DNA from: Desulfobacula sp.
GTDB lineage: Bacteria; Desulfobacterota; Desulfobacteria; Desulfobacterales; Desulfobacteraceae
Direction: 5' to 3'
NCBI RefSeq assembly: GCF_030611305.1
Contig: NZ_JAUWQB010000006.1
Coordinates: 1-64,000, forward strand
Length of the DNA stretch: 64,000 bases
Part shown: piece after piece, positions 1 through 64,000 of the stretch
How positions within the stretch are numbered: position 1 is the first letter of the stretch
Layout: every line of letters begins with the position of its first letter
Program-made: the position numbers and the translations under genes
The notes under the pieces: generated by a model
The model's input: the letters and a program-made list of their open reading frames with translations, nothing else
Told to the model about the DNA's origin: nothing
Database searches by the model: none

Positions 1-323
1 TCTAATATGAGATTTTAAAAGGCTAAAAACAAAATCAGGTGAAATAGCAAACGATATGAGCAAAAAAAAATTGAAAAATTGGGTGAAATTTAATAGGGAT
101 ATTATATTTCTGCTATATTTTGAATGGTTTCAACACCCTTCTTTAGGCAAAAAGTAAATCGTTCAACTTTATTCCTCTAAAGTTGATTTTAGAAATATCT
201 TTACAGGCATTAGAAATGTTGCTACAAAATTCTAAATCCAGATTTTTCGCTTATCTGGTTGGATATCATTCAAATTTACAAGATACACAGAACCACACAT
301 TAATTAGTTAGGAGCAATATGAT
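1..323. other. AT-rich non-coding stretch upstream of the first cassette-like gene
   Basis: No convincing ORF is seen here. The DNA is clearly more AT-rich than the core genome. It contains one perfect small hairpin, TCAACTTT/AAAGTTGA at 163-186, followed by a short T run, which could be a weak terminator. A GTTAGGA string at 310-316, just before the gene at 324, resembles a cassette boundary (GTTRRRY) but misses the last consensus base. No integron integrase or attI could be recognised. Confidence 0.4.
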
Positions 324-908
324 ATGTCTCCGTTAGAGCAAGTTCAGCAAGCTTTCCTTCAACTTAGTTGGGCAATTAAGCTTTCCTCCTTCTTACAAAA
401 ACATCTGCCCACAAATAAGGTTGATTTTGATCATTTTCATTCTGTTGATGACCCAGATGACCCAGATGGTTGCATTTGTTTGCCGGACGACCAATTTAAC
501 AGCATTAATGACATTTATCTTGGTGCTGAGAACGCTATTCTAAGGTCTGTTGGTGATCTCTTTTTAGCTTTTGATACTGCACTAGGTGAAGCTGGCAAAA
601 AGAATGACCCTTCTGCACAAGATTCCTTCGGCCAGCTCAGAATTCTTATCTACATGAGCAGGTGTTCATTCGCCCATAACGTGCTCGCACCCTGTTGGGA
701 AGTTCGAGGCAAATACCGCCGCCAAATAGAAATAAAGCTTACGGATATTTCTCTGCAACTAGATTTAAGGGAGCTAGCCGATAAACCATTCGACATTAAG
801 CAAATAGGCGGCTATTTACAATTATTCAAGATCAAAGACTATATCATCCAGATACTTACTCCTAACCAGGCCATGAAGGCGGATGGGATCAACGCTGGCG
901 GTAATTAG
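324..908 (+). CDS. hypothetical protein, probable integron cassette gene
   Basis: This 194-residue protein is not recognised. It has no signal peptide or membrane segment. An acidic Asp/Pro-rich patch (DDPDDPDG) lies near residue 45, and the middle looks largely helical. The stop codon falls inside the left arm of a poorly conserved attC-like structure that ends in GTTATGC at 961-967. That position is typical of a gene cassette, one gene followed directly by its recombination site. Base composition is AT-rich like the rest of the island. Function is unknown. The cassette assignment is an inference from the attC-like end and from the better-formed cassette next to it. Confidence 0.6.
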   Translation: MSPLEQVQQAFLQLSWAIKLSSFLQKHLPTNKVDFDHFHSVDDPDDPDGCICLPDDQFNSINDIYLGAENAILRSVGDLFLAFDTALGEAGKKNDPSAQDSFGQLRILIYMSRCSFAHNVLAPCWEVRGKYRRQIEIKLTDISLQLDLRELADKPFDIKQIGGYLQLFKIKDYIIQILTPNQAMKADGINAGGN

Positions 909-967
909 GAATAGCACTTTTAGTAAATCAAGCTGTGGCGGCCCACCGCTTATGGCCGACGTTATGC
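887..967 (+). repeat. imperfect attC-like recombination site after the first cassette gene
   Basis: The right end GGCCGACGTTATGC has the form of an attC L'/R' end, with the crossover expected between G961 and T962. The left arm, CAACGCTGGC inside the 3' end of the preceding gene, pairs only partly with it. A small GCGG/CCGC hairpin sits inside. The right half is supported by its match to the next cassette's R'' box. The left half is weak. Confidence 0.4.
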
Positions 968-1709
968 ATCACAGGGTAGGAAATAACCATTGAAGGCATT
1001 TGCTGAGTATTTTGAAGAAGATGGATTGCTGTATAGGAGGAATACACTTCTTCAGTTTGGGGATAGTTGGGATCTTATAGGAAGTGTAGTGCTTGCTAAT
1101 CCTGGCAGTGCGGAGCCTATGACTGCTGCTTCTAATGATATTTTAGCTTTAGTGTCTGCATTTTATGAGAAGTATCGGGTGGGAGATAATTTTCAATCAA
1201 AAAACTGGCATGAGTTTTCACCGGACTCAACAATGAGGTTTGTAGAGAAGATATTTAACGGTTGGTATATCGGTCAAAATATAACGCTCAACGGGGTAAT
1301 ACAGCTATTCAATACATTCAATATAAAGAATCAAAACCTTAAAGAGGCTGTTGCACAAATTGGCGTTGAATCAGATCTTTTGTTTTCTTACAATGTTTAC
1401 AAATATTTCAATGACAAGCCCACATACTTTGGTTTTAGTGATGTGGTGTTAGGAAACGATGTGCTTCGTAATGTGGCAATGAATATATTTAGCAAGTCTT
1501 CTGATGTGGTAAGAAGTATTTATAACAGCGAATTCTCGAAGAATTCTTTTTATCACCCAAAGTATATTAATCATGCATATGGTCAAAGTCACTTTCAGAA
1601 GTACAAGAATGACGTTCTTGCGACTATAGTAAAAAATGCATAACAAACCAATCAACTTCGCTCCCTTTGGTCGCCGGACGCTCCTAACGTCGCGCCGGTG
1701 ATTGGAGCG
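962..1709 (+). mobile_element. integron gene cassette (single gene plus attC)
   Basis: The cassette is bounded by the G/TT crossover points at 961/962 and 1709/1710 and carries one hypothetical gene and its attC. No intI-type integrase is in the window. The tyrosine recombinase at 1813-2865 is a phage/ICE-type enzyme and is not its integrase. The array presumably continues to the left of the window, or this is a cassette remnant. Confidence 0.65.
990..1643 (+). CDS. hypothetical protein, integron cassette gene
   Basis: This 217-residue protein starts at a TTG about 28 bases inside the cassette boundary, with AGGGTAGGA as a plausible ribosome-binding site. The N-terminal region contains VVLANPGSAEP, which vaguely recalls the NPS motif of DUF1643-type proteins, but I would not assign the family on that. 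No signal peptide or membrane segment is seen. The TAA stop overlaps the R'' box of attC (GCATAAC), as is usual for cassette genes. The gene fills almost the whole cassette at 962-1709. It has no promoter of its own that I can see and would depend on an upstream integron promoter. Confidence 0.65.
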   Translation: MKAFAEYFEEDGLLYRRNTLLQFGDSWDLIGSVVLANPGSAEPMTAASNDILALVSAFYEKYRVGDNFQSKNWHEFSPDSTMRFVEKIFNGWYIGQNITLNGVIQLFNTFNIKNQNLKEAVAQIGVESDLLFSYNVYKYFNDKPTYFGFSDVVLGNDVLRNVAMNIFSKSSDVVRSIYNSEFSKNSFYHPKYINHAYGQSHFQKYKNDVLATIVKNA

Positions 1710-1715
1710 TTAAAT
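1638..1715 (+). repeat. integron attC site
   Basis: The site runs from R'' GCATAAC (1638-1644) to R' GTTAAAT (1709-1715), which fits GTTRRRY exactly. The inner L arms CCAATCAAC (1648-1656) and GTGATTGG (1698-1705) pair with one extra unpaired A, the asymmetry expected of attC. The left edge TAACAAACC and right edge GAGCGTTA resemble Vibrio-type attC repeats. R'' is the exact reverse complement of GTTATGC at 961-967, so excision would give a circle with a complete attC. Confidence 0.75.
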
Positions 1716-1786
1716 TTTATTTGCTGACAATCTTAACCAAATCCATTCTTTCATATTCAAGTCAATAATATAGAAAATTGAATTAG

Positions 1787-1799
1787 CACGGTTGACACC
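1787..1799. repeat. TTGACACC site, left end of the small integrative element
   Basis: TTGACACC at 1792-1799 lies just beyond the integrase stop inside a small inverted repeat (ACGGT-tgac-ACCGT, from 1787). The same 8-mer occurs twice in the same orientation at 5532-5551, near the tRNA-Ser end. Paired copies just outside the gene set are compatible with integrase arm-type or core sites. This is an inference from three short matches. Confidence 0.35.
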
Positions 1800-1812
1800 G
1801 TTAACAAGAAAA

Positions 1813-2865
1813 TTAGGGATCAGTTGGATAAATTTGCTTCATACTTTGCTCTAATTCATCAAGAATAGATGCCCCATCAGTTTTGATTTTAACCAATGAC
1901 CGAAGATAGATATCCGTTGTGGTTGCCCTTTTATGTCTCAGGAATTTTTGAATTTTTATCAAAGGCCAATTTTTATATGCGAGTTGTACCGCTATATGGT
2001 GCCGAATAGCATGAAGCCCAAAGGATTTTACATTAGCTTTTTTGCAAAGTCTGGGCAAAATATTATCAATGGTGTATTTAGAAAGCAGTTTGCCTTTCTG
2101 GCTTGGGAATAGCCAAGGGCAATCTTTTGTGCAGCCTTTTATTCTTTTTTGTAAAATATTCCTTAAAGATTTACTCATATCAATTGTGTCTGCTTCATAA
2201 GTGCCGCTTTTCCGTTTTCGTGTCCAAAGCGTTAAAGCATTATCCTTTAAATCAACATCATCAAAGGAAAGTTGTCGTAATTCGCCTGACCTTGCTGCCG
2301 TGTGGTATGTTGTCCGAATAATATCAGATTCAAATTCATTGGCTATATCAATGATGGCTTGAATGTCTTTTGCCGGGGGAACATATTTCTTGAATGGTTT
2401 TTCTTTATAATCATCAATCGGGGAAGTTGGATCATTGGCAATCATGTGTCTATTTCGAAGATAATTAAAAAGAGATTTAATTTCGCGTTTGTAACGATTT
2501 GCTTTTTTCCCACTGGATGAATCAAATATATAATCAAGATATTCTTCTATCATTATAGAATCAACAGCATTGATATCCGGATCTTGCTCCCAAAAACGGA
2601 TCATAGATTTGTAAATATTGACTTTGTATCGATATGTATTGAGTTTGAAGCCCCTTCTTTTGCAATGTTCAAGGTAGCGCAAACTCGCTTCTGAAGTTTT
2701 CAATTGGATCTGATCGGGTTCCGGGTTCAGTAGGTTTTCTCTCCTGGTATTCTCCCATGTCTTTGCTTCTCTTTTGGTTTTGAACCCTCTTTTCTTTTCT
2801 CTTGGGCATCCGGTGACTCTCGAATCTCCAATCCATGCTTTTGTTTTTGGGTCTTGATATGCCAT
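1813..2865 (-). CDS. tyrosine recombinase (phage/ICE-type integrase)
   Basis: A 350-residue site-specific recombinase. The N-terminus (residues 1-45, GFKTKREAKTWE) looks like an arm-type AP2-like DNA-binding domain. It is followed by a SAM-like core-binding domain and the catalytic domain. The catalytic residues are visible: Arg in ARSGELR, HxxR in LHAIRHH, His in LRHKRATT, and the Tyr in TTDIYLR. The start is the ATG at 2865, preceded by AAAGGGA. It is the last gene of the minus-strand set RHH-rep-HTH-int, and its first 197 bases overlap the HTH gene in another frame. It probably integrates and excises the small element next to the tRNA-Ser genes. IntI-specific features are not seen. Confidence 0.9.
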   Translation of the reverse strand: MAYQDPKTKAWIGDSRVTGCPREKKRGFKTKREAKTWENTRRENLLNPEPDQIQLKTSEASLRYLEHCKRRGFKLNTYRYKVNIYKSMIRFWEQDPDINAVDSIMIEEYLDYIFDSSSGKKANRYKREIKSLFNYLRNRHMIANDPTSPIDDYKEKPFKKYVPPAKDIQAIIDIANEFESDIIRTTYHTAARSGELRQLSFDDVDLKDNALTLWTRKRKSGTYEADTIDMSKSLRNILQKRIKGCTKDCPWLFPSQKGKLLSKYTIDNILPRLCKKANVKSFGLHAIRHHIAVQLAYKNWPLIKIQKFLRHKRATTTDIYLRSLVKIKTDGASILDELEQSMKQIYPTDP

Positions 2866-3052
2866 TTTGATAATCCCTTTCTTTTAGGTAATCCAAGACA
2901 TCATTAACGAAGAATCTAGCTGATTTTGCTGTACGACCAAGACCAATAAATATGTGAGGATATTCTCTCCAGGTTTTTTTAATGGTTGCAGTAGAACAAT
3001 AGAGAATTTTTGATAAACCTTCGATGTTAACGATGTCGTTGGATGAGTTCAT
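2669..3052 (-). CDS. small HTH protein, AlpA/excisionase-like
   Basis: A 127-residue protein. Residues 8-62 (INIEGLSK-like start, then STATIKKTW, then FFVNDVLDYLK) fit a MerR/AlpA-type winged helix as found in excisionases and small element regulators. The C-terminal half is very basic (KRKEKRVQNQKRSKD) and is read from the same DNA as the integrase N-terminus in another frame. It may be a by-product of a lost stop rather than a conserved domain. The start ATG at 3052 has GAGAAATTG upstream. Lying between rep and int, it could act as a directionality factor or as a repressor. Confidence 0.65.
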   Translation of the reverse strand: MNSSNDIVNIEGLSKILYCSTATIKKTWREYPHIFIGLGRTAKSARFFVNDVLDYLKERDYQNGISRPKNKSMDWRFESHRMPKRKEKRVQNQKRSKDMGEYQERKPTEPGTRSDPIENFRSEFALP

Positions 3053-3063
3053 TTCAATTTCTC

Positions 3064-4368
3064 CTATGCAGCATTATCCGGTAACAAACCAAGCTCTTTT
3101 CTTTTTTCAAGTGATTCTACATATTTGTTATTGATTCGTTGAAATTTTGCTTTTTTCTTTTCAACACGTTTTGAGAATTCAATATCAACTAAATTGTTAA
3201 TGTATAGGTGATTCCTAAATGATTCAAAGGTATTAAGCAGGTTGATATCTTCAGGTGCTATCTCGCATCCTGTTTCTAATTCTAAAGCTGCAAATGAGGA
3301 CATTAATCCTAAAATCTGTTGGGAAAGTCTTGTTTTATCGGCATTTGCAGCCTTTGCCCTTATTAATGGGTTCCCTACAGGGCAGTTATTAAAACCGTTT
3401 TGAATTTTCTCCCACCAGGGAAGTGTTTTCCTTTGATGCGACTGTTTTTCTGGATGACTTTGGAATTTTAACCATTTAACGGTACAGTATGCCCAAGCAT
3501 TATCGATAAAGCTAAAAAGATCATCAATTGAATCAATACCAATTTCTTTCAGGATTTCTCGCCTTAATTGAAATTCCGTTCTTATAACTTTGAATCCTTT
3601 TGGAACTTCTGATAAATTCCAAATATCGAAAAGCCAAGTTTTATTGGACTTTTGAATAATTTCTAATACTTTGTCGTAGAATCTGACCTTCATTTTGTTT
3701 TTTCCAATGTCAATGCCCGTAAGTTTTTTATGACTTCTATGGATACAAACATTATCAAGGCGCACATCATCGGTAGTTGCTCTCCTAACAGCATAGTCTA
3801 AGATTTTGGTAGACCATAGAGAATCAGAGAATAATGCATCAACACATAAGTCAAGGCGACTGATCCTTGCTTTTTGAATTTTAGCACCGACTTGATGTAA
3901 AAAATTAAGAATAAATTGAATTGCGTTATAGAGACCTTTTCTCCAAAGAGTTTCTGAGCGAATAGTAACTATTATATTTGGCATTGCTTGAGTTGTGGTT
4001 GAATTAGCGATTGCTAAGGAATATTCTTTATTCCAAATGATCCATTCACGGCCGTTTGCACCGGTGGCTTTAACATCGAAGATATATTCATTATTGATTT
4101 TATCCAGCTTGAAAGAAACTGGTACATCTTTTTTGTTCAATCGAGCTAAAGCCTTTGCTTCTGCTAAAATAGAAAAAAAAGTCGGCGCATTTTCCATTAT
4201 GGTATCAAGAGTAATGACTAATGTGTCAACATTGGAGGCTAATACTTTCACACTATAATCAACCTTCAGATTTATCTTTGCAGGGTGGCTGGTAGTAGTT
4301 CGCACCCTTTTAGAATTGCTACAAGATCGGGTGATTGGACTTTGATTCTTTTTGTTTAATTTTGTCAT
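3064..4368 (-). CDS. rolling-circle type replication initiation protein
   Basis: A 434-residue protein that I place in the Rep_trans / phage replication initiation factor group (RstA- or gene II-like). Two motifs support this: ISRLDLCVDAL near residue 170, which matches the RlDlavD strand, and KVRFYDKVLEI near residue 230, which matches the YdK active-site region. These proteins nick one strand at an origin to start rolling-circle replication. The start ATG at 4368 follows a good GGAGAC site. The leader upstream is heavily structured (4389-4499). The gene lies between the RHH regulator and HTH/int genes, so the element may replicate when excised. Family call from motifs only. Confidence 0.7.
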   Translation of the reverse strand: MTKLNKKNQSPITRSCSNSKRVRTTTSHPAKINLKVDYSVKVLASNVDTLVITLDTIMENAPTFFSILAEAKALARLNKKDVPVSFKLDKINNEYIFDVKATGANGREWIIWNKEYSLAIANSTTTQAMPNIIVTIRSETLWRKGLYNAIQFILNFLHQVGAKIQKARISRLDLCVDALFSDSLWSTKILDYAVRRATTDDVRLDNVCIHRSHKKLTGIDIGKNKMKVRFYDKVLEIIQKSNKTWLFDIWNLSEVPKGFKVIRTEFQLRREILKEIGIDSIDDLFSFIDNAWAYCTVKWLKFQSHPEKQSHQRKTLPWWEKIQNGFNNCPVGNPLIRAKAANADKTRLSQQILGLMSSFAALELETGCEIAPEDINLLNTFESFRNHLYINNLVDIEFSKRVEKKKAKFQRINNKYVESLEKRKELGLLPDNAA

Positions 4369-4388
4369 TGAAACGTCTCCTTATTTTG

Positions 4389-4510
4389 GAGAGTTCGTTG
4401 ACACTCAGGCAGTGGGCTGGTAAGATTAGCTGTTGAGTGTTCTTTGAACTCTCAGGGTTATAGGTCAAGCACTCAGACTTTCCCGAGACGGGGTGCTTGG
4501 CCTTTTTTTT
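4389..4510 (+). ncRNA. candidate antisense RNA to the rep leader, with plus-strand terminator
   Basis: A nested inverted repeat is seen: GAGAGTTC (4389-4396) with GAACTCTC (4446-4453), and inside it ACACTCA (4401-4407) with TGAGTGT (4434-4440). It is followed by a second hairpin, CAAGCAC/GTGCTTG (4466-4499) with inner CCCG-aga-CGGG. That hairpin is followed by TTTTTTTT on the plus strand only, so it is a rho-independent terminator for plus-strand transcription. No plus-strand gene lies upstream. The arrangement resembles countertranscribed RNAs that control rep genes of rolling-circle plasmids. No convincing promoter was found, so transcription is inferred. Confidence 0.45.
4466..4510 (+). 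terminator. rho-independent terminator on the plus strand, in the rep leader
   Basis: CAAGCAC pairs with GTGCTTG around an inner CCCG-aga-CGGG stem, and eight T residues follow at 4503-4510. There is no matching A-run on the other side, so it works in the plus direction only, opposite to every gene of the element. Confidence 0.7.
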
Positions 4511-5066
4511 ATTCAGAGCCATTCTCTGAATCTCCATTTAACTCAATAATTTTATCTTCCAATACTTTTTGGGTTTTTGAAAAAGTTTTTTTCCAGTTTT
4601 TACGTATGGCTTCATTTAAATCTCGTATAGAACGTATACCCTCAATAAATCCTGGAATACTTAAAGCTACCTTGAGAGTACGAATTTGAAATTCTAAAAC
4701 ATATTCAATAAAGCTCTTGCGAGTTAAGTCAATTCTGTTTGCAAGATGATCAATTTTAATTGCTAAATCAGTATTCAGCCTTATGGAAACACTGCCTTTT
4801 TTTGGATGTTCTCCATCAACAACTATTCGCTTCTCGGCTTCATTTATAACTGGTCGTACTGATTGTTTGAATTGCCTAAGAAGCAGGGTGAGCTTAACTA
4901 AACCGATATTTTTTTGTAAATTGAGTTCGTCATATCCAACTTCAATAAGGTTGTGAATAGCCTCACTTCTTGTTATGTGGCCTCTTTTCGCAAGATTATC
5001 TATTAAACGGATTATTTTAGGATCAAGCCAAATCGAAACCATTATTTTTTTAGTTGTGTTATCCAT
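4509..5066 (-). CDS. tandem ribbon-helix-helix DNA-binding protein
   Basis: A 185-residue protein with two ribbon-helix-helix units. The first is at residues 8-45 (MVSIWLDPKIIRLID, then TRSEAIHNLI). The second is at about 92-125 (VSIRLNTDLAIKIDHLA, then TRKSFIEYVLEF). Each repeats the strand, helix, turn, helix pattern of CopG/Arc-like regulators. The start at 5066 has GGAGGCGC upstream. Two adjacent 19-bp inverted repeats directly upstream (5080-5118) are a likely self-operator. It is the first gene of the element's minus-strand set and probably regulates itself and perhaps rep. A MobC-like relaxosome accessory role is an alternative, but no relaxase gene is present. Confidence 0.7.
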   Translation of the reverse strand: MDNTTKKIMVSIWLDPKIIRLIDNLAKRGHITRSEAIHNLIEVGYDELNLQKNIGLVKLTLLLRQFKQSVRPVINEAEKRIVVDGEHPKKGSVSIRLNTDLAIKIDHLANRIDLTRKSFIEYVLEFQIRTLKVALSIPGFIEGIRSIRDLNEAIRKNWKKTFSKTQKVLEDKIIELNGDSENGSE

Positions 5067-5079
5067 AGCGCCTCCTTTT

Positions 5080-5118
5080 GTAAATTTTTAATATTTACTG
5101 TAAATTCTCAAAGTTTAC
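5080..5118. promoter_or_regulatory. tandem operator, two 19-bp inverted repeats
   Basis: GTAAA-N9-TTTAC occurs at 5080-5098 and again at 5100-5118, a 20-bp repeat period equal to about two helical turns. It sits 14 bases before the start of the RHH gene. A TTGACA on the minus strand (5125-5130) could be the -35 element. A tandem operator in front of a tandem RHH gene strongly suggests autoregulation. Confidence 0.6.
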
Positions 5119-5609
5119 GCTACTTGTCAACACTTATTTTAAAAAATTATATTATTTGTGTTTTTCCCCTGAAAACCCGCTTAGCTTGAAATGAGATGAT
5201 CCAGGCATCAAGAAAAAAAATGGTTTCTAAATTTTTTTAAAGGGTAAAAAAATTCAGACACTCCGTTTTATTTTCTTGACCCCTGGCTCCCTTCATTTTT
5301 AGAGAAGGCGGGTTCAGGGGAAAATTTATAATTATAATCTTTTTTATTAATAGATCCCTCCGGGGGCCAGGTTTTGAAAACCTGGACAAACATAATATTG
5401 TTCACGTCCTCATGACTTCGGGCATAGCCTCGAATTCATCATGATGACGTGAACAATTTGGCTGTAGTAACAAAATTATGAACTATTTTTTATTCAAAAA
5501 GTTGAGGAGATTTTAGAGGGTCGAAATTTTTTTGACACCATTTTTGACACCACTGAAACAAAAAAAGGAATTGAAAGCGGTTGCTTAAAATTCCTAAGAT
5601 GTTTGTTGG
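5119..5609. other. non-coding end of the element: hairpin cluster and TTGACACC repeats
   Basis: About 490 bases have no supportable ORF. From left to right there is a CCCCTG/CAGGGG hairpin (5280-5320), a 19-bp perfect palindrome CCAGGTTTT-G-AAAACCTGG (5367-5385), a 59-base hairpin with TTGTTCACGTC/GACGTGAACAA arms (5398-5456), and two close copies of TTGACACC (5532-5539 and 5544-5551). I read this as the replication origin and/or attachment region of the rolling-circle element. A copy of the tRNA 3' end at the other side, which would define att, was not found. Confidence 0.45.
5398..5456. repeat. 59-base imperfect hairpin, possible rolling-circle origin or ssDNA site
   Basis: The outer arms TTGTTCACGTC (5398-5408) and GACGTGAACAA (5446-5456) pair perfectly. 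After a 2/2 mismatch, CATGA pairs with TCATG. TTCG then pairs with CGAA, and GGC-ata-GCC forms the tip. Such a long cruciform-capable structure in the control region of a Rep-encoding element is typical of double- or single-strand origins. Confidence 0.45.
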
Positions 5610-5701
5610 TGGCGGAGAAATAGAGATTCGAACTCTAGAAGGGTAACAACACCCTTACTCGCTTAGCAGGCGAGCGCCTTCAGCCACTCGGCCATTTCTC
5701 C
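5610..5701 (-). tRNA. tRNA-Ser (GCU)
   Basis: The minus strand folds into a long-variable-arm tRNA with acceptor GGAGAAA/TTTCTCC, anticodon loop CTGCTAA (anticodon GCT), T-loop GTTCGAATC and an encoded CCA at 5610-5612. Its 3' end faces the integrated element, so it is the likely integration landmark. Confidence 0.95.
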
Positions 5702-5714
5702 GCATGTTGTATTG

Positions 5715-5802
5715 TGGCGGAGGAGGTAGGATTCGAACCCACGAAGCTTTGACACTTAACGGTTTTCAAGACCGCCGCCTTCAGCCGCTCGGCCACTCCT
5801 CC
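5715..5802 (-). tRNA. tRNA-Ser (UGA)
   Basis: The minus strand gives acceptor GGAGGAG/CTCCTCC, anticodon loop CTTGAAA (anticodon TGA), a long variable arm typical of tRNA-Ser, T-loop GTTCGAATC and encoded CCA. It lies 13 bases upstream of tRNA-Ser(GCU), so the two are probably cotranscribed. The UGA here is the anticodon (reads UCA) and has no bearing on the in-frame UGA codons. Confidence 0.95.
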
Positions 5803-5889
5803 GAAATTGACCCAAATCTTATATCATTTTGTTAAAAACAGGTCAATACTTAAGTGACAAAATTAAAATTTGGTAAAATCATCTTATCA

Positions 5890-5917
5890 TTGACAGGGAG
5901 GATAGTTGCGCTATAGT
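5890..5917 (+). promoter_or_regulatory. sigma70-type promoter for the argS operon
   Basis: TTGACA (5890-5895), a 16-base spacer and TATAGT (5912-5917) lie about 40 bases before the first gene of the plus-strand operon and downstream of the divergent tRNA genes. Confidence 0.6.
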
Positions 5918-5957
5918 TAAGAGATTTTAAGTTAACCAAATTAACAGGAGATAATAG

Positions 5958-6410
5958 ATGAGGCAGAAAATAAGATTTGAGAAAAACATTAAAGGCGAAA
6001 AACTCACAATTCTGGAATTCAGTGAAGTGGATCCCGGTGTCGTCATACTGCTCCATGAAGAAGAGTATAATCTTGAAGAGATGACAAAGGCTTCTGAAGA
6101 AGGCGCCCAGGCTTTTTCCAGATTGATGAGAAGGCGAACCTTTTTCCCCGCTTCATATCTTTGTGAGAAGCTGTTTGAGAATACCATGGAATTTTTTAGA
6201 AACAAGGCAGAAGAAAAGATCACCATTGAATATGATGATGTAGAAGCTTTTCCCAAAGAGGAAGAATTCCAGCTGGAAGATGAAGATGTAGAGCTTGATA
6301 AAATACTGGAGGAAGATGGGACCACCGACGAAGATGAGATTAAGGAAATAGATTCCAAAGATGATACCCCGAAATTTACCCCTGAAGATACTTCTGAACA
6401 TGAAAATTAG
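5958..6410 (+). CDS. conserved hypothetical protein with acidic C-terminus
   Basis: A 150-residue protein with no recognised family. The first 85 residues form a compact basic/hydrophobic region ([35 protein letters not shown]). The last 60 are strongly acidic (runs of E and D), probably disordered. No signal peptide or membrane segment is seen. The ATG at 5958 follows AACAGGAGATAATAG, a good ribosome-binding site. It begins the operon with argS only 2 bases downstream, so translation may be coupled. A cytoplasmic role linked to translation or cell-envelope genes is only a guess. Confidence 0.75.
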
Positions 6411-6412
6411 AG

Positions 6413-8086
6413 TTGATGATGAAACATACAATTAAAAGAATTGTTCTTGATGCTGCTCAAAAAGCCTTTGAAAATGGTGCGTTGGTGTCAGAGCAGATCC
6501 CTGAAATGGAGATAGAAGAACCCCGACATCAAGCCCATGGAGATTTTTCCACAAACTTTGCAATGGTTTCAGCCGCTGTTCAGAAAATGGCACCACGGAA
6601 AATTGCCGAAATCCTGGTATCCTTAATTGAAACCGGAAGTTTGATTGAAAAGGTTGAGATAGCCGGTCCTGGATTTATCAACTTTTTTCTTTCAAACAAA
6701 GCATGGTATCCAGTGATTGATCAGATTTTTGAACAGGATAAAAGATATGGTGCTTCTGACATTGGTAAGAATGAAAAAGTGCAGGTGGAATTTGTCAGTG
6801 CCAATCCTACAGGACCCTTGCACGTAGGGCATGGAAGGGGTGCAGCTGTAGGGGATTCTGTGGGAAACATTCTTTGTTTTGCAGGGTTTGATGTTCAAAA
6901 AGAGTATTATATTAATGATTCGGGTCGCCAGATAAGAACCCTTGGTACATCTGTCTGGGTAAGGCTGCTGCAAAAGTCAGGGAAAGAAGTCGAGTTTCCT
7001 GAGGACTGTTATAAGGGTGACTATATCATAGATCTGGCCAGTGAGATCCATGAAAAAGAGGGTGACAAGTTTATCCAAAAAGATGAGGACGAAGCCATTG
7101 CCTATTGTGCAAAATTTGCAGCAAAGAAAATTCTTAAAGGCATAAAAGAAGACCTGTCAGATTTTGGCATCACGTTTGATCAATGGTTCAGTGAGCAAAG
7201 CCTGTATGATGCAGGAAGAGTTCAAAAAGCCATTGATGACTTTAAAACAAAAGATCTGATTTATAAAGAGGATGGCGCACTCTGGTTCAGGGCACAGGAT
7301 TTTGGTGATGAGAAAAACAGGGTGGTCGTCAGAAATAACGGCCTGACAACATATTTTGCTTCAGATATTGCCTATCATATGGAGAAATATGAACGGGGAT
7401 TTGACAGGGTCATTGATGTCTGGGGAGCAGATCACCATGGATATATTAAAAGAATTGACGCATCTGTTGTTGCATCGGGCAGAAAAAGCGAACAATTTGA
7501 AGTCATATTGGTTCAACTGGTTAACCTGCTTCGCGGGGGCAAGCCTTTCCAGATGTCCAAAAGGGCCGGTGATTTTGTCACATTAAAAAATATTGTTGAT
7601 GAAGTGGGAAAAGATGCTGCAAGGTTTATGTTTTTAAGCCGCAGTTATGATTCCGGCCTTGATTTTGATCTTGAGCTTGCCAAACAGAAAAATTCTGACA
7701 ACCCCGTCTATTATGTTCAATATGTTCATGCAAGAATAACCGGTATTCTTTTAAAGGCAAAACAGGAAAATATTATTCAAGACATTGATTTTAATAAGGG
7801 GAAAAATATTCATTTGCTGAATGCGGTGGAAGAAATTAATCTCATAAAAATATTGAATGCGTTTAAAGAGAATGTGGAAAAGAGCGCTCAAACATTGCAT
7901 CCTCATGTGATTTTTACATACCTGATGAGTCTTGCGTCTGCATTCCATAGCTATTATAATAAACACAAGGTCATTACAGACGATCAAGAACAGACGTTGG
8001 CCCGATTAAGCCTTGTTCTGGGAGTGAAGAAAGTCATTAGAAACGCCTTGACACTTCTTGGGGTTACAGCACCTGAAAGAATGTAA
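6413..8086 (+). CDS. argS: arginyl-tRNA synthetase
   Basis: This 557-residue class I synthetase charges tRNA-Arg with arginine using ATP. The N-terminal additional domain (about residues 1-100) is followed by the HIGH signature in [18 protein letters not shown] near residue 140 and the KMSKS-like loop in [13 protein letters not shown] near residue 380. The C-terminal DALR anticodon-binding domain ends the protein. Length and motif order are normal for the bacterial enzyme. The start is the first of two adjacent ATGs. It lies in an operon with the SPOR protein, gatC, gatA and mutL, with spacings of a few bases. Confidence 0.97.
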
Positions 8087-8088
8087 AA

Positions 8089-8757
8089 ATGATATCCTTT
8101 AAGGGGATTTTAAAATATTTAATTTACATATTTATTGCCGGCTGGATGTTTTTACTGGGCATCATGGTTGGACGAGGGTCTTCTCCTGTGAAGTTTGATA
8201 CCCAGAAATTTCAAAAAAGACTCGAGATCATTGCCAGTGAATTCGGAGAAAAAAAAGGTACTCAGAAAAAAATTGATTTAAAATTTTACGATGTCCTTGA
8301 TCATCCTGTGCCTGAAGAAAGCGTGCCTCCCCAAAAGAAACCATTGGAAATTATTCCCAAAAAAGAAATAATTGTTACAAAGAACATGATCCCGCTGAAG
8401 ACAAGCAGAAAAAAACAGACCTTTAAACCAAAAGCAAACAAGGCAGAGACAGATATTAAAATTAGCGAAACATTAAAAACAAGTAAAGCCTCAAAAATAA
8501 AACAAGGAGAATACACGATTCAAATCGCAGCCTATAAAAATTTTAGAGATGCAGTTTCTCATATGGCAATGCTTGAAAAAAAAGGATTCTCTTCCTACAG
8601 GATAAAAGGCCAGAAAGAGGGTGTGACCTGGTACAGAATCAGAACCGGTTCCTTTGTAACCCGTGATGAGGCAAAAAAACTTAAAGAAAAGTTGGATAAA
8701 GCCAGGATAAATTCAATGATTATTAAAAGGGATAAAAATGAAGATATCAACAGATGA
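8089..8757 (+). CDS. SPOR-domain membrane protein
   Basis: This 222-residue protein starts with a single membrane segment (residues 8-28, YLIYIFIAGWMFLLGIMVG). A long Lys/Pro-rich linker follows, then a C-terminal SPOR domain (about 145-218, YTIQIAAYKNFRDAV and later WYRIRTGSFVTRDEA). SPOR domains bind glycan strands lacking stem peptides at the division septum. The topology is therefore an inner-membrane anchor with a periplasmic peptidoglycan-binding end, as in DedD/FtsN-like proteins. The start is 2 bases after argS, and the 3' end overlaps gatC by 20 bases. The pairing with argS is seen in many deltaproteobacteria. The exact partner in division is not deducible. Confidence 0.85.
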   Translation: MISFKGILKYLIYIFIAGWMFLLGIMVGRGSSPVKFDTQKFQKRLEIIASEFGEKKGTQKKIDLKFYDVLDHPVPEESVPPQKKPLEIIPKKEIIVTKNMIPLKTSRKKQTFKPKANKAETDIKISETLKTSKASKIKQGEYTIQIAAYKNFRDAVSHMAMLEKKGFSSYRIKGQKEGVTWYRIRTGSFVTRDEAKKLKEKLDKARINSMIIKRDKNEDINR

Positions 8758-9025
8758 AGTCACAAAGATTGCCCATCTTGCCCGACTGGAGATTGATGTG
8801 TCGCAAAAAGAGAAAATGGCGGAGCAGCTGAGCCATATTTTGCAATATATTGATAAGCTCAAGGATGTTGATGTCGAGGGTGTCAAGCTTTTTTCAGGAG
8901 CTGCTTTTATGAACAATGTATTGAGAGATGATGAATTGAAAGTATCGCCAGGCCCTGATGTTACGCTTGCCAATGCACCGCAGAGAGATGAAGATTTCTA
9001 TATAGTTCCAAGAATTGTGAAATAA
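8738..9025 (+). CDS. gatC: Asp/Glu-tRNA amidotransferase subunit C
   Basis: A 95-residue GatC, the small subunit that wraps around GatA and stabilises the GatCAB complex. Family marks are the start VTKIAHLARLEI, the segment LSHILQYIDKLKDVDVEGV and the C-terminal PQRDEDFYIVPRIV. The start lies inside the end of the SPOR gene, suggesting coupled translation. gatA follows 12 bases later. gatB is not here but about 6 kb away on the opposite strand. Confidence 0.95.
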   Translation: MKISTDEVTKIAHLARLEIDVSQKEKMAEQLSHILQYIDKLKDVDVEGVKLFSGAAFMNNVLRDDELKVSPGPDVTLANAPQRDEDFYIVPRIVK

Positions 9026-9037
9026 GGATAATATTAA

Positions 9038-10510
9038 ATGGAATTTTGTGAACTTACCATAGCCAGTGCCCAAAAATTGCTTTTGGGGCATCAAATCTCT
9101 TCTTTTGAGCTGACAAATGCATTGCTGGATCGGATTGAAAAATATGATGATAAAATGGGTGCTTTTATAACGGTTGACAAAGATCTGGCCCTGGAACAGG
9201 CAAAAAGGGCGGATCAGGATATTGCCGATGACAAGATATCAGCCTTGACCGGTGTGCCCATTGCATTAAAAGATCTCTTGTGCACCAGGGGAATAAAAAC
9301 TACCTGTGGATCAAAGATTCTCGATAATTTTATACCGCAATACGATGGAACTGTTGTTTCAAAGCTAAAGGGAAATGGTGCCGTCATTATCGGCAAAACC
9401 AATATGGATGAGTTTGCCATGGGATCTTCCACTGAAAATTCTTCCTATAAAATCACAACAAACCCCTGGAATAAGGAATATGTGCCCGGTGGTTCCAGTG
9501 GGGGATCTGCTGCTGCTGTGGCCGCACAGTTTTGCTGCGCCGCCCTTGGAACTGATACGGGTGGTTCAATTCGCCAGCCGGCATCCCATTGTGGTGTTGT
9601 GGGGCTTAAGCCGACCTATGGCAGGGTATCCAGGTTTGGTCTGGTTTCATATGGCTCTTCTCTTGATCAGATTGGGCCGATCACAAAAGATGTTAAGGAT
9701 GCTGCACTATTACTGAACATCATATCGGGAAATGATAAAATGGATTCAACCAGTGCAGCGGTTGATGTGCCTGATTTCACTCACGCCTTTGATCAGTTCA
9801 AAAAAGGGTCTTTAAAAGGAATGACAGCAGGGATTCCAAAAGAATACATGTCGGTTGACGGGATTGATCCTGAAGTTGAAAAAGTCTTTAAAGAGGCAAA
9901 AAAGATTCTGGAAGATCTGGGTGTTCAAGTAAAAGAGATCTCTTTACCGCACACAGAGTATGTTGTAGCAGCCTATTATATTATCGCTCCCTGTGAAGCC
10001 AGTTCCAATCTTGCCAGATTTGATGGTGTGAGATACGGTTTCAGGGGAAAATCTTGTGAAGACCTTATTGATATGTACAAAAAAACCAAATCAAAAGGGT
10101 TTGGCCCGGAAGTCCAGAGAAGAATTCTTATCGGAACATATGCACTTTCAGCCGGCTACTATGATGCCTATTATGGACGGGCATCACAGGTTCGAACACT
10201 TATTATGGAGGATTTTTCAAACGCCTTTAAGGCCTGTGATTTCATCCTGTCTCCTGTGGCGCCTGCCCCTGCGTTTAAAATTGGTGAGAATATTGATGAT
10301 CCCTTAACCATGTATTTAACAGACATTTTCACGCTTTCCGCCAATATGGCCGGTATTCCCGGAATATCCGTTCCTGCGGGATATTCTTCAAAAGGGCTTC
10401 CCATTGGTATTCAGATGATGGCGAACAGGTTTGATGAGATGGCTCTTTTAAGGGCAGGGTATGGGTTTGAAAAAACAATCCTATTGGAGAAAAAGTTTCC
10501 AGATCTTTAA
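9038..10510 (+). CDS. gatA: Glu/Asp-tRNA amidotransferase subunit A
   Basis: This 490-residue amidase-signature enzyme releases ammonia from glutamine for amidation of Glu-tRNA(Gln) and/or Asp-tRNA(Asn). The amidase signature region is complete: Lys in ALKDLLC near residue 80, the Gly/Ser-rich [15 protein letters not shown] near 150-165 with the cis-Ser, and the nucleophile Ser in [16 protein letters not shown]. Length is usual. It is cotranscribed with gatC. Together with GltX in this window it indicates indirect aminoacylation. Confidence 0.97.
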
Positions 10511-10528
10511 ATATAAAGGAGATGAGAT

Positions 10529-10723
10529 ATGTCAACTATGCAACCCCAGGGGGACAAATTAAAAAAGGCGGTTAAATGGATATCTGATAAGAGAAAACAA
10601 AATTTTGATATCAATCTGGCCAAACTGGTGGATGAAGCCAGCTTCCAATTTGATTTAAGCCCGAAAGATTCCCAGTTTCTATTAAGGTTTGTAAAAAATG
10701 ACGACCATCAGAATTCTGCCTGA
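10529..10723 (+). CDS. small conserved hypothetical protein upstream of mutL
   Basis: A 64-residue protein with a Lys-rich start (DKLKKAVKWISDKR) and a mostly helical pattern; family unknown. The ATG at 10529 has AAAGGAGATG upstream, which is a strong site. Its last 26 bases overlap the start of mutL, so it is very likely expressed and coupled to mutL. The compact basic helical character would fit a nucleic-acid-associated protein, but nothing seen proves this. Confidence 0.7.
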   Translation: MSTMQPQGDKLKKAVKWISDKRKQNFDINLAKLVDEASFQFDLSPKDSQFLLRFVKNDDHQNSA

Positions 10724-12491
10724 AATTCTTTCCAACCAGATTGCAGCAGGGGAGGTGGTCCAAAGACCATCCTCCGTGGTCAAAGAGCTGGTTGAAAACT
10801 CTATTGATGCCGGATCTACCAGTATTACCATTGAGGCAGTAAGAGGCGGAAAATCTTTAATACGGGTTTCTGATAACGGCACCGGGCTTTTAAGGGATGA
10901 TGCGCTCTTATCCATAGAGAGATATGCCACAAGCAAGATATTTACAAAAGAGGATCTTTTTTCCATCTCAACCATGGGATTCAGGGGAGAGGCACTTCCA
11001 TCCATTGCATCGGTTTCAAAGTTCAGTCTTGTGACCCGGACAAAAGAGTCTGATATTGGAACAAAGATTGATATCATAGGAGGGAAAGTACGGGATGTTT
11101 CTGATGCCGGGGCTCCGGTCGGTACCATGGTGGAAGTTAAAAATCTTTTTTTTAACACACCGGCCCGAAAGAAGTTTTTAAAATCCGATAATACGGAAAC
11201 AAGCCATATTGCCGATGCCATATCCGGCATGGCCCTTGGAAATTCTCATATTCAGTTCAGGCTGTTTTTAAACAATAAGCTGCAAAAAAGCTTTTCATCG
11301 TCTGATGATCTGTTCCAAAGATCTGTCGGTATCCTTGGAAGGGATGTTGCCGACAAATTGTATAAACTTGAGTTTTCAAACGCCTTTATCACTATCCACG
11401 GGTATTGTTCCAACCCGGTGGTCACAAGAAGTACCTCGTCAAAGATTTTTTTGTTTGTGAACAACAGGCTTGTGTATGACCGGGGACTTATCTCGGCGAT
11501 TTTCCAGGGGTACAAAGGCAGGATCATGAAGGGTAAATTTCCTCTGGCTGTCATTTTTATTGATATTGCCTTTGACCAGGTGGATGTTAATGTTCATCCG
11601 TCTAAAAAGGAGATCAAGTTTTTTAACGCTCAACGGGTGTATCAGGTAGTGTCGGAAACGATTGGAAATGCATTGTTCCAAGAGCAGCAGAACATAGCAG
11701 TTTATTCAAAAGCACAGACCGGTTTTGATATGAGCCAGAAAAAAATGATTGAAAAATTTGAATATTCAGATGAAGCATTTAAACCGGATAAGATGGATAA
11801 GGTTGAACAATCTTCCATGGATTGGCCGACAGGTCCGGGTGAAAATAAAAAAAGTTCTGTCAGTGGACAGGCAGTGCAGCAAAAAGCTCCACAAACACAT
11901 AAATATGCCTCTGGCGGAATTAAAATCATCGGGCAGATCATGGGAACGTATATTCTTGCAGAAACCAGAGACAGCCTGATGCTGATGGATCAGCATGCTG
12001 CCCATGAAAGGATTGTATACGAAAACCTTAAACATCGGTATCAGTCTCTTAAAGTTCAAAGTCAGAACCTTGCTGTGCCGGAAACCCTTGAATTAAACTT
12101 TAAGGAAGCAGATCTTTTGTCCAGTATTCTGGATGACCTAAAAGCGCTGGGCATGATTATTGAACCCTTCGGAGACACAACCTTTGTTGTAAAAGCGGTG
12201 CCGGCCATTATTGATGAAAAAGAGATCAAGCCGATTATTGTTGAAATCCTTGAAACGGCTCTGGTTAAAAAACATGGATTTTCAAAAGAGGACTGGCTTG
12301 ATGAATGCCTGATTTTGATGGCCTGTCACGGGGCAATCCGTGCAAATCTAAATCTTGGCCAGATTGAAATTGCGAAACTGATAGCTGATCTTGAACAATG
12401 CGAAAATCCCCGTCACTGTCCACATGGCCGCCCGATCATGATCTTCTGGACCAAAAATCAAATAGAAAAGCTGTTTAAAAGGGTTGTATGA
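10698..12491 (+). CDS. mutL: DNA mismatch repair protein MutL (endonuclease type)
   Basis: This 597-residue GHKL-ATPase links MutS recognition to strand incision in mismatch repair. The N-terminal ATPase motifs are clear: ENSIDAGSTSI (Mg/ATP), DNGTG and GFRGEALPSI. A variable linker spans about 335-400. The C-terminal dimerisation domain carries the metal-binding endonuclease motif DQHAAHERIVYE (DQHA-x2-E-x4-E) and CPHGRP. It is therefore the nicking type of MutL, as in bacteria lacking MutH. The start overlaps the preceding 64-residue gene. Confidence 0.96.
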   Translation: MTTIRILPEILSNQIAAGEVVQRPSSVVKELVENSIDAGSTSITIEAVRGGKSLIRVSDNGTGLLRDDALLSIERYATSKIFTKEDLFSISTMGFRGEALPSIASVSKFSLVTRTKESDIGTKIDIIGGKVRDVSDAGAPVGTMVEVKNLFFNTPARKKFLKSDNTETSHIADAISGMALGNSHIQFRLFLNNKLQKSFSSSDDLFQRSVGILGRDVADKLYKLEFSNAFITIHGYCSNPVVTRSTSSKIFLFVNNRLVYDRGLISAIFQGYKGRIMKGKFPLAVIFIDIAFDQVDVNVHPSKKEIKFFNAQRVYQVVSETIGNALFQEQQNIAVYSKAQTGFDMSQKKMIEKFEYSDEAFKPDKMDKVEQSSMDWPTGPGENKKSSVSGQAVQQKAPQTHKYASGGIKIIGQIMGTYILAETRDSLMLMDQHAAHERIVYENLKHRYQSLKVQSQNLAVPETLELNFKEADLLSSILDDLKALGMIIEPFGDTTFVVKAVPAIIDEKEIKPIIVEILETALVKKHGFSKEDWLDECLILMACHGAIRANLNLGQIEIAKLIADLEQCENPRHCPHGRPIMIFWTKNQIEKLFKRVV

Positions 12492-12541
12492 GGAACTGGG
12501 ATGGGTTATAAATAAAAATTTATATTACAAGGAGTTTGATT

Positions 12542-14146
12542 TTGAAAACTAAAAAGAATTTTGGGAAGGTATTATATTTCACTTTTGTCGTGATGATGTG
12601 GGGTATGATAATAGGCAATCCCTGTTTTTCCAAAGAAATAAAAAAGGTGGCCGTCCTTCCATTTGTAATGAATGCCCAGCAGGACCTGAAGTTTTTGCAA
12701 AAGGGTGTTTTTGACATGTTTTCATCACGGATCTCCTATGGTGATGAGGTCGAGGTCCTGACCCGTGAAGATCTTGAGAATAAGCTTGGCAATGCTGATC
12801 TTTCTTCTATAATCAAGGGCGTAAATGAATCAAAGGCAAAAGAACTGGGCAATCTTCTAAATGTAGATTATGTGCTTTTCGGAAGCCTGACCCTTTTTGG
12901 GAACAGCATGAGTCTTGATGTGAATATGGTTGACATAAAACCTGATAATCCGGCACTTACTTTTTTTCGTCAGGGAAATGATGCAGGTGCTGTTATACCG
13001 GAACTCGATAAGATCGCAGAAGAAATTAATTATAAAGTGTTTGGAAGAGAAACACTCCAGTTTCAATCTCAGAAGGCCATGCAAAGGGCTTATGCCGGGG
13101 AGGGGGAAGGGTATGTAAGCCCGCTCAAAAAATTTCAAACTCTTTTATCTGTTAATGGTACATTGAATGGTGTTGCCACAGGAGACCTTGACGGTGATAA
13201 AAAAAATGAAATCGTTGTTATTCAGGACAGAACCGTCCAGATTTTTAAATATGGGTTTAACGGAAAGATCAGCCTGGTCCAAAAAATTGAGGACAATTCA
13301 GTTGCCATGAGTCTTGTTGGTGTTGATGTGGCAGATATTAATCAAAACGGATATGCAGAAATTTTCATTACCCGGATCAACAACAGGAATCAATCTGTCG
13401 CCTCCTGCGTTATTGAATATAATGGCAGCAAATATGTAAAAGGAAAAACAACATATCCCTGGTACTTAAGAGTGATAAAAGATGCTAAAGGCAATTTGGA
13501 ACTGTTTGCCCAGGCACACACCCAAAAAGGCCCATGGGCTCCCAAAAAGGTCTTTAAAGTCAACTGGCAAAATAATTCATATACTCAGGGAACCCGTCTG
13601 AGGGTACCGGAAAAAGGGTTTTCTGTATTGAGTATGACAACCGGGAAAGCATTCAGTAATGACACTGCAATGTATTTGTACACAGATGAGTTGGGGCAGC
13701 TTGTTGTTTTTAATGATTCCGGACATATTGAATGGTCCAGCGACAAGGGATATGGCGGCAGCAGTCTTTTTTATGCGCACCCCAAGACTGTTCATGGGTT
13801 ATATGATAATAAGTATGATTTTTTGCAGCCCAAAAATATTATGTACGATATGGATTCTGACGGGAAAGCTGAATTATTTGTTATAAAAAACAAGGAAGCG
13901 TCTGATTACCTTTTCAAAAACACCCGGGTATTTAAACAAGGAAGTATTGAAATTCTTAACTGGAATGACATGGGGTTGTCGTTTGAGAATGCACCTAAAA
14001 AATTTTCAGGGCCGGTTACCAGCATTGACATCGGCGATTATGACAATGATTCGAAAATGGAATTGCTTGTTACCATGATCAAGAAAGGCAATAATATGTT
14101 TTCCCGTGATTCAAAGAGTTTGCTTGTCGCTTATGATCTCGATTGA
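12542..14146 (+). CDS. secreted TolB-like / FG-GAP repeat protein
   Basis: About 534 residues. I prefer the TTG at 12542 because AAGGAG (12529-12534) lies 7 bases before it; the track start at 12536 is too close. Residues 1-30 form a signal peptide ending near NPCFSKE. Residues 32-165 form a TolB/CsgG-like N-terminal domain (KKVAVLPFVMNA). The rest holds at least four FG-GAP/integrin-like calcium sites: DLDGDKKNE, DINQNGYAE, DMDSDGKAE and DYDNDSKME. A periplasmic or surface beta-propeller is likely. The N-terminal domain is paralogous to the protein at 15901-16527. A terminator follows. Function unknown. Confidence 0.8.
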   Translation: MKTKKNFGKVLYFTFVVMMWGMIIGNPCFSKEIKKVAVLPFVMNAQQDLKFLQKGVFDMFSSRISYGDEVEVLTREDLENKLGNADLSSIIKGVNESKAKELGNLLNVDYVLFGSLTLFGNSMSLDVNMVDIKPDNPALTFFRQGNDAGAVIPELDKIAEEINYKVFGRETLQFQSQKAMQRAYAGEGEGYVSPLKKFQTLLSVNGTLNGVATGDLDGDKKNEIVVIQDRTVQIFKYGFNGKISLVQKIEDNSVAMSLVGVDVADINQNGYAEIFITRINNRNQSVASCVIEYNGSKYVKGKTTYPWYLRVIKDAKGNLELFAQAHTQKGPWAPKKVFKVNWQNNSYTQGTRLRVPEKGFSVLSMTTGKAFSNDTAMYLYTDELGQLVVFNDSGHIEWSSDKGYGGSSLFYAHPKTVHGLYDNKYDFLQPKNIMYDMDSDGKAELFVIKNKEASDYLFKNTRVFKQGSIEILNWNDMGLSFENAPKKFSGPVTSIDIGDYDNDSKMELLVTMIKKGNNMFSRDSKSLLVAYDLD

Positions 14147-14182
14147 ATAGATCTGTCAGGTAATATAATTCAATAATTTAAG

Positions 14183-14232
14183 CGGAGGAAGCAAGGTTTC
14201 GAATTTGGAAATCATGCAATCTCCGTTTTTTT
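14183..14232 (+). terminator. rho-independent terminator after the FG-GAP protein gene
   Basis: CGGAG (14183-14187) pairs with CTCCG (14221-14225), followed by seven T residues. The stem is short with a long loop but correctly placed 36 bases after the stop. Confidence 0.5.
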
Positions 14233-14390
14233 ATTGCCAACACGGCTTATAGTTTTCTTTCCGATAGTCAAAGGATACGCATGTCGGAGATCAAAGCTTG
14301 TGGAAGCTGAAAATCATGGAGTGGGGCACTAACTAATGACCTTCACCCTGGGCCCAAGGAAAAGAAACCGGCTTTAGGTTGGTAAATAAA
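14233..14390. other. convergent intergenic DNA, nothing further seen
   Basis: This is the remainder of a 320-base gap between the FG-GAP gene (plus) and the porin gene (minus). Apart from the two flanking terminators I see no ORF, repeat or RNA structure I can support. Confidence 0.4.
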
Positions 14391-14426
14391 AAATGGGGCT
14401 TGCTCTGTGAAAAGCAAACCCCATTT
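14391..14426 (-). terminator. rho-independent terminator of the porin gene
   Basis: AAATGGGG (14391-14398) pairs with CCCCATTT (14419-14426), with TTGCT/AGCAA inside. The A-run before 14393 becomes a T-run on the minus strand. It lies about 40 bases after the porin stop. Confidence 0.75.
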
Positions 14427-14466
14427 AATCTTAAGCAATATTTATATTAAAAATAAATAATTTTAC

Positions 14467-15663
14467 TTAGAAAGATACGCTGAGTTGGACAGTTGCACCA
14501 ATAAGAGCATCATCATTGGTAGTGTCATCATAATCAGGAGCGACATACCCCACACCACCGGAAAGCGTTACAGCTGGCATCCAGGCATAGTCTATGTTAG
14601 CAACAGCATAAACTTTGCTGTTCAGGTTATGATCTTCATTGGGTTCTGCATAACCAAGTTTTGCCCACAAAGTCACGGCTTCAGTGACATTAATTTGAAG
14701 ATCACCAACAATAGCGGTAACACCGTAACCAGCACCGCTAACGTCAAATATACCAGTATTTCCACCAAAATTACCATTGTTGTATGCTAAAGCACCGTCA
14801 TAATCAAGAGGCTTGAAAACCGCATCATCTGCGATAGAAGTTAACTGGCTTTCATTGGAATCAACGTCGTTAGCCCATATAACGGTTACGCCACCTTTAA
14901 TGGTGTCAGAAAAAGTTGCATCCAAAGCTGCGTGAAGCTGAGTTCCGGCATAATCTATTCCTTCGCCGTCATCACCACTAAATATTTCTCCTGCACCGCT
15001 CAAAGTAAACATATCAGAGAGTGGAGCAACAACATGGAGTGAATACCCGGTTTTGGTATCATTGGTGGCGCCATTCTTGGTAGTTGCAAAAGAAAGTCCG
15101 CCTGAAAAAGCATCGCAGGCATAAAGAAGGCTTGCTCCATAAGTGTCAGTATCATCATTGTCGCCTTCATCTGTAAGTACGTTACCGTCTGTACCACCTT
15201 CAGATTCTTTAACATAGAGAAGCTTAAGGGTTACAGGATTGAAAGCAAAATCAGCCTGGATACCCTGGAACTGGTCACTCCAAAGCGTTCCAAGACCCCA
15301 GTCTCCACCCTGCTGACCAACAGTTAAAGTCAGTGGGCCCTGGTTGATTTTAACCCAGGCACGGTCAACCATGAGAGTGTCGCCACCAGCTTCCGGTCTG
15401 TAACCATCACCCCATCGGAATTCTGCAAAATCACCGCGAAGCTGTGCACTTACATTGTCATTCACTTTCCAGCTGAAAGCAACCCTCATTCTTTGATCAA
15501 AATAGGTTTCTTTTTCAACGCCGGTGTCAGTGTCTCTTGGGTTGTCAACACTGACTGCTTCAAAACGGTATTGACCGCCTGCAGAAAAATCTGACGCTGT
15601 TACCGGAGTAACAAAAAAGGCTGCGATAAAAACTACCGCAATTACTAATGCTAATTTTTTCAT
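14467..15663 (-). CDS. outer-membrane porin-like beta-barrel protein
   Basis: A 398-residue protein with a classical signal peptide (MKKLALVIAVVFIAAFFVTPVTAS) and alternating amphipathic beta strands rich in Asp, Gly and aromatic residues. The C-terminal residue is Phe (VQLSVSF), as required for Bam-dependent outer-membrane insertion. It resembles the abundant general porins of Desulfobacteraceae. Solute specificity cannot be read. The start is supported by AAAAGGAAAAAAAG. The leader has an inverted repeat (15700-15726). A strong terminator follows the gene. It is monocistronic and likely highly expressed. Confidence 0.85.
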   Translation of the reverse strand: MKKLALVIAVVFIAAFFVTPVTASDFSAGGQYRFEAVSVDNPRDTDTGVEKETYFDQRMRVAFSWKVNDNVSAQLRGDFAEFRWGDGYRPEAGGDTLMVDRAWVKINQGPLTLTVGQQGGDWGLGTLWSDQFQGIQADFAFNPVTLKLLYVKESEGGTDGNVLTDEGDNDDTDTYGASLLYACDAFSGGLSFATTKNGATNDTKTGYSLHVVAPLSDMFTLSGAGEIFSGDDGEGIDYAGTQLHAALDATFSDTIKGGVTVIWANDVDSNESQLTSIADDAVFKPLDYDGALAYNNGNFGGNTGIFDVSGAGYGVTAIVGDLQINVTEAVTLWAKLGYAEPNEDHNLNSKVYAVANIDYAWMPAVTLSGGVGYVAPDYDDTTNDDALIGATVQLSVSF

Positions 15664-15699
15664 CTTTTTTTCCTTTTAAAAAAAAGTTAAATCAAATTT

Positions 15700-15726
15700 T
15701 TATTGTACTCCTTTTAAATACAATAA
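15700..15726 (-). promoter_or_regulatory. leader hairpin upstream of the porin gene
   Basis: TTATTGTA (15700-15707) pairs with TACAATAA (15719-15726) around a loop that, on the minus strand, contains AAAAGGAG, a Shine-Dalgarno-like sequence. ATTTAACTTTTTTT occurs twice around it. It may be an operator or an RNA element in the 5' leader; the role is unknown. Confidence 0.35.
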
Positions 15727-15900
15727 AAAAAGTTAAATTACGCCTAATCTTTAAAAAATGTTAAGAGCCTTTACTTCCAGGCATCCCCCCTTTCTTTTGA
15801 GATTAATGCTTTGCATGATAAAGCACAAACATAGGCAGGTGTCAATGAGAAAATGCCTTTTGGGGGTGTTTTTAGTAAAAAAAGCGTGAAAAAGGGCAAA

Positions 15901-16527
15901 TTACCATATTTTCCACCAGGGTTTTCCCTCATCTTCTCCTATGGGGCGGACCGGCATCATCCGTTCTGGACTCATCCGCCTTAAATCCTCTTCAGTGATA
16001 GTTTTTTCTTTTTTAAATTTTTCATAGGAAACAGTCGCGCGATCAAATATTTTTTTATTGATTTTGGCCGCAGCAATATCGATTTCTGAGATAATCTTGT
16101 TAATCGTTTTCGATTGCCCGTAAAAAGTCAGAAAGGATTTTTCCTTTAAATTGTAGACTTTTATATCAATACTATACGCACCTGAAAACTGGGTTACTAT
16201 GCCCGTGATCACATAATCGGCAGTTGTTTTTTCTCCAAGTTTAATGATGGTTTTACTTTCAGAAGATTTATTTATGCCGGACAATTCTTTTATTATAGTA
16301 CCTGTTTTAACAACAGTCACATTGCCTTTCCATGACAGCCTTGAATGAAGCATCTTTAAAACGCCTGATGTGATATAAGAGATATCGCCCTGTGAGTTTG
16401 TTTCAAACGGGATAATGGCAATGATTTTCATGGTTTTTGAATCTGCCATACTGGAACTTATGGGAGTAAGTATGAAAATGATTAACAATAAAAGTATTTG
16501 TTTTTTTAACATATTTAAATTGTTCAC
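15901..16527 (-). CDS. secreted TolB/CsgG-like protein, paralogue of the FG-GAP protein N-terminus
   Basis: A 208-residue protein starting at GTG (16527), with GGAG six bases upstream. The first 28 residues are a signal peptide (LKKQILLLLIIFILTPISSSMA). The body aligns with the N-terminal domain of the protein at 12542: MKIIAIIPFETN corresponds to IKKVAVLPFVMN, ADYVITGIVTQFSGAYSIDIKVYN to VDYVLFGSLTLFGNSMSLDVNMVD, and INKKIFDRATV to INYKVFGRETL. No FG-GAP repeats follow. Instead there is a short Arg/Pro tail ending KPWWKIW. It is probably periplasmic. Lying 12 bases after gatB on the same strand, it may be cotranscribed with it. Confidence 0.75.
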   Translation of the reverse strand: MNNLNMLKKQILLLLIIFILTPISSSMADSKTMKIIAIIPFETNSQGDISYITSGVLKMLHSRLSWKGNVTVVKTGTIIKELSGINKSSESKTIIKLGEKTTADYVITGIVTQFSGAYSIDIKVYNLKEKSFLTFYGQSKTINKIISEIDIAAAKINKKIFDRATVSYEKFKKEKTITEEDLRRMSPERMMPVRPIGEDEGKPWWKIW

Positions 16528-16539
16528 TATAAGCTCCGT

Positions 16540-17964
16540 TTATTTTAGTTTATTTTTTAATAATTGAGTGACGATTTTAGGATCAGCCTTGCCACGGGTT
16601 TTTTTCATGATCCGGCCCATGAAAAAGCTGAAAAGCTTGGTTTTACCGTTTTTGTATGCCAACACTTCATCTGGATTTTCAGTGATGACATCCTGAACCA
16701 TTGTTTCAAGTTCGGATTGATCCGATACCTGCTCAAGTCTTTTTTCCTTTACAATGCTTTCCGGATTTTTCAAGGATTCAACCATTTCTTCAAATACTGT
16801 TTTTGCAGCACTGGCATTGATTTTTTTATCCTCAATCATCTGGAGGAGTTTTGAAAAGGCCGGTGCTTTAACAGGGGATTCGCTGATGGTTATTCCTTTG
16901 CTGTTCAGCATGCCAAGCAGGGTGGTCATCACCCAGTTGGCCGCCAGTTTTTTGTCTTTAAGGGGTGCGGCGGTTTCTTCAAAAAAATTGGCAAGCTCAA
17001 TGGATGAGGTTAAAACTTTGGCATCATAGTCCGCAAGTTTATATTCTTTAGTAAACCTTGAACGTTTTTCATCGGGAAGTTCCGGCATGTCTTTTTCAAC
17101 ATCCTGTATCCATTTGTCATCCAAAATGAGCGGCACCAGATCCGGATCAGGAAAATACCGGTAATCATGGGCTTCTTCCTTGCCGCGCATGGAAGTTGTT
17201 TTATTTTTGGAAGGATCCCAGAGCCTTGTTTCCTGGATTACCTGATTTCCTTCTTCTAAAACATATGTCTGGCGTTCTATTTCGTAAGAAATCGCTTTTT
17301 CAACATTTTTAAAGGAGTTGAGGTTCTTAAGTTCTGCCCTGGTACCAAATTCTTTTTGACCTGCCGGCCTTAAGGATATATTGGCATCACACCTGAAACT
17401 TCCTTCTTCCATGTTGCCGTCACACACATCAATATATTTTAATATGGAATGCAGTTTTCTTAAATAGACGCCGGCTTCCTTTGGCGTTCGAATGTCGGGC
17501 TCGCTGACAATCTCGATTAAGGGAACCCCGGTCCTGTTTAAATCCACCATGCTTCTGGCACGGGCCGGATCATGGATCAGTTTTCCTGCATCTTCTTCCA
17601 TGTGAATCCGTGTAATGCCTATTTTTTTTGGGCTGGATGTTTCAATGCCAAGGTATCCATGCTCTGCAATCGGAAGTGCATACTGTGATATCTGATATCC
17701 CTTTGGAAGATCCGGGTAGAAATAATTTTTCCTGTCAAACCGGCTTTCCTTGTTTATTTTGCAATGGGTGGCCAGAGCAGCCTTAATGGCAAAGGTTACA
17801 ACCTGTCTGTTCAGGACAGGCAAAACCCCCGGCATACCCGTACAAACCGGGCAGGTGTTGGCATTGGGGGGTTTTCCAAATTCAGTGGAGCAGCCGCAGA
17901 AAATTTTGGTTTTTGTTTTCAGCTGTGCATGGACTTCAAGACCTATGACAGGTTCAAACTGCAT
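16540..17964 (-). CDS. gatB: Asp/Glu-tRNA amidotransferase subunit B
   Basis: A 474-residue GatB, the tRNA-binding and kinase subunit that activates Glu or Asp on misacylated tRNA for amidation. Recognisable parts are the N-terminal [20 protein letters not shown], the zinc-type CGCS...CPVC cysteines, the signature [19 protein letters not shown] near residue 145 and the C-terminal YqeY-like tail with [11 protein letters not shown]. Length is usual. It is separated from gatC-gatA by about 6 kb and is on the opposite strand, so subunit balance cannot rely on one operon. Confidence 0.96.
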
Positions 17965-18135
17965 GAATAATTATTTGCCTTATTGTTTTATTTCTTCTAT
18001 TTAATAATAACCTCCTTTTATAACCTTGATATTTTTATTAATCAATATAATTTTTATTGCATAAAAATGGCTAAAAATATAAAAGTTATATCGATTGTTT
18101 TGGAACCCGCAGAAATTAAAAAGGATAGGGTCTAT

Positions 18136-18327
18136 ATGAAATTTTTCTTTTGTGTCATCGGCATGGTCATGATTGTTGAGGGGCTGCCATACTTTGCATT
18201 CCCCGGAAAAATGAAAGAAGTGGTTCAAATGATTACAGGACTTGATAATACAAACCTCAGGAAGTTCGGGTTTGTTTTAATGTTTGCAGGGCTCTGCATT
18301 ATTTATTTTGCCATGGACGGACGCTGA
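18136..18327 (+). CDS. DUF2065 small membrane protein
   Basis: I choose the ATG at 18136 rather than the ORF-track start. It gives a 63-residue protein beginning MKFFFCVIGMVMIVEGLPYFAFP and ending in a second membrane segment (FGFVLMFAGLCIIYFAM). This two-helix pattern with the internal KMKEVVQMI is the DUF2065 family (YjeT-like). The role is unknown; it is a small inner-membrane protein. queA starts 2 bases downstream, so the two form a unit. Confidence 0.8.
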   Translation: MKFFFCVIGMVMIVEGLPYFAFPGKMKEVVQMITGLDNTNLRKFGFVLMFAGLCIIYFAMDGR

Positions 18328-18329
18328 TA

Positions 18330-19391
18330 ATGTTTTTGTTGTCCGACTATGCCTATGACCTGCCAAAGGAAAAGATTGCCCAGATACCCTGTAAAAACAG
18401 GAGTGAATCAAGGCTGCTGCATTTGAACAGAAGATCTGAAACCATTTGTCACCATCAATTTAAAGACATTACAGCACTGCTTAAGAAAGATGACCTTCTG
18501 GTGATCAATAATACTAAGGTGGTTCCAGCAAGGCTGTCCGGCACAAAAGAAACCGGCGGCAAGGTTGAGGTGTTGATTATCGATTATGCAGCCGGGATGA
18601 AAAATCTTGAACAAACCGGTTTTTTCAAGTGCGACTGCCTGGTTAAGGCATCAAAAAGTCCGAAAAAGGGTGCCAGACTTTTATTGGAAGATGAGGTTGA
18701 AGCAAGGGTTGAAAAAGTAAAAGGATTTGTTTCTGAAATAAAATTTTTAAATGGTAAAGAGTTTTTAAAATTTTTACAAAAATTTGGCAAAATTCCTTTA
18801 CCCCCTTATATAAAGAGAGATGATAAAGCTTGTGCTCAAAATGATCGGGAAGATTATCAGACCGTTTATGCATCTAAAGAGGGTGCTGTTGCAGCACCGA
18901 CAGCCGGGCTTCATTTTACTGAAGGGCTTATGGGCGAACTTTTAAACAAAGGAATCGAATTTGCTCAAATTACCCTTCATGTCGGATATGGTACATTTGT
19001 ACCGGTAAGGGTTGATGATATAAGAGATCATCAGATTCATTCCGAATATTTTTCCCTGTCAAAGGAAACTGCAGACAAAATCAATACTGCCAGAGGTCAG
19101 AACCGCCGTGTTGTTGCCGTGGGTACCACCAGCGTCAGAACACTGGAGTTTCTTTGTGATGAAAAAGGCCAGGTTACACCGAAAACAGGGTCGTGCGACC
19201 TTTTTATATATCCCGGTTATGACTTTAAATGCGTGGATGCCATGATTACCAATTTTCATCTCCCTGAATCCACGCTTTTGATGCTGGTATCTGCATTTTA
19301 CACCCGGAAAAAAATATTGGCCGCATACCAGGAAGCCATAAAAAAAGAGTATCGATTTTTCAGTTATGGCGATGCCATGCTGATTGAATAG
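18330..19391 (+). CDS. queA: S-adenosylmethionine:tRNA ribosyltransferase-isomerase
   Basis: A 353-residue QueA, which transfers the ribosyl moiety of SAM to preQ1 in tRNA to make epoxyqueuosine. Typical segments are the start DYAYDLPKEKIAQIPC, the centre VAAPTAGLHFTE and LHVGYGTFVPVR near residues 190-220, and the C-terminal TNFHLPESTLLMLVSAF. Length is normal. It directly precedes tgt, which supplies its substrate. No preQ1 riboswitch is apparent upstream. Confidence 0.97.
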   Translation: MFLLSDYAYDLPKEKIAQIPCKNRSESRLLHLNRRSETICHHQFKDITALLKKDDLLVINNTKVVPARLSGTKETGGKVEVLIIDYAAGMKNLEQTGFFKCDCLVKASKSPKKGARLLLEDEVEARVEKVKGFVSEIKFLNGKEFLKFLQKFGKIPLPPYIKRDDKACAQNDREDYQTVYASKEGAVAAPTAGLHFTEGLMGELLNKGIEFAQITLHVGYGTFVPVRVDDIRDHQIHSEYFSLSKETADKINTARGQNRRVVAVGTTSVRTLEFLCDEKGQVTPKTGSCDLFIYPGYDFKCVDAMITNFHLPESTLLMLVSAFYTRKKILAAYQEAIKKEYRFFSYGDAMLIE

Positions 19392-19398
19392 GCAAGTC

Positions 19399-20529
19399 AT
19401 GTTAACGTTTGAATTATTAAAAGAATCAAATGAAAAAAAAGGGTGTGAACAGTCGAGAGCCAGACTCGGAACCATCACAACCGATCATGGTGTTATACAG
19501 ACACCTATTTTTATGCCGGTGGGGACACTGGGGTCGGTAAAAGGTGTCAGTGTAGAAGATCTTGATCATTGCAGGGCTCAGATTATTCTTGGCAATACGT
19601 ATCATCTTTATTTACGGCCGGGTTGTGAGGTGATCGAACACATGGAAGGGCTTCATGAATTTATTCGTTGGGATAAGCCCCTGCTGACAGATTCCGGTGG
19701 ATTCCAGTTCTTTTCTCTGGCAAAGTTTGCAAAATTTACAGACGAAGGGGTTTCTTTCCAGTCTCATATTGATGGATCAAGACATTTTTTTTCTCCTGAA
19801 AAAGCAGTTGAGATTCAAATGATCCTGGGATCTGATATCATGATGTCCCTTGACTGGTGTATAGGGCATCCTGCCAGTGAAAAACAGACCAGGCAGGCTT
19901 TGGACAAGACAAGTATGTGGGCAAAAAGGGGTTTTGATTTCTGGCAGACAAAGGGATCTGTGAATAACCTGTTTGGAATTGTACAAGGCGGCATGGTCAA
20001 GCATCTTCGCTCTCTTTCCGCTGATCAGTTGACGCGGATTGATTTTCCCGGCTTTGCCATAGGGGGATTAAGTGTGGGTGAGCCAAAAGATCTCATGTAT
20101 GAAATGGCAGACCATACCCTGCCGTTGCTGCCGGTTAACAAACCCAGATATATCATGGGGGTGGGTACACCCGAAGACCTGGTTGAACTGGTCGGCATGG
20201 GGTGTGACATGTTTGACTGTGTCATGCCGTCCAGAAACGCCAGAAACGGCCAGCTCTTTACTTCCAGGGGAACCATGAATATTTCCAATGCAAAATTCAG
20301 GTTTGACAAAGGACCCATTGATATAGATTGCAGCTGTTATACCTGCCAGAATTATTCGAGGAGCTACCTGAGACATTTATATAAGTCCAGGGAGCTTTTG
20401 GTTTACCGGTTAAACACGGTTCATAATATTTATTATTATCTTGATCTTATGGGGAAAATGCGAGATGCAATAAAACAAGACAGATTTTTAGAGTTTAAAA
20501 AAGATTTTTATTCTAAAAGACAGAACTGA
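19399..20529 (+). CDS. tgt: queuine/preQ1 tRNA-guanine transglycosylase
   Basis: A 376-residue enzyme that replaces guanine-34 with preQ1 in tRNAs with GUN anticodons. The start is taken at the ATG at 19399, 7 bases after queA; the track start lies inside queA. Active-site marks are DSGGFQFFSLAKF (general base Asp), FGIVQGGM, GGLSVGEPK and the nucleophile Asp in FDCVMPSRNARNG. The zinc site is CSCYTCQNYSRSYLRHL. Length is as expected of the bacterial enzyme. Confidence 0.96.
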   Translation: MLTFELLKESNEKKGCEQSRARLGTITTDHGVIQTPIFMPVGTLGSVKGVSVEDLDHCRAQIILGNTYHLYLRPGCEVIEHMEGLHEFIRWDKPLLTDSGGFQFFSLAKFAKFTDEGVSFQSHIDGSRHFFSPEKAVEIQMILGSDIMMSLDWCIGHPASEKQTRQALDKTSMWAKRGFDFWQTKGSVNNLFGIVQGGMVKHLRSLSADQLTRIDFPGFAIGGLSVGEPKDLMYEMADHTLPLLPVNKPRYIMGVGTPEDLVELVGMGCDMFDCVMPSRNARNGQLFTSRGTMNISNAKFRFDKGPIDIDCSCYTCQNYSRSYLRHLYKSRELLVYRLNTVHNIYYYLDLMGKMRDAIKQDRFLEFKKDFYSKRQN

Positions 20530-20543
20530 AAGGAAACAGAGAT

Positions 20544-20891
20544 ATGCACGAAATGGGGATTGCACAGCAACTGGTTGAGATTGCCATAGATGCTATCCCT
20601 CGGGATATTGAGAATCCAAAGGTGGAAAAACTGAATCTGAAAATCGGAAGGCTCGCGTCTGTGGTCGAACACAGTCTGACCTTCTGTTTTGAGATCATAA
20701 CAAAAGATACACCTTTGGAGAATGCCAGGCTGGATATTGATGTTGTTCCGGTAATGGTTCATTGTAAATCCTGTGATAATGAATGGGAAGTGACAGGGCC
20801 GGTGTTTAAATGTCCTTTTTGTGAAGACGGGGACGTAGAAATGCTTACCGGAAGAGAGATTGAGATAACTTCTCTGGAACTGGCAGATTAA
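20544..20891 (+). CDS. hypA: hydrogenase nickel incorporation protein HypA
   Basis: This 115-residue metallochaperone delivers nickel to the large subunit of NiFe hydrogenases. It begins MHEMGIAQ, and the MHE start provides the nickel ligands. It contains the zinc ribbon CKSCDNEW...CPFCEDGD. Length is usual. It is followed by hypB with 37 bases between. No hydrogenase structural gene or other hyp gene is in the window, so these two maturation genes are detached from their targets here. Confidence 0.95.
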   Translation: MHEMGIAQQLVEIAIDAIPRDIENPKVEKLNLKIGRLASVVEHSLTFCFEIITKDTPLENARLDIDVVPVMVHCKSCDNEWEVTGPVFKCPFCEDGDVEMLTGREIEITSLELAD

Positions 20892-20928
20892 ATAAAGATA
20901 TAAATCAAAGATAAAGACAGGCAGAACA

Positions 20929-21597
20929 ATGGAAATAAATATTCAAAAAAAAGTCCTTGAGGCCAACGACACAGAAGCAGATATTAACAGAACGTTTTTC
21001 AATGACCAGAATGTGTTTGTACTGAATATGATGTCATCTCCCGGTTCCGGAAAGACCCAAATCCTTTGCAGGACTCTGGCAAAATTGATGCCGGATGTCA
21101 GGGTGGGGGTGATTGTGGGGGATATCTGTACCACCAATGACGCAGACAGGCTTAAAGTAACCGGTGCCAAAGTAACCCAGATCAATACGGATAAGTTCGG
21201 CGGTGACTGCCATCTGGCAGCAAACCTGATCATTGCATCGGCAAAACAGCTCGGGTGCGAAGACCTTGATTTTCTCATTGTGGAAAATATTGGAAATCTT
21301 GTCTGTCCTGCCGAGTTTGATATTGGAGAAGATGCAAAGGTGGTGGTCTTAAGTGTAACCGAAGGTGAAGACAAACCCTTGAAGTATCCTTTGATGTTCA
21401 GAGTTGCTGATGTGGCGATTTTAAATAAAATTGATCTGCTGCCATACCTTGATTATGATGCAAAACTGGCAGTGGATAACATGAAACAGGTGCATCCCCA
21501 CCTGCCTGTGTTTGAGATGTCTGGCAAAACAGAAGAAGGCCTTGAGGCCTGGCTTGACTGGTTGAAGATTAAAGTGTTTGAAAAAACAGGGAAATAG
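20929..21597 (+). CDS. hypB: hydrogenase nickel incorporation GTPase HypB
   Basis: This 222-residue G3E-family GTPase powers nickel insertion into NiFe hydrogenase together with HypA. The P-loop is SSPGSGKTQIL near residue 40. The switch region has GDICTTNDADR, the dimer-site metal segment GGDCHLAANLI follows, and NKIDLLPY is the specificity motif. The N-terminal His-rich nickel-storage stretch found in some HypBs is absent. It is followed by a MEMO family gene, probably in the same transcript. Confidence 0.95.
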   Translation: MEINIQKKVLEANDTEADINRTFFNDQNVFVLNMMSSPGSGKTQILCRTLAKLMPDVRVGVIVGDICTTNDADRLKVTGAKVTQINTDKFGGDCHLAANLIIASAKQLGCEDLDFLIVENIGNLVCPAEFDIGEDAKVVVLSVTEGEDKPLKYPLMFRVADVAILNKIDLLPYLDYDAKLAVDNMKQVHPHLPVFEMSGKTEEGLEAWLDWLKIKVFEKTGK

Positions 21598-21631
21598 TTT
21601 CAATGGGAGACAGGTTTAAAAGGGGAAGATC

Positions 21632-22504
21632 ATGGAAAAGAAAAAAATGGCTTTTGCCGGTTCCTGGTATCCTGTCAGCTCTGGTGAGTGCGAAGCATCT
21701 ATACAGGGCTTTTTAAAAGAAAAGCAGGGATCCTCCTCCCTTGATGGCAGTTTTATGGGGGGGATTGTTCCCCATGCAGGCTGGTATTTTTCCGGATCAA
21801 TTGCCTGCCGGGTGATTGCCTCTCTTGAACCGGGAAAGGGATCTGATGAAAAAATTGATACTATCCTCCTTTTTGGCGCCCACATGCATCAGCAGTCCGA
21901 ACCCTTTATCCTGACCCATGGGGCCATTGAAACACCCTTTGGAGATATTGAGGTGGACAGGGAATTATCAGATAAAATTTGTAGCGGTATCAGTATCCAG
22001 AAGAGGTCTCCTTTAAAATTTCCCGATGAAAATACCTTTGAACTTCAATATCCGTTTATAAAATATTTTTATCCAGATGCGAAAATAGTGGTCTGCGGCG
22101 TGGCCCCGTCATTTTTTGCCTCCATTATCGGCACTAGGGCTGTAGAAGAGGCAAAAAACTTGTCAAGAAATATAAAGGTTATCGGTTCAACGGATATGAC
22201 ACACTATGGCCCTGATTTCGGGTTTACACGGGCGGGAACCGGTGAAAAGGCTGTGGAATGGGTAAAAAACGAAAATGATAGAAACGGTATCCAGGCGATG
22301 ATGGAAATGGACGAGTCAAAGATTATTGCCCAGGGACTTGAAAATAAAAATATGTGCTGTGCAGGAGCTGCGGCTGCCACAGCAGCAGCCTGTAAAAAAC
22401 TTGGCGCAGTCAGGGCGGTTGAACTTGACTATGCCACAAGTTTTGAGAAATCAGCTTCTGCAAGTTTTGTCGGATACGCCGGGATTCTTTACGCTTTATC
22501 CTGA
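21632..22504 (+). CDS. MEMO1 family protein (AmmeMemoRadiSam system protein B)
   Basis: This 290-residue protein belongs to the MEMO family, a class III extradiol-dioxygenase fold with a His-based metal pocket. Visible marks are the start KKKMAFAGSWYPVS, GGIVPHAGWYFSG near residues 45-57, LLFGAHMH and STDMTHYGPDFGF near 190. It often occurs with AMMECR1 and a radical-SAM protein, neither of which is adjacent here. Placement directly after hypA-hypB hints at a metal or redox link. Its last 16 bases overlap the end of gltX on the other strand. Confidence 0.88.
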   Translation: MEKKKMAFAGSWYPVSSGECEASIQGFLKEKQGSSSLDGSFMGGIVPHAGWYFSGSIACRVIASLEPGKGSDEKIDTILLFGAHMHQQSEPFILTHGAIETPFGDIEVDRELSDKICSGISIQKRSPLKFPDENTFELQYPFIKYFYPDAKIVVCGVAPSFFASIIGTRAVEEAKNLSRNIKVIGSTDMTHYGPDFGFTRAGTGEKAVEWVKNENDRNGIQAMMEMDESKIIAQGLENKNMCCAGAAAATAAACKKLGAVRAVELDYATSFEKSASASFVGYAGILYALS

Positions 22505-23910
22505 AATAAACCTGATTTTGAAATAAATTGGATCGCTCTTTTAATCCTTAGAACAGTTTTGTCTTTTCCAAGGGCCAGAAGCATTTCAAAGATGCCGGGA
22601 CTCACAGTTGTGCCGGTGATGGCAACCCTTAACGGCTGGGCAATTTTCCCGAATTTGAGATCGGTTTCCGCCATGATCTTTTTGAACACATCTTCAAGCG
22701 ACTCCTGGGTATAGGTTTCAAGGCCTTCAATATAGTCGGCAGATTTTTGTAAAACATCCAGTATATCTTGTTTCAGGAATTTTTTGGCTGCCTTTTCATC
22801 AAATTTTACATCATCCTGATAATAAAAAACCGCACCCTTGGCCATTTCAACAAGGGTTTTGCTTCTGGGCTGAAGAGTTTCAATAACCCCACGGGTAAAG
22901 GCATCATTTTTGGCGTCAATCCCTAAGTTTTTTAAATGAAATAAGAGAGGGCCAGCCAATTCTTCAGGAGTTTTGTTTTGAATGTGTTTTGAATTGAGAG
23001 AGACAAGTTTATCTGTGTCAAACATGGAAGCAGATCTGCCCAGGTGTTCCAGGTCAAATTTTTCAATGAGGTCGTCTTTTTCAAAAAATTCCTGATCACC
23101 ATGGGACCATCCCAGCCGGACCAGGTAATTGATCATGGCATCGGGTAAAAATCCCAAAATCTTATATTCGCCCACCGACATGGCGCCATGCCGCTTGCTC
23201 AAGCGTGATTTGTCAGATCCTAAGACCATGGGGACATGGCCGAAAACCGGCATATCAGCCCCAAGTGCTTTATATATCAACATTTGTTTGGGGGTGTTGA
23301 TTAAATGGTCATCCCCCCGGATAATGGTATTGATTCCCATGGTGATATCATCGATCACAACGGCCAGATTGTACATGGCAGATCCATCACTTCTCTGGAT
23401 AATAAAATCATCCATTTCAGAATTCTGAAATGCCGTATCGCCCTTTACAATGTCTTTGACAATGGTAACGCCTGAGTCCGGAGTTTTAAGGCGGACAACA
23501 GTGTTGTCGCTTTTTGTAAGTTTTCTTTGTCTGCATTTGCCGTTGTACATGGGTTTTAATCCCCTGGCTTTTGCTTCTTCCCTCATGGCATTAACTTCGT
23601 CAGGAGTACAGGAACAATAGTAGGCAGACCCTGATTCAACCAGTTTTTCTATGTATTCATTATAGATAGGGTATCGTTCAGTCTGAAAATACGGACCTTC
23701 ATCCCAGTCAATGCCAAGCCATTCCAGGGATTCCAATATGGCATCCACAGATTCTTTTGTGGATCTTGCCGTATCCGTGTCCTCAATTCTTAAAATAAAT
23801 TTTCCGTTTGTTTTTCTTGCATACAGCCAGTTAAAAAGGGCTGTTCTGGCCCCGCCAATGTGAAGGGTTCCGGTGGGGGAGGGGGGAAACCGTGTGATAA
23901 TTGTATCCAT
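22489..23910 (-). CDS. gltX: glutamyl-tRNA synthetase
   Basis: A 473-residue class I synthetase. The HIGH motif is in PSPTGTLHIGGARTALFNWLYA near residue 10, and the KMSKS motif is DKSRLSKRHGAMSV near residue 240. A zinc-type CSC...YNGKCRQ is seen in residues 100-125. The C-terminal anticodon-binding domain is complete. With gatC, gatA and gatB present and no glnS seen, it is probably non-discriminating and also charges tRNA-Gln; that is inference from context. Confidence 0.96.
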   Translation of the reverse strand: MDTIITRFPPSPTGTLHIGGARTALFNWLYARKTNGKFILRIEDTDTARSTKESVDAILESLEWLGIDWDEGPYFQTERYPIYNEYIEKLVESGSAYYCSCTPDEVNAMREEAKARGLKPMYNGKCRQRKLTKSDNTVVRLKTPDSGVTIVKDIVKGDTAFQNSEMDDFIIQRSDGSAMYNLAVVIDDITMGINTIIRGDDHLINTPKQMLIYKALGADMPVFGHVPMVLGSDKSRLSKRHGAMSVGEYKILGFLPDAMINYLVRLGWSHGDQEFFEKDDLIEKFDLEHLGRSASMFDTDKLVSLNSKHIQNKTPEELAGPLLFHLKNLGIDAKNDAFTRGVIETLQPRSKTLVEMAKGAVFYYQDDVKFDEKAAKKFLKQDILDVLQKSADYIEGLETYTQESLEDVFKKIMAETDLKFGKIAQPLRVAITGTTVSPGIFEMLLALGKDKTVLRIKRAIQFISKSGLFQDKA

Positions 23911-24065
23911 TTGTTCTCCATTTAATAAATATCTGTAAAATCGAGCCCTTAAGTACCACAGGACAGCTTTTCATTCAAGGGCATCGGCCAAAAAACAATG
24001 TTTGACCAAGAAAACACTTGACAGGGTCTTGACTCCAAGATAAATCCAGATATTAAAGCTTTATC

Positions 24066-24093
24066 TTGACGTGAATATTGGGGCCGGTATATT
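24066..24093 (+). promoter_or_regulatory. promoter of the FadL-type outer membrane protein gene
   Basis: TTGACG (24066-24071), a 16-base spacer and TATATT (24088-24093) lie 45 bases before the start codon. Two further TTGAC strings just upstream could bind a second polymerase or a regulator. Confidence 0.5.
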
Positions 24094-24138
24094 ATTGTGA
24101 CGATTAAAAAAATAGCAAGTCATTAAAGGGAGGAAGAG

Positions 24139-25410
24139 ATGAGAAAAACAATTGTTCAGATTTTAACAGTATTATTGGCTGTCGGGTTTTTATCTCAATT
24201 TGCTTTTGCAGGAGGTATTGACAATAAGCAGAATTTCTCTGCAAATTATATTGGCTCAGCAAGCAGAAATGCAGCCATTGACGGGGCGGATATAGCCGCT
24301 TACAACCCTGCCGGTATTATGCAGATGGAAAATGGCCTGTATGCTGAACTTGATACCCAGGTTTTTTTTGTTGATTATGATCATAATTTTGATGGTGAAA
24401 GCTATGGAGTATCTGAAATGCCGATAGTGCCCTCATTATTTACAATTTACAAACAGGATAAATGGGCGGCATTCGGTACGGTTACCATTAATGGCGGCGG
24501 TGGAAAAGTTGAATATGATGATGGTAATATAGTAACCGAAACAATCGGCAATGCAGTGGCGTCAGGAGCTTTTGGCGCTGGTGCTGGCAGCACGTTTACC
24601 GACCAATTTGCAGGGGTTGAAAGCATTTACTATACCCTTACAGCCGGCGGATCATATGCAGTCAATGACATGTTTTCTGTATCTGCGGCTGCAAGGTATA
24701 TTACTGCAATAAAAGAAGTTGATATCCATGGAACGAATTCTTATTTTGGATATATTTTGGGTAAGTATGAAGAGGATGCTGACGGGTTCGGCGGTGTGTT
24801 TGGTATAAATATAAGACCCAATAATAATATCAATATAGCCTTAAAATATGAAACCAAGGTTGAGCTGGACTGGGATTGTGATATTGATCCGGCAGCGAGT
24901 GCTTTTAGTGTGATTATCTTGGGCCAAAATGGCAAGGTGGACGGACAAAGCTATCCAAGAGATCTTCCCGCAGTATTCTCGGCAGGCCTGGTGTGGGACG
25001 TCACCCCGCAGCTATCCATCAGTCCGTCATATACGCTTTATTTTGAAAAAGATGCTGACTGGGATACAACACAAAACACTCTGACAACTAAAAACTCTTA
25101 CGACCTTGCCCTCAGTGTGGGGTATTCATTTAATGATAAATTGTCTGCAACCGTTGGTTACATGTATACAGACATAGGTCTGGAGCCCAAAGATTACAGT
25201 TTGACAGAGCAGATGAGCCCGCCTCTTGACTGCCACACTGTCGCCCTTGGGACAACATACAAATTTAATGAAAAAATTACTGTTTCCACAGGCTTGATGG
25301 GCGCTTTTTATGTTTCTGATTCAGCCGTAGCTTCTGGTGCAGCTCCAGCCGTGGAATATGAAAAAACAGTTTACATAGTTGCTTTTAATTTACAGTATAA
25401 ATTCTTCTAA
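24139..25410 (+). CDS. outer membrane protein transport protein, OMPP1/FadL/TodX family
   Basis: A 423-residue protein with a signal peptide (residues 1-25, ending AFAGG). A FadL-like N-terminal plug follows, with the typical SASRNAAIDGADIAAYNPAGIMQ (compare the NPA segment of FadL). The rest is a 14-strand-like barrel ending in a terminal Phe (NLQYKFF). Family members import long-chain fatty acids or aromatic hydrocarbons across the outer membrane. The substrate here cannot be decided. The gene is monocistronic, with GGGAGG before the ATG and a terminator after. Confidence 0.88.
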   Translation: MRKTIVQILTVLLAVGFLSQFAFAGGIDNKQNFSANYIGSASRNAAIDGADIAAYNPAGIMQMENGLYAELDTQVFFVDYDHNFDGESYGVSEMPIVPSLFTIYKQDKWAAFGTVTINGGGGKVEYDDGNIVTETIGNAVASGAFGAGAGSTFTDQFAGVESIYYTLTAGGSYAVNDMFSVSAAARYITAIKEVDIHGTNSYFGYILGKYEEDADGFGGVFGINIRPNNNINIALKYETKVELDWDCDIDPAASAFSVIILGQNGKVDGQSYPRDLPAVFSAGLVWDVTPQLSISPSYTLYFEKDADWDTTQNTLTTKNSYDLALSVGYSFNDKLSATVGYMYTDIGLEPKDYSLTEQMSPPLDCHTVALGTTYKFNEKITVSTGLMGAFYVSDSAVASGAAPAVEYEKTVYIVAFNLQYKFF

Positions 25411-25436
25411 GAAAAACTAAATTTCATTCAGCATCA

Positions 25437-25468
25437 GGGGGCAGGCTGTAAAGCTCGCTCCCTTTTTT
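25437..25468 (+). terminator. rho-independent terminator after the FadL-type gene
   Basis: GGGGGC (25437-25442) pairs with GCTCCC (25457-25462) with one mismatch, followed by six T residues. Confidence 0.65.
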
Positions 25469-25474
25469 AATTTC

Positions 25475-25503
25475 TTGACACTTTTGGGGAATTGGAGTAA
25501 ATA
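25475..25503 (+). promoter_or_regulatory. promoter of the rpmF-acpP-glyA operon
   Basis: TTGACA (25475-25480), 17 bases, then TAAATA (25498-25503) lie between the preceding terminator and rpmF. TATGTA and TATGCT strings a little downstream are alternative -10 elements. Confidence 0.5.
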
Positions 25504-25572
25504 TGTATGCTTTAATTATATTGGCATATAATAATGAAAATTCAAATAAAATAATGTAGTTAGGAGAGATCA

Positions 25573-25761
25573 ATGGCAGTACCGAAGCAAAAGAGTTCTA
25601 AAGCAAGAGGTAGGAAAAGACGAACACATTACAAAACAAGCGCACCCACAGTGAGTGTGTGTCCTGAATGTCAGGAACCTAAACTTCCCCATACCGCCTG
25701 TCCGGAGTGCGGAGCGTATAAAGGAAGAAATGTAATCGCCCAGGATGATGACGAAGAATAG
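25573..25761 (+). CDS. rpmF: 50S ribosomal protein L32
   Basis: A 62-residue L32 beginning MAVPKQKSSKARGRKRR, with a complete zinc ribbon (CPECQEPKLPHTACPEC). It is thus the C+ zinc-binding form. It heads a long operon with acpP, rpiB, glyA, comEB, nrdR and the rib genes. The GGAGAG site upstream is well placed. Unlike many genomes, plsX and the fab genes do not follow it. Confidence 0.97.
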   Translation: MAVPKQKSSKARGRKRRTHYKTSAPTVSVCPECQEPKLPHTACPECGAYKGRNVIAQDDDEE

Positions 25762-25783
25762 TTAAAGGAGGCCAGTCTAAACC

Positions 25784-26017
25784 ATGACTGTTGAAACGAA
25801 AATAAAAAAAGTGCTCGCCCAAAAAATTCCAGATCTGGATATCGAGGATATCGTTCCACAAGCATCTTTGATAGAGGATCTTGGCGCGGATTCCTTGACA
25901 ATTGTTGAACTGGTAATGTCAATGGAAGAAATTTTTGAGATTGAAATTGATGATGATGACGCTGAAAAACTGATCACGGTTCAGGACGCCATAGATTTTA
26001 TCAAATCAAAATCTTAA
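25784..26017 (+). CDS. acpP: acyl carrier protein
   Basis: A 77-residue acyl carrier protein. The 4'-phosphopantetheine attachment Ser is in LGADSLTIVELVM near residue 38, and helices with an acidic surface (EEIFEIEIDDDDAEK) surround it. It carries acyl chains in fatty acid synthesis. It stands alone between rpmF and rpiB, without fabF or fabD nearby, but a housekeeping ACP is still the best reading. Confidence 0.95.
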   Translation: MTVETKIKKVLAQKIPDLDIEDIVPQASLIEDLGADSLTIVELVMSMEEIFEIEIDDDDAEKLITVQDAIDFIKSKS

Positions 26018-26032
26018 AAACAGGTAAATAAA

Positions 26033-26473
26033 ATGGGTAAAGGCAGATCTATTATCATTGGAAGTGATCATGCAGCCTATGAGTTGAAGGAAAAGATCAA
26101 GACATACCTCATTAATATTGGATATAGTGTTGAAGACGCAGGGGCAAAAAACACTGCGTCCGTAAATTATGCGGATTATGGGAAAAAGGTTGCCGCTGCT
26201 GTCTCAAGTGGCCAATATTTAAAAGGGATTCTGCTCTGCGGTACCGGTCTTGGCATGTCCATGACAGCCAACCGGTTTCCCAATGTACGAGCAGCCCTTT
26301 GTTCTGATATTTTCTCAGCAAAGATGAGCCGGCTTCATAATGATTCCAATATCCTGGTCCTTGGCGGTCGCATTGTGGGTGATATCCTTGCTTTTGAACT
26401 TGTTCAAACCTGGCTGGATACCGAGTTTGAAGGTGGCCGGCATCTTGAACGTATTCAAAGTATAGAGCATTAG
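26033..26473 (+). CDS. rpiB: ribose-5-phosphate isomerase B
   Basis: A 146-residue RpiB/LacAB family isomerase interconverting ribose-5-phosphate and ribulose-5-phosphate in the pentose phosphate pathway. Marks are [13 protein letters not shown] at the start, the catalytic loop [11 protein letters not shown] and [12 protein letters not shown]. Length is typical. Its frequent association with glyA, as here (24 bases downstream), supports the call. Ribulose-5-phosphate is also the substrate of RibB encoded further along the operon. Confidence 0.95.
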
Positions 26474-26496
26474 ATGGTCCGGGAGAGGTAGGCAAA

Positions 26497-27729
26497 ATGG
26501 GATATGTTGACAAAACGGACTTTGAAATTGCAAAGATTATCCAGCAGGAGGCAGACCGGCAGGAATACGGATTGAATCTGATTGCTTCTGAAAATACCGT
26601 CAGCCCGGCAGTTATGGAAGCACAAGGCTCCATCCTGACCAATAAGTATGCTGAAGGGTATCCTGCAAGAAGATATTATGGTGGTTGTGAGTATGTGGAT
26701 CAGGCAGAAGATCTGGCCATTGAGCGTGCCAAAAAACTGTTCAACATCGAATATGCAAATGTCCAGCCCCATTCAGGCTCAGGGGCCAATATGGCGGTTT
26801 ATTTTGCGTTGTTAAATCCCGGGGATCGGGTTCTTGCCATGGATCTTTCCCATGGCGGTCATCTGACCCATGGTGCCACTGTCAGTTTTTCCGGTAAATT
26901 ATATGATTTTGCCCATTACGGACTTTCGCCTGAAACCGAGAGGATTGACCTGAACCAGGTCGAGGCGCTTGCAAAAAAACACCGACCTAAACTGATTGTG
27001 GCGGGCGCGAGTGCCTATCCCAGGATCATTGATTTTAAAGGTTTTTTTGAAATTGCCAGATCCGTCGGCGCCCTTTTCATGGTAGACATGGCCCATATTG
27101 CGGGTCTTATTGCAGCAGGTGTCCACCCAAGCCCGGTCGGGTTTGCAGATGTGATTACCTCGACAACCCATAAAACCTTAAGAGGGCCTCGCGGCGGTTT
27201 GATTCTGTCTTCAGAACAATTTGCAAAGACGATCGGCAGCCAGATATTTCCGGGCATCCAGGGTGGGCCTTTAATGCATGTCATTGCAGCAAAAGCGATT
27301 GCCTTTAAAGAAGCACTTGGCAAATCCTTTGCAGACTATCAAAAACAGGTGATTAAAAATACTTCTGCCCTGGCAGCCGTAATGTTGGAAAGAGGATACA
27401 AACTGGTTTCCGGTGGAACTGACAATCATATGGTATTGGTTGATTTTACGCAGAAGAACATATCCGGTAAAGACGCTGAGGAAAGACTTGGCAGGGCAGG
27501 TATCACAGTAAATAAAAATACGGTTCCCAACGAAAAACGCGGCCCCTTTGTCACCAGCGGTATAAGGATCGGACTTCCCCTTGTTACTTCCAGGGGGATG
27601 AAAGAGATTGCTGCTAAAAGAATCGCCGGATTTATCTGCGATGTCCTGGATGATGAGTCAAATATTGAAATAGTGGCTAAGAAAGTAAAAGATCTTTGCA
27701 TTGGGTATCCGTTATATATTGGAAAATAG
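26497..27729 (+). CDS. glyA: serine hydroxymethyltransferase
   Basis: A 410-residue PLP enzyme transferring the serine hydroxymethyl group to tetrahydrofolate, giving glycine and methylene-THF. The substrate region [18 protein letters not shown], the segment [18 protein letters not shown] and the PLP lysine in [14 protein letters not shown] near residue 225 are all present. Length is usual. Its product methylene-THF links it to the MetV/MetF module at the end of the window and to thymidylate supply (comEB follows). Confidence 0.98.
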
Positions 27730-27733
27730 ATTG

Positions 27734-28195
27734 ATGACAGAAACGCGTTCTGACAGACCTTCATGGCATGAATATTTTATAGGAATTTCTGATCTCGTTG
27801 CCAGTCGTTCCACTTGCCTGAGAAGAAAAGTAGGGGCAGTCCTGGTTAAGGAAAAAAGAATCCTCTGCTCCGGATATAATGGTGCGCCGTCAAAGGTTCC
27901 CCATTGCAGGGAGACAGGATGCTTAAGAACCCAATTAAATGTGCCGTCCGGGGAAAAACACGAATTGTGCCGCGGGGTTCATGCAGAACAGAATGCCATT
28001 ATACAGGCAGCCTATCACGGGATCCGGGTAAACGGGTCCATCCTTTATTGTACCAATCAGCCCTGTTCCATTTGTGCGAAAATGATCATTAATGCCGGAA
28101 TCAAAACCGTATATTATAAAGATGGATATGATGACCCTTTGACTTTGGATATGTTTGACAAAGCCAAAGTGGAATTGATCCGGTTTGAGACTTAA
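27734..28195 (+). CDS. comEB: dCMP deaminase family protein
   Basis: A 153-residue zinc-dependent deaminase of the ComEB/dCMP type. The start is taken at the ATG at 27734, 4 bases after glyA; the track start lies inside glyA. The zinc site is HAEQNAI with the catalytic Glu, plus [14 protein letters not shown]. An extra cysteine/histidine cluster ([19 protein letters not shown]) matches the second metal site of dCMP deaminases. It supplies dUMP for thymidylate synthesis. nrdR follows, so nucleotide metabolism is grouped here. Confidence 0.93.
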
Positions 28196-28212
28196 ACAGA
28201 AAAGAGGCCCAC

Positions 28213-28713
28213 ATGAAATGCCCATTTTGCGGAAATCTGAATACAAGAGTTATTGATTCGCGTCCGGGCAAGGTTGATTTTGAAGTTCGCCGGCGCAGAG
28301 AATGCCAGGAATGTGTTCAGCGGTTTACAACCTATGAACGGGTTGAACAAGTTCCTGTCATGATCATTAAAAAAGACAATCGCAGGGAAGAGTTCAACCG
28401 GGGAAAAGTACTGACCGGCATTAAAAAAGCCTGTGAAAAAAGGGCTATCAGTATTAATCTGATTGAGGAAACCGTGGATGCCATTGAGCGGGACTTAAGG
28501 GAAACCAATGACCGGGAAATTCCTTCAAAGGTTGTGGGGGAAAAAATTATTAAGGCCTTAAAGCAAATTGATGATGTCGCCTATGTCAGGTTTGCCTCTG
28601 TTTACAGGGAATTTAAGGATGTGACCGATTTTATCCAGGAGCTTAAAGGGCTGGTCCCAAAAGAATGCCTGCCCATTGAATTTGATGCGATTTCGGATAA
28701 GGCTGATGACTGA
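28213..28713 (+). CDS. nrdR: transcriptional repressor NrdR
   Basis: A 166-residue zinc-ribbon plus ATP-cone repressor of ribonucleotide reductase genes. The zinc ribbon is CPFCGN...CQEC (residues 3-35), followed by the ATP-cone beginning VMIIKKDNRREEFNRGKVLTGI. Length is as expected. The position before ribD is common in Proteobacteria. Its end overlaps the ribD start by 8 bases. Confidence 0.97.
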   Translation: MKCPFCGNLNTRVIDSRPGKVDFEVRRRRECQECVQRFTTYERVEQVPVMIIKKDNRREEFNRGKVLTGIKKACEKRAISINLIEETVDAIERDLRETNDREIPSKVVGEKIIKALKQIDDVAYVRFASVYREFKDVTDFIQELKGLVPKECLPIEFDAISDKADD

Positions 28714-29803
28714 TCATGAATACATGCATCAGGCAATATCCCTTGCACGAAAAGCAAAAGGATTTACCTCCCCTAATCCCTGTGTCGGTGCTGTCATTGT
28801 CAAGGATGGAAAAGTTGTCGGAAAAGGCTTTCACAGGGCAGCAGGCCTTGCCCATGCTGAAGTAGAAGCCATAGATGATGCAGGTTCCAAGGCAAAGGAT
28901 GCAACCCTCTATGTTACCTTGGAGCCCTGTAATCATTTTGGAAAAACCCCGCCCTGCACCCAAAAAATTATCAAAGCGAAAATTAAAAAAGTTGTAGTGG
29001 GCTGTAAAGATCCCAATCCCTTTGTTAGCGGGGGAGGTATCCAGTACCTGAAGGACAATGGCGTTGAAGTGATCTCAGGTGTTATAGAAAAAGAAGCCAA
29101 AATCCTGATCGAAGACTTTGTCTGGTATATTCAAAATGATAAGAAGCCCTTTGTGATTTTGAAATGTGCGACCACCCTGGATGGGAGAATAGCAACATCC
29201 ACAGGGGACTCAAAATGGATCACCAATGAAAAATCAAGGGCGTTTGTCCATCAGATTCGCCATGAAGTAGATGCTATCCTGGTGGGTTCCGGAACCCTGC
29301 ATGCCGATAATCCTTCGCTCACTTCAAGAATCAAAGGCGTTGCAACAAAAAATCCCGCAAGAATTATTCTGGATACCCATTTAAGTATTAAAGAAGAGGC
29401 AAAAGTGCTTACCCGGGATTCTAATGCCAAAACTATTATTGTTACAGGTCCTGATGCTTCCAAAGAAAAAAGAGCTTTGCTTGAAAGTAAAGGAGCTCAA
29501 ATTCTTGAAGTTCCGCTAAAGGAACAAAGACTTGATTTAAATGAACTGATGATTAAGTTAGGGCAGATGTCAATTTTAAGCCTTCTGATAGAAGGTGGAA
29601 GCGTGGTGGCAGGGTCAGCGCTGAAGGCCGGGATTGTAAACAAGGTATTGTTTTTTCTGGCTCCCAAGTTTTTAGGGGGCAGTGACGGCATTCCGGTATT
29701 TGAGGGAAAAGGTCCTGAATTGATAAAGGATGCCTTTGAACTTAAAAACATGAATGTTACCCTGTTTGACACTGATATCCTTGTGCAGGGGTATTTGAAA
29801 TAA
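28706..29803 (+). CDS. ribD: bifunctional riboflavin deaminase/reductase RibD
   Basis: About 365 residues from the ATG at 28706, which overlaps the end of nrdR; the track start lies deeper inside nrdR. The N-terminal deaminase has HAEVEAID and PCNHFGKTPPC. The C-terminal reductase holds the NADPH-binding DGRIATSTGDSKWI, then VDAILVGSGT and LLIEGGSVVAGS. It carries out the second and third steps of the GTP branch of riboflavin synthesis. ribE, ribBA and ribH follow, forming the full pathway. Confidence 0.95.
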   Translation: MTDHEYMHQAISLARKAKGFTSPNPCVGAVIVKDGKVVGKGFHRAAGLAHAEVEAIDDAGSKAKDATLYVTLEPCNHFGKTPPCTQKIIKAKIKKVVVGCKDPNPFVSGGGIQYLKDNGVEVISGVIEKEAKILIEDFVWYIQNDKKPFVILKCATTLDGRIATSTGDSKWITNEKSRAFVHQIRHEVDAILVGSGTLHADNPSLTSRIKGVATKNPARIILDTHLSIKEEAKVLTRDSNAKTIIVTGPDASKEKRALLESKGAQILEVPLKEQRLDLNELMIKLGQMSILSLLIEGGSVVAGSALKAGIVNKVLFFLAPKFLGGSDGIPVFEGKGPELIKDAFELKNMNVTLFDTDILVQGYLK

Positions 29804-29818
29804 AAGGGGATAAGAGTA

Positions 29819-30484
29819 TTGTTTACAGGAATTATTGAAAGTTTTGGAACCATAAAGCGGATTGAGTCCACCGGGGAGGGAAGAGTTCTCCATATCGGCT
29901 GTGATCTTGATCTGTCTGAAAGCAAAATCGGAGATTCCATTGCCGTAAACGGTGCCTGTCTTACTGCTGTCAGTCTTGAGAAGAACGTCTTTAAGGTGGA
30001 TATGGCGCCTGAAACTGTTGAGCGGACAACTTTTAAGTCTTTGAGGCCGGGTTCCAGGGTCAACATAGAGCGGGCGTTAAAACTGTCAGACCGAATTGAC
30101 GGGCATCTGGTCTCGGGACATATTGATGGAACAGGAATCATTTCTTCCATGACAAAAAAGAGCAATGCCGTGATCATCAAAATTGATGTTTTGCCAAAGC
30201 TTGCCGCAGATATGATTGAAAAAGGATCTGTTGCCATTGAAGGGATCAGTCTGACCATAAACAAATGTTCGGACCATGATTTTGAGGTCAGCATTATTCC
30301 TCATACGGCAGATATCACAACCATCGGATTAAAACGGGTCGGTGATGAGGTCAATATAGAGACCGATATGATCGGGAAATATGTAAAAAAGATGTTAATG
30401 GGAAGCCTTTCAAAAAATGATGCTTTGCCCAAAGGGCAAAAAGATATCAGCATGGAACTTCTCGCAAGGAACGGATTTTTATAA
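29819..30484 (+). CDS. ribE: riboflavin synthase alpha subunit
   Basis: A 221-residue enzyme that dismutates two dimethylribityllumazine molecules to riboflavin. It starts at TTG and reads MFTGIIESFGTI, the standard N-terminus. It is built of two similar barrels: DSIAVNGACLTAV in the first and GSVAIEGISLTIN in the second. The His-bearing substrate loops GHLVSGHIDGTG and FEVSIIPHTADITT are both present. The rare TTG start may keep its level low. It lies 15 bases after ribD. Confidence 0.96.
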   Translation: MFTGIIESFGTIKRIESTGEGRVLHIGCDLDLSESKIGDSIAVNGACLTAVSLEKNVFKVDMAPETVERTTFKSLRPGSRVNIERALKLSDRIDGHLVSGHIDGTGIISSMTKKSNAVIIKIDVLPKLAADMIEKGSVAIEGISLTINKCSDHDFEVSIIPHTADITTIGLKRVGDEVNIETDMIGKYVKKMLMGSLSKNDALPKGQKDISMELLARNGFL

Positions 30485-30513
30485 GCAGATTTTTATAACA
30501 AGAGGATTTATAC

Positions 30514-31716
30514 ATGCCGCATTTAACAATTGAACAGGCGATTGAAGATATTAAAAATAGGAAAATGGTCATTCTCGTGGATGATGAAGATCGTGAAAAT
30601 GAAGGTGATCTGACCATGGCAGCAGAGGCTGTGATCCCTGAAGCCATCAATTTCATGGCCACATATGGAAGGGGACTGATCTGTCTTTCCCTTGATTCCG
30701 CTATTGCAGACCGGCTGGACCTGCCCATGATGGTGGATAATAACACCTCACAATACGGCACCGGATTTACAGTCTCCATTGAGGCCAAAAAAGGGGTGAC
30801 CACAGGGATTTCAGCAGCAGATCGGGCCACAACCATTCTAACGGCGGTGGCGGATGACACCACACCTAACGATATTGCAAGACCCGGACACATTTTTCCG
30901 TTAAGGGCGAGAGACGGCGGTGTGATGATAAGGATCGGGCAGACAGAAGGGTCAGTCGATCTGGCCCGTCTTGCAGGTATGAAGCCTGCCGGGGTGATTT
31001 GTGAAATCATGGATGATGACGGCACCATGGCAAGAATGCCATCCCTGGAAAAATTTGCGAAAAAGCATGGTATCGGCATCTGCACGGTTGCAGATCTTGT
31101 AAAATACAGGCTGAAAACGGAAAGTTTTGTAAAAAAAGCGGCCGAGACTATGATCCCGACACGGGTTGGCGGAGAGTTTAAGATTATTGCCTATGAAAAC
31201 GATATTGATAACTTGACTCACATTGCCCTGGTTAAAGGAGAAGTTGATGCCCAAAAAGAAATCCTGGTGAGAGTTCATTCGGAATGTATGACAGGGGATA
31301 TTTTTTCATCCCTTCGGTGTGACTGCCAGGACCAGCTCTATAGAGCCATGGCCATGATGGAAGAGGAAGGCAGCGGGGTCCTTTTATACCTTCGCCAGGA
31401 AGGCCGCGGTATCGGGCTTGTGAATAAGCTGAAAGCCTATGAATATCAGCGCAAGGGCCTGGATACGGTTGAAGCCAATGAAAAACTCGGCTTTAAGGCA
31501 GACATGAGAGATTATGGTGTGGGTGCCCAGATACTGGTTGATCTGGGGGTCAGAAAAATGCGGCTTCTGACCAACAACCCTATGAAAATGATCGGTCTGG
31601 AAGGCTATGGATTGAGCGTTGTTGAACAGATTCCCATTGAAGTTGAGGCCAATTGCCACAACCAGGGATATTTAAAATGCAAGCAGGCCAAGATGGGACA
31701 TCTGCTCCATATGTAA
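30514..31716 (+). CDS. ribBA: bifunctional DHBP synthase / GTP cyclohydrolase II
   Basis: A 400-residue fusion of RibB (residues 1-205) and RibA (about 206-400). RibB has the acidic DDEDRENEGDLTMAAE and makes 3,4-dihydroxybutanone phosphate from ribulose-5-phosphate. RibA has the zinc site SECMTGDIFSSLRCDCQDQL and RQEGRGIGLVNKL, and opens GTP at the head of the pathway. Both halves look intact. Downstream there is a 98-base gap with a REP-like inverted repeat before ribH. Confidence 0.97.
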   Translation: MPHLTIEQAIEDIKNRKMVILVDDEDRENEGDLTMAAEAVIPEAINFMATYGRGLICLSLDSAIADRLDLPMMVDNNTSQYGTGFTVSIEAKKGVTTGISAADRATTILTAVADDTTPNDIARPGHIFPLRARDGGVMIRIGQTEGSVDLARLAGMKPAGVICEIMDDDGTMARMPSLEKFAKKHGIGICTVADLVKYRLKTESFVKKAAETMIPTRVGGEFKIIAYENDIDNLTHIALVKGEVDAQKEILVRVHSECMTGDIFSSLRCDCQDQLYRAMAMMEEEGSGVLLYLRQEGRGIGLVNKLKAYEYQRKGLDTVEANEKLGFKADMRDYGVGAQILVDLGVRKMRLLTNNPMKMIGLEGYGLSVVEQIPIEVEANCHNQGYLKCKQAKMGHLLHM

Positions 31717-31732
31717 TTATATGTAATTAATC

Positions 31733-31794
31733 GGGGTCAGGCTTGCGTTATTGACGTTTTTAATCAAAAGCGTCAATAACGCAAGCCTGACCCC
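31733..31794. repeat. REP-like element with 24-bp perfect inverted repeats between ribBA and ribH
   Basis: The arms at 31733-31756 and 31771-31794 are perfect reverse complements, starting GGGGTCAGGCTTGCG, around a 14-base loop. I recall similar GGGGTCAGG... sequences next to REP-associated tyrosine transposases (TnpA_REP) in many proteobacteria, so this is probably a mobilised REP pair. No transposase gene is in the window. Inside an operon it would form a very stable RNA hairpin, but without a T-run it is not a standard terminator. Confidence 0.7.
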
Positions 31795-31814
31795 ATAATA
31801 TAAGGAAAAGAAAA

Positions 31815-32288
31815 ATGCCGAAAATTATAGAAGCAGGGTTACAGGCCCAGGGGAAGAAATTTGGAATCATTGCCTCCCGTTTTAATGATTTTATCACTGG
31901 CAGACTGGTAGAAGGGGCCCTTGATGCGCTTATCAGAAGCGGGGCAGAGGATAAGGATATCACTATTTTAAAAGTTCCGGGTGCCTTTGAGATTCCTCTG
32001 GCAGCAAAGAAAATGCTGAACCATGGCAAATATGATGCCATTATCTGCCTTGGTGCTATCATTCGAGGAGCCACTACCCATTATGATTATGTGTGCGCAG
32101 AAGTGTCCAAGGGCGTTGCATCCGTCAGTCTGGACACCGAAGTTCCGGTGATGTTCGGAATCCTCACCACGGAAACCATTGAACAGGCCATTGAAAGGGC
32201 AGGGACTAAGGCCGGCAATAAAGGCTTTGATGTCGCCCTTGGTGCTGTGGAAATGGCAAATCTTTCCGAAAGTCTGAAAAAAGGTTAA
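31815..32288 (+). CDS. ribH: 6,7-dimethyl-8-ribityllumazine synthase
   Basis: A 157-residue lumazine synthase joining the pyrimidine from RibD with the four-carbon unit from RibB. Marks are [13 protein letters not shown] near residue 20, [14 protein letters not shown] near 54-67 and the catalytic-loop region [14 protein letters not shown] near 80-93. Length is normal. It follows ribBA after the REP-like repeat, and nusB follows 8 bases later, the common ribH-nusB pair. Confidence 0.97.
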
Positions 32289-32296
32289 ATAAGAGT

Positions 32297-32710
32297 ATGG
32301 GTGACCGCAGACAGGCAAGAGAACTTGCACTTCAGGCACTGTTTTTTTTTGATATGGATAAATCTGATTCAGATCAAAGCCTGGAGATATTCTGTGCCGG
32401 CAATGAAGAAAAGTTCACGCAAGGAGTTACGCCTTTTTTTCTGGATCTGGTAAAAGGTGTGAAGGAAAATGGTTCTCAAATTGATGCGCTTTTAAATAAA
32501 TATTCAAAAAACTGGAAAATTTCCAGGATGCCTGTGGTGGATAGAAACATCATGCGGATGGCAATATTTGAATTTTTGAAGTGTTCTGACATACCTTGCA
32601 GTGTCACTATAAATGAAGCGGTTGAAATTGGGAAAAAATACGGAACAAGGGATTCCGGTTCTTTTATCAACGGTGTACTGGACCGTATTAGATCCCTTGA
32701 AGGTTTTTAA
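32297..32710 (+). CDS. nusB: transcription antitermination factor NusB
   Basis: A 137-residue all-helical RNA-binding factor that, with NusE (S10), binds boxA of rRNA leaders and prevents early termination. Typical are the start RRQARELALQALFFFDM with the Arg-rich first helix, the segment VVDRNIMRMAIFEFL and SVTINEAVEIGKKYGTRDSGSFINGVLD. Length is normal. Confidence 0.97.
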   Translation: MGDRRQARELALQALFFFDMDKSDSDQSLEIFCAGNEEKFTQGVTPFFLDLVKGVKENGSQIDALLNKYSKNWKISRMPVVDRNIMRMAIFEFLKCSDIPCSVTINEAVEIGKKYGTRDSGSFINGVLDRIRSLEGF

Positions 32711-32736
32711 ATAGCCAGAAATTTTTGGAGGTTGTT

Positions 32737-33357
32737 TTGATTATAAAAAAACTTGAGGTTGGTCCGATTATGGCCAATTGTTTTATTTTAGGATGTGAAT
32801 CTACAAAGCAAGCAGTTGTGATTGATCCGGGAGATGATGCTGATCGAATCCTGATGGAGCTGGCTAAATCCGAGTTGAAAGTAAAATATCTGATCAATAC
32901 CCATGGCCATTTTGATCATGTAAGTGCCAATAAAAGAATGAAAGAAGCAACAGGGGCACAGATTGCGATTCATCCCGAGGATGAGCCCATGCTGCACGAG
33001 CTTTCACAATCTGCTCTGATGTTCGGACTGTCGTCGGAAAATTCACCGCCTGCGGATATTCTTTTAGAAGACGGGGATGAAGTCACCTTTGGTGAAATAA
33101 CACTACAGGTGATCCACACGCCAGGTCATTCTAAAGGCGGCATCAGTCTTTATACCAAGGGCCATCTTTTTGCGGGGGATACCCTGTTTTCAGGCTCCAT
33201 CGGCAGGACTGACCTGCCCGGGGGCGATTATGACACGCTGATTTCAAATATCAAGAAAAAACTTTTGATTTTTGATGAAGATACCATCGTATATACCGGC
33301 CATGGCCCGGAAACAACCATAGGTAATGAAAAGAGAATGAATCCTTTTTTAAGATGA
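32737..33357 (+). CDS. metallo-beta-lactamase fold hydrolase (glyoxalase II-like)
   Basis: About 206 residues. The TTG at 32737 is chosen because GGAGG (32727-32731) precedes it at 5 bases; the track start overlaps that site. The metal-binding THGHFDHV (HxHxDH), the second His in IHTPGHSKGG, the Asp in LFAGDTLFSGSIGRTDLPGG and YTGHGPET are all present. Small stand-alone proteins of this type hydrolyse thioesters or act on persulfides. The substrate is not decidable. It continues the operon after nusB. Confidence 0.88.
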   Translation: MIIKKLEVGPIMANCFILGCESTKQAVVIDPGDDADRILMELAKSELKVKYLINTHGHFDHVSANKRMKEATGAQIAIHPEDEPMLHELSQSALMFGLSSENSPPADILLEDGDEVTFGEITLQVIHTPGHSKGGISLYTKGHLFAGDTLFSGSIGRTDLPGGDYDTLISNIKKKLLIFDEDTIVYTGHGPETTIGNEKRMNPFLR

Positions 33358-33367
33358 TGGTCTTAAG

Positions 33368-35620
33368 ATGAATGGATTGCTAAAGCATCTCCCTCTTTTA
33401 AAAGATGTCCATCAGGAAACGATTGAGCTTGACCGGCCATTTGAACAGATAGCTGCATCGTTTGCCAGGGATGTCGGGACGGTGCTTTTATTATCCGGTT
33501 CAAGCCTTGACTGTTCCCGGTATCATATTCTTGCCGTAAAACCCTGGCTTGAGGTGTGCAGTAAACAGGATAATGTGTACATTAACTATCTGGGAAAAAA
33601 AAATCATGCCCGGCAGGATCCGTTTTCAGTCATTCAAGCTCTGTTAAACCGGTTTAAATTAAAGGACGCCTTTTTTGATCTTCCGGTTCATTCAGGCCTG
33701 TTTGGATATTTTTCCTATGATTTAAAAGATCGGATTGAAAAACTTCCCAGAACCTGCATGGATACCCGCCTGCCGGATCTATGCTTGTATGCGCCTTCCA
33801 TCATCCTTATTCAGGATAAAGAGACAGATCAGACCCGGCTTTGTATTCCTGTGCTGTCTCATGAAGCAAATTTTAAGAAGACAGACGAGATCATTCAAAA
33901 TAATAAACGTTTTTTCTTTGACAGAATCAAAAGGGACGTTAAAAGAAAACCCTTTTCCATAGACAATTCAGGGTTTAAATCAAGTTTTTCTAAACCTGAC
34001 TATATCGCTTCGGTAAATAAAATCATTGACTATTTAAGGGCTGGTGATATTTACCAGGCCAATCTTTCCCAACGGTTTGAAGCCGGGTTTTCAGGGGATT
34101 GCTATTCATTGTTCCTGGATTTGTTTGAACGAAATCCCGCTTCTTTTTTCAGTTATATCCATGCCGGAGACCATACAATCGTGTCCACTTCTCCTGAAAG
34201 ATTTATTAAGCAGGACGGCAGAACTGTTGAAACAAGACCCATAAAAGGTACCATTGCCCGTGGCAAAACAAAAGAACAGGACCATGAAAATGGACTATGT
34301 CTGACCCGGAGTATCAAAGATGATGCTGAATTGACCATGATCGTGGATCTGATGCGAAACGATCTTTCCCGGGTGACCCAACACGGGTCTGTCATTGTTA
34401 AAGAGCATAAGTGCCTTGAATCCTATGAGAATGTATTTCATCTGGTCTCCATTGTGGAAGGCAAACTTAAAGACGATAAAACGTCTGTTGACCTTTTAAA
34501 AGCTACATTTCCCGGGGGCTCCATCACCGGCTGCCCCAAGATCCGTTCCATGGAAGTTATTGATGAGCTTGAATCTGTGAAGCGACACATCTATACCGGT
34601 TCCATCGGATATATCAGTTTTCATGACACCATGGATCTGTCCATTGCCATCAGGACAGCCACCATTTTCAACAATACAGTCTTTTTTTCGGTGGGCGGCG
34701 GTATTGTGTATGATTCAGACCCTCAAGAGGAATACCAGGAAACCCTTGATAAAGGAAAAACATTAATGGAATCCCTGTCCGGCACTTTGAAAAAAGATAG
34801 TACCGGAAAGCTGAAAGCCTGGGTGGATGGGAAAATTATTGATCAGGATCAGGCCAGGGTATCAGCTACAAGCATGGGATTTCAATATGGGGCAGGCCTT
34901 TTTGAAACCATAAGGGTGGAAAAGGGAACCATATTTCATCTGGAAGATCATGTGTTGCGATTGAACAGGGCCTGGCAAAGTCTTTTTTTTGACACGCCGC
35001 CTGATATTACCTGGGAAGATGTGATTCGTCTTTTAATCAAGGAAAACAAGTTTCAGGACAGATTGCTTGCTGTTAAGATTCTCGCATCAAAGGATGATCG
35101 GGATAATGGCAGGAAAGCTTTTCTGGCTGCTTTTATAAGAGAGTATACCCACAGGCTTGAGATGCTGAATAAAAAAGGACTGGACCTTGTCACATACCCA
35201 CACACAAGGCAGACGCCTCTGGCAGATTATAAAACCCTGAATTACCTTTATTATGAACAGGCGGGCCGGTTTGCCAAAGCGCACGATGCAGATGAGGCCA
35301 TCATTTTGAACCCGGATCATACTGTTTCTGAAACCAATACCGCAAGTATAGTTGCCATAAAAGATAAAACCGTGATGGTCCCCGAATCCGATCACGTGCT
35401 GGACGGTGTGACGCTGAAATCTGTGTTGACGATTCTGTCGGACAGGGGGTATGATATCCAAAAAAAAAGGATACCCAAAGAGGTATTTTATTCATATCCC
35501 AATATTATGTTAACAAATGCGTTGATGGGGGCGGTTAAAGTGTTGACCATTGACAGAAAAAGCATAGAACACAGAAAAGGGATCTGTTCCATGATCAATG
35601 AGCAGCTTTTTAAAATGTGA
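33368..35620 (+). CDS. pabB: aminodeoxychorismate synthase component I / aminodeoxychorismate lyase fusion
   Basis: A 750-residue fusion. Residues 1-475 are PabB-like: a variable N-terminus, the chorismate-binding core with DIYQANLSQRF, RPIKGTIARG, DLMRNDLSRV and GGSITGCPKIRSMEVI. Residues from about 480 are a class IV PLP aminotransferase fold (PabC): WVDGKIIDQDQARVS, the PLP lysine in ADYKTLNYLYYEQ and SETNTASIVAI. Together they convert chorismate to p-aminobenzoate for folate, the cofactor used by GlyA and MetF in this window. The PabA glutaminase is not seen nearby. Confidence 0.92.
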   Translation: MNGLLKHLPLLKDVHQETIELDRPFEQIAASFARDVGTVLLLSGSSLDCSRYHILAVKPWLEVCSKQDNVYINYLGKKNHARQDPFSVIQALLNRFKLKDAFFDLPVHSGLFGYFSYDLKDRIEKLPRTCMDTRLPDLCLYAPSIILIQDKETDQTRLCIPVLSHEANFKKTDEIIQNNKRFFFDRIKRDVKRKPFSIDNSGFKSSFSKPDYIASVNKIIDYLRAGDIYQANLSQRFEAGFSGDCYSLFLDLFERNPASFFSYIHAGDHTIVSTSPERFIKQDGRTVETRPIKGTIARGKTKEQDHENGLCLTRSIKDDAELTMIVDLMRNDLSRVTQHGSVIVKEHKCLESYENVFHLVSIVEGKLKDDKTSVDLLKATFPGGSITGCPKIRSMEVIDELESVKRHIYTGSIGYISFHDTMDLSIAIRTATIFNNTVFFSVGGGIVYDSDPQEEYQETLDKGKTLMESLSGTLKKDSTGKLKAWVDGKIIDQDQARVSATSMGFQYGAGLFETIRVEKGTIFHLEDHVLRLNRAWQSLFFDTPPDITWEDVIRLLIKENKFQDRLLAVKILASKDDRDNGRKAFLAAFIREYTHRLEMLNKKGLDLVTYPHTRQTPLADYKTLNYLYYEQAGRFAKAHDADEAIILNPDHTVSETNTASIVAIKDKTVMVPESDHVLDGVTLKSVLTILSDRGYDIQKKRIPKEVFYSYPNIMLTNALMGAVKVLTIDRKSIEHRKGICSMINEQLFKM

Positions 35621-35691
35621 GCCAAAAAACCAAAGCGGGAGCAAACAATGAAAATTTTGAATGTTAATTGCATAAAAGAAAGTAACATACT

Positions 35692-36393
35692 ATGAAAAAG
35701 AAAACGATCATCATAGCCATATTGTTTGTTCTGTTTTGCCTGCCACTCTTGGGCATGACGCAACCAAAAGTTTTAATTGACGCGCCTGTTTTTACTTTTG
35801 AACCTGTACCCGAAGGAGCCCATATTCCCCATGAATTTATCATTAAAAATTCAGGTGATACCCCTCTTACTATAAATAATGTTCTGCCTCCGTGAGGTTG
35901 TGACAAGCACTCCTTTGACAGGGAAATTCCCCCGGGCGGGGAAGGCAAAATAAAGGTAAGTTTTAAAACCAACGGTTACGGCGGAAAGACCATGAAAAAA
36001 GTTATTCTGGTCAAGACCGATGATCCCGAAAAAAGGAAATTCAACTTGGTTGTCACAGGGCCGGTTGAGAAAGTTGTGGAGATTAATCCTGTATCGGTCT
36101 ACCTGAAGGGAACCCCTGGAGAGTCCCTGGAATCCGTTGTGACCATTACTCCTTCTGAAAAATACAAATTTTCAATCCTGGGGATGGCACAAAAGATCAA
36201 TACAAAAATTAAAGCACAGCTTATGGAACCAAAAGGAGATGAGAAATCCTGGCAGATAAAGATTAAAAGCACATCAGATAAAGCAGATGACTTGTATGAT
36301 GTGCTGACCCTTAAAACAGACAGCCGATACAGGCCGACACTCACCATAAGGGTATATGCCATTTTTCTTAAAAAACAGGAATCAAAATCTTAA
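35692..36393 (+). CDS. periplasmic DUF1573 protein, candidate selenoprotein (in-frame TGA at 35893)
   Basis: The ORF track splits this gene at TGA 35893-35895, but both parts share one frame and join into a 233-residue DUF1573 protein. Residues 1-24 are a signal peptide. An Ig-like beta domain follows (FEPVPEGAHIPHEFIIKNSGDTPL). The TGA is codon 68 in the context VLPP-TGA-GCDKHSFDREIPPGGEGKI. DUF1573 proteins normally have CGC here, so TGA stands for the first Cys and the product would carry a U-G-C motif in the periplasm. The sequence after the TGA keeps the family pattern without decay. No clear bacterial SECIS hairpin could be drawn by eye. It lies between the pab fusion and a HAD phosphatase. 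Function is unknown, probably redox. A recent nonsense mutation is the alternative. Confidence 0.75.
35893..35895 (+). other. probable selenocysteine codon (TGA) in the DUF1573 gene
   Basis: The TGA replaces the first Cys of the family CGC motif and is followed by in-frame, well-conserved coding sequence for 165 residues. A fold of the 60 bases downstream is needed to judge the SECIS; candidate stems here are weak. Confidence 0.7.
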
Positions 36394-36423
36394 ATTATAG
36401 GACTTCTTCTACAAAAATTAATT

Positions 36424-37056
36424 ATGGATATTTCAAAAATAAAAGCAGTGGTGTTTGACTGTGACGGTGTCATGTTTGACACGGCCGTGGCCAACAGAAA
36501 ATATTATGATGAAGTGTTGCAGACTTTTGGTAAGCCCGCGTTGAATGAAGAACAGTTTGTCAATGTTCATATGATGACGATAAAAGGGGCCATTGAGTAT
36601 CTTTTCCCGGAAATGGATGATCTTTCAAGTGTATATGACCGCCTTAAAAATATCGGGTATCATAAATTCATCAAGTATATGATCATGGAAAAAGATCTGA
36701 AAGAACTTCTCCTAAAATTGGAAGACAACGGCTATATCCGGGGAATCGGCACCAACCGGACCAATACCATGGAAAAGGTGTTGGAAGACTTTCACCTGGA
36801 AGACTATTTTGAAGTGGTGGTGACAGCAGCAAAAGTCAAAAACCCAAAGCCGGATCCGGAGCAATTGTTGTTAATAATGGGAAAATTTGATCTTCAACCG
36901 GATGAAATTCTTTTTATCGGGGATTCTGATTATGACCGGCAGGCAGCAGCCAGTGCAAAAGTAAGGTTTGTCGCATTTAAGAACTCTGAGCTGAAAGCAG
37001 ATTTTAATGTGGATTCAATGGATGAGATTGCCGAGGTTTTACAGATAAATGAATAA
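36424..37056 (+). CDS. HAD superfamily phosphatase (phosphoglycolate phosphatase-like)
   Basis: A 210-residue HAD hydrolase of subfamily IA. Motif I is FDCDGVMFDTA (nucleophile and acid/base Asp), motif II GIGTNRT, motif III Lys in KNPKPDPEQLL and motif IV FIGDSDYDRQAA. A helical cap is inserted after motif I. Such proteins act on phosphoglycolate, pyrophosphate or sugar phosphates. A link with pyrophosphate from ATP sulfurylase next door is tempting but unproven. Confidence 0.85.
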   Translation: MDISKIKAVVFDCDGVMFDTAVANRKYYDEVLQTFGKPALNEEQFVNVHMMTIKGAIEYLFPEMDDLSSVYDRLKNIGYHKFIKYMIMEKDLKELLLKLEDNGYIRGIGTNRTNTMEKVLEDFHLEDYFEVVVTAAKVKNPKPDPEQLLLIMGKFDLQPDEILFIGDSDYDRQAAASAKVRFVAFKNSELKADFNVDSMDEIAEVLQINE

Positions 37057-37061
37057 AATTC

Positions 37062-37090
37062 TTGACAAATTTATCAATCCTCATTAAATC
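37062..37090 (+). promoter_or_regulatory. promoter of sat
   Basis: TTGACA (37062-37067), 17 bases, then TAAATC (37085-37090) lie in the 120-base gap before sat. The -35 is perfect and the -10 is weak. Confidence 0.45.
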
Positions 37091-37118
37091 TTACAAGATT
37101 TTTAGTTTAAAATTCAGG

Positions 37119-37142
37119 ATAAATGTTTGGGTAAACATTTAT
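37119..37142. promoter_or_regulatory. 10-bp inverted repeat in the sat leader
   Basis: ATAAATGTTT (37119-37128) and AAACATTTAT (37133-37142) are perfect arms around GGGT, 34 bases before the sat start and downstream of the likely promoter. It could be an operator or an mRNA-stabilising hairpin. It does not match the Rex (TTGTGA-type) consensus I know. Confidence 0.5.
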
Positions 37143-37176
37143 TAAAGGTTAAACATAAACAAGGAGAACGAAGTAT

Positions 37177-38454
37177 ATGTCTAAATTAGTAGCACCTCAT
37201 GGTGGAAAAGGACTAGTGATTTGCAAGCTTGAAGGCGCAGAACTTGAAGCGGAACAAAAAAAAGCCGCAGAACTCAAAAAAATTGAGATTTCTTCACAGG
37301 TTAAAGGCGATTTGATCATGCTGGGTATCGGTGGTTTCAGCCCGCTTAACGGTTTTATGACCAAAGCGGACTGGAAAGGTGTTTGTGCTGACTTCCTTTT
37401 GGCTGACGGTACTTTCTGGCCTGTTCCTGTGATGCTGGATGCAGCCAAAGAAGATGCGGCAGAGATCAATGTCGGTGATGAAATTGCCCTCGAAAGAAAT
37501 GGTGAAATTTTTGCCACCATGAAAATCGAAGATAAATTTGAAATGACCGAAGATGAGAAAAAATGGGAATGCGAAAAAGTCTATAAAGGTCAGGGTGAAG
37601 AATCTGCTGACGACGTGTTCTGGAAAATTGCCATGGAAGATCATCCAGGTGTTCAGATGGTTATGGCCAGAAAAGAATTCTGCCTTGCCGGTCCTGTAAA
37701 AGTTCTTTCCGAAGGTGAATTTCCTGAAAAATTCAAAGGCGTTTACCTGACGCCGAAAGAAACCCGCGCTATCTTTGATGAAAGAGGCTGGGCAACCGTT
37801 GCTGCCATGCAGCTTAGAAACCCCATGCACAGATCCCATGAACATCTTTGCAAAATTGCCCTTGACGTATGTGATGGTGTTATCATCCATTCTCTCATCG
37901 GTAACCTCAAACCCGGTGATATTCCGGCAGATGTTCGTATTGAATGTATTGATACGCTGATTAAAGGGTTCTTTGTTCCCGAGCATGTTGTCAATGGCGG
38001 ATATCCCCTTGATATGAGATATGCAGGCCCAAGAGAAGGCCTTCTCCATGCAACTTTCCGTCAGAATTACGGCGTTAACAGAATGATTATCGGTCGTGAC
38101 CATGCAGGCGTTGGTGACTTCTATACGCTGTTTGAAGCACAGGAAATTTTTGATACAATTCCTGCACCTGAAGGCGAAGGCAAAGCGCTTCTTTGCGAGG
38201 CTTTGAAAATCGACTGGACATTCTACTGCCACAAATGTGACGGCATGGCTTCCATGAGAACCTGCCCCCACGGCAAAGATGACAGGGTTATTCTTTCCGG
38301 AACCAAACTACGTCATGCTCTCGCCAATGACGAAGAAGTGGTTGATCATTTTGGCCGTGAAGAAGTCCTGGTTATTTTGAGAAAGTACTATGCATCTCTG
38401 ACTGAAAAAGTTGAAATTAAACTCCAGAGCCATGCAGAAGGAACTAAAATGTAA
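37177..38454 (+). CDS. sat: sulfate adenylyltransferase (ATP sulfurylase), dissimilatory type
   Basis: This 425-residue enzyme activates sulfate with ATP to adenosine phosphosulfate, the first step of sulfate respiration. The signature [16 protein letters not shown] near residue 210 and [12 protein letters not shown] near 308 form the nucleotide site. [16 protein letters not shown] near 350-365 is the Cys/His cluster of this archaeal-bacterial Sat type. A strong GGAG site and its own promoter and terminator suggest high expression as a single gene. aprBA and qmo are not adjacent. Confidence 0.97.
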
Positions 38455-38498
38455 TTGAGGTCTTGTTAAAGGCAATTATATTTTAAGAAGATATTAGA

Positions 38499-38540
38499 AG
38501 AGGGCTGTCTCCTGGTTAAAGAGGCGGCCCTCTTTTTTTT
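38499..38540 (+). terminator. rho-independent terminator of sat
   Basis: AGAGGGC (38499-38505) pairs with GCCCTCT (38527-38533), followed by a run of T to 38540, 45 bases after the sat stop. Confidence 0.85.
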
Positions 38541-38592
38541 ATGCCATGCGGTTGAAATTTTATGGTTCAGGAAATGTGTTTCATAATGTCAA

Positions 38593-39453
38593 TTAGACGG
38601 TTTTCAGATCCTGAAGTTTAAGAATCATCTCATAGACTTGTTTTTTGGACAGTTTGAATTCTTTTGAAATTTGTTTTGCCAGACCTGACGTGCCAAGACC
38701 TTCGGTTGAAAGTCTTTCAAGGATGATTTTTTCAAGTTGTTCTTTTTCAATGGTCTTTTGTTCCAGCTGCCCTTGAAGAAACAAGGAACATTCACCTTTA
38801 ATAGACTCTTTTTTATCCAGTTTTTGAAGAATTTCAGACAGACTTCCCCGAATGTATTCCTCATGGATTTTGGTTATTTCCCTGGCAAGGCAGGCCTTTC
38901 TATCTCCCAGAACATTTAACATATTGTTAATGAGGATTTTAATTCGTCTTGGGGATTCATAAAAGATGAGAGTTGGGGTTTGATTTTTCACAGCTTCAAG
39001 AGCATGCTGCTGCTTCTGCTGCTTTTTAGGTAAAAACCCCAAAAACAGGAAAGAATCGCTTGGAAGTCCTGAAACACTTAACCCTGCAATGGCGGCACTG
39101 CATCCTGGAATGGGAATGACACTGATCTTTTCTCTGGCAACGGCTGTGACAAGTTTATATCCCGGATCTGAAATGGTGGGTGTGCCGGCATCGGAAATCA
39201 GGGCAATGTTCAGGCCGTTTTTCAAATGGGTGATGATTTGAGGTGTTTTGTTTGCCTCATTATGCTCATGGCAGGAAACCAGTTTTGTCCGGATGTCATA
39301 ATGAGAAAGAAGTTTTTTTGAATGCCGGGTATCTTCTGCTGCAATCAGGTCTACCTGTCCTAATACCTTAACCGCTCTAAAGGTAATATCTTCCAGGTTT
39401 CCGACAGGGGTTGCGACAATATAGAGGGTTCCGGATGAATTTTGGTTATCCAT
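38593..39453 (-). CDS. rsmI: 16S rRNA 2'-O-methyltransferase RsmI
   Basis: A 286-residue tetrapyrrole-methylase-fold enzyme methylating the ribose of C1402 in 16S rRNA. Marks are LYIVATPVGNLEDITFRA at the start, AAEDTRHSKKLL near residue 40 and ALISDAGTPTISDPGY near 85-100. The C-terminal helical tail (KQISKEFKLSKKQVYEMIL) looks like a small HTH domain, usual in the family. It is last in the minus-strand translation operon. Confidence 0.96.
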   Translation of the reverse strand: MDNQNSSGTLYIVATPVGNLEDITFRAVKVLGQVDLIAAEDTRHSKKLLSHYDIRTKLVSCHEHNEANKTPQIITHLKNGLNIALISDAGTPTISDPGYKLVTAVAREKISVIPIPGCSAAIAGLSVSGLPSDSFLFLGFLPKKQQKQQHALEAVKNQTPTLIFYESPRRIKILINNMLNVLGDRKACLAREITKIHEEYIRGSLSEILQKLDKKESIKGECSLFLQGQLEQKTIEKEQLEKIILERLSTEGLGTSGLAKQISKEFKLSKKQVYEMILKLQDLKTV

Positions 39454-39480
39454 TCTAATGCTCCGTTCTAATGGCCCGTT

Positions 39481-39846
39481 CTAATGAGCCAGGAAAGCAT
39501 TTTTAATTAAATTAATGTCAAATATACCATTTTTTTCAAGAACTTCAACTACATCGAATCGAACTCTTGAATTCATCTGTTTTTTTTCTTTCAGGTAAAA
39601 GGAGGCTCCCAGGATGATCTTTTTTTGTTTTGAATAATTGACCGACTCTCTTGGCAGCCCTTTTTTAAGGCTTCGTCTGGTTTTGACTTCAATAAAACAA
39701 ATGCAGTCCTTGTCATTTGCAATAATGTCTATTTCAGCCATTATTGTTCGATAGTTGGTCTCAAGAATGGTGAACCCTTGGGTTTGAAGAAAGGATATGG
39801 CTGCGGTTTCACCGCGCTGTCCCAGATTTTTTCGGTCATCCGGCAT
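39481..39846 (-). CDS. yraN: YraN / UPF0102 endonuclease-fold protein
   Basis: A 121-residue protein with a restriction-endonuclease-like fold. The start is GQRGETAAISFLQTQGFTILETNYR, followed by EIDIIANDKDCICFIEVKTRRS, which holds the E-x-D-x-E-x-K type active-site residues. The function of the family is unclear (possibly Holliday junction or DNA processing). It overlaps rnhB by 11 bases, a conserved pair in many bacteria. Confidence 0.92.
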   Translation of the reverse strand: MPDDRKNLGQRGETAAISFLQTQGFTILETNYRTIMAEIDIIANDKDCICFIEVKTRRSLKKGLPRESVNYSKQKKIILGASFYLKEKKQMNSRVRFDVVEVLEKNGIFDINLIKNAFLAH

Positions 39847-40441
39847 TGTTCATCTCTTTTACACCCTTGAAGGTCAGCCTGTGAACAGGGCAGGGCCCAT
39901 ATTTTAAAATCGCTTCTTTATGGGCATGGGTGGGATATCCCTTGTGCTGGATAAAATTATACTGGGGGTGTTTTTCATGAAGCTCTTTCATGATGGCATC
40001 CCTTGTGACTTTTGCAATAATGGATGCAGCAGCAATGGAAATACTTTTTGAATCCCCTTTGATCAAAGCGCTCTGGTCAATGTCCATGTCTAAGGTGAAT
40101 TTACCGTCAATTAGAAGAAAATCCGGCTGAGTTGATAAATTTTCAACAGCGCGCTTCATGGAAAGCAAGGATGCCTGAAGAATGTTGATCTGATCGATTT
40201 CATGGTGCGAAGATATACCGGTAGCAACACAAATGGCCTGTTTTTTGATCACAGGAAAGAAGGCATTTCGTTTTTTTTCTGACAGTTTTTTGGAATCATT
40301 AATCCCAACACATGAAAAATTATGGGGCAGGATCACGGCAGCAGACACGACAGGGCCAGCAAGGGGTCCCCTGCCGGCCTCATCAATACCTGCTATTCTT
40401 TTAAACCCCCGGGTTAAAGCTTTGTGTTCAAATTGCCACAT
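39836..40441 (-). CDS. rnhB: ribonuclease HII
   Basis: A 201-residue enzyme removing ribonucleotides from DNA and RNA-DNA hybrids. The active-site start GIDEAGRGPLAGPVVSAAV near residue 18 gives the DE pair. DGKFTL and the later Asp in AKVTRDAIMKEL complete the metal site. HPQYNFIQHKGYPTHAH is the usual C-terminal motif. Length is normal. It lies in the rplS-rnhB-yraN order common in bacteria. Confidence 0.97.
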   Translation of the reverse strand: MWQFEHKALTRGFKRIAGIDEAGRGPLAGPVVSAAVILPHNFSCVGINDSKKLSEKKRNAFFPVIKKQAICVATGISSHHEIDQINILQASLLSMKRAVENLSTQPDFLLIDGKFTLDMDIDQSALIKGDSKSISIAAASIIAKVTRDAIMKELHEKHPQYNFIQHKGYPTHAHKEAILKYGPCPVHRLTFKGVKEMNNAG

Positions 40442-40462
40442 TAGCTCGCCTTGTAAGGAGTT

Positions 40463-40813
40463 TTAAGCAAATCGTTTTTCTTTGATCCTGGCCGCTTTAC
40501 CGCGGAGGTTTCTAAGATAGTAGAGTTTGGATCTTCTGACCCGGCCCCTGGTCACCACTTCGATTTTATCAAGGACAGGGGAATAAAGCGGAAATATTCT
40601 TTCAACACCTATACCGCCGGAAATCTTCCTGACTGTAAAACGGGCGCCTGCATATCCTTTAGTTTTTTTAATCACAACACCCTGGAATATTTGGATACGC
40701 TCTTTTTCCCCTTCTCTGATTTTAACATGTACTTTCACAGTGTCACCTGAGTCAAATTCAGGGATATCAAGACGCATTTGTTCTTTTTCTAGTTTTTCGA
40801 TCATGTTACTCAT
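40463..40813 (-). CDS. rplS: 50S ribosomal protein L19
   Basis: A 116-residue L19 with [33 protein letters not shown] and [33 protein letters not shown], all standard. It sits at the 30S-50S interface. It belongs to the rpsP-rimM-trmD-rplS order, with an extra methyltransferase gene placed between trmD and rplS. Confidence 0.98.
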
Positions 40814-40861
40814 TTGTTCCTCCTAAGACCTTTCCCTTTTTGGCAAAGATAGATACGTATT

Positions 40862-41425
40862 TTATCTGGCATTTGTAATCCTGTCTAAATATATTGATGC
40901 CGCAGACCTGACAGAAAGATGATTGTAATCAGTGTTTCCGTAAATCGGGTCCAAAATGAAATCACAGGTATCAATTAATTCATCTGCTAGGCCCCATGCC
41001 GTTCCAAAAACAAGGACATGGGATGCTTTGTTTTCAAGTTTTTGCCTTAACTCCTCTATTGTTATTGAGCCGGGTGTTTCTTTTGCGCTTGTGGCAACAG
41101 TCACAACCGGTTCCTTTCTTTCCTGTTCAATCGAGTTGACTGCATCCTCAAAGGTTTTAGCCACCCGGATAAGCTCAAGCGCTTTTTTTCTAAACGGGTT
41201 GAGCTTGCCGCCGACCCCTTTTGTCCAGTGTTCAATCACCTGTGTGGCAAGTATTGCCTGGTCTTCATAAGGGGTTACCACATAAAATCCTTTTATGCCA
41301 AAGGTGATGGATGCCCTTGCAATATCATGCAGGTCTATGGTTGTCAGGGCCGATCCAATGGTCTGCTCTTTTTTGTTTATCACGGGGTAATGGATCAATG
41401 CCACGTAAAAATTACTCTCTAACAA
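40862..41425 (-). CDS. SPOUT-like RNA methyltransferase (PF09936 family)
   Basis: A 187-residue protein. Segments such as YVALIHYPVINKKEQTIGSALTTIDLHDIARAS and HVLVFGTAWGLADELIDTCDFILDPIYG fit the SAM-dependent RNA methyltransferase family found between trmD and rplS in many Desulfobacterota and Thermotogae. The C-terminal pattern GTAWGL...LSVRSAASIYLDRI resembles the SPOUT trefoil knot. The RNA target is unknown. It overlaps trmD by 14 bases, so it is translationally coupled to it. Confidence 0.85.
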   Translation of the reverse strand: MLESNFYVALIHYPVINKKEQTIGSALTTIDLHDIARASITFGIKGFYVVTPYEDQAILATQVIEHWTKGVGGKLNPFRKKALELIRVAKTFEDAVNSIEQERKEPVVTVATSAKETPGSITIEELRQKLENKASHVLVFGTAWGLADELIDTCDFILDPIYGNTDYNHLSVRSAASIYLDRITNAR

Positions 41426-42167
41426 GGATTTCCAACTCCTGACACCATTGCTTTATTATTATTTTTTCTTCTGCACTCAGTTCGGTTTTTTTGAAAAGAT
41501 CCGGTCGTTTCAAAAACGTGTGCTGAAGAGAAGATTTTTTTCTCCACTGGTCGATTTTTTCATGGTTCCCGGATAATAACACATCCGGAACCTTTAGCCC
41601 TTCAAAGTCCTCAGGTCTTGTATATTGTGCATATTCAAGCCGCTCATCCGTAAATGAATCTGATTTTGAAGATTCCAGGCTTCCTAAGACCCCCGGGATT
41701 AATCTGGCTATTGAATCAATAATGACCATGGATGCCAGTTCTCCGCCTGTCATGACATAATCACCAATGGAGATTTCTTCATCAACAAGCGTGGCGTATA
41801 TCCGTTCATCAATCCCTTCATACCTTCCACAGACAAAAATAAGCCCCTCGTTTTTGGAGGCAAGTGCCATGGCTTTTTCCTGGTTGAACCGGGTTCCCTG
41901 GGGGGTCAATAATACAACCGGTGATTCAGGCGTCCTTTTCTTGGCAGCTAAAATAGCGACCTGTAAGGGTTCCGGTTTCATTACCATGCCGCTTCCACCA
42001 CCATAGGGTCTGTCATCAACCGTGTTATGCCGGTCTGTTGAAAAATCCCTGATATTAATACAATGCCCTGTGATCAGTTTTTTTTCAATACCCCGTAAAA
42101 TCATGCCATGCTCAAAAAAAGAGCCGACCAGCTCCGGAAACAATGTCAATACCGTAAAGTCCATCAA
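41412..42167 (-). CDS. trmD: tRNA (guanine-N1)-methyltransferase
   Basis: A 251-residue SPOUT enzyme making m1G37 in tRNAs with G36, which prevents +1 frameshifting. Marks are DFTVLTLFPELVGSFFEHG, DDRPYGGGSGMVMKPEPL near residue 52-70, LLTPQGTRFNQEKA, VCGRYEGIDERI and ISIGDYVMTGGELA with the SAM knot. It overlaps rimM by 4 bases and the next methyltransferase by 14. Confidence 0.97.
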   Translation of the reverse strand: MMDFTVLTLFPELVGSFFEHGMILRGIEKKLITGHCINIRDFSTDRHNTVDDRPYGGGSGMVMKPEPLQVAILAAKKRTPESPVVLLTPQGTRFNQEKAMALASKNEGLIFVCGRYEGIDERIYATLVDEEISIGDYVMTGGELASMVIIDSIARLIPGVLGSLESSKSDSFTDERLEYAQYTRPEDFEGLKVPDVLLSGNHEKIDQWRKKSSLQHTFLKRPDLFKKTELSAEEKIIIKQWCQELEILVRE

Positions 42168-42673
42168 TAATCCTCGGGCAGTGTTGTTCTTACGGTCTTT
42201 TTTTCAATATCAACCGATTTAACAAAGTGTTTATGCATCGGTATAAGCGTTTCCCGTCCATTGTCAGTGACAACCAGCACGTCATTTGCGCCCGTTGGAA
42301 AGATATCAGTTATTTTGCCGATAAATCCTTTTTGATGATCAACCACATCAAGCCCTAAAAGGTCTTGCCAGTACCAGGTGTCTTCTGCCGGTTCCGGCAA
42401 TTGATCCCGGTCAATGAGAATCTCTTTTCCTATAAGATCCTCGGCGAGGTTCCGGTTGTCAACTCCATCAAGGGAGAGCAAAATTCCTTTTTTATGGGCC
42501 AAAGCCTTAAGAATGACATACGATTTGCCCAAGCCTTTTTCTGATTTTAAAAGAACGTTTTTGCCGGGGCAAAAGGTGTCAATGGATTCTGCAAAGGACC
42601 AGACCTTAAGAATGCCATCGAGCCCATGAACCCCGGTTACCCTGCCTATGGTAAACGAAGTCGCCTTGTTCAT
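42164..42673 (-). CDS. rimM: ribosome maturation factor RimM
   Basis: A 169-residue 30S maturation factor that binds S19 through its PRC-barrel. The N-terminal domain starts FTIGRVTGVHGLDGILKVWSF, and the C-terminal PRC-barrel has DTWYWQDLLGLDVVDHQKGFIGKITDIFPTGANDVLVV. Length is usual. It follows khpA by 3 bases. Confidence 0.96.
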   Translation of the reverse strand: MNKATSFTIGRVTGVHGLDGILKVWSFAESIDTFCPGKNVLLKSEKGLGKSYVILKALAHKKGILLSLDGVDNRNLAEDLIGKEILIDRDQLPEPAEDTWYWQDLLGLDVVDHQKGFIGKITDIFPTGANDVLVVTDNGRETLIPMHKHFVKSVDIEKKTVRTTLPEDY

Positions 42674-42676
42674 GCC

Positions 42677-42907
42677 CTACTCAATAATCTCGAGAACCGT
42701 ACGTTTTTTAAGTTTGGTGGATGCCGCACTTAAAATCGTTCTCATGGCTCGAGCCGATCTTCCCTGCTTGCCGATTACTTTACCCAAATCCTCTTTTGCC
42801 ACCTTAAGCTCTAAAACAGAAGTTTGATCTCCACTAACTTCTGATACATATACCTGATCAGGATTGTCTACCAGTGCTTTTGCAATATATTCCACCAGAT
42901 CTTTCAT
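42677..42907 (-). CDS. khpA: KH-domain RNA-binding protein KhpA
   Basis: A 76-residue protein. I start it at the ATG at 42907 ([13 protein letters not shown]), with AGGAG upstream, because the track ORF runs back into rpsP. A single KH domain carries the GxxG loop in [19 protein letters not shown]. KhpA binds many RNAs, often with KhpB, and the gene sits between rpsP and rimM in most bacteria, as here. Confidence 0.95.
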
Positions 42908-42969
42908 GATCGCATCTCCTTTAAATGGGGTGTTGAGAATACCGGGGCTGCATATAAAACAGCTTATGC

Positions 42970-43212
42970 TTAACTGACTCCCTGCCGTTTCAATATGCTC
43001 TGGACAGTGGTTGAAGGTTTTGCACCTTCGCTTAACCAATATTTTATTCTGTCCTCTTTCAGGGTAATGGCAGCCGGCTCAACCATTGGATCATAGGTGC
43101 CTAAGAGTTCCAAAAATCTTCCATCTCTCGGGCTTTCAACGTCCGCAGCCACTATTCTGTAAAAAGGTTTTTTCTTTGTGCCTTTTCTGGTCAATCTGAT
43201 TCTTACGGCCAT
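42970..43212 (-). CDS. rpsP: 30S ribosomal protein S16
   Basis: An 80-residue S16 starting [24 protein letters not shown], followed by [16 protein letters not shown] and a C-terminal [23 protein letters not shown]. It is an assembly protein of the small subunit. It follows ffh by 16 bases in the common ffh-rpsP order. Confidence 0.98.
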
Positions 43213-43228
43213 ATTCTTTTCTTTCTCC

Positions 43229-44554
43229 TTAAAACGGCAGCATGTTTTTCAATGAACGCATGCCGCCTTTATTAAACTTCTTTATCATTTTCATGGATTG
43301 GGAATAGCTTTTCAGAAGCTTGTTGACATCCTGAACCGTGGTTCCGCTTCCTTTGGCAATTCTTTTCTTTCTTGATCCTTTAATAATGGTGTATACACGT
43401 CGTTCTTCAGGTGTCATGGAAGTGATAATTGCTTCAATCCTGGTAAATTCCTTGTCATCTATATTTAAGCCTTTAAGCTGCTTTTTGTTCACCCCTGGCA
43501 GCATTCCTATGAGGTCTTTTATTGATCCCATTTTCCGGACGGATTTCATCTGGTTCCTAAAATCTTCCAGGGTAAAGGCATTCTTTCTTATTTTTTTTTC
43601 AAGCTCTTTGGCTTCTTTCTGGCCAACAGCATCCTGCGCCTTTTCGATAAACGAAAGCGCGTCTCCCATTCCCAGAATTCTTGAAGCCATCCTGTCCGGA
43701 TGAAATGCTTCCAGAGCCGTTGACTTTTCACCCACACCGATGAATTTTAACGGTTTTCCGGTAACAGCTTTTATGGAGAGCGCTGCACCGCCGCGAGCAT
43801 CACCATCCATTTTGGTCAGAACAACACCGGTAAGATCAAGGGCATTGTCAAATGATCCGGCAATGTTCACCGCGTCCTGACCGGTCATGGCATCAGCCAC
43901 CAGAAGGATTTCTGATGGGTTGATTCCTTTTTTAATACTTTTAAGCTCAGCCATTAATTCTTCATCAAGATGCAGTCTTCCCGCGGTATCCAGCAACAGA
44001 GTGTCGCATCCCTGTTCTTTGGCTGCCAATTGTGCATCCTGGCAAATTTTTAAAGGCTTCATATCAGTTGTGGATTGAAATACCGGAATATCCAGTTGAT
44101 TTCCAATCTTTTTCAACTGATCAATCGCCGCAGGTCTGTAAACATCCACCGGCACCAGAAAAGGTTTTCTACCCTTTTTTCGAAGATAGAACCCAAGTTT
44201 TCCTGCAGTTGTGGTCTTACCAGAACCCTGCAGCCCGATAAGCATAACAGAACCCAAAGACTTTCCATCAAGATTCAGTTCCTGATGGTGGGAGCCCATC
44301 ATTCTGGTAAATTCATCGTTTACAATTTTTATGACCTGCTGACCCGGCGTAAGGCTTTGCATTACTTCCTGGCCCAAGGCTCGAACTCTTATATCTGAAA
44401 TAACAGATTTTGCAACCTTATAATTAACATCAGCCTCAAGCAACGCCATGCGCACCTGCTTAAGACCATTTTCGATGTTCTTTTCGTTAAGGATGCCATG
44501 ACCTTTTAGTTTTTTAAAGACCGAATCAAGCCTGTTACTCAAATTTTCGAACAT
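43229..44554 (-). CDS. ffh: signal recognition particle protein Ffh
   Basis: A 441-residue SRP54 GTPase that, with 4.5S RNA, targets nascent membrane proteins to FtsY. An N domain is followed by the G domain with [15 protein letters not shown] (P-loop, near residue 105), [23 protein letters not shown] and [26 protein letters not shown]. The Met-rich M domain ends in [11 protein letters not shown]. It heads the minus-strand operon of ten genes down to rsmI. No 4.5S RNA gene was recognised in the window. Confidence 0.98.
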
Positions 44555-44651
44555 AAAGAGCCCAACCCCAAAATATCAAATCAAATCATTGAAATTAGTA
44601 TAGATTCCGTGATATGTCAAGAAAATAATAAATTTAAGCAGATAAAAATAT

Positions 44652-45689
44652 ATGGAAAACATACTGGATTTTACAAGAGAAGACCTTGCGGCTTGGCTTG
44701 AGGGTAAGGGCATTCGGCCGTTCAGAGCAGGGCAGATATTCAAGTGGCTCTACATCCGGCAGGCAGATACGTTTGAGCAGATGACCGATCTTTCCAAAAC
44801 CTTGCGCAGCAGATTGGAGGATTGTTTTTATATCCGGCGACTCTTTCTTGATGACAAACAAATTTCTGTTGATACGACTGAAAAGTTTTTGCTTCGGCTG
44901 GATGATGGACAGCATATTGAATCGGTCTTAATCCCTGAAAAGGATCATTTTACTCTTTGCGTGTCTTCACAGGTTGGATGTGTTCAGAATTGTCAATTTT
45001 GTTTGACAGCCAAAGGGGGGTTCATCCGGAATTTAAATGTCTGTGAAATGATTGCCCAGGTCAGGGATGCAAGATATTACCTGATTCAAAAAGATGTTGA
45101 TCCCTTGAAACTCTCCAACATCGTGTTCATGGGAATGGGGGAGCCTCTTGCCAATTATAAAAATTTGGTAAAGGCATTAGAGATTATCACAGACAGTGAT
45201 TACGGACTTAAATTTTCATCCCGGCGGGTAACGGTCTCTACGTGTGGTATGGTCCCTAAAATAACACAATTAGGTCTTGATACCTGTGTGAACCTTGCAG
45301 TCTCTTTAAATGCAACCACTGACAAGATGCGGTCACTTTTAATGCCCATCAATAAAAAATATCCTTTAAACAAATTATTAGAGGCCTGTCGGACCTTTAC
45401 CATGAAACCAAGAAATAAAATTACGTTTGAGTATATTTTAATGAAAGGGGTGAATGATACAAAAGAGGATGCCCTGAGGCTCGTGAAACTTTTAGCTCCG
45501 ATTAAAGCAAAAGTAAACCTGATTCCATTCAATGGATATGATAAAAGTGGATTCAAACGCCCATCTAAAAAAGAAATCAGTGAGTTTCTACAGATTTTAC
45601 TTGACCAAAATATCACAGCGATTACAAGAAAGAGCAAAGGCGATGACATTCTAGCTGCATGCGGACAGCTAAAAGCAAAATTGTATTGA
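44652..45689 (+). CDS. rlmN: dual-specificity 23S rRNA/tRNA adenine-C2 methyltransferase RlmN
   Basis: A 345-residue radical SAM enzyme making m2A2503 in 23S rRNA and m2A37 in tRNAs. The radical SAM cluster is CVQNCQFCLTAKGGFIRN near residue 115. GMGEPLANYKNL follows near 158. The mechanistic Cys in SRRVTVSTCGMVPKI and the C-terminal Cys in ILAACGQLK are present. Length is normal. It is divergent from ffh. Confidence 0.96.
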   Translation: MENILDFTREDLAAWLEGKGIRPFRAGQIFKWLYIRQADTFEQMTDLSKTLRSRLEDCFYIRRLFLDDKQISVDTTEKFLLRLDDGQHIESVLIPEKDHFTLCVSSQVGCVQNCQFCLTAKGGFIRNLNVCEMIAQVRDARYYLIQKDVDPLKLSNIVFMGMGEPLANYKNLVKALEIITDSDYGLKFSSRRVTVSTCGMVPKITQLGLDTCVNLAVSLNATTDKMRSLLMPINKKYPLNKLLEACRTFTMKPRNKITFEYILMKGVNDTKEDALRLVKLLAPIKAKVNLIPFNGYDKSGFKRPSKKEISEFLQILLDQNITAITRKSKGDDILAACGQLKAKLY

Positions 45690-45713
45690 ATCTTTGTGGA
45701 TATGATTTATAAT
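45686..45713 (+). promoter_or_regulatory. near-consensus promoter of the response regulator gene
   Basis: TTGAAT (45686-45691), 16 bases, then a perfect TATAAT (45708-45713) lie 67 bases before the start codon. The -35 overlaps the rlmN stop codon. Confidence 0.65.
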
Positions 45714-45780
45714 AAGATTATGGCGCAATGCATTAATTGCCATGCCCTTTACCAAAACCTTTAATTGATCGGAAGAAAAT

Positions 45781-46266
45781 ATGTCAAATATCAGCCTGGA
45801 AAACAAAAAGATTCTGATTGTTGATGATGAACCAGATGTTCTTGATTCTTTGGAAGAATTGCTCGACATGTGTACACTAGTCAGGGCACAAACCTTTGAA
45901 GAAGCAAATAATTTTCTTAAGACCCAGAAGTTTGATATGGCAGTTCTTGATATTATGGGTGTTGACGGTTATCAGCTGTTGGAAACCGCCACCAAGAAAA
46001 ATGTTATAACAGTGATGCTTACAGCCCATGCCCTCAGTCCGGATAATATTAAAAAATCCTATCTTGGCGGTGCCTGTTCGTATATACCCAAAGAAGAAAT
46101 GATCAATATCGAAACCTTTCTTATTGATGTGCTGACTGCTAAAAAGGAAGGGAAAAATCCCTGGACAAGCTGGTACACAAGGCTTGCATCATTTTGTGAT
46201 GAAAAATTCGGGCCAGACTGGGACAAGGATGAAAAAGAATTCTGGGAAAAGATGATTTATTATTAA
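45781..46266 (+). CDS. single-domain response regulator with C-terminal extension
   Basis: A 161-residue receiver protein. Residues 10-120 are a REC domain: KILIVDDEPDVLDSL with the acidic pair, the phospho-Asp in MAVLDIMGVDGY, Thr in VMLTAHA and Lys in SYIPKEEM. The last 40 residues (WTSWYTRLASFCDEKFGPDWDKDEKEFWEKM) are Trp/Asp-rich and not a known DNA-binding or enzymatic domain. No histidine kinase is adjacent. It has its own strong promoter and terminator, so it is an orphan regulator that probably works by protein contact. Confidence 0.85.
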   Translation: MSNISLENKKILIVDDEPDVLDSLEELLDMCTLVRAQTFEEANNFLKTQKFDMAVLDIMGVDGYQLLETATKKNVITVMLTAHALSPDNIKKSYLGGACSYIPKEEMINIETFLIDVLTAKKEGKNPWTSWYTRLASFCDEKFGPDWDKDEKEFWEKMIYY

Positions 46267-46295
46267 ATCAATTATCAGCTATTTTAAAAACGGTT

Positions 46296-46329
46296 AACCC
46301 CCTTTAGGCCAGACTTAAAGGGGGTTTTT
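46296..46329 (+). terminator. rho-independent terminator, probably bidirectional
   Basis: AACCCCCTTT (46296-46305) pairs with AAAGGGGGTT (46317-46326), followed by T residues. It lies between two convergent genes; the minus-strand gene ends at 46328. Confidence 0.85.
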
Positions 46330-47329
46330 ATATCATTAGATTTTTAAACTCCACCGCCTTGATTGTTTTGACGCAGAGGATATTTCCCTTTTCCTTTTTT
46401 ATGACCCTTATGTCTACAGTTTCTTCCGGGTTTGATTTGGTATACCCGGCACAGATCATGGCTGCCGTTTGAATGTTTTTCTGGGTAAATCTTCCTGTAA
46501 GGATCACATCAGGGCCGGGCAGTTTAGCATGTTTCAATAAAATATCTTTGTCTTTATTAAGATATTTGAGCAGATGTTTGTTGTCATCTTTTGAACGCCC
46601 TGCAATTACTTTTGTTTTTAAATCCAGCCTGAAGTGTCTCCCATGTTTTAAGAAATACAGCTCTCTTTTATCAAATACTTTTTGAACAGTCATCAGGTCT
46701 TTGAGTCTTTTAGAAAAAATTTTATCCGTTAAAAGACAACCACCGGCAGGAGACGGGTATTCTTTAATCCCAAAATCCTTTGCCAATTGCATTTGAATTT
46801 TTCTTGATCTGCCTGAAATATCCAAAAGCTTTTTCCTGTCAACCAGGCCTTTTTGTTCCACAAGGGTTTCCGGTAACAGTTTTGCACACAAAGGTCTTAA
46901 AATCTGCCCGTTAAAGCCTGAGTTTTTTTCCACGTATCGTAATGAATTTTTATTCTGGGATTTGGGTCTTTGGCCTAACACTTCTCCGCTGAACAGAAAA
47001 TGAAAGCCTTTATCTTTGAGAATTTCACCTGCCTTGGAAAACATCAATGCATGACAGTCCATACAGGGATTCATGTTTTTTCCAAATCCGGCCTTGGGAT
47101 TTTTCATCATTTCCATATACTCATCTGTGATATCAAGTGTGATCAGCGGGATACCGGTTTGAATTGATGCTTTCTGGGCAGATTCAGATGAAAAAAAAGG
47201 AGTTTCAAGGCAAATCCAGGTTACGTCAATTCCCTGGTGTTGAAGCAGCAGGGCAGACAGGATACTGTCCAATCCTCCGGAACAAAGGCCCAAGCCTTTA
47301 ATCCGGCTTGAGGTTTTTTCAATCTTCAT
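46328..47329 (-). CDS. PP-loop (MnmA/ThiI-like) protein with C-terminal NFACT-R-like domain
   Basis: About 333 residues from the ATG at 47329 (MKIEKTSSRIKGLGLCSGG). The longer track ORF reads back into the nth promoter region. The PP-loop is LCSGGLDSILSALLL, as in enzymes adenylating tRNA uridines, with NPCMDCHALMFSKAG as a likely catalytic Cys pair and GEVLGQRPKSQN. Residues from about 245 (FRLDLKTKVIAGRSKDDNK, PGPDVILTGRF) resemble the NFACT-R/DUF814 domain of ribosome quality-control proteins. A tRNA- or sulfur-related ATPase is likely. Proteins annotated tRNA 2-thiouridylase-like with DUF814 occur in sulfate reducers. Confidence 0.75.
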   Translation of the reverse strand: MKIEKTSSRIKGLGLCSGGLDSILSALLLQHQGIDVTWICLETPFFSSESAQKASIQTGIPLITLDITDEYMEMMKNPKAGFGKNMNPCMDCHALMFSKAGEILKDKGFHFLFSGEVLGQRPKSQNKNSLRYVEKNSGFNGQILRPLCAKLLPETLVEQKGLVDRKKLLDISGRSRKIQMQLAKDFGIKEYPSPAGGCLLTDKIFSKRLKDLMTVQKVFDKRELYFLKHGRHFRLDLKTKVIAGRSKDDNKHLLKYLNKDKDILLKHAKLPGPDVILTGRFTQKNIQTAAMICAGYTKSNPEETVDIRVIKKEKGNILCVKTIKAVEFKNLMI

Positions 47330-47342
47330 ATATACCCACTCT

Positions 47343-47978
47343 ATGACATTAAATGAATCAAAAATAAAAACAATTCTTGAAACATTAAGAGACAGGTACC
47401 CTGTTGTCAAGACCCAGCTTGAACATCAAACACCTTTTCAACTGCTCATTGCCACCATTATGTCTGCTCAATGCACGGACAATCAGGTTAATAAAGTATC
47501 AAAAAACCTGTTTGAAAAATATCCTGGTCCTGAAGATTTGGGCCGTGCCCCCTTAAATGACATCAAACGAATCATCTATTCCACGGGTTTCTATAATAAT
47601 AAAGCTAAAAATATTAAAGCCTGTGCCCTTGCAATTCTTAACGGGTATCAAGGCATGGTGCCGGAAGATATCAGCAAACTTATCAAGTTGCCGGGAGTGG
47701 GCAGAAAAACTGCCAATGTGGTGTTGTCGGCGGCTTTTGGTCATCAGACAATTGTTGTGGATACCCATGTGTTAAGAATTGCTGGAAGGCTTGGCCTGAC
47801 GGAAAGCCGTGACCCCGTAAAAGTTGAGTATGAATTAATGGGGATCATACCCAAAACATCCTGGCGTGATTTGTCCCTGCAATTGATTTATTTTGGAAGA
47901 GAAATCTGTGATGCCAGAAAACCGCTTTGTGAAGATTGCCCGTTATTTAAACTCTGTCTGACAAAAGGAAAGGGATAA
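47343..47978 (+). CDS. nth: endonuclease III
   Basis: A 211-residue DNA glycosylase/AP lyase for oxidised pyrimidines. The helix-hairpin-helix is LIKLPGVGRKTANVVLSAAFG near residue 108-128 with the catalytic Lys. The catalytic Asp is in VDTHVLRIAGRLGL. The 4Fe-4S cluster is formed by CDARKPLCEDCPLFKLC (C-x6-C-x2-C-x5-C). It starts only 13 bases from the divergent PP-loop gene, so the two share a very compact promoter region or start lower. No strong ribosome-binding site is seen. Confidence 0.96.
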   Translation: MTLNESKIKTILETLRDRYPVVKTQLEHQTPFQLLIATIMSAQCTDNQVNKVSKNLFEKYPGPEDLGRAPLNDIKRIIYSTGFYNNKAKNIKACALAILNGYQGMVPEDISKLIKLPGVGRKTANVVLSAAFGHQTIVVDTHVLRIAGRLGLTESRDPVKVEYELMGIIPKTSWRDLSLQLIYFGREICDARKPLCEDCPLFKLCLTKGKG

Positions 47979-47993
47979 AATCTGTAAAGCAAT

Positions 47994-48377
47994 CTATGAA
48001 TCTTTTTTTAGTTCCCAGAATTCGCGGCTTTCTTTGAGGATATCATTAATATCATCATCAACTATATCGTCCTGAAGAATATCATCCATTTCAATATCAC
48101 TATTATCACTTTCCTGATTTCCTGTTTCATCTGATTCGGGAATATAACTGCCTTGCCTGTCAAACATGAAGCTGCCGCTTAAATGAATATCAAAATCCAG
48201 CCTAAAGGCAATTTTATTATTATAAACAACAATTTCACCTCCTTTGTATGAAAGAGCTGCCGCGGCCATCTTTTTTTTTAGAACTTCCTTGACCACAGCC
48301 GGGTCTATGTCATCCTTTACGGCTTCGATCAGATTTTTTTCACCATTTTTGATAATATCCGGATCAGTGATTTTCAT
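47994..48377 (-). CDS. conserved hypothetical acidic protein
   Basis: A 127-residue protein of unknown family. The first 80 residues look folded (VVKEVLKKKMAAAALSYKGGEIVVYNNKIAFRLDFDIHLSGSF). The last 45 are highly acidic (DIEMDDILQDDIVDDDINDIL) and probably disordered. No signal peptide. It is downstream of the ubiB-type kinase on the same strand, 48 bases apart, so it may be cotranscribed. It resembles in style the acidic-tailed protein at 5958, but I see no sequence similarity. Confidence 0.7.
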   Translation of the reverse strand: MKITDPDIIKNGEKNLIEAVKDDIDPAVVKEVLKKKMAAAALSYKGGEIVVYNNKIAFRLDFDIHLSGSFMFDRQGSYIPESDETGNQESDNSDIEMDDILQDDIVDDDINDILKESREFWELKKDS

Positions 48378-48425
48378 TGAAGACTCCCTTTCTAAGGTTT
48401 TTCTGGTTCTCCGAGCACTTTATTG

Positions 48426-50126
48426 TCACAGCCGTCCTTTTTTAATGATGGCGACCAGTAGCCAGATTCCCATAACGGCAGCAGCAGTGAACCCTGCAAT
48501 CCCAATCACGGACACCCCGAAAAGCATAGGCGGAACTTTGGAATTAATCACCATGGCGGACCCTATTATCAATGCCGCTATAATGATTGAAAAAGAAATT
48601 CTATTGCTGGTCTGATCCTGGGTATTCAACATTTTATCAAGTCCTTCAATCTTCATATTGAATGAGAGTTGCCCCGATTTTGCAAGACGCATGATTTCAA
48701 CGGCATCTGTCGGGAAGAGCTGAAGTAATTTATAGGATTCTCTTGCAATTCCCATAAATTCTTTAGCGATTCTTGAAGGGTTGAACTTTCTGTATTTTGC
48801 AGCAGTTACATAAGGCACTGCATGGGAAATCATATCAAAGTCAGGATCAAGTTTTTTGGCAGTTCCTTCTATGGAGATAAAGGCTTTCATCATCAGGAAA
48901 AAATCCGGCGGAATTCTGAGTTTATGGGTGGCACAAAGTTCGAGAAACCGATTCACCATTTTTGCAGTTTTAATATCTTTTAACGCTTTTGAGAGGTGCA
49001 TGGATACAAATAAAGAAATATCTTTTTCAAGAGATGTGAGGTCCGGCTGGATTTCGTATTCAGCTATCTCGCACACCAGCCTTGCCGTGAGTTTAAAGTT
49101 ATTTGTGGCAATACTGTGGATCAGATCCACAAATACTTCCCGGGTGCTTTGATCCACAAATCCTGTCATTCCAAAGTCCACAGGGCAGATACGGTTTTTT
49201 TCCATGACAAAGATATTGCCGGGATGAGGATCTGCATGGAAAAATCCATATTCAAACACCTGCTTCATTATGAAATCGGCACCCCGCCGTGTGAGCAGCT
49301 TTTTGTCAAGTCCGGCCAATTCAATTGCATCCACGTCATCAGCCTTGATCCCCTTAATATACTCCATGGCCAGAACCCGAACACTTGATTCGGCAAAATA
49401 TACTTTGGGAATATGGATGGTTTTATCATTTTTGAACTGGTCGGCCATTTGTTCCATATTGGATGCTTCAATGGAGTAATCCAGCTCTTTTTCAATGGTT
49501 TTGACAAATTCTTCCACAATTTTGACGGGTTTAAAAAGAGCAACCTCCTCAATATTGTTTTCCATTATGGAAGCTATGTGAAGCATAATTTCAAGGTCTG
49601 TTTCAATACTTTTCCGGATACCGGGTCTTTGGACTTTTACGGCAATCTGATCATTGCTGTTGATTTGTGCTCTGTGAACCTGTCCAATGGAAGCACTGGC
49701 AAAAGGTATTTCTTCTATCGAGTCAAAAATCTTGTCATGGGGCTTGCCAAATTCAGACGCAATAATGGTTTTTACATGTTCAAATTCAAAAGGCGGAACA
49801 TGATCCTGCAGCTTTGAAAGTTCATTTAAAAGATCAACCGGAATAAGGTCGGGACGGGAAGAAAGAACCTGGCCCATCTTGATAAACGTCGGGCCAAGTT
49901 CTTCAAGCCCCATTCTGATCCTCTGATTTTTGGAAAGCTTTTCAACCTTTTCGTGGCTTTTGACAAAAGGAATGAGCCCAAGACCGGATTCAATGTAACG
50001 GTCAATCTTCATGGCATCAATGATGTTTTCAAAGCCATACTTTAAAATGATGCCGATGATTTGCTGATACCGCCGAAGATGGCGGTATCGTTTGCTCACC
50101 TTGCCAATTTTTTTAATACTCAGCAT
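48426..50126 (-). CDS. ABC1/UbiB/AarF family atypical kinase
   Basis: A 566-residue membrane-associated atypical kinase-like ATPase. Typical motifs are GLEELGPTFIKMGQVLSSRPDLIP (KxGQ), FASASIGQVHRAQI (Ala-rich loop), AVKVQRPGI, YGFFHADPHPGNIFVM and CPVDFGMTG. Two C-terminal membrane helices (IAALIIGSAMVI and FTAAAVMGIWLLVAI) are present. Family members support quinone synthesis or lipid transport, here perhaps menaquinone. A small phasin-like gene lies just upstream on the same strand, a known neighbour. Confidence 0.92.
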   Translation of the reverse strand: MLSIKKIGKVSKRYRHLRRYQQIIGIILKYGFENIIDAMKIDRYIESGLGLIPFVKSHEKVEKLSKNQRIRMGLEELGPTFIKMGQVLSSRPDLIPVDLLNELSKLQDHVPPFEFEHVKTIIASEFGKPHDKIFDSIEEIPFASASIGQVHRAQINSNDQIAVKVQRPGIRKSIETDLEIMLHIASIMENNIEEVALFKPVKIVEEFVKTIEKELDYSIEASNMEQMADQFKNDKTIHIPKVYFAESSVRVLAMEYIKGIKADDVDAIELAGLDKKLLTRRGADFIMKQVFEYGFFHADPHPGNIFVMEKNRICPVDFGMTGFVDQSTREVFVDLIHSIATNNFKLTARLVCEIAEYEIQPDLTSLEKDISLFVSMHLSKALKDIKTAKMVNRFLELCATHKLRIPPDFFLMMKAFISIEGTAKKLDPDFDMISHAVPYVTAAKYRKFNPSRIAKEFMGIARESYKLLQLFPTDAVEIMRLAKSGQLSFNMKIEGLDKMLNTQDQTSNRISFSIIIAALIIGSAMVINSKVPPMLFGVSVIGIAGFTAAAVMGIWLLVAIIKKGRL

Positions 50127-50143
50127 AAAAGGTCAATGATCAC

Positions 50144-50446
50144 TTATTTCAGATCAGACAGTTTTTTTGTAAGATTATCAATTCTGTCATTGAGCGTTTT
50201 AATATCGGATTTTGACGGAAGGTCCAGCTTTAAGAGTATTTTTTCAATGGTTTTTTCAATTTTTTTATCAAAATCGGCCTTTGCATCTTCATACTTTTGC
50301 TGACATTCTTTTAGAAAATCTTTGGCTTCATCCTGGTCCATTTTGGAATTTTTAGCAAATTCTTTTGCCAGGTCTTCGATTTCCTTTTTAGACCTTAATG
50401 CCAGCCCAACGCCTGTTAACAGGCTTTTTTTCAGATACTCAAACAT
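50144..50446 (-). CDS. PhaF/phasin-like coiled-coil protein
   Basis: A 100-residue helical protein from the ATG at 50446 (MFEYLKKSLLTGVGLALRSKKEIEDLAKEF), with GGAGG upstream; the track start is further back. Heptad-rich Lys/Glu helices (KFADFDKKIEKTIEKILLKL-like) fit the polyhydroxyalkanoate regulator PhaF family found next to ubiB-type kinases. It is 17 bases before the kinase gene. Function is unclear; no PHA synthase is near. Confidence 0.78.
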   Translation of the reverse strand: MFEYLKKSLLTGVGLALRSKKEIEDLAKEFAKNSKMDQDEAKDFLKECQQKYEDAKADFDKKIEKTIEKILLKLDLPSKSDIKTLNDRIDNLTKKLSDLK

Positions 50447-50473
50447 GTTTCCTCCACTCTCCAAAAAAATAGT

Positions 50474-52321
50474 TTATTTTGATCCAAAAGAGACGGTGAG
50501 AATGTCTTCCACACTGGTGTCTCCCTCCAGGATAGCATCCATCTTACCATAAGCTGACGGAAGAAGGGTATTAATAAAAAATTTAGCTGATTCTATCTGG
50601 CCTGCATAAAAGGCAGCATCTTTATTTTTGGAAGCTTTTGCTGCAACAGCTTCCTTATCCAGGCTGCCTACTTTTTTAGCCAGCTTGGGTGCGGCGACAG
50701 ATGCCCGCCACAGATGCATCCATGCAAAGGTGACATCCCCTGTTACTTCAAGGAAGGGATGGGCAAAGGCATAGGCATTCAAGGCCTTCTCAGACCTGGC
50801 TCTCTGACCGATTTCCCGGGCAAGGGTTTCAAGCCTTGATACGGCATGGGTAACCTTTTCAACCAGGCCCTCAATCCCTTTAATCCCTTTGGCCTCTTCA
50901 ACAGTCTTTTTCATCAGGTCAATAAAGTATTGAAAGCTTTCGCCTTTATTCATGGAAAGTTTTCTGCCGATAAGATCCATGGCCTGGATACCATTGGTGC
51001 CTTCATAAATCATGAAAATTCTTGAATCCCTCATTAATTGTTCAACAGGAAATTCACTGACATAGCCGTAGCCGCCATAGACCTGTACGCCATGGGAACA
51101 GATTTCTAAGGCCTTATCTGTGATATACCCTTTAACAATAGGGGTCAAAACTTCAATCAATGCACGGGTATCGGCTTTCAGTTGTTCATCCTCTGTTACG
51201 CGAACAATATCAGAGCATTTGCCATAATAGTAAATCAAAGATCGCATGCCTTCCGTATAGGCTTTCATATTCAGAAGCTGACGTTTTACATCCGGATGCT
51301 GGATGATGGTAACATCTTTTGCCGCCGGGTCTTTTCCAGCGAGAAGGTGTCTTCCCTGAACCCTGTTTCTGGCATAATCAAGGGCATACATATAAGAAGC
51401 AGACGCTACTGAAAACCCCTGCAAGCCGACAAAGGCACGGGCTTCATTCATCATCTGGAACATTTCGGGCATGCCTTTGTTTTCTGCACCTAAAAGTGTG
51501 CCGATACAGTCCCCTTTTTCTCCAAGGGAAAGAGAGGCTGTGGAATTACCGTGAATTCCCATTTTATGTTCCAGGCCCGTACAGACGACATTGTTGAATT
51601 CACCCAGGCTGCCGTCCTCGTTGACATGGTACTTAGGGACCAGGAACAGGGAGATTCCTCTTGTTCCTGCAGGAGCACCTTCAATTCTTGCCAATACCGG
51701 GTGGATGATATTATCGCACAGATCATGTTCTCCGGCAGAGATAAATATTTTTGATCCCTGGATGGAATAGGTGCCGTCCTCATTTTTTGTTGCCGAGGTC
51801 GTAAGCGCCCCCACATCAGACCCAGCCTCTGGCTCAGTTAAAAGCATGGTACCGCCCCATTTGCCTGCAAACATTTTTTTCATGTAAAGTTTTTTTTGTT
51901 TTTCATCACCAAAGGCTTCCACCAGCTTGGCCGCACCGTGTGTCATGCCGTAGTAAAGCATAAATGCTGAGTTGGCCCCCACCATGTATTCAAGGGCAGC
52001 ACACCCGATGAGTTTTGGCATTCCCTGACCGCCAACCTCAGGATCATCACACATGGCCAGCCATTCACCTTCACAATAGATTTTCCAGGCCCGTTTAAAG
52101 GATTCGGGGACTGTAACCTTTCCATTTTCAAGTTTGCATCCGATTTCATCTCCATCTTTAAACGTGGGAAGGATCTCTTTTATAGCCAGGTTTCTAGCTT
52201 CAGAAATAATCAGGTCGATCGTTTTTTTGTTAAATTCTTCAAATAACTCATGTTCAACCATCCCGATCTGTTCATGCAAAACAAAATCAACATCTCGTCT
52301 GTCAGCGATAAGTTGTGCCAT
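50474..52321 (-). CDS. acyl-CoA dehydrogenase, DmdC-like family
   Basis: A 615-residue FAD enzyme, longer than classical acyl-CoA dehydrogenases by a C-terminal extension, as in the DmdC/AidB-like group. FAD and substrate motifs are MLLTEPEAGSDVGALTTSA near residue 160, KIFISAGEHDL and CSHGVQVYGGYGYVSEFPVEQLMRDSRIFMIYEGTNGIQAMD with the catalytic Glu near 430. It oxidises an acyl-CoA to the enoyl-CoA and passes electrons to ETF. The substrate is unknown. It is monocistronic, with an inverted repeat (52480-52500) upstream as a possible operator. Confidence 0.9.
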   Translation of the reverse strand: MAQLIADRRDVDFVLHEQIGMVEHELFEEFNKKTIDLIISEARNLAIKEILPTFKDGDEIGCKLENGKVTVPESFKRAWKIYCEGEWLAMCDDPEVGGQGMPKLIGCAALEYMVGANSAFMLYYGMTHGAAKLVEAFGDEKQKKLYMKKMFAGKWGGTMLLTEPEAGSDVGALTTSATKNEDGTYSIQGSKIFISAGEHDLCDNIIHPVLARIEGAPAGTRGISLFLVPKYHVNEDGSLGEFNNVVCTGLEHKMGIHGNSTASLSLGEKGDCIGTLLGAENKGMPEMFQMMNEARAFVGLQGFSVASASYMYALDYARNRVQGRHLLAGKDPAAKDVTIIQHPDVKRQLLNMKAYTEGMRSLIYYYGKCSDIVRVTEDEQLKADTRALIEVLTPIVKGYITDKALEICSHGVQVYGGYGYVSEFPVEQLMRDSRIFMIYEGTNGIQAMDLIGRKLSMNKGESFQYFIDLMKKTVEEAKGIKGIEGLVEKVTHAVSRLETLAREIGQRARSEKALNAYAFAHPFLEVTGDVTFAWMHLWRASVAAPKLAKKVGSLDKEAVAAKASKNKDAAFYAGQIESAKFFINTLLPSAYGKMDAILEGDTSVEDILTVSFGSK

Positions 52322-52479
52322 ATAATCTATCTCCTTTTATATAATTGTTTCTAATATATGTTGAACCTCAACAGTATTTTCCTAAGCAAAATAAACAGAA
52401 TTGTCAACCTGTGAGCACGAAAAAGTTTGATTACGCTTAACAATTTTTATAAATACTTAACAAATCTTTGAGTTAAACG

Positions 52480-52500
52480 AATTCATAAAAACTATGAATT
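52480..52500. promoter_or_regulatory. inverted repeat between the acyl-CoA dehydrogenase and MBL genes
   Basis: AATTCATA (52480-52487) and TATGAATT (52493-52500) form perfect arms with a 5-base spacer in the divergent 272-base gap. The size fits a TetR/GntR-type operator, but the regulator is not in the window. Confidence 0.35.
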
Positions 52501-52593
52501 TTGAAATAATTGCATTGCATGACACGACTCAGTTCAGCTTAAAAAATTAATTATTAAGTGGACGAAGAATTTAAGTTATGATACAGGAGCATA

Positions 52594-53433
52594 ATGGATA
52601 TTAAATGCTGGGGCTCTAGAGGGTCGATATCTGTATCTGGAAAGCAATATCTCAAGTACGGAGGTGACACCACCTGTATCGAGATTACTGCGAAATCGGG
52701 AGAAACGATTATTGTCGATGCAGGAACAGGTATCCGGCACATCGGTAATTCTTTTATCGAAAGCAATATCACCCGGTATTATCTTCTGTTTACCCACGCC
52801 CACTGGGATCATATTCTGGGTTTTGTTTTTTTCAGGCCGCTTTTTTTCAGTAAAGTTAAAATAATGATTCAGGATCGCAAATTTTCAGGCATCTATACCA
52901 GGGATGTTTTAAATGAAGTTATGAAGCCGCCTTTTTTCCCCATCGGCTTAAAGGATCTGGAAGCAGATATCAAATTTGAAAAAGCATTGAATAACACTTT
53001 TGCTGTCGGTTCTATCAAGATAGAAACCATTCCACTCAGCCACTCCGGTGGTGGGCTGGGGTATAAATTCATTGAAGACGACAAATCGTTTGTGTTTTTA
53101 ACGGATAATGAGCTGGGGTTTGATCATCCTGAAAGCATGGGATTTGATGCGTATCTGAATTTTTCACGGAATGCGGATCTCTTGTTTCATGATGGAGAAT
53201 ACACTGAAGAGGAATATAAACGAAAGAAGGGGTGGGGGCATTCTTCGATTCAGGACGTTCTGGATCTTGCCGTAAAAGCCAATGTGAAAAAGCTTGGGTT
53301 GTTTCATCTGAACCAGTATCGAACCGATGACCAGATGGATAAAATTATTAATGAGTGCCGGGCGGATTTGAAAAAGAAGAATTCGGTTCTTGATTGTTTC
53401 GCCGCTTCCTGCAATATGGCAATACATCTTTAA
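52594..53433 (+). CDS. MBL-fold phosphodiesterase-like hydrolase
   Basis: A 279-residue metallo-beta-lactamase fold protein. The N-terminus MDIKCWGSRGSISVSG followed by YGGDTTCIEI is typical of the PhnP/RNase Z-like phosphodiesterase branch. The metal motif is FTHAHWDHILGF, with later IPLSHSGGGLGYKF and LTDNELGF. Proteins like this hydrolyse cyclic phosphodiesters or nucleotides. The substrate is unknown. The AmpG-like transporter gene follows 32 bases later. Confidence 0.88.
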   Translation: MDIKCWGSRGSISVSGKQYLKYGGDTTCIEITAKSGETIIVDAGTGIRHIGNSFIESNITRYYLLFTHAHWDHILGFVFFRPLFFSKVKIMIQDRKFSGIYTRDVLNEVMKPPFFPIGLKDLEADIKFEKALNNTFAVGSIKIETIPLSHSGGGLGYKFIEDDKSFVFLTDNELGFDHPESMGFDAYLNFSRNADLLFHDGEYTEEEYKRKKGWGHSSIQDVLDLAVKANVKKLGLFHLNQYRTDDQMDKIINECRADLKKKNSVLDCFAASCNMAIHL

Positions 53434-53465
53434 AAATAAAAAACATAAAATTTAAGTCATACTAC

Positions 53466-54755
53466 ATGGAACAAAAGTCAAAACGTTCTTTTTTACAAAT
53501 CACCAGGATCATGCTGTCCTGGAAAATGATAGCCATGTTTTTTTTTGGATTCTCTTCCGGGTTTCCGTTTTACATTATCAAAGACGTATTAAAATTATGG
53601 ATGACAGAGTCTGGTGTGGATCTTGCGACCATCGGTCTTTTTTCTGCCCTGGGCCTGCCGTATACCTTGAAATTTGTCTGGTCTCCATTGATGGACGGAT
53701 ATGTACCAAGATTTTTAGGACGGCGGAGGGGATGGATACTTATCGCTCAAATAGGGCTTATGATGAGTATCGCACTTATAGGGCAATTCGACCCTTCAAA
53801 GTCACTATTCTGGATAGTTTTCATGGCATTGTGCATCAATTTTTTCGGGGCAAGCCAGGATATTGCCCTGGATGCATTCCGGCGTGAATATTTAACCAGC
53901 GACGAACTGGGATTCGGCACCGGTGTCTGGATGAATGCATGGCGGCTTGGCATGTATGTTTCTATCGGAATTGCACTTCTTACAGAATTAAATATCAGTT
54001 GGGCCAGCATTCATATTATCCTGGCATTGATGATGGGAATTGGAATTTTAACCACTCTTTTTGTTCCTGAACCAAAAGTCGATGCATCACCACCGGTTTC
54101 AGTTAAAGAAGCGGTTATTGAACCCTTTGTTGAATTTTTTAAACGCCACAGCGCTATTCTTGTTCTTTTATTTATCCTGTTGTACAAAATCGGGGATAAT
54201 ATGGCCGGTGCCATGACGATTCCGTTTATACTCAAAATGGGGTTTTCCAAAACAGAATATTTCCTCATTGTCAAAGGGATCGGAATGTTTGGACTTTTTG
54301 GCGGGGTGATTCTGGGAGGATCTATCATGATCCGCCTTGGTATTGCCAGATCCTTATGGGTGTTTGGAATCCTTCAGGCCATCTCCACAGCATTGTTTGC
54401 CATTATGGTTATGGTGGATCACAATTCCATGATCTGGGTGGACTACAGGCAAGTTATTCTGGGGTGTATTATAGGGTTTGAATTTTTTTCCACAGGGCTT
54501 GGCCAGGCTGCCTATGCCACCTATATGGCAATACAGACCAACAAGCGGTTTACGGCGACTCAATATGCATTACTGACAAGTTTAATGGCTGTCCCGGGTG
54601 TTGTTGCAGCTTCCGCTACAGGGTTTATGGCAAAATATCTGGGATGGGATGTGTTTTATTTTTTTTGTGCAGTTATTGCAGTTCCGGGACTGCTGCTCTT
54701 GTTTAAAATTGCTCCCTGGAATGCAAGTAATGAAGAATTGGAAACAACACATTGA
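53466..54755 (+). CDS. MFS transporter, AmpG/PAT family
   Basis: About 429 residues from the ATG at 53466 (MEQKSKRSFLQITRIMLSWK); the track ORF starts inside the previous gene. Twelve membrane segments are visible from the hydrophobic pattern. The first loop FFFGFSSGFPFYIIKDVLKLWM and YTLKFVWSPLMDGYVP, then SQDIALDAFRREYL, are typical of AmpG muropeptide permeases and the acetyl-CoA transporter (PAT) family. Uptake of anhydromuropeptides for cell-wall recycling is the best guess. Confidence 0.88.
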   Translation: MEQKSKRSFLQITRIMLSWKMIAMFFFGFSSGFPFYIIKDVLKLWMTESGVDLATIGLFSALGLPYTLKFVWSPLMDGYVPRFLGRRRGWILIAQIGLMMSIALIGQFDPSKSLFWIVFMALCINFFGASQDIALDAFRREYLTSDELGFGTGVWMNAWRLGMYVSIGIALLTELNISWASIHIILALMMGIGILTTLFVPEPKVDASPPVSVKEAVIEPFVEFFKRHSAILVLLFILLYKIGDNMAGAMTIPFILKMGFSKTEYFLIVKGIGMFGLFGGVILGGSIMIRLGIARSLWVFGILQAISTALFAIMVMVDHNSMIWVDYRQVILGCIIGFEFFSTGLGQAAYATYMAIQTNKRFTATQYALLTSLMAVPGVVAASATGFMAKYLGWDVFYFFCAVIAVPGLLLLFKIAPWNASNEELETTH

Positions 54756-55229
54756 TTGGATATCTGCAAATAGTGCTTGACAAAGAATAGTCTTTTTTTT
54801 ACTTAAATGCTGAAAAAATAGCAAAAGCTATAGATTTGTTTTATTAACCAGACTGCTTTATTTGAGATGTGAAGGTTTTTACATTATTGTGCAACCCAAT
54901 TGCACTGATATAAAGAGACTGACCGGGACAATCCATTGGTCAGATAAAGCTTATTTTAGACTGCCGGTTTTCGGCCTTGATAAGCATCAGACAGATGTTT
55001 TCCAGGGCGGTCAAAGAACCGGTTTTTTTATATTATTTTGCAAACCATTGATTTGTAACGGTTTCAATCAAAGCAGGAAATCACATAAAGGCTTGATAAA
55101 TTTAAAAAAATTAATTGTCAGTTTTTTTTGTCCAGACCGTTGTTTGCTTTATTGGGAATAATTTGGAGCAGACAGGGTTCATAGTTTTAAATTGTAAAGC
55201 TATTATAGAAAGGTTAGGAGGGTAAAATA
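54756..55229 (+). other. 474-base intergenic region with hairpins before the hdrA operon
   Basis: No supportable gene is seen; the 99-residue track ORF at 54862 lacks a family pattern. CTGACC/GGTCAG (54919-54943) forms a hairpin. Further on, CCGGTT (54964-54969) pairs with AACCGG (55017-55022), enclosing a CATC/GATG stem and followed by seven T residues, so it is terminator-like. The stretch could encode a small RNA of about 160 bases or a leader controlling hdrA. The hdrA ribosome-binding site TTAGGAGGG is at 55215-55223. Confidence 0.4.
54964..55029 (+). terminator. terminator-like hairpin upstream of hdrA
   Basis: CCGGTT/AACCGG arms enclose about 47 bases with an inner CATC-agaca-GATG stem; TTTTTTT follows at 55023. 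It could end transcription from the transporter gene, end a small RNA, or attenuate hdrA. Confidence 0.4.
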
Positions 55230-58200
55230 ATGACCCAAAATTCAACACCAAAGGAAGATCTTGCAGGTTCCGTCATGGTTCTTGGCGGCGGAATTGCGGG
55301 AATGCAGTCTGCAATAGATTTAGCCAACTCAGGCTACTATGTCTATCTGGTTGAAAAATCATATGCCATCGGCGGTATGATGGCAATATTGGACAAGACA
55401 TTCCCGACCAATGACTGTACCATGTGAGTGATCTCACCCAAACTGGTCGAGGTCGGCCGGCATCTGAATATTGAACTACTGACAAATACTCAGCTTATTG
55501 AACTTGACGGTGAAGAGGGAAATTTCACCGCAAGAGTAAAAGAAAATCCAAGATTTGTTGATCTCTTGAAATGTACATCATGCGGGGAATGCGCCAAGGT
55601 TTGTCCTGTGGAAGTACCCAGTGAACATAACATGGGGCTTGCCCAGCGGAAGGCCATTTTTAAGCAATACGAACAGGCCATACCGGGAGCGTACGGGATT
55701 TCCAAACGATCCACGGCTCCGTGCAAGGCCACTTGTCCGGCCCATGTGAGCATCCAGGGGTTTATTGCCCTGATGAACCAGGGAAAGCATGCCGAAGCCC
55801 TGAAATTGTTTAAGCAAGAACATCCCTTTCCCGGCTCCTGCGGTCGTGTCTGTCACCATCCTTGTGAATTAGAATGCACCAGGGGAGACGTTGATGAGCC
55901 TGTTGCCATCCAATACCTTCACAGATATCTGGCCCAGCTGGATCTTGACGGTGATGAAATTTTTATTCCTGAAGTTGCTGAAAAACGTGATGAAAAAGTG
56001 GCCATTGTGGGGTCTGGCCCTGCAGGACTGACCACAGCCTATTATATGGCTCAAAAGGGATATGGAGTTACCATATTTGAAAAACTGCCTGTCAAAGGCG
56101 GCATGATGACAGTGGGCATACCGGAGTACAGGCTGCCCAAAGCCGAGCTTGCAAAGGAAATTGAAGTGATTGAAAACCTGGGTGTTGAGATTCAAACCTC
56201 GGTTGAATTTGGCAAGGATGTTACCCTTCAAAGCCTTAAAGAAGACGGCTACAGCGCATTGTTTATGGCGACCGGTCTTCATGGCTCCCGCGGATTGGGC
56301 GTCAAGGGAGAAGATCTGGACGGGGTAATCAAAGGGGTTGACCTCCTGAGAGATGCAGCCCTTGGCAAAGCCGAAAAACTTAGCGGCAGGGTCATGGTAA
56401 TCGGTGGCGGTAATGTGGCGGTTGACGTTGCCCTCACAGCCAGGAGGCTGGGAGCCGATGATGTGACTATGGTCTGTCTTGAAAAACGGGATGAAATGCC
56501 TGCCTGGGATTATGAGATTGAAGAAGCCCTTGAAGAAAAGGTTAAAATTGTCAACAGCCTTGGGCCCTTAAGATTTATTGGTATAGACGGAAAGGTTGAT
56601 GAAATTGAATTTCAGGAATGTACATCTGTATTTGATGAAAACGGCAGATTTAATCCCCAGTATGATGACTGCAAATTAACGTCCTATGAAACAGACATTA
56701 TCATTGTGGCCATTGGTCAGATGGGAGAGCTTGAGTTTGCGGATAAGGAAGGCATTGCGTTAACCCCGCCCGGCGGGCTTGAGGCGGATCCTGTCACTTT
56801 GCAGACCCCCATCGACTGGGTGTTTGCAGGAGGTGATGCGTTTTACGGACCCAAATCGGTTGTGGATGCTATTGCCAGTGGAAAGACCGCGGCTGAGAGT
56901 ATGCACAGGTTTATCAATGGCGAAGATTTGAATGAAGGCCGGGAAAAGTCCTGGGACTTTGAAAAACCAGATATCCTTAATGTGCCCCGAATTGAACGGG
57001 CAAAACCTTCCAAAATAAGTGTGGATGAAAGAGAAGGCAATTTCAAGGAAGTGACCCTGGATCTTGCCAGAGAAGCCATTGAAAGAGAAGCGGCCCGTTG
57101 TCTTTCCTGCGGGATCTGTTCGGAATGCTATCAGTGTGTGGATGTCTGTCTTGCAGAGGCTATCGATCATGAACAGGTGGCACAGATAAAAGAATTGAAT
57201 GTGGGATCGGTTATTTTGACCACTGGTGCCACAACCTATGATCCGTCAGGGCTTGACGATATCTATATGTACAAGAGATCGCAAAATGTCATGACATCTA
57301 TTGAGTTTGAAAGAATTTTAAGTGCCGGCGGCCCGACACTGGGTCATCTTGTCAGACCTTCCGATGAAAAAGAACCTGAAAAGATTGCTTTTCTCCAATG
57401 TATCGGTTCACGGGATACCAATAAGTGTGGAAACGGGTATTGTTCGTCGGTCTGCTGTATGTATGCCATCAAAGACGGCGTGATTGCCAAAGAGCATTCG
57501 GAGGTAGAGCTGGATGTGGCCATATTTAATATGGACATGCGAACCTTTGGTAAGGATTATGAAAAGTATTATAACAGAGCCGCAGACGAAGAAGGCGTGC
57601 GTTTTATTAAATCAAGAATCCATTCTGTCATTGAAGAACCCGGAACCGATAACCTGATTCTCAACTATGCCGACGAAGAAGGCAAGATGTGCCAGGAAAT
57701 TTTTGACATGGTCATTCTCTCTGTGGGGCTTGTTATTCCAGAAGAGAGTGTGGAACTTGCCAAGCGGATTGATATTGATCTGGATAAGTATAATTTTGTA
57801 AAAACTAACGTTTTTAACCCTTTACAGACATCCCGGCCGGGAGTTTATGTATCAGGGTCTTTCCAGGGTCCCAAGGATATAGCTTCTTCCGTGACAGAGG
57901 CAAGCGGGGCAGCTGCGGCTGCCGGGATAAAACTCGCCGGGGCACGCCATACACAGACAAAAACGGTTGTCATGCCGGAAGAAAGAGATGTCCTGGGGGA
58001 AGAACCGAGAATAGGCGTATTTATTTGTAGATGCGGTATTAATATTGCCGGGGTAATTGATGTTGAGGCAGTGGAAGAATATACCAAGACCCTTCCCAAT
58101 GTGGTGTATACCGGTGAAAACCTGTTTACCTGTTCTCAGGATACACAGGTGAGTATTAAGGAACTCATTGATGAACATCAGCTCAACCGGGTTGTGGTGG

Positions 58201-59675
58201 CATCCTGTACCCCGAAAACCCATGAAGGCATCTTCATGGATACCTTAGAGGAGGCGGGGTTAAATAAATATCTTTTTGAAATGGCCAATATCAGGAATCA
58301 GGGTTCTTGGATGCATTTTCATGAACCTGAAAAAGCCACGCAAAAAGCCAAGGATCTGGTTCGAATGGCTGTGGCAAGGGTGGCAACCTTAGGGCCGCTC
58401 CATGATAAACGAATTTCAGTGATTGATAAGGCTCTGGTGATCGGCGGGGGTATTGCCGGCATGACTGCAGCCAAAGGGCTTGCTGATCAAGGCTATGAAG
58501 TTACCCTGGTTGAAAAGGAAAATATCCTTGGCGGCTTGGGGAACCGGCTTCATCACACCATTGAAGGAGATGATATAAAGGCCTATGTAAAAGATCTTGT
58601 TGGAGCGATTGAAAGCCATGACAAGATAGATGTCCTTAAACAATCATTGATTGTCGGATTCGGAGGGTATAAAGGCAATTTTAAAACCACTGTTCTTGTG
58701 GGCCCATCCATGGAAGAAAGAAAAATTGACCATGGTGCCATGATCGTGGCAACCGGTGCAACAGAATACCAGCCCAAAGAATTTCTCTATAATGAAAGCG
58801 ATGCCGTTGTCACCCAGATTGAACTCACCGACATGATTGAGGAGAAAAAGGCTGGGGATCTTGACCGGGTTGTCATGATTCAGTGCGTGGGATCAAGAAA
58901 TGAAGAAAATCCCAATTGTTCACGAATCTGCTGCCAGAGTGCCGTCAAGAACGCCATTTCCCTGAAAGAACAGAATGCAGATACAGATGTGTTTATTCTT
59001 TATCGGGACATGCGAATGTACTCCATGCTGGAAGAGTATTACACAAAAGCAAGAAATCTCGGGGTCATCTTTTCACGGTTTGATCCTGAAAATCAGCCCG
59101 AGGTGGCCAAGGGCGAAGACGGGAAAATGACAGTGACGTTTACCGATCATGTTCTGGGTCAGAAAATAGAAGCCAGTGCAGATCTTGTTGTATTGAGTGC
59201 AGGCGTCAAGGCGGCGGATACAGAGGAACTTTCAACCATCATTAAAACCAATAGAAATGCTGAAGGCTTTTTTATGGAAGCCCATGTGAAACTTCGACCG
59301 GTTGAAGCGCCCACGGAAGGAATTTTTATCTGCGGTACGGCACACGGGCCAAAGTTGATCTCTGAAACCATTGCCCAGGCCATGGCGGCAGCATCAAGGG
59401 CCACCACATTCATCTCTCAGCCATATCTGACCCTGTCATCCGTAACAGCTGAAGTAGATCAGGATCATTGTGCCTCCTGTCTTGTCTGTGTCAGATCCTG
59501 TCCCTATGATGTGCCGGTCATAAATGAAATGGGTGTCAGTTACATCGATCCTGCCCTTTGTCAGGGATGTGGTGTCTGTGCAGCTGAATGTCCTGCTAAA
59601 ACAATAAAATTAAACTGGTATGAAGATAATCAGTTGCTCAGCAAGGTGGAGTCTTTGCTGGAGGGGGTAATATAA
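55230..59675 (+). CDS. hdrA: giant HdrA-GltD-HdrA flavoprotein, candidate selenoprotein (in-frame TGA at 55425)
   Basis: The track splits the gene at TGA 55425-55427, but the frame continues, giving 1481 residues. Order: HdrA FAD start ([16 protein letters not shown], residue 12), then [25 protein letters not shown], where HdrA has Cys; a 4Fe-4S site ([14 protein letters not shown], about 115); a GltD-like NAD(P)H insert (160-590, [13 protein letters not shown] and [17 protein letters not shown]); Cys-rich [13 protein letters not shown] (about 620) and the rest of HdrA; a second full HdrA unit from about 925 ([25 protein letters not shown] at 1068, [12 protein letters not shown]); and a C-terminal ferredoxin domain with two 4Fe-4S motifs from 1411. 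It is the flavin electron hub of the mvhD-metV-metF module. Selenocysteine HdrA is known in methanogens and deltaproteobacteria. Confidence 0.9.
55425..55460 (+). promoter_or_regulatory. selenocysteine TGA and candidate bacterial SECIS in hdrA
   Basis: Downstream of TGA (55425-55427), CTGGTC (55443-55448) pairs with GGCCGG (55455-55460), including two G-U pairs, around the loop GAGGTC that begins 22 bases after the TGA. A G in the first two loop positions and this distance match bacterial SECIS rules. Confidence 0.6.
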
Positions 59676-60112
59676 TGAATGACTTTCAACCGGTGATATT
59701 GGCATTTTGCTGTAATTTCTGAGGGTATTCAGCTGCGGACCTGGCAGGTTCCATGAGGTTGAAGATCCCTTCAAATTTTAGAATTATTCGTGTTCCCTGT
59801 ACCGGAAAGGTAGATGTGATCCATATTCTGAGAGCCTTTGAAAAAGGGGCTGACGGCGTATATGTGGTCGGTTGTATGGAAGGGGATTGCCATTTCAACG
59901 AGGGAAATTTTCGGGCCAGAAAGCGCGTTGAGCAGGCCGCTAAAATTTTGGATCAGGTCGGCGTGGGGGGAGAACGGGTGAAAATGTTCAATCTTTCAGC
60001 TGGCGAAGGCCCGTTGTTTGCCCAGTTTTCCATTGAAATGGACAATATAATCAGGGAACTTGGGCCGTCTCCCATCAGGGTGGCAAAACAAAAAAAGAAA
60101 GACGCAGCTTAA
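59675..60112 (+). CDS. mvhD: MvhD/VhuD-type iron-sulfur protein, candidate selenoprotein (in-frame TGA at 59720)
   Basis: The track only shows the part from 59753. The true start is the ATG at 59675, overlapping the hdrA stop (TAATG), giving 145 residues. Codon 16 is TGA in the context ILAFCCNF-TGA-GYSAADLAGSMR. MvhD has FCCNWC there, so TGA replaces the last Cys of the 2Fe-2S ligand set, as in methanogen VhuD. Later cysteines GCMEGDCHF complete the family pattern. MvhD carries electrons between HdrA and its partner, here presumably MetV/MetF rather than a hydrogenase. Confidence 0.9.
59720..59752 (+). promoter_or_regulatory. selenocysteine TGA and candidate bacterial SECIS in mvhD
   Basis: After TGA (59720-59722), GGACC (59737-59741) pairs with GG-U-UCC (59747-59752, one bulged U) around the loop TGGCA, which starts 20 bases after the TGA and has G in its second position. 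This fits a bacterial SECIS. Confidence 0.6.
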
Positions 60113-60152
60113 AATAATAAATATAATTAACAGCTTAATATGAGGTTGGCGT

Positions 60153-60821
60153 ATGATAATAGCAGAAAAAAAACCCATTGAAGAGATCATTGATGAAGTC
60201 AAAGACTTTAACCGACTCCTGATACTCGGGTGCAACGAGTGTGTAACCGTCTGCGAAGCGGGCGGTAAAAAGGAAGTGGAAATCCTGGCATCTGCTTTAA
60301 GGATGTATTTTATCAATAAAGGTGATGAGAAAGTAATCACTGAAAATACTTTGGAGCGCCAGTGCGACCATGAGTACCTGGAAGAACTTCGAAGCAATAT
60401 TGATGATTATGATGCCATTGTTTCTCTTGCCTGTGGTGTTGGCGTTCAGTTTGCTGCGGAAAAGTATCTGACCACACCCTTAATTCCCGGGGTAAATACG
60501 GTCTGTCTGGGTGCCAATGAAGACAGAGGGCTCTGGACGGAAAGATGTCAGGCCTGTGGCTCATGCGTGCTTGCCAGGACCGGCGGAATCTGTCCGGTTT
60601 CAAGGTGTGCCAAAAGAGTGCTCAATGGTCCCTGCGGCGGTTCGACAAACGGTAAATGTGAGATCAGCAAAGATGTTGACTGTGCCTGGCAGCTTATTTT
60701 AGACCGGTTAAAAGCATTGGATAAAATGGGTGACTATGAGAAAATCGCACCGATTAAGGATTGGTCAACAGATAGAGCGGGCGGTCCAAGAACTGTAACC
60801 AGGGAGGATGTGAAGATATGA
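60153..60821 (+). CDS. metV: methylenetetrahydrofolate reductase-associated zinc/Fe-S protein MetV
   Basis: A 222-residue protein of the MTHFR C-terminal domain family (MetV). N-terminal LLILGCNECVTVCEAGGKKEVE is followed by a Rossmann-like body. The C-terminal cysteine cluster is CQACGSCVLARTGGICPVSRCAKRVLNGPCGG. In acetogens MetV forms a complex with MetF and connects it to Hdr/Mvh-like or RnfC2 modules. It follows mvhD by 40 bases and overlaps metF by 4, so the complex is probably made from one mRNA. Confidence 0.9.
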   Translation: MIIAEKKPIEEIIDEVKDFNRLLILGCNECVTVCEAGGKKEVEILASALRMYFINKGDEKVITENTLERQCDHEYLEELRSNIDDYDAIVSLACGVGVQFAAEKYLTTPLIPGVNTVCLGANEDRGLWTERCQACGSCVLARTGGICPVSRCAKRVLNGPCGGSTNGKCEISKDVDCAWQLILDRLKALDKMGDYEKIAPIKDWSTDRAGGPRTVTREDVKI

Positions 60822-61750
60822 GTGATTTAAATACTGCAAGCAATCTGGAAAAAGTATTAAAAGCAGGACACATTGGTGTCACTTCCGAATGCGGGCCTCC
60901 AAGGGGAAGTGATGCGGATGAGGTCAAAAAGAAAGGTGCATTGATCAGGGATTATGTGGATGCCATCAATGTTACGGACAACCAGACTGCCATGACAAGA
61001 ATGTCTTCTCTTGCAGCATGTGTGCATCTCAAGCTCATGGGTATTGAGCCGGTTCTGCAGATGGTAACACGGGACAGAAACAGGGTGGCTCTTCAAAGTG
61101 ATATTCTGGGTGCCGCCTCTTTTGATATCCCGAATATGCTGTGTCTGTCCGGAGATCACCAGAGTTTTGGTGATTGCGCACAAGGTCAGAATGTTCATGA
61201 TCTTGATTCCATGCAATTGGTTCAGACGGTTCGCTACATGCGGGATGAAGGAAAGTTTCTCGGCGGAGATGATATTAAACGCCCGCCAAAAATATTTGTG
61301 GGTGCTGCTGCCAATCCCTTTGCCGATCCGTTTGAGATCAGGGTGCCGCGTCTGGCTAAAAAAATTGCCTGTGGTGCTGAATTTATCCAGACCCAGTGCA
61401 TTTATAACCTGGATAAGTTTAAAGAGTGGATCAAAATAGCAGCTGACAGGGGACTGACCGAAAAAACCTTTATCATGGCAGGCATGACCCCTATGAAATC
61501 CGTGGGTATGGCCAAATACATGAAAAACAGGGTGCCGGGAATGGATGTCCCGGATGAGATTATCAAACGCTTGGCCGGTGCTGAAAAAGGCAAGCAGGCC
61601 CAGGAGGGAATTGATATCTGTGTGGAACATATCCAGGAACTCAAGGAATTGAACGGGGTTTCAGGATTTCATATCATGGCTATAGAGTGGGAAGAAAAAG
61701 TTCCTGAAATAGTAGAAAGATCCGGGCTTTATCCAAGACCAGAAGTATAG
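60818..61750 (+). CDS. metF: methylenetetrahydrofolate reductase
   Basis: A 310-residue TIM-barrel flavoprotein interconverting methylene-THF and methyl-THF, a step of the methyl branch of the Wood-Ljungdahl pathway. Typical parts are GVTSECGPPRGSDAD (catalytic Glu near residue 20), DAINVTDNQTAMTRMSSLA, LQMVTRDRNRVALQSDILGA and CLSGDHQSFGD. Near the end, GVSGFHIMAIEWEEKVPEI fits the family. With MetV, MvhD and HdrA it should draw electrons from NAD(P)H and/or ferredoxin instead of using NADH alone. Confidence 0.95.
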   Translation: MSDLNTASNLEKVLKAGHIGVTSECGPPRGSDADEVKKKGALIRDYVDAINVTDNQTAMTRMSSLAACVHLKLMGIEPVLQMVTRDRNRVALQSDILGAASFDIPNMLCLSGDHQSFGDCAQGQNVHDLDSMQLVQTVRYMRDEGKFLGGDDIKRPPKIFVGAAANPFADPFEIRVPRLAKKIACGAEFIQTQCIYNLDKFKEWIKIAADRGLTEKTFIMAGMTPMKSVGMAKYMKNRVPGMDVPDEIIKRLAGAEKGKQAQEGIDICVEHIQELKELNGVSGFHIMAIEWEEKVPEIVERSGLYPRPEV

Positions 61751-61776
61751 TCAACATCCGTCAGAAGATCTTTAAA

Positions 61777-61818
61777 GGATACAGGTAAAGGAAAATTCCT
61801 TTACCTGTATCCTTTTTT
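61777..61818 (+). terminator. strong terminator of the hdrA-mvhD-metV-metF operon
   Basis: A perfect 17-bp stem, beginning GGATACAGGTAAAGG, with a 2-base AA tip and followed by six T residues, lies 27 bases after metF. It closes the operon. Confidence 0.92.
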
Positions 61819-61859
61819 ATATTATGACTATAGAAAAATTATTACTCTGAGGAGATAAA

Positions 61860-62162
61860 ATGGCTGTAATCGTAAAGTATATCGTTGTCAGGAATGGAGA
61901 GGAAAAGATGACATTTGCGACAAAAAAAGAAGCAGACGCCTATGATAAAATGCTTGATATTGCCGACAATTTGTTTGAATTCCTGGAAAGTTCAAAAATC
62001 AAGCTTAATGAGAATCAACTTGAGGACATCTCCCTGTTACTGGCAGAAAAAAGGGATAAACTGATGCCCATTTTAAGAGGAATCAACCCAAAGAAAAAAC
62101 CTGCCAAAAAACCTGAACAAAAAGAGAATGTTGCCAAAAAATCCAAAGCACAAAAAAAATAG
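61860..62162 (+). CDS. yebG: YebG family DNA damage-associated protein
   Basis: A 100-residue protein. MAVIVKYIVVRNGEEKMTFATKK followed by EADAYDKMLDIADNLFEFL closely matches the E. coli YebG start as I remember it. The tail from residue 78 is Lys-rich and probably contacts DNA. In E. coli the gene is LexA- and cAMP-dependent. I see no clear LexA box in the short upstream region. It is preceded by GGAGATAAA and stands alone. Confidence 0.85.
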   Translation: MAVIVKYIVVRNGEEKMTFATKKEADAYDKMLDIADNLFEFLESSKIKLNENQLEDISLLLAEKRDKLMPILRGINPKKKPAKKPEQKENVAKKSKAQKK

Positions 62163-62203
62163 TCAGCAACATTTTTTTGCAAATTTAATTCCATTGCTAT
62201 CTG

Positions 62204-63070
62204 TTACCGAATCCACTTTATTACAGGTTTTTTTCTTGACGCTGTATTGGCGTGCTTATATGCCGGAGATCCCATAATAATGCATGCATAAACCATACGA
62301 CCTTTAGGCAGTTTAATAAGATTTCGGAGTTTTTTGCTGTACTTTAATGACAGGTTTAAAAAACCTATATAGCAGGTTCCAAGTCCTAATGAATATGCAT
62401 AATTCATTATATTGCTTGCTGAAATATTGCAGTTTTCGTTAGAGAAGACAGCACCTTTCGGGGCATGTACAAGAATTAAAACAGGCGCATTATGAAGGAT
62501 AAAGTCTCTGCCTTTTTCTGTTTCATCGATATAATACTGCATTGGTTCTACATACCTTGTGATGGTATCTGATACTGGAAACAGTTTCATCGTTTTATAT
62601 ATGAGGTTACCAGGGAATTTTTTTATAAAGTAAAAGATTTTTGTACTGAAAACAAAAACTGCATTTGAAATTTTGCTTAAAATTTTTTTATCGGAAATAA
62701 CCAGATACCCAACATTTTGAGAATTACTTGCAGTGGGTGCATGGTTTACAAGACCGATTACTTTTTCAATTAATTCATCCGGAATATTTTTGTCTTTATA
62801 CCGCCTTACACTTCTTCTTCCCCTTGCGATGGTTTCATAAACTTCTGGATTAATAAGGTCACCGTCTGTTTTTTTTATTTGCGCCTGATCAAGACCGTTA
62901 TGCTCTATAGCCCCCTGAGGGCATACGGCAAGGCAATGGCTACAGCGGTTGCAATCATCCGGTGCAACTATTTCAGGAATACCGTCTATGTCTCTCCACA
63001 CTATAGAAATGCAGTCTTTTACGCATAACATGCATTTTGTACATTTTTCTTCAATTCGTTGTATTTTCAT
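62204..63070 (-). CDS. ferredoxin-nitroreductase fusion protein
   Basis: A 288-residue protein. Residues 1-60 are a 2x4Fe-4S ferredoxin domain (CTKCMLCVKDC, then CNRCSHCLAVCPQG). Residues 75-288 form a nitroreductase fold with RSVRRYKDKNIPDELIEKVI at its start, APTASNSQNVGYLVI and AYSLGLGTCYIGF. FMN-dependent reduction with electrons from its own clusters is likely. The substrate is unknown. Such fusions are common in anaerobes. It is divergent from the next nitroreductase. Confidence 0.9.
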   Translation of the reverse strand: MKIQRIEEKCTKCMLCVKDCISIVWRDIDGIPEIVAPDDCNRCSHCLAVCPQGAIEHNGLDQAQIKKTDGDLINPEVYETIARGRRSVRRYKDKNIPDELIEKVIGLVNHAPTASNSQNVGYLVISDKKILSKISNAVFVFSTKIFYFIKKFPGNLIYKTMKLFPVSDTITRYVEPMQYYIDETEKGRDFILHNAPVLILVHAPKGAVFSNENCNISASNIMNYAYSLGLGTCYIGFLNLSLKYSKKLRNLIKLPKGRMVYACIIMGSPAYKHANTASRKKPVIKWIR

Positions 63071-63219
63071 AGTTTCTCATTTTTGTATATAGTATTCGGT
63101 GCTTCACTATAGTTTGTAATCCTTCCTTTTACCATATTTTTCATGTAACTTAAGGATAAACTCGTCACTGATGAAAGAGTTATCAGATAGACTAAAATTA
63201 ATGAAGGAGCACAAATAAT

Positions 63220-63951
63220 ATGAATCAGGTTATTAATCTGTTGAAAAATCATCGCTCAATTCGGAAGTTTAAACCGGAACCCGTCAGCAATGAAAAGGTG
63301 CATGCCATTATTGAAGCGGCTGGCTGGGCGTCCACATCAAATTTTATTCAGGCCTATACTGTTATCCGTGTGAAAAATAAGGAAACGCGAAAACAGATTG
63401 CAAAACTTGCAGGCCCCCAGCCCTGGGTAGAAACAAGTCCGCTGTTCCTTGTGTTCTGTGCTGACTTAAAGAGATCTCAAGGTGCCTGTATTCATGAAAA
63501 CAAAGAGATGGTATCAGGTTTTACCGAGCAGTTTATCATCGCCACGGTGGATGTGTCCCTTGCAGCTCAAAATGCTATGATTGCTGCGGAATCGCTGGGT
63601 CTTGGTGGTGTTTTTATTGGCGGTATCCGGAATGACCCTGAAAGAGTCTGTAAACTTCTGAAGATTCCTGATCATGTTTACCCGGTTTTCGGAATGTGTC
63701 TTGGATACCCGGATGAAAAACAGGAACAGAAACCAAGGCTACCGGTCAATGTGGTCCTGAAGGAAGATGATTACCAAGAGGATAAAACGGATCTGAAAAA
63801 GTACAATGAAATCTGTCGTGACTATTACCAAAATCGTTCCAACTCTTCCAGAGAGGATACATGGACAAGCCAGATATCAGTCATGATGAGCAAACCCGCA
63901 CGTCCTCATATGAAAGCATTTTTAGAAAAAAGAGGATTTGAATTCAAATAA
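63220..63951 (+). CDS. NfsA-type NAD(P)H nitroreductase
   Basis: A 243-residue nitroreductase family member. The start NQVINLLKNHRSIRKFKPEPVSNEKVHAIIEAAGWASTSNFIQAY is characteristic of the NfsA/FRP branch. LAAQNAMIAAESLGLGGVFIGGIRNDP and VYPVFGMCLGYPDE follow. The C-terminal extension of about 60 residues is usual in NfsA. It would reduce quinones, flavins or nitro compounds with FMN. The start has AGGAGC upstream. The window ends 49 bases later, just where another gene may begin. Confidence 0.9.
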   Translation: MNQVINLLKNHRSIRKFKPEPVSNEKVHAIIEAAGWASTSNFIQAYTVIRVKNKETRKQIAKLAGPQPWVETSPLFLVFCADLKRSQGACIHENKEMVSGFTEQFIIATVDVSLAAQNAMIAAESLGLGGVFIGGIRNDPERVCKLLKIPDHVYPVFGMCLGYPDEKQEQKPRLPVNVVLKEDDYQEDKTDLKKYNEICRDYYQNRSNSSREDTWTSQISVMMSKPARPHMKAFLEKRGFEFK

Positions 63952-64000
63952 AACGGGGATTGGATAAGAATCATCAGTATGGAGAAAAATTGAATATTGA

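Follow-up and report, generated by a model that had tools for sequence, protein, structure and literature searches.

An interrupted DUF1573 gene of Desulfobacula that very probably encodes a selenoprotein of the described OS_HP2 family

The locus at positions 35692–36393 (forward strand) of a 64,000-nucleotide stretch of Desulfobacula sp. DNA, referred to here as the window, raises the question whether an in-frame TGA is a stop codon or a codon for selenocysteine (Sec), and, in the latter case, whether the protein represents a new selenoprotein family and what it might do. The open reading frame begins with ATG at 35692, contains a single in-frame TGA at 35893–35895 (residue 68), continues for 165 sense codons and ends with TAA at 36391–36393; with the TGA read as Sec the product comprises 233 residues. 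Codons for Gly and Cys directly follow the TGA, and alignment with homologues identifies residue 68 as the putative U of a U-G-C motif, with Cys70 (35899–35901) as its partner. The N-terminal region (35692–35763) is a predicted signal peptide, recognised by eye as a hydrophobic stretch without a lipobox and modelled by AlphaFold2 (AF2), with low confidence, as a helix of residues 4–15. A first Ig-like domain (35779–36045) is assigned from Pfam, AF2 and Foldseek, and a second, C-terminal all-beta domain (36046–36390) is kept in the orthologues and present in the AF2 model. Residues 30–117 match the DUF1573 domain PF07610 (E=2.6e-17; 63.1 bits, gathering cut-off 26.1 bits) as well as PF22544 (HYDIN/VesB/CFA65-like Ig), and thus the DUF1573 domain spans the TGA. 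The coordinates and the Pfam match bear out the first-pass annotation, which had described a signal-peptide frame interrupted by TGA 35893 and open for a further 165 codons with a DUF1573 pattern.

Frame length was rejected as evidence for readthrough, as 12 longer TGA-interrupted frames occur within the window. The length is not unusual, and the TGA is deemed more than chance because relatives keep both TGA and frame. When one genome per species was scanned, 15 related loci emerged, labelled mainly Desulfobacula, Desulfobacteraceae or Desulfobacterales, and in every one the same codon is a TGA followed by Gly-Cys. Aligned by codon, the window gene and nine orthologues contain the TGA in 10 of 10 sequences and no other internal stop, so that relatives ending at this TGA or carrying other stops, a possible refutation, are absent from this alignment. 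Differences behind the TGA are distributed over codon positions 1, 2 and 3 as 280/211/634, the pattern of a conserved protein; the downstream part of the gene is under purifying selection at the protein level.

The same picture is obtained at greater distances. Within the family, 73 genomes were covered, and almost all of the closest matches in them contain one TGA; class-wide, a DUF1573 match is present in 348 of 390 genomes, in many with exactly one internal TGA. All 20 one-TGA genes retrieved elsewhere in the class encode U-G-C, whereas the 14 readable genes without an internal stop encode C-G-C, and F36, H47, C/U68, G69 and C70 are invariant in 34 aligned sequences. Both Cys and TGA are represented at this column, and the proposal that the TGA replaces the first Cys of C-G-C is strongly supported. 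Two copies were considered as broken genes and rejected as such: in one (G197) the frame shift sits at an NN assembly gap, and in the other (G050) U-G-C is kept and the insertion lies further on. A second copy in genome G213 encodes C-S-C, a Cys version.

The genome itself (3.57 Mb, 97% complete) contains the complete Sec machinery, the absence of which would have spoken against the proposal: tRNA-Sec scores 76.5 bits (cut-off 47), and SelA (599.6 bits), SelB (349.2 bits) and SelD (369.7 bits) are all above their cut-offs. The SelD gene (contig C34, 24450–25373) carries one in-frame TGA itself, which is a known kind of SelD. The two further TGA genes reported 20 kb away are real as well. One encodes an HdrA-like fused flavoprotein (window 55230–59675, forward strand) with an in-frame TGA at 55425 (TNDCTM-U-VISPK); the other, adjoining it, is an MvhD/FlpD-like frame on the same strand with an in-frame TGA at 59720 (ILAFCCNF-U-GYSAADLAG), recognised by eye only. 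Both HdrA and MvhD/FlpD are known kinds of selenoprotein. On this sequence evidence, TGA 35893 almost certainly encodes Sec.

RNAalifold places two conserved hairpins behind the TGA. The first, a candidate SECIS element (UCCUU-UGAC-AGGGA, 35911–35924, forward strand), is weak in the window copy; its apical loop lies 20 nt from the TGA and has a G in second place, and this spacing and loop G match the usual bacterial SECIS rule. The second (UUCCCC-CGGGC-GGGGAA, 35927–35943, forward strand) includes one pair for which a single orthologue shows a compensatory change. An Rfam search of the locus returned nothing relevant, and folding of the whole stretch of the window copy against dinucleotide shuffles was uninformative (z 0.18); folding energies behind the codon were instead compared, by gene groups, with those of synonymous-codon shuffles, in which the protein sequence is unchanged. 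From +7 to +33, 21 Sec genes spread over the class have a mean z of -3.0, versus -0.2 for 14 Cys genes (p=1e-6). The window subfamily (16 rows) shows a mean z of -0.8 over the same stretch (p=0.04 versus Cys genes) and of -1.1 versus +0.3 in Cys genes over 48 nt (p=0.003), p-values that are optimistic because the rows are close relatives. For the window copy alone p is ~0.1 for each stretch, and the hairpins are not significant singly. A SECIS fold at the place where the first-pass annotation suggested looking for one is supported for the Sec genes as a group and, in comparison with Cys genes, for the subfamily as a group; in the single copy it is a weak candidate.

The family is not new. DUF1573 domain-containing proteins (pfam07610, UGC) are listed among known selenoprotein families in one review (PMC9312934) and likewise in a second (PMC13188914), contrary to the initial statement that no DUF1573 selenoprotein had been published. 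The first review credits the protein (its ref. 63) to Zhang and Gladyshev 2007 and a symbiont of Olavius algarvensis, a priority that is taken here from the two reviews and the NCBIfam name. The NCBIfam model NF041425, 'OS_HP2 family (seleno)protein', gives 128.2 bits for the window protein (116.3 bits in a six-frame search), and both copies in the genome, that in the window and a paralogue on contig C57, exceed its cut-off of 100. Given the listing in both reviews and the score above the cut-off of this curated model, the gene call is right and the claim of a new selenoprotein, for a family described in 2007, is wrong. The window gene very probably (roughly 0.93) codes for a selenoprotein that belongs to the DUF1573/OS_HP2 family described before. 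No function for DUF1573 was found in open-access papers that mention it.

With the Sec/Cys residue masked before tree building, the Sec/Cys label requires four changes on the tree, three of them forced by well-supported branches, versus about 12 when the labels are shuffled. A locus from another genus of the same family (L099) has Cys in the same kind of arrangement, pabBC – DUF1573 – HAD; set against the Sec of the window gene, this is a classic Sec/Cys exchange. In the window, the upstream neighbour is a fused PabB-PabC gene (chorismate-binding and class IV aminotransferase domains by Pfam; 33368–35620) and the downstream neighbour a HAD-family hydrolase gene (36424–37056), both on the forward strand and conserved beside the DUF1573 gene. 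HAD directly follows DUF1573 in all 14 window-type loci whose sequence extends past the gene; the same order recurs in 13 of 21 other Sec loci but in no more than 2 or 3 of 20 Cys loci, counts that are not unbiased rates because the loci were picked from the strongest class-wide DUF1573 matches. The spacing between the two genes is 0–119 bases in many loci (e.g. L073, L077, L082, L083 and L086), and the gene upstream of the pair varies, including PabBC, proteins of 810–820 residues and others.

The neighbours of the window copy (pabBC, HAD and, two genes on, Sat) say nothing of thiol chemistry. The second U-G-C DUF1573 gene of the genome (contig C57; L108, 7387–9963) adjoins genes for MauE, rhodanese and DsbD_TM (CcdA-type), with a divergent TauE gene. 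This cluster, which belongs to the paralogue and not to the window copy, offers the sole strong clue to function. In other families, a Sec locus (L071) and a Cys locus (L102) likewise have DUF1573 beside MauE-like and/or rhodanese-like genes, L071 having both kinds.

Structure prediction with AF2 on 14 orthologues yields an all-beta protein with two sandwich-like domains (mean pLDDT 87, pTM 0.71), in which residue 68 is located between strands 59–65 and 70–75. Foldseek matches the model best to HYDIN/ASH-type domains from the central apparatus of cilia and to the uncharacterised Porphyromonas protein 2qsv, with E-values of 5e-12 to 1e-8 and low TM-scores of 0.31–0.45 over the whole chain. A search of the PDB by sequence gave no clear relative, the best hit being again 2qsv (E 0.1).

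In the proposed mechanism, the ribosome would read TGA 35893 as Sec with the aid of SelB and tRNA-Sec, and the predicted signal peptide would direct the export of a product consisting of two Ig-like beta sandwiches. The initial remark that export of a Sec protein would be unusual carries little weight, because classic selenoproteins include the periplasmic Sec-containing formate dehydrogenases and [NiFeSe] hydrogenases. Residues U68 and C70, one Gly apart, may form a selenenylsulfide/selenol–thiol pair that would exchange with disulfides or persulfides in the periplasm, and CcdA/MauE-type membrane proteins perhaps feed this pair, as the neighbours of the C57 copy suggest. Sequence evidence supports the Sec codon, the machinery, the Cys/Sec exchange at one column and the predicted Ig-like fold; a possible role as periplasmic thiol oxidoreductase is suggested by the motif and some paralogue neighbours. 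A periplasmic selenol/thiol redox pair on an Ig-like (HYDIN/ASH-type) domain is the favoured reading, at about even odds.

Its main rival, appreciably less probable, is that U-G-C of the same selenoprotein, perhaps aided by the invariant His47, serves in the periplasm to bind a soft metal ion and not for redox exchange. U-x-C and an invariant His are present in 34 of 34 aligned members, and several of the selenoprotein families tabulated in one review are metal-related (PMC13188914). However, in a scan of 41 neighbourhoods no metal-transport or metal-resistance family ranks with the commonest neighbours, and the one informative cluster, that on C57, is related to thiols and sulfur. Slightly less plausible still is a role in sulfur or selenium handling, in which the protein would accept or deliver persulfide or selenide together with its rhodanese and TauE neighbours. 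The surroundings of the C57 copy and of L071 are consistent with such a role, as are the names of the relatives, Desulfobacula and Desulfobacterales. These are known sulfate reducers. Such neighbours occur, however, in only 2 of 21 Sec neighbourhoods, and Sat is the only one near the window copy.

The two readings that dispense with Sec are far less probable than either. A true stop, leaving a 67-residue peptide and a dead or separate downstream frame, would accord with TGA serving as a normal stop for other frames of the window, but is very improbable given the same TGA in all orthologues, the selection behind it and the domain that spans it. Genome-wide reassignment of TGA to Trp or another residue, for which no evidence was found, is the least probable of all: TGA terminates 11 of 39 long open reading frames in the window and is therefore not reassigned, the homologues carry Cys, not Trp, at the TGA column, and the genome has the complete Sec machinery.

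As the discovery of a new selenoprotein family the locus does not stand; it is a well-supported member of a known, uncharacterised family. The analysis adds context, in that the family is widespread in the class, with repeated Sec/Cys exchange, a conserved HAD partner and a paralogue in a thiol-redox cluster. The roughly four Sec/Cys changes on the tree and the conserved, mostly Sec, DUF1573–HAD pair are modest additions.

Compared with OS_HP2 (NF041425) of the Olavius algarvensis delta symbiont, as far as that protein is represented by the reviews and the NCBIfam model, the window gene is alike in domain, U-G-C motif, Sec/Cys exchange and kind of host; the only visible differences lie in the species and in how the genes are arranged (pabBC – DUF1573 – HAD). 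The Cys-type DUF1573 proteins (C-G-C) share the domain, the invariant residues and sometimes the locus (L099), but have Cys in place of Sec and show no folding behind the codon beyond synonymous shuffles. The HYDIN/ASH/SPD-2-type Ig domains (PF22544; PDB entries 9ijj, 7sqc and 2qsv) resemble the window protein in fold by Foldseek; those of cilia are structural domains. A broader and rather speculative proposal is that DUF1573/OS_HP2 proteins are periplasmic selenol/thiol carriers with an Ig fold, not a thioredoxin fold, which would take electrons from CcdA/MauE-type membrane proteins, and that several Sec and Cys paralogues are maintained in the class to serve different partners. Conceptually, such a carrier would resemble the N-terminal Ig-like domain of DsbD.
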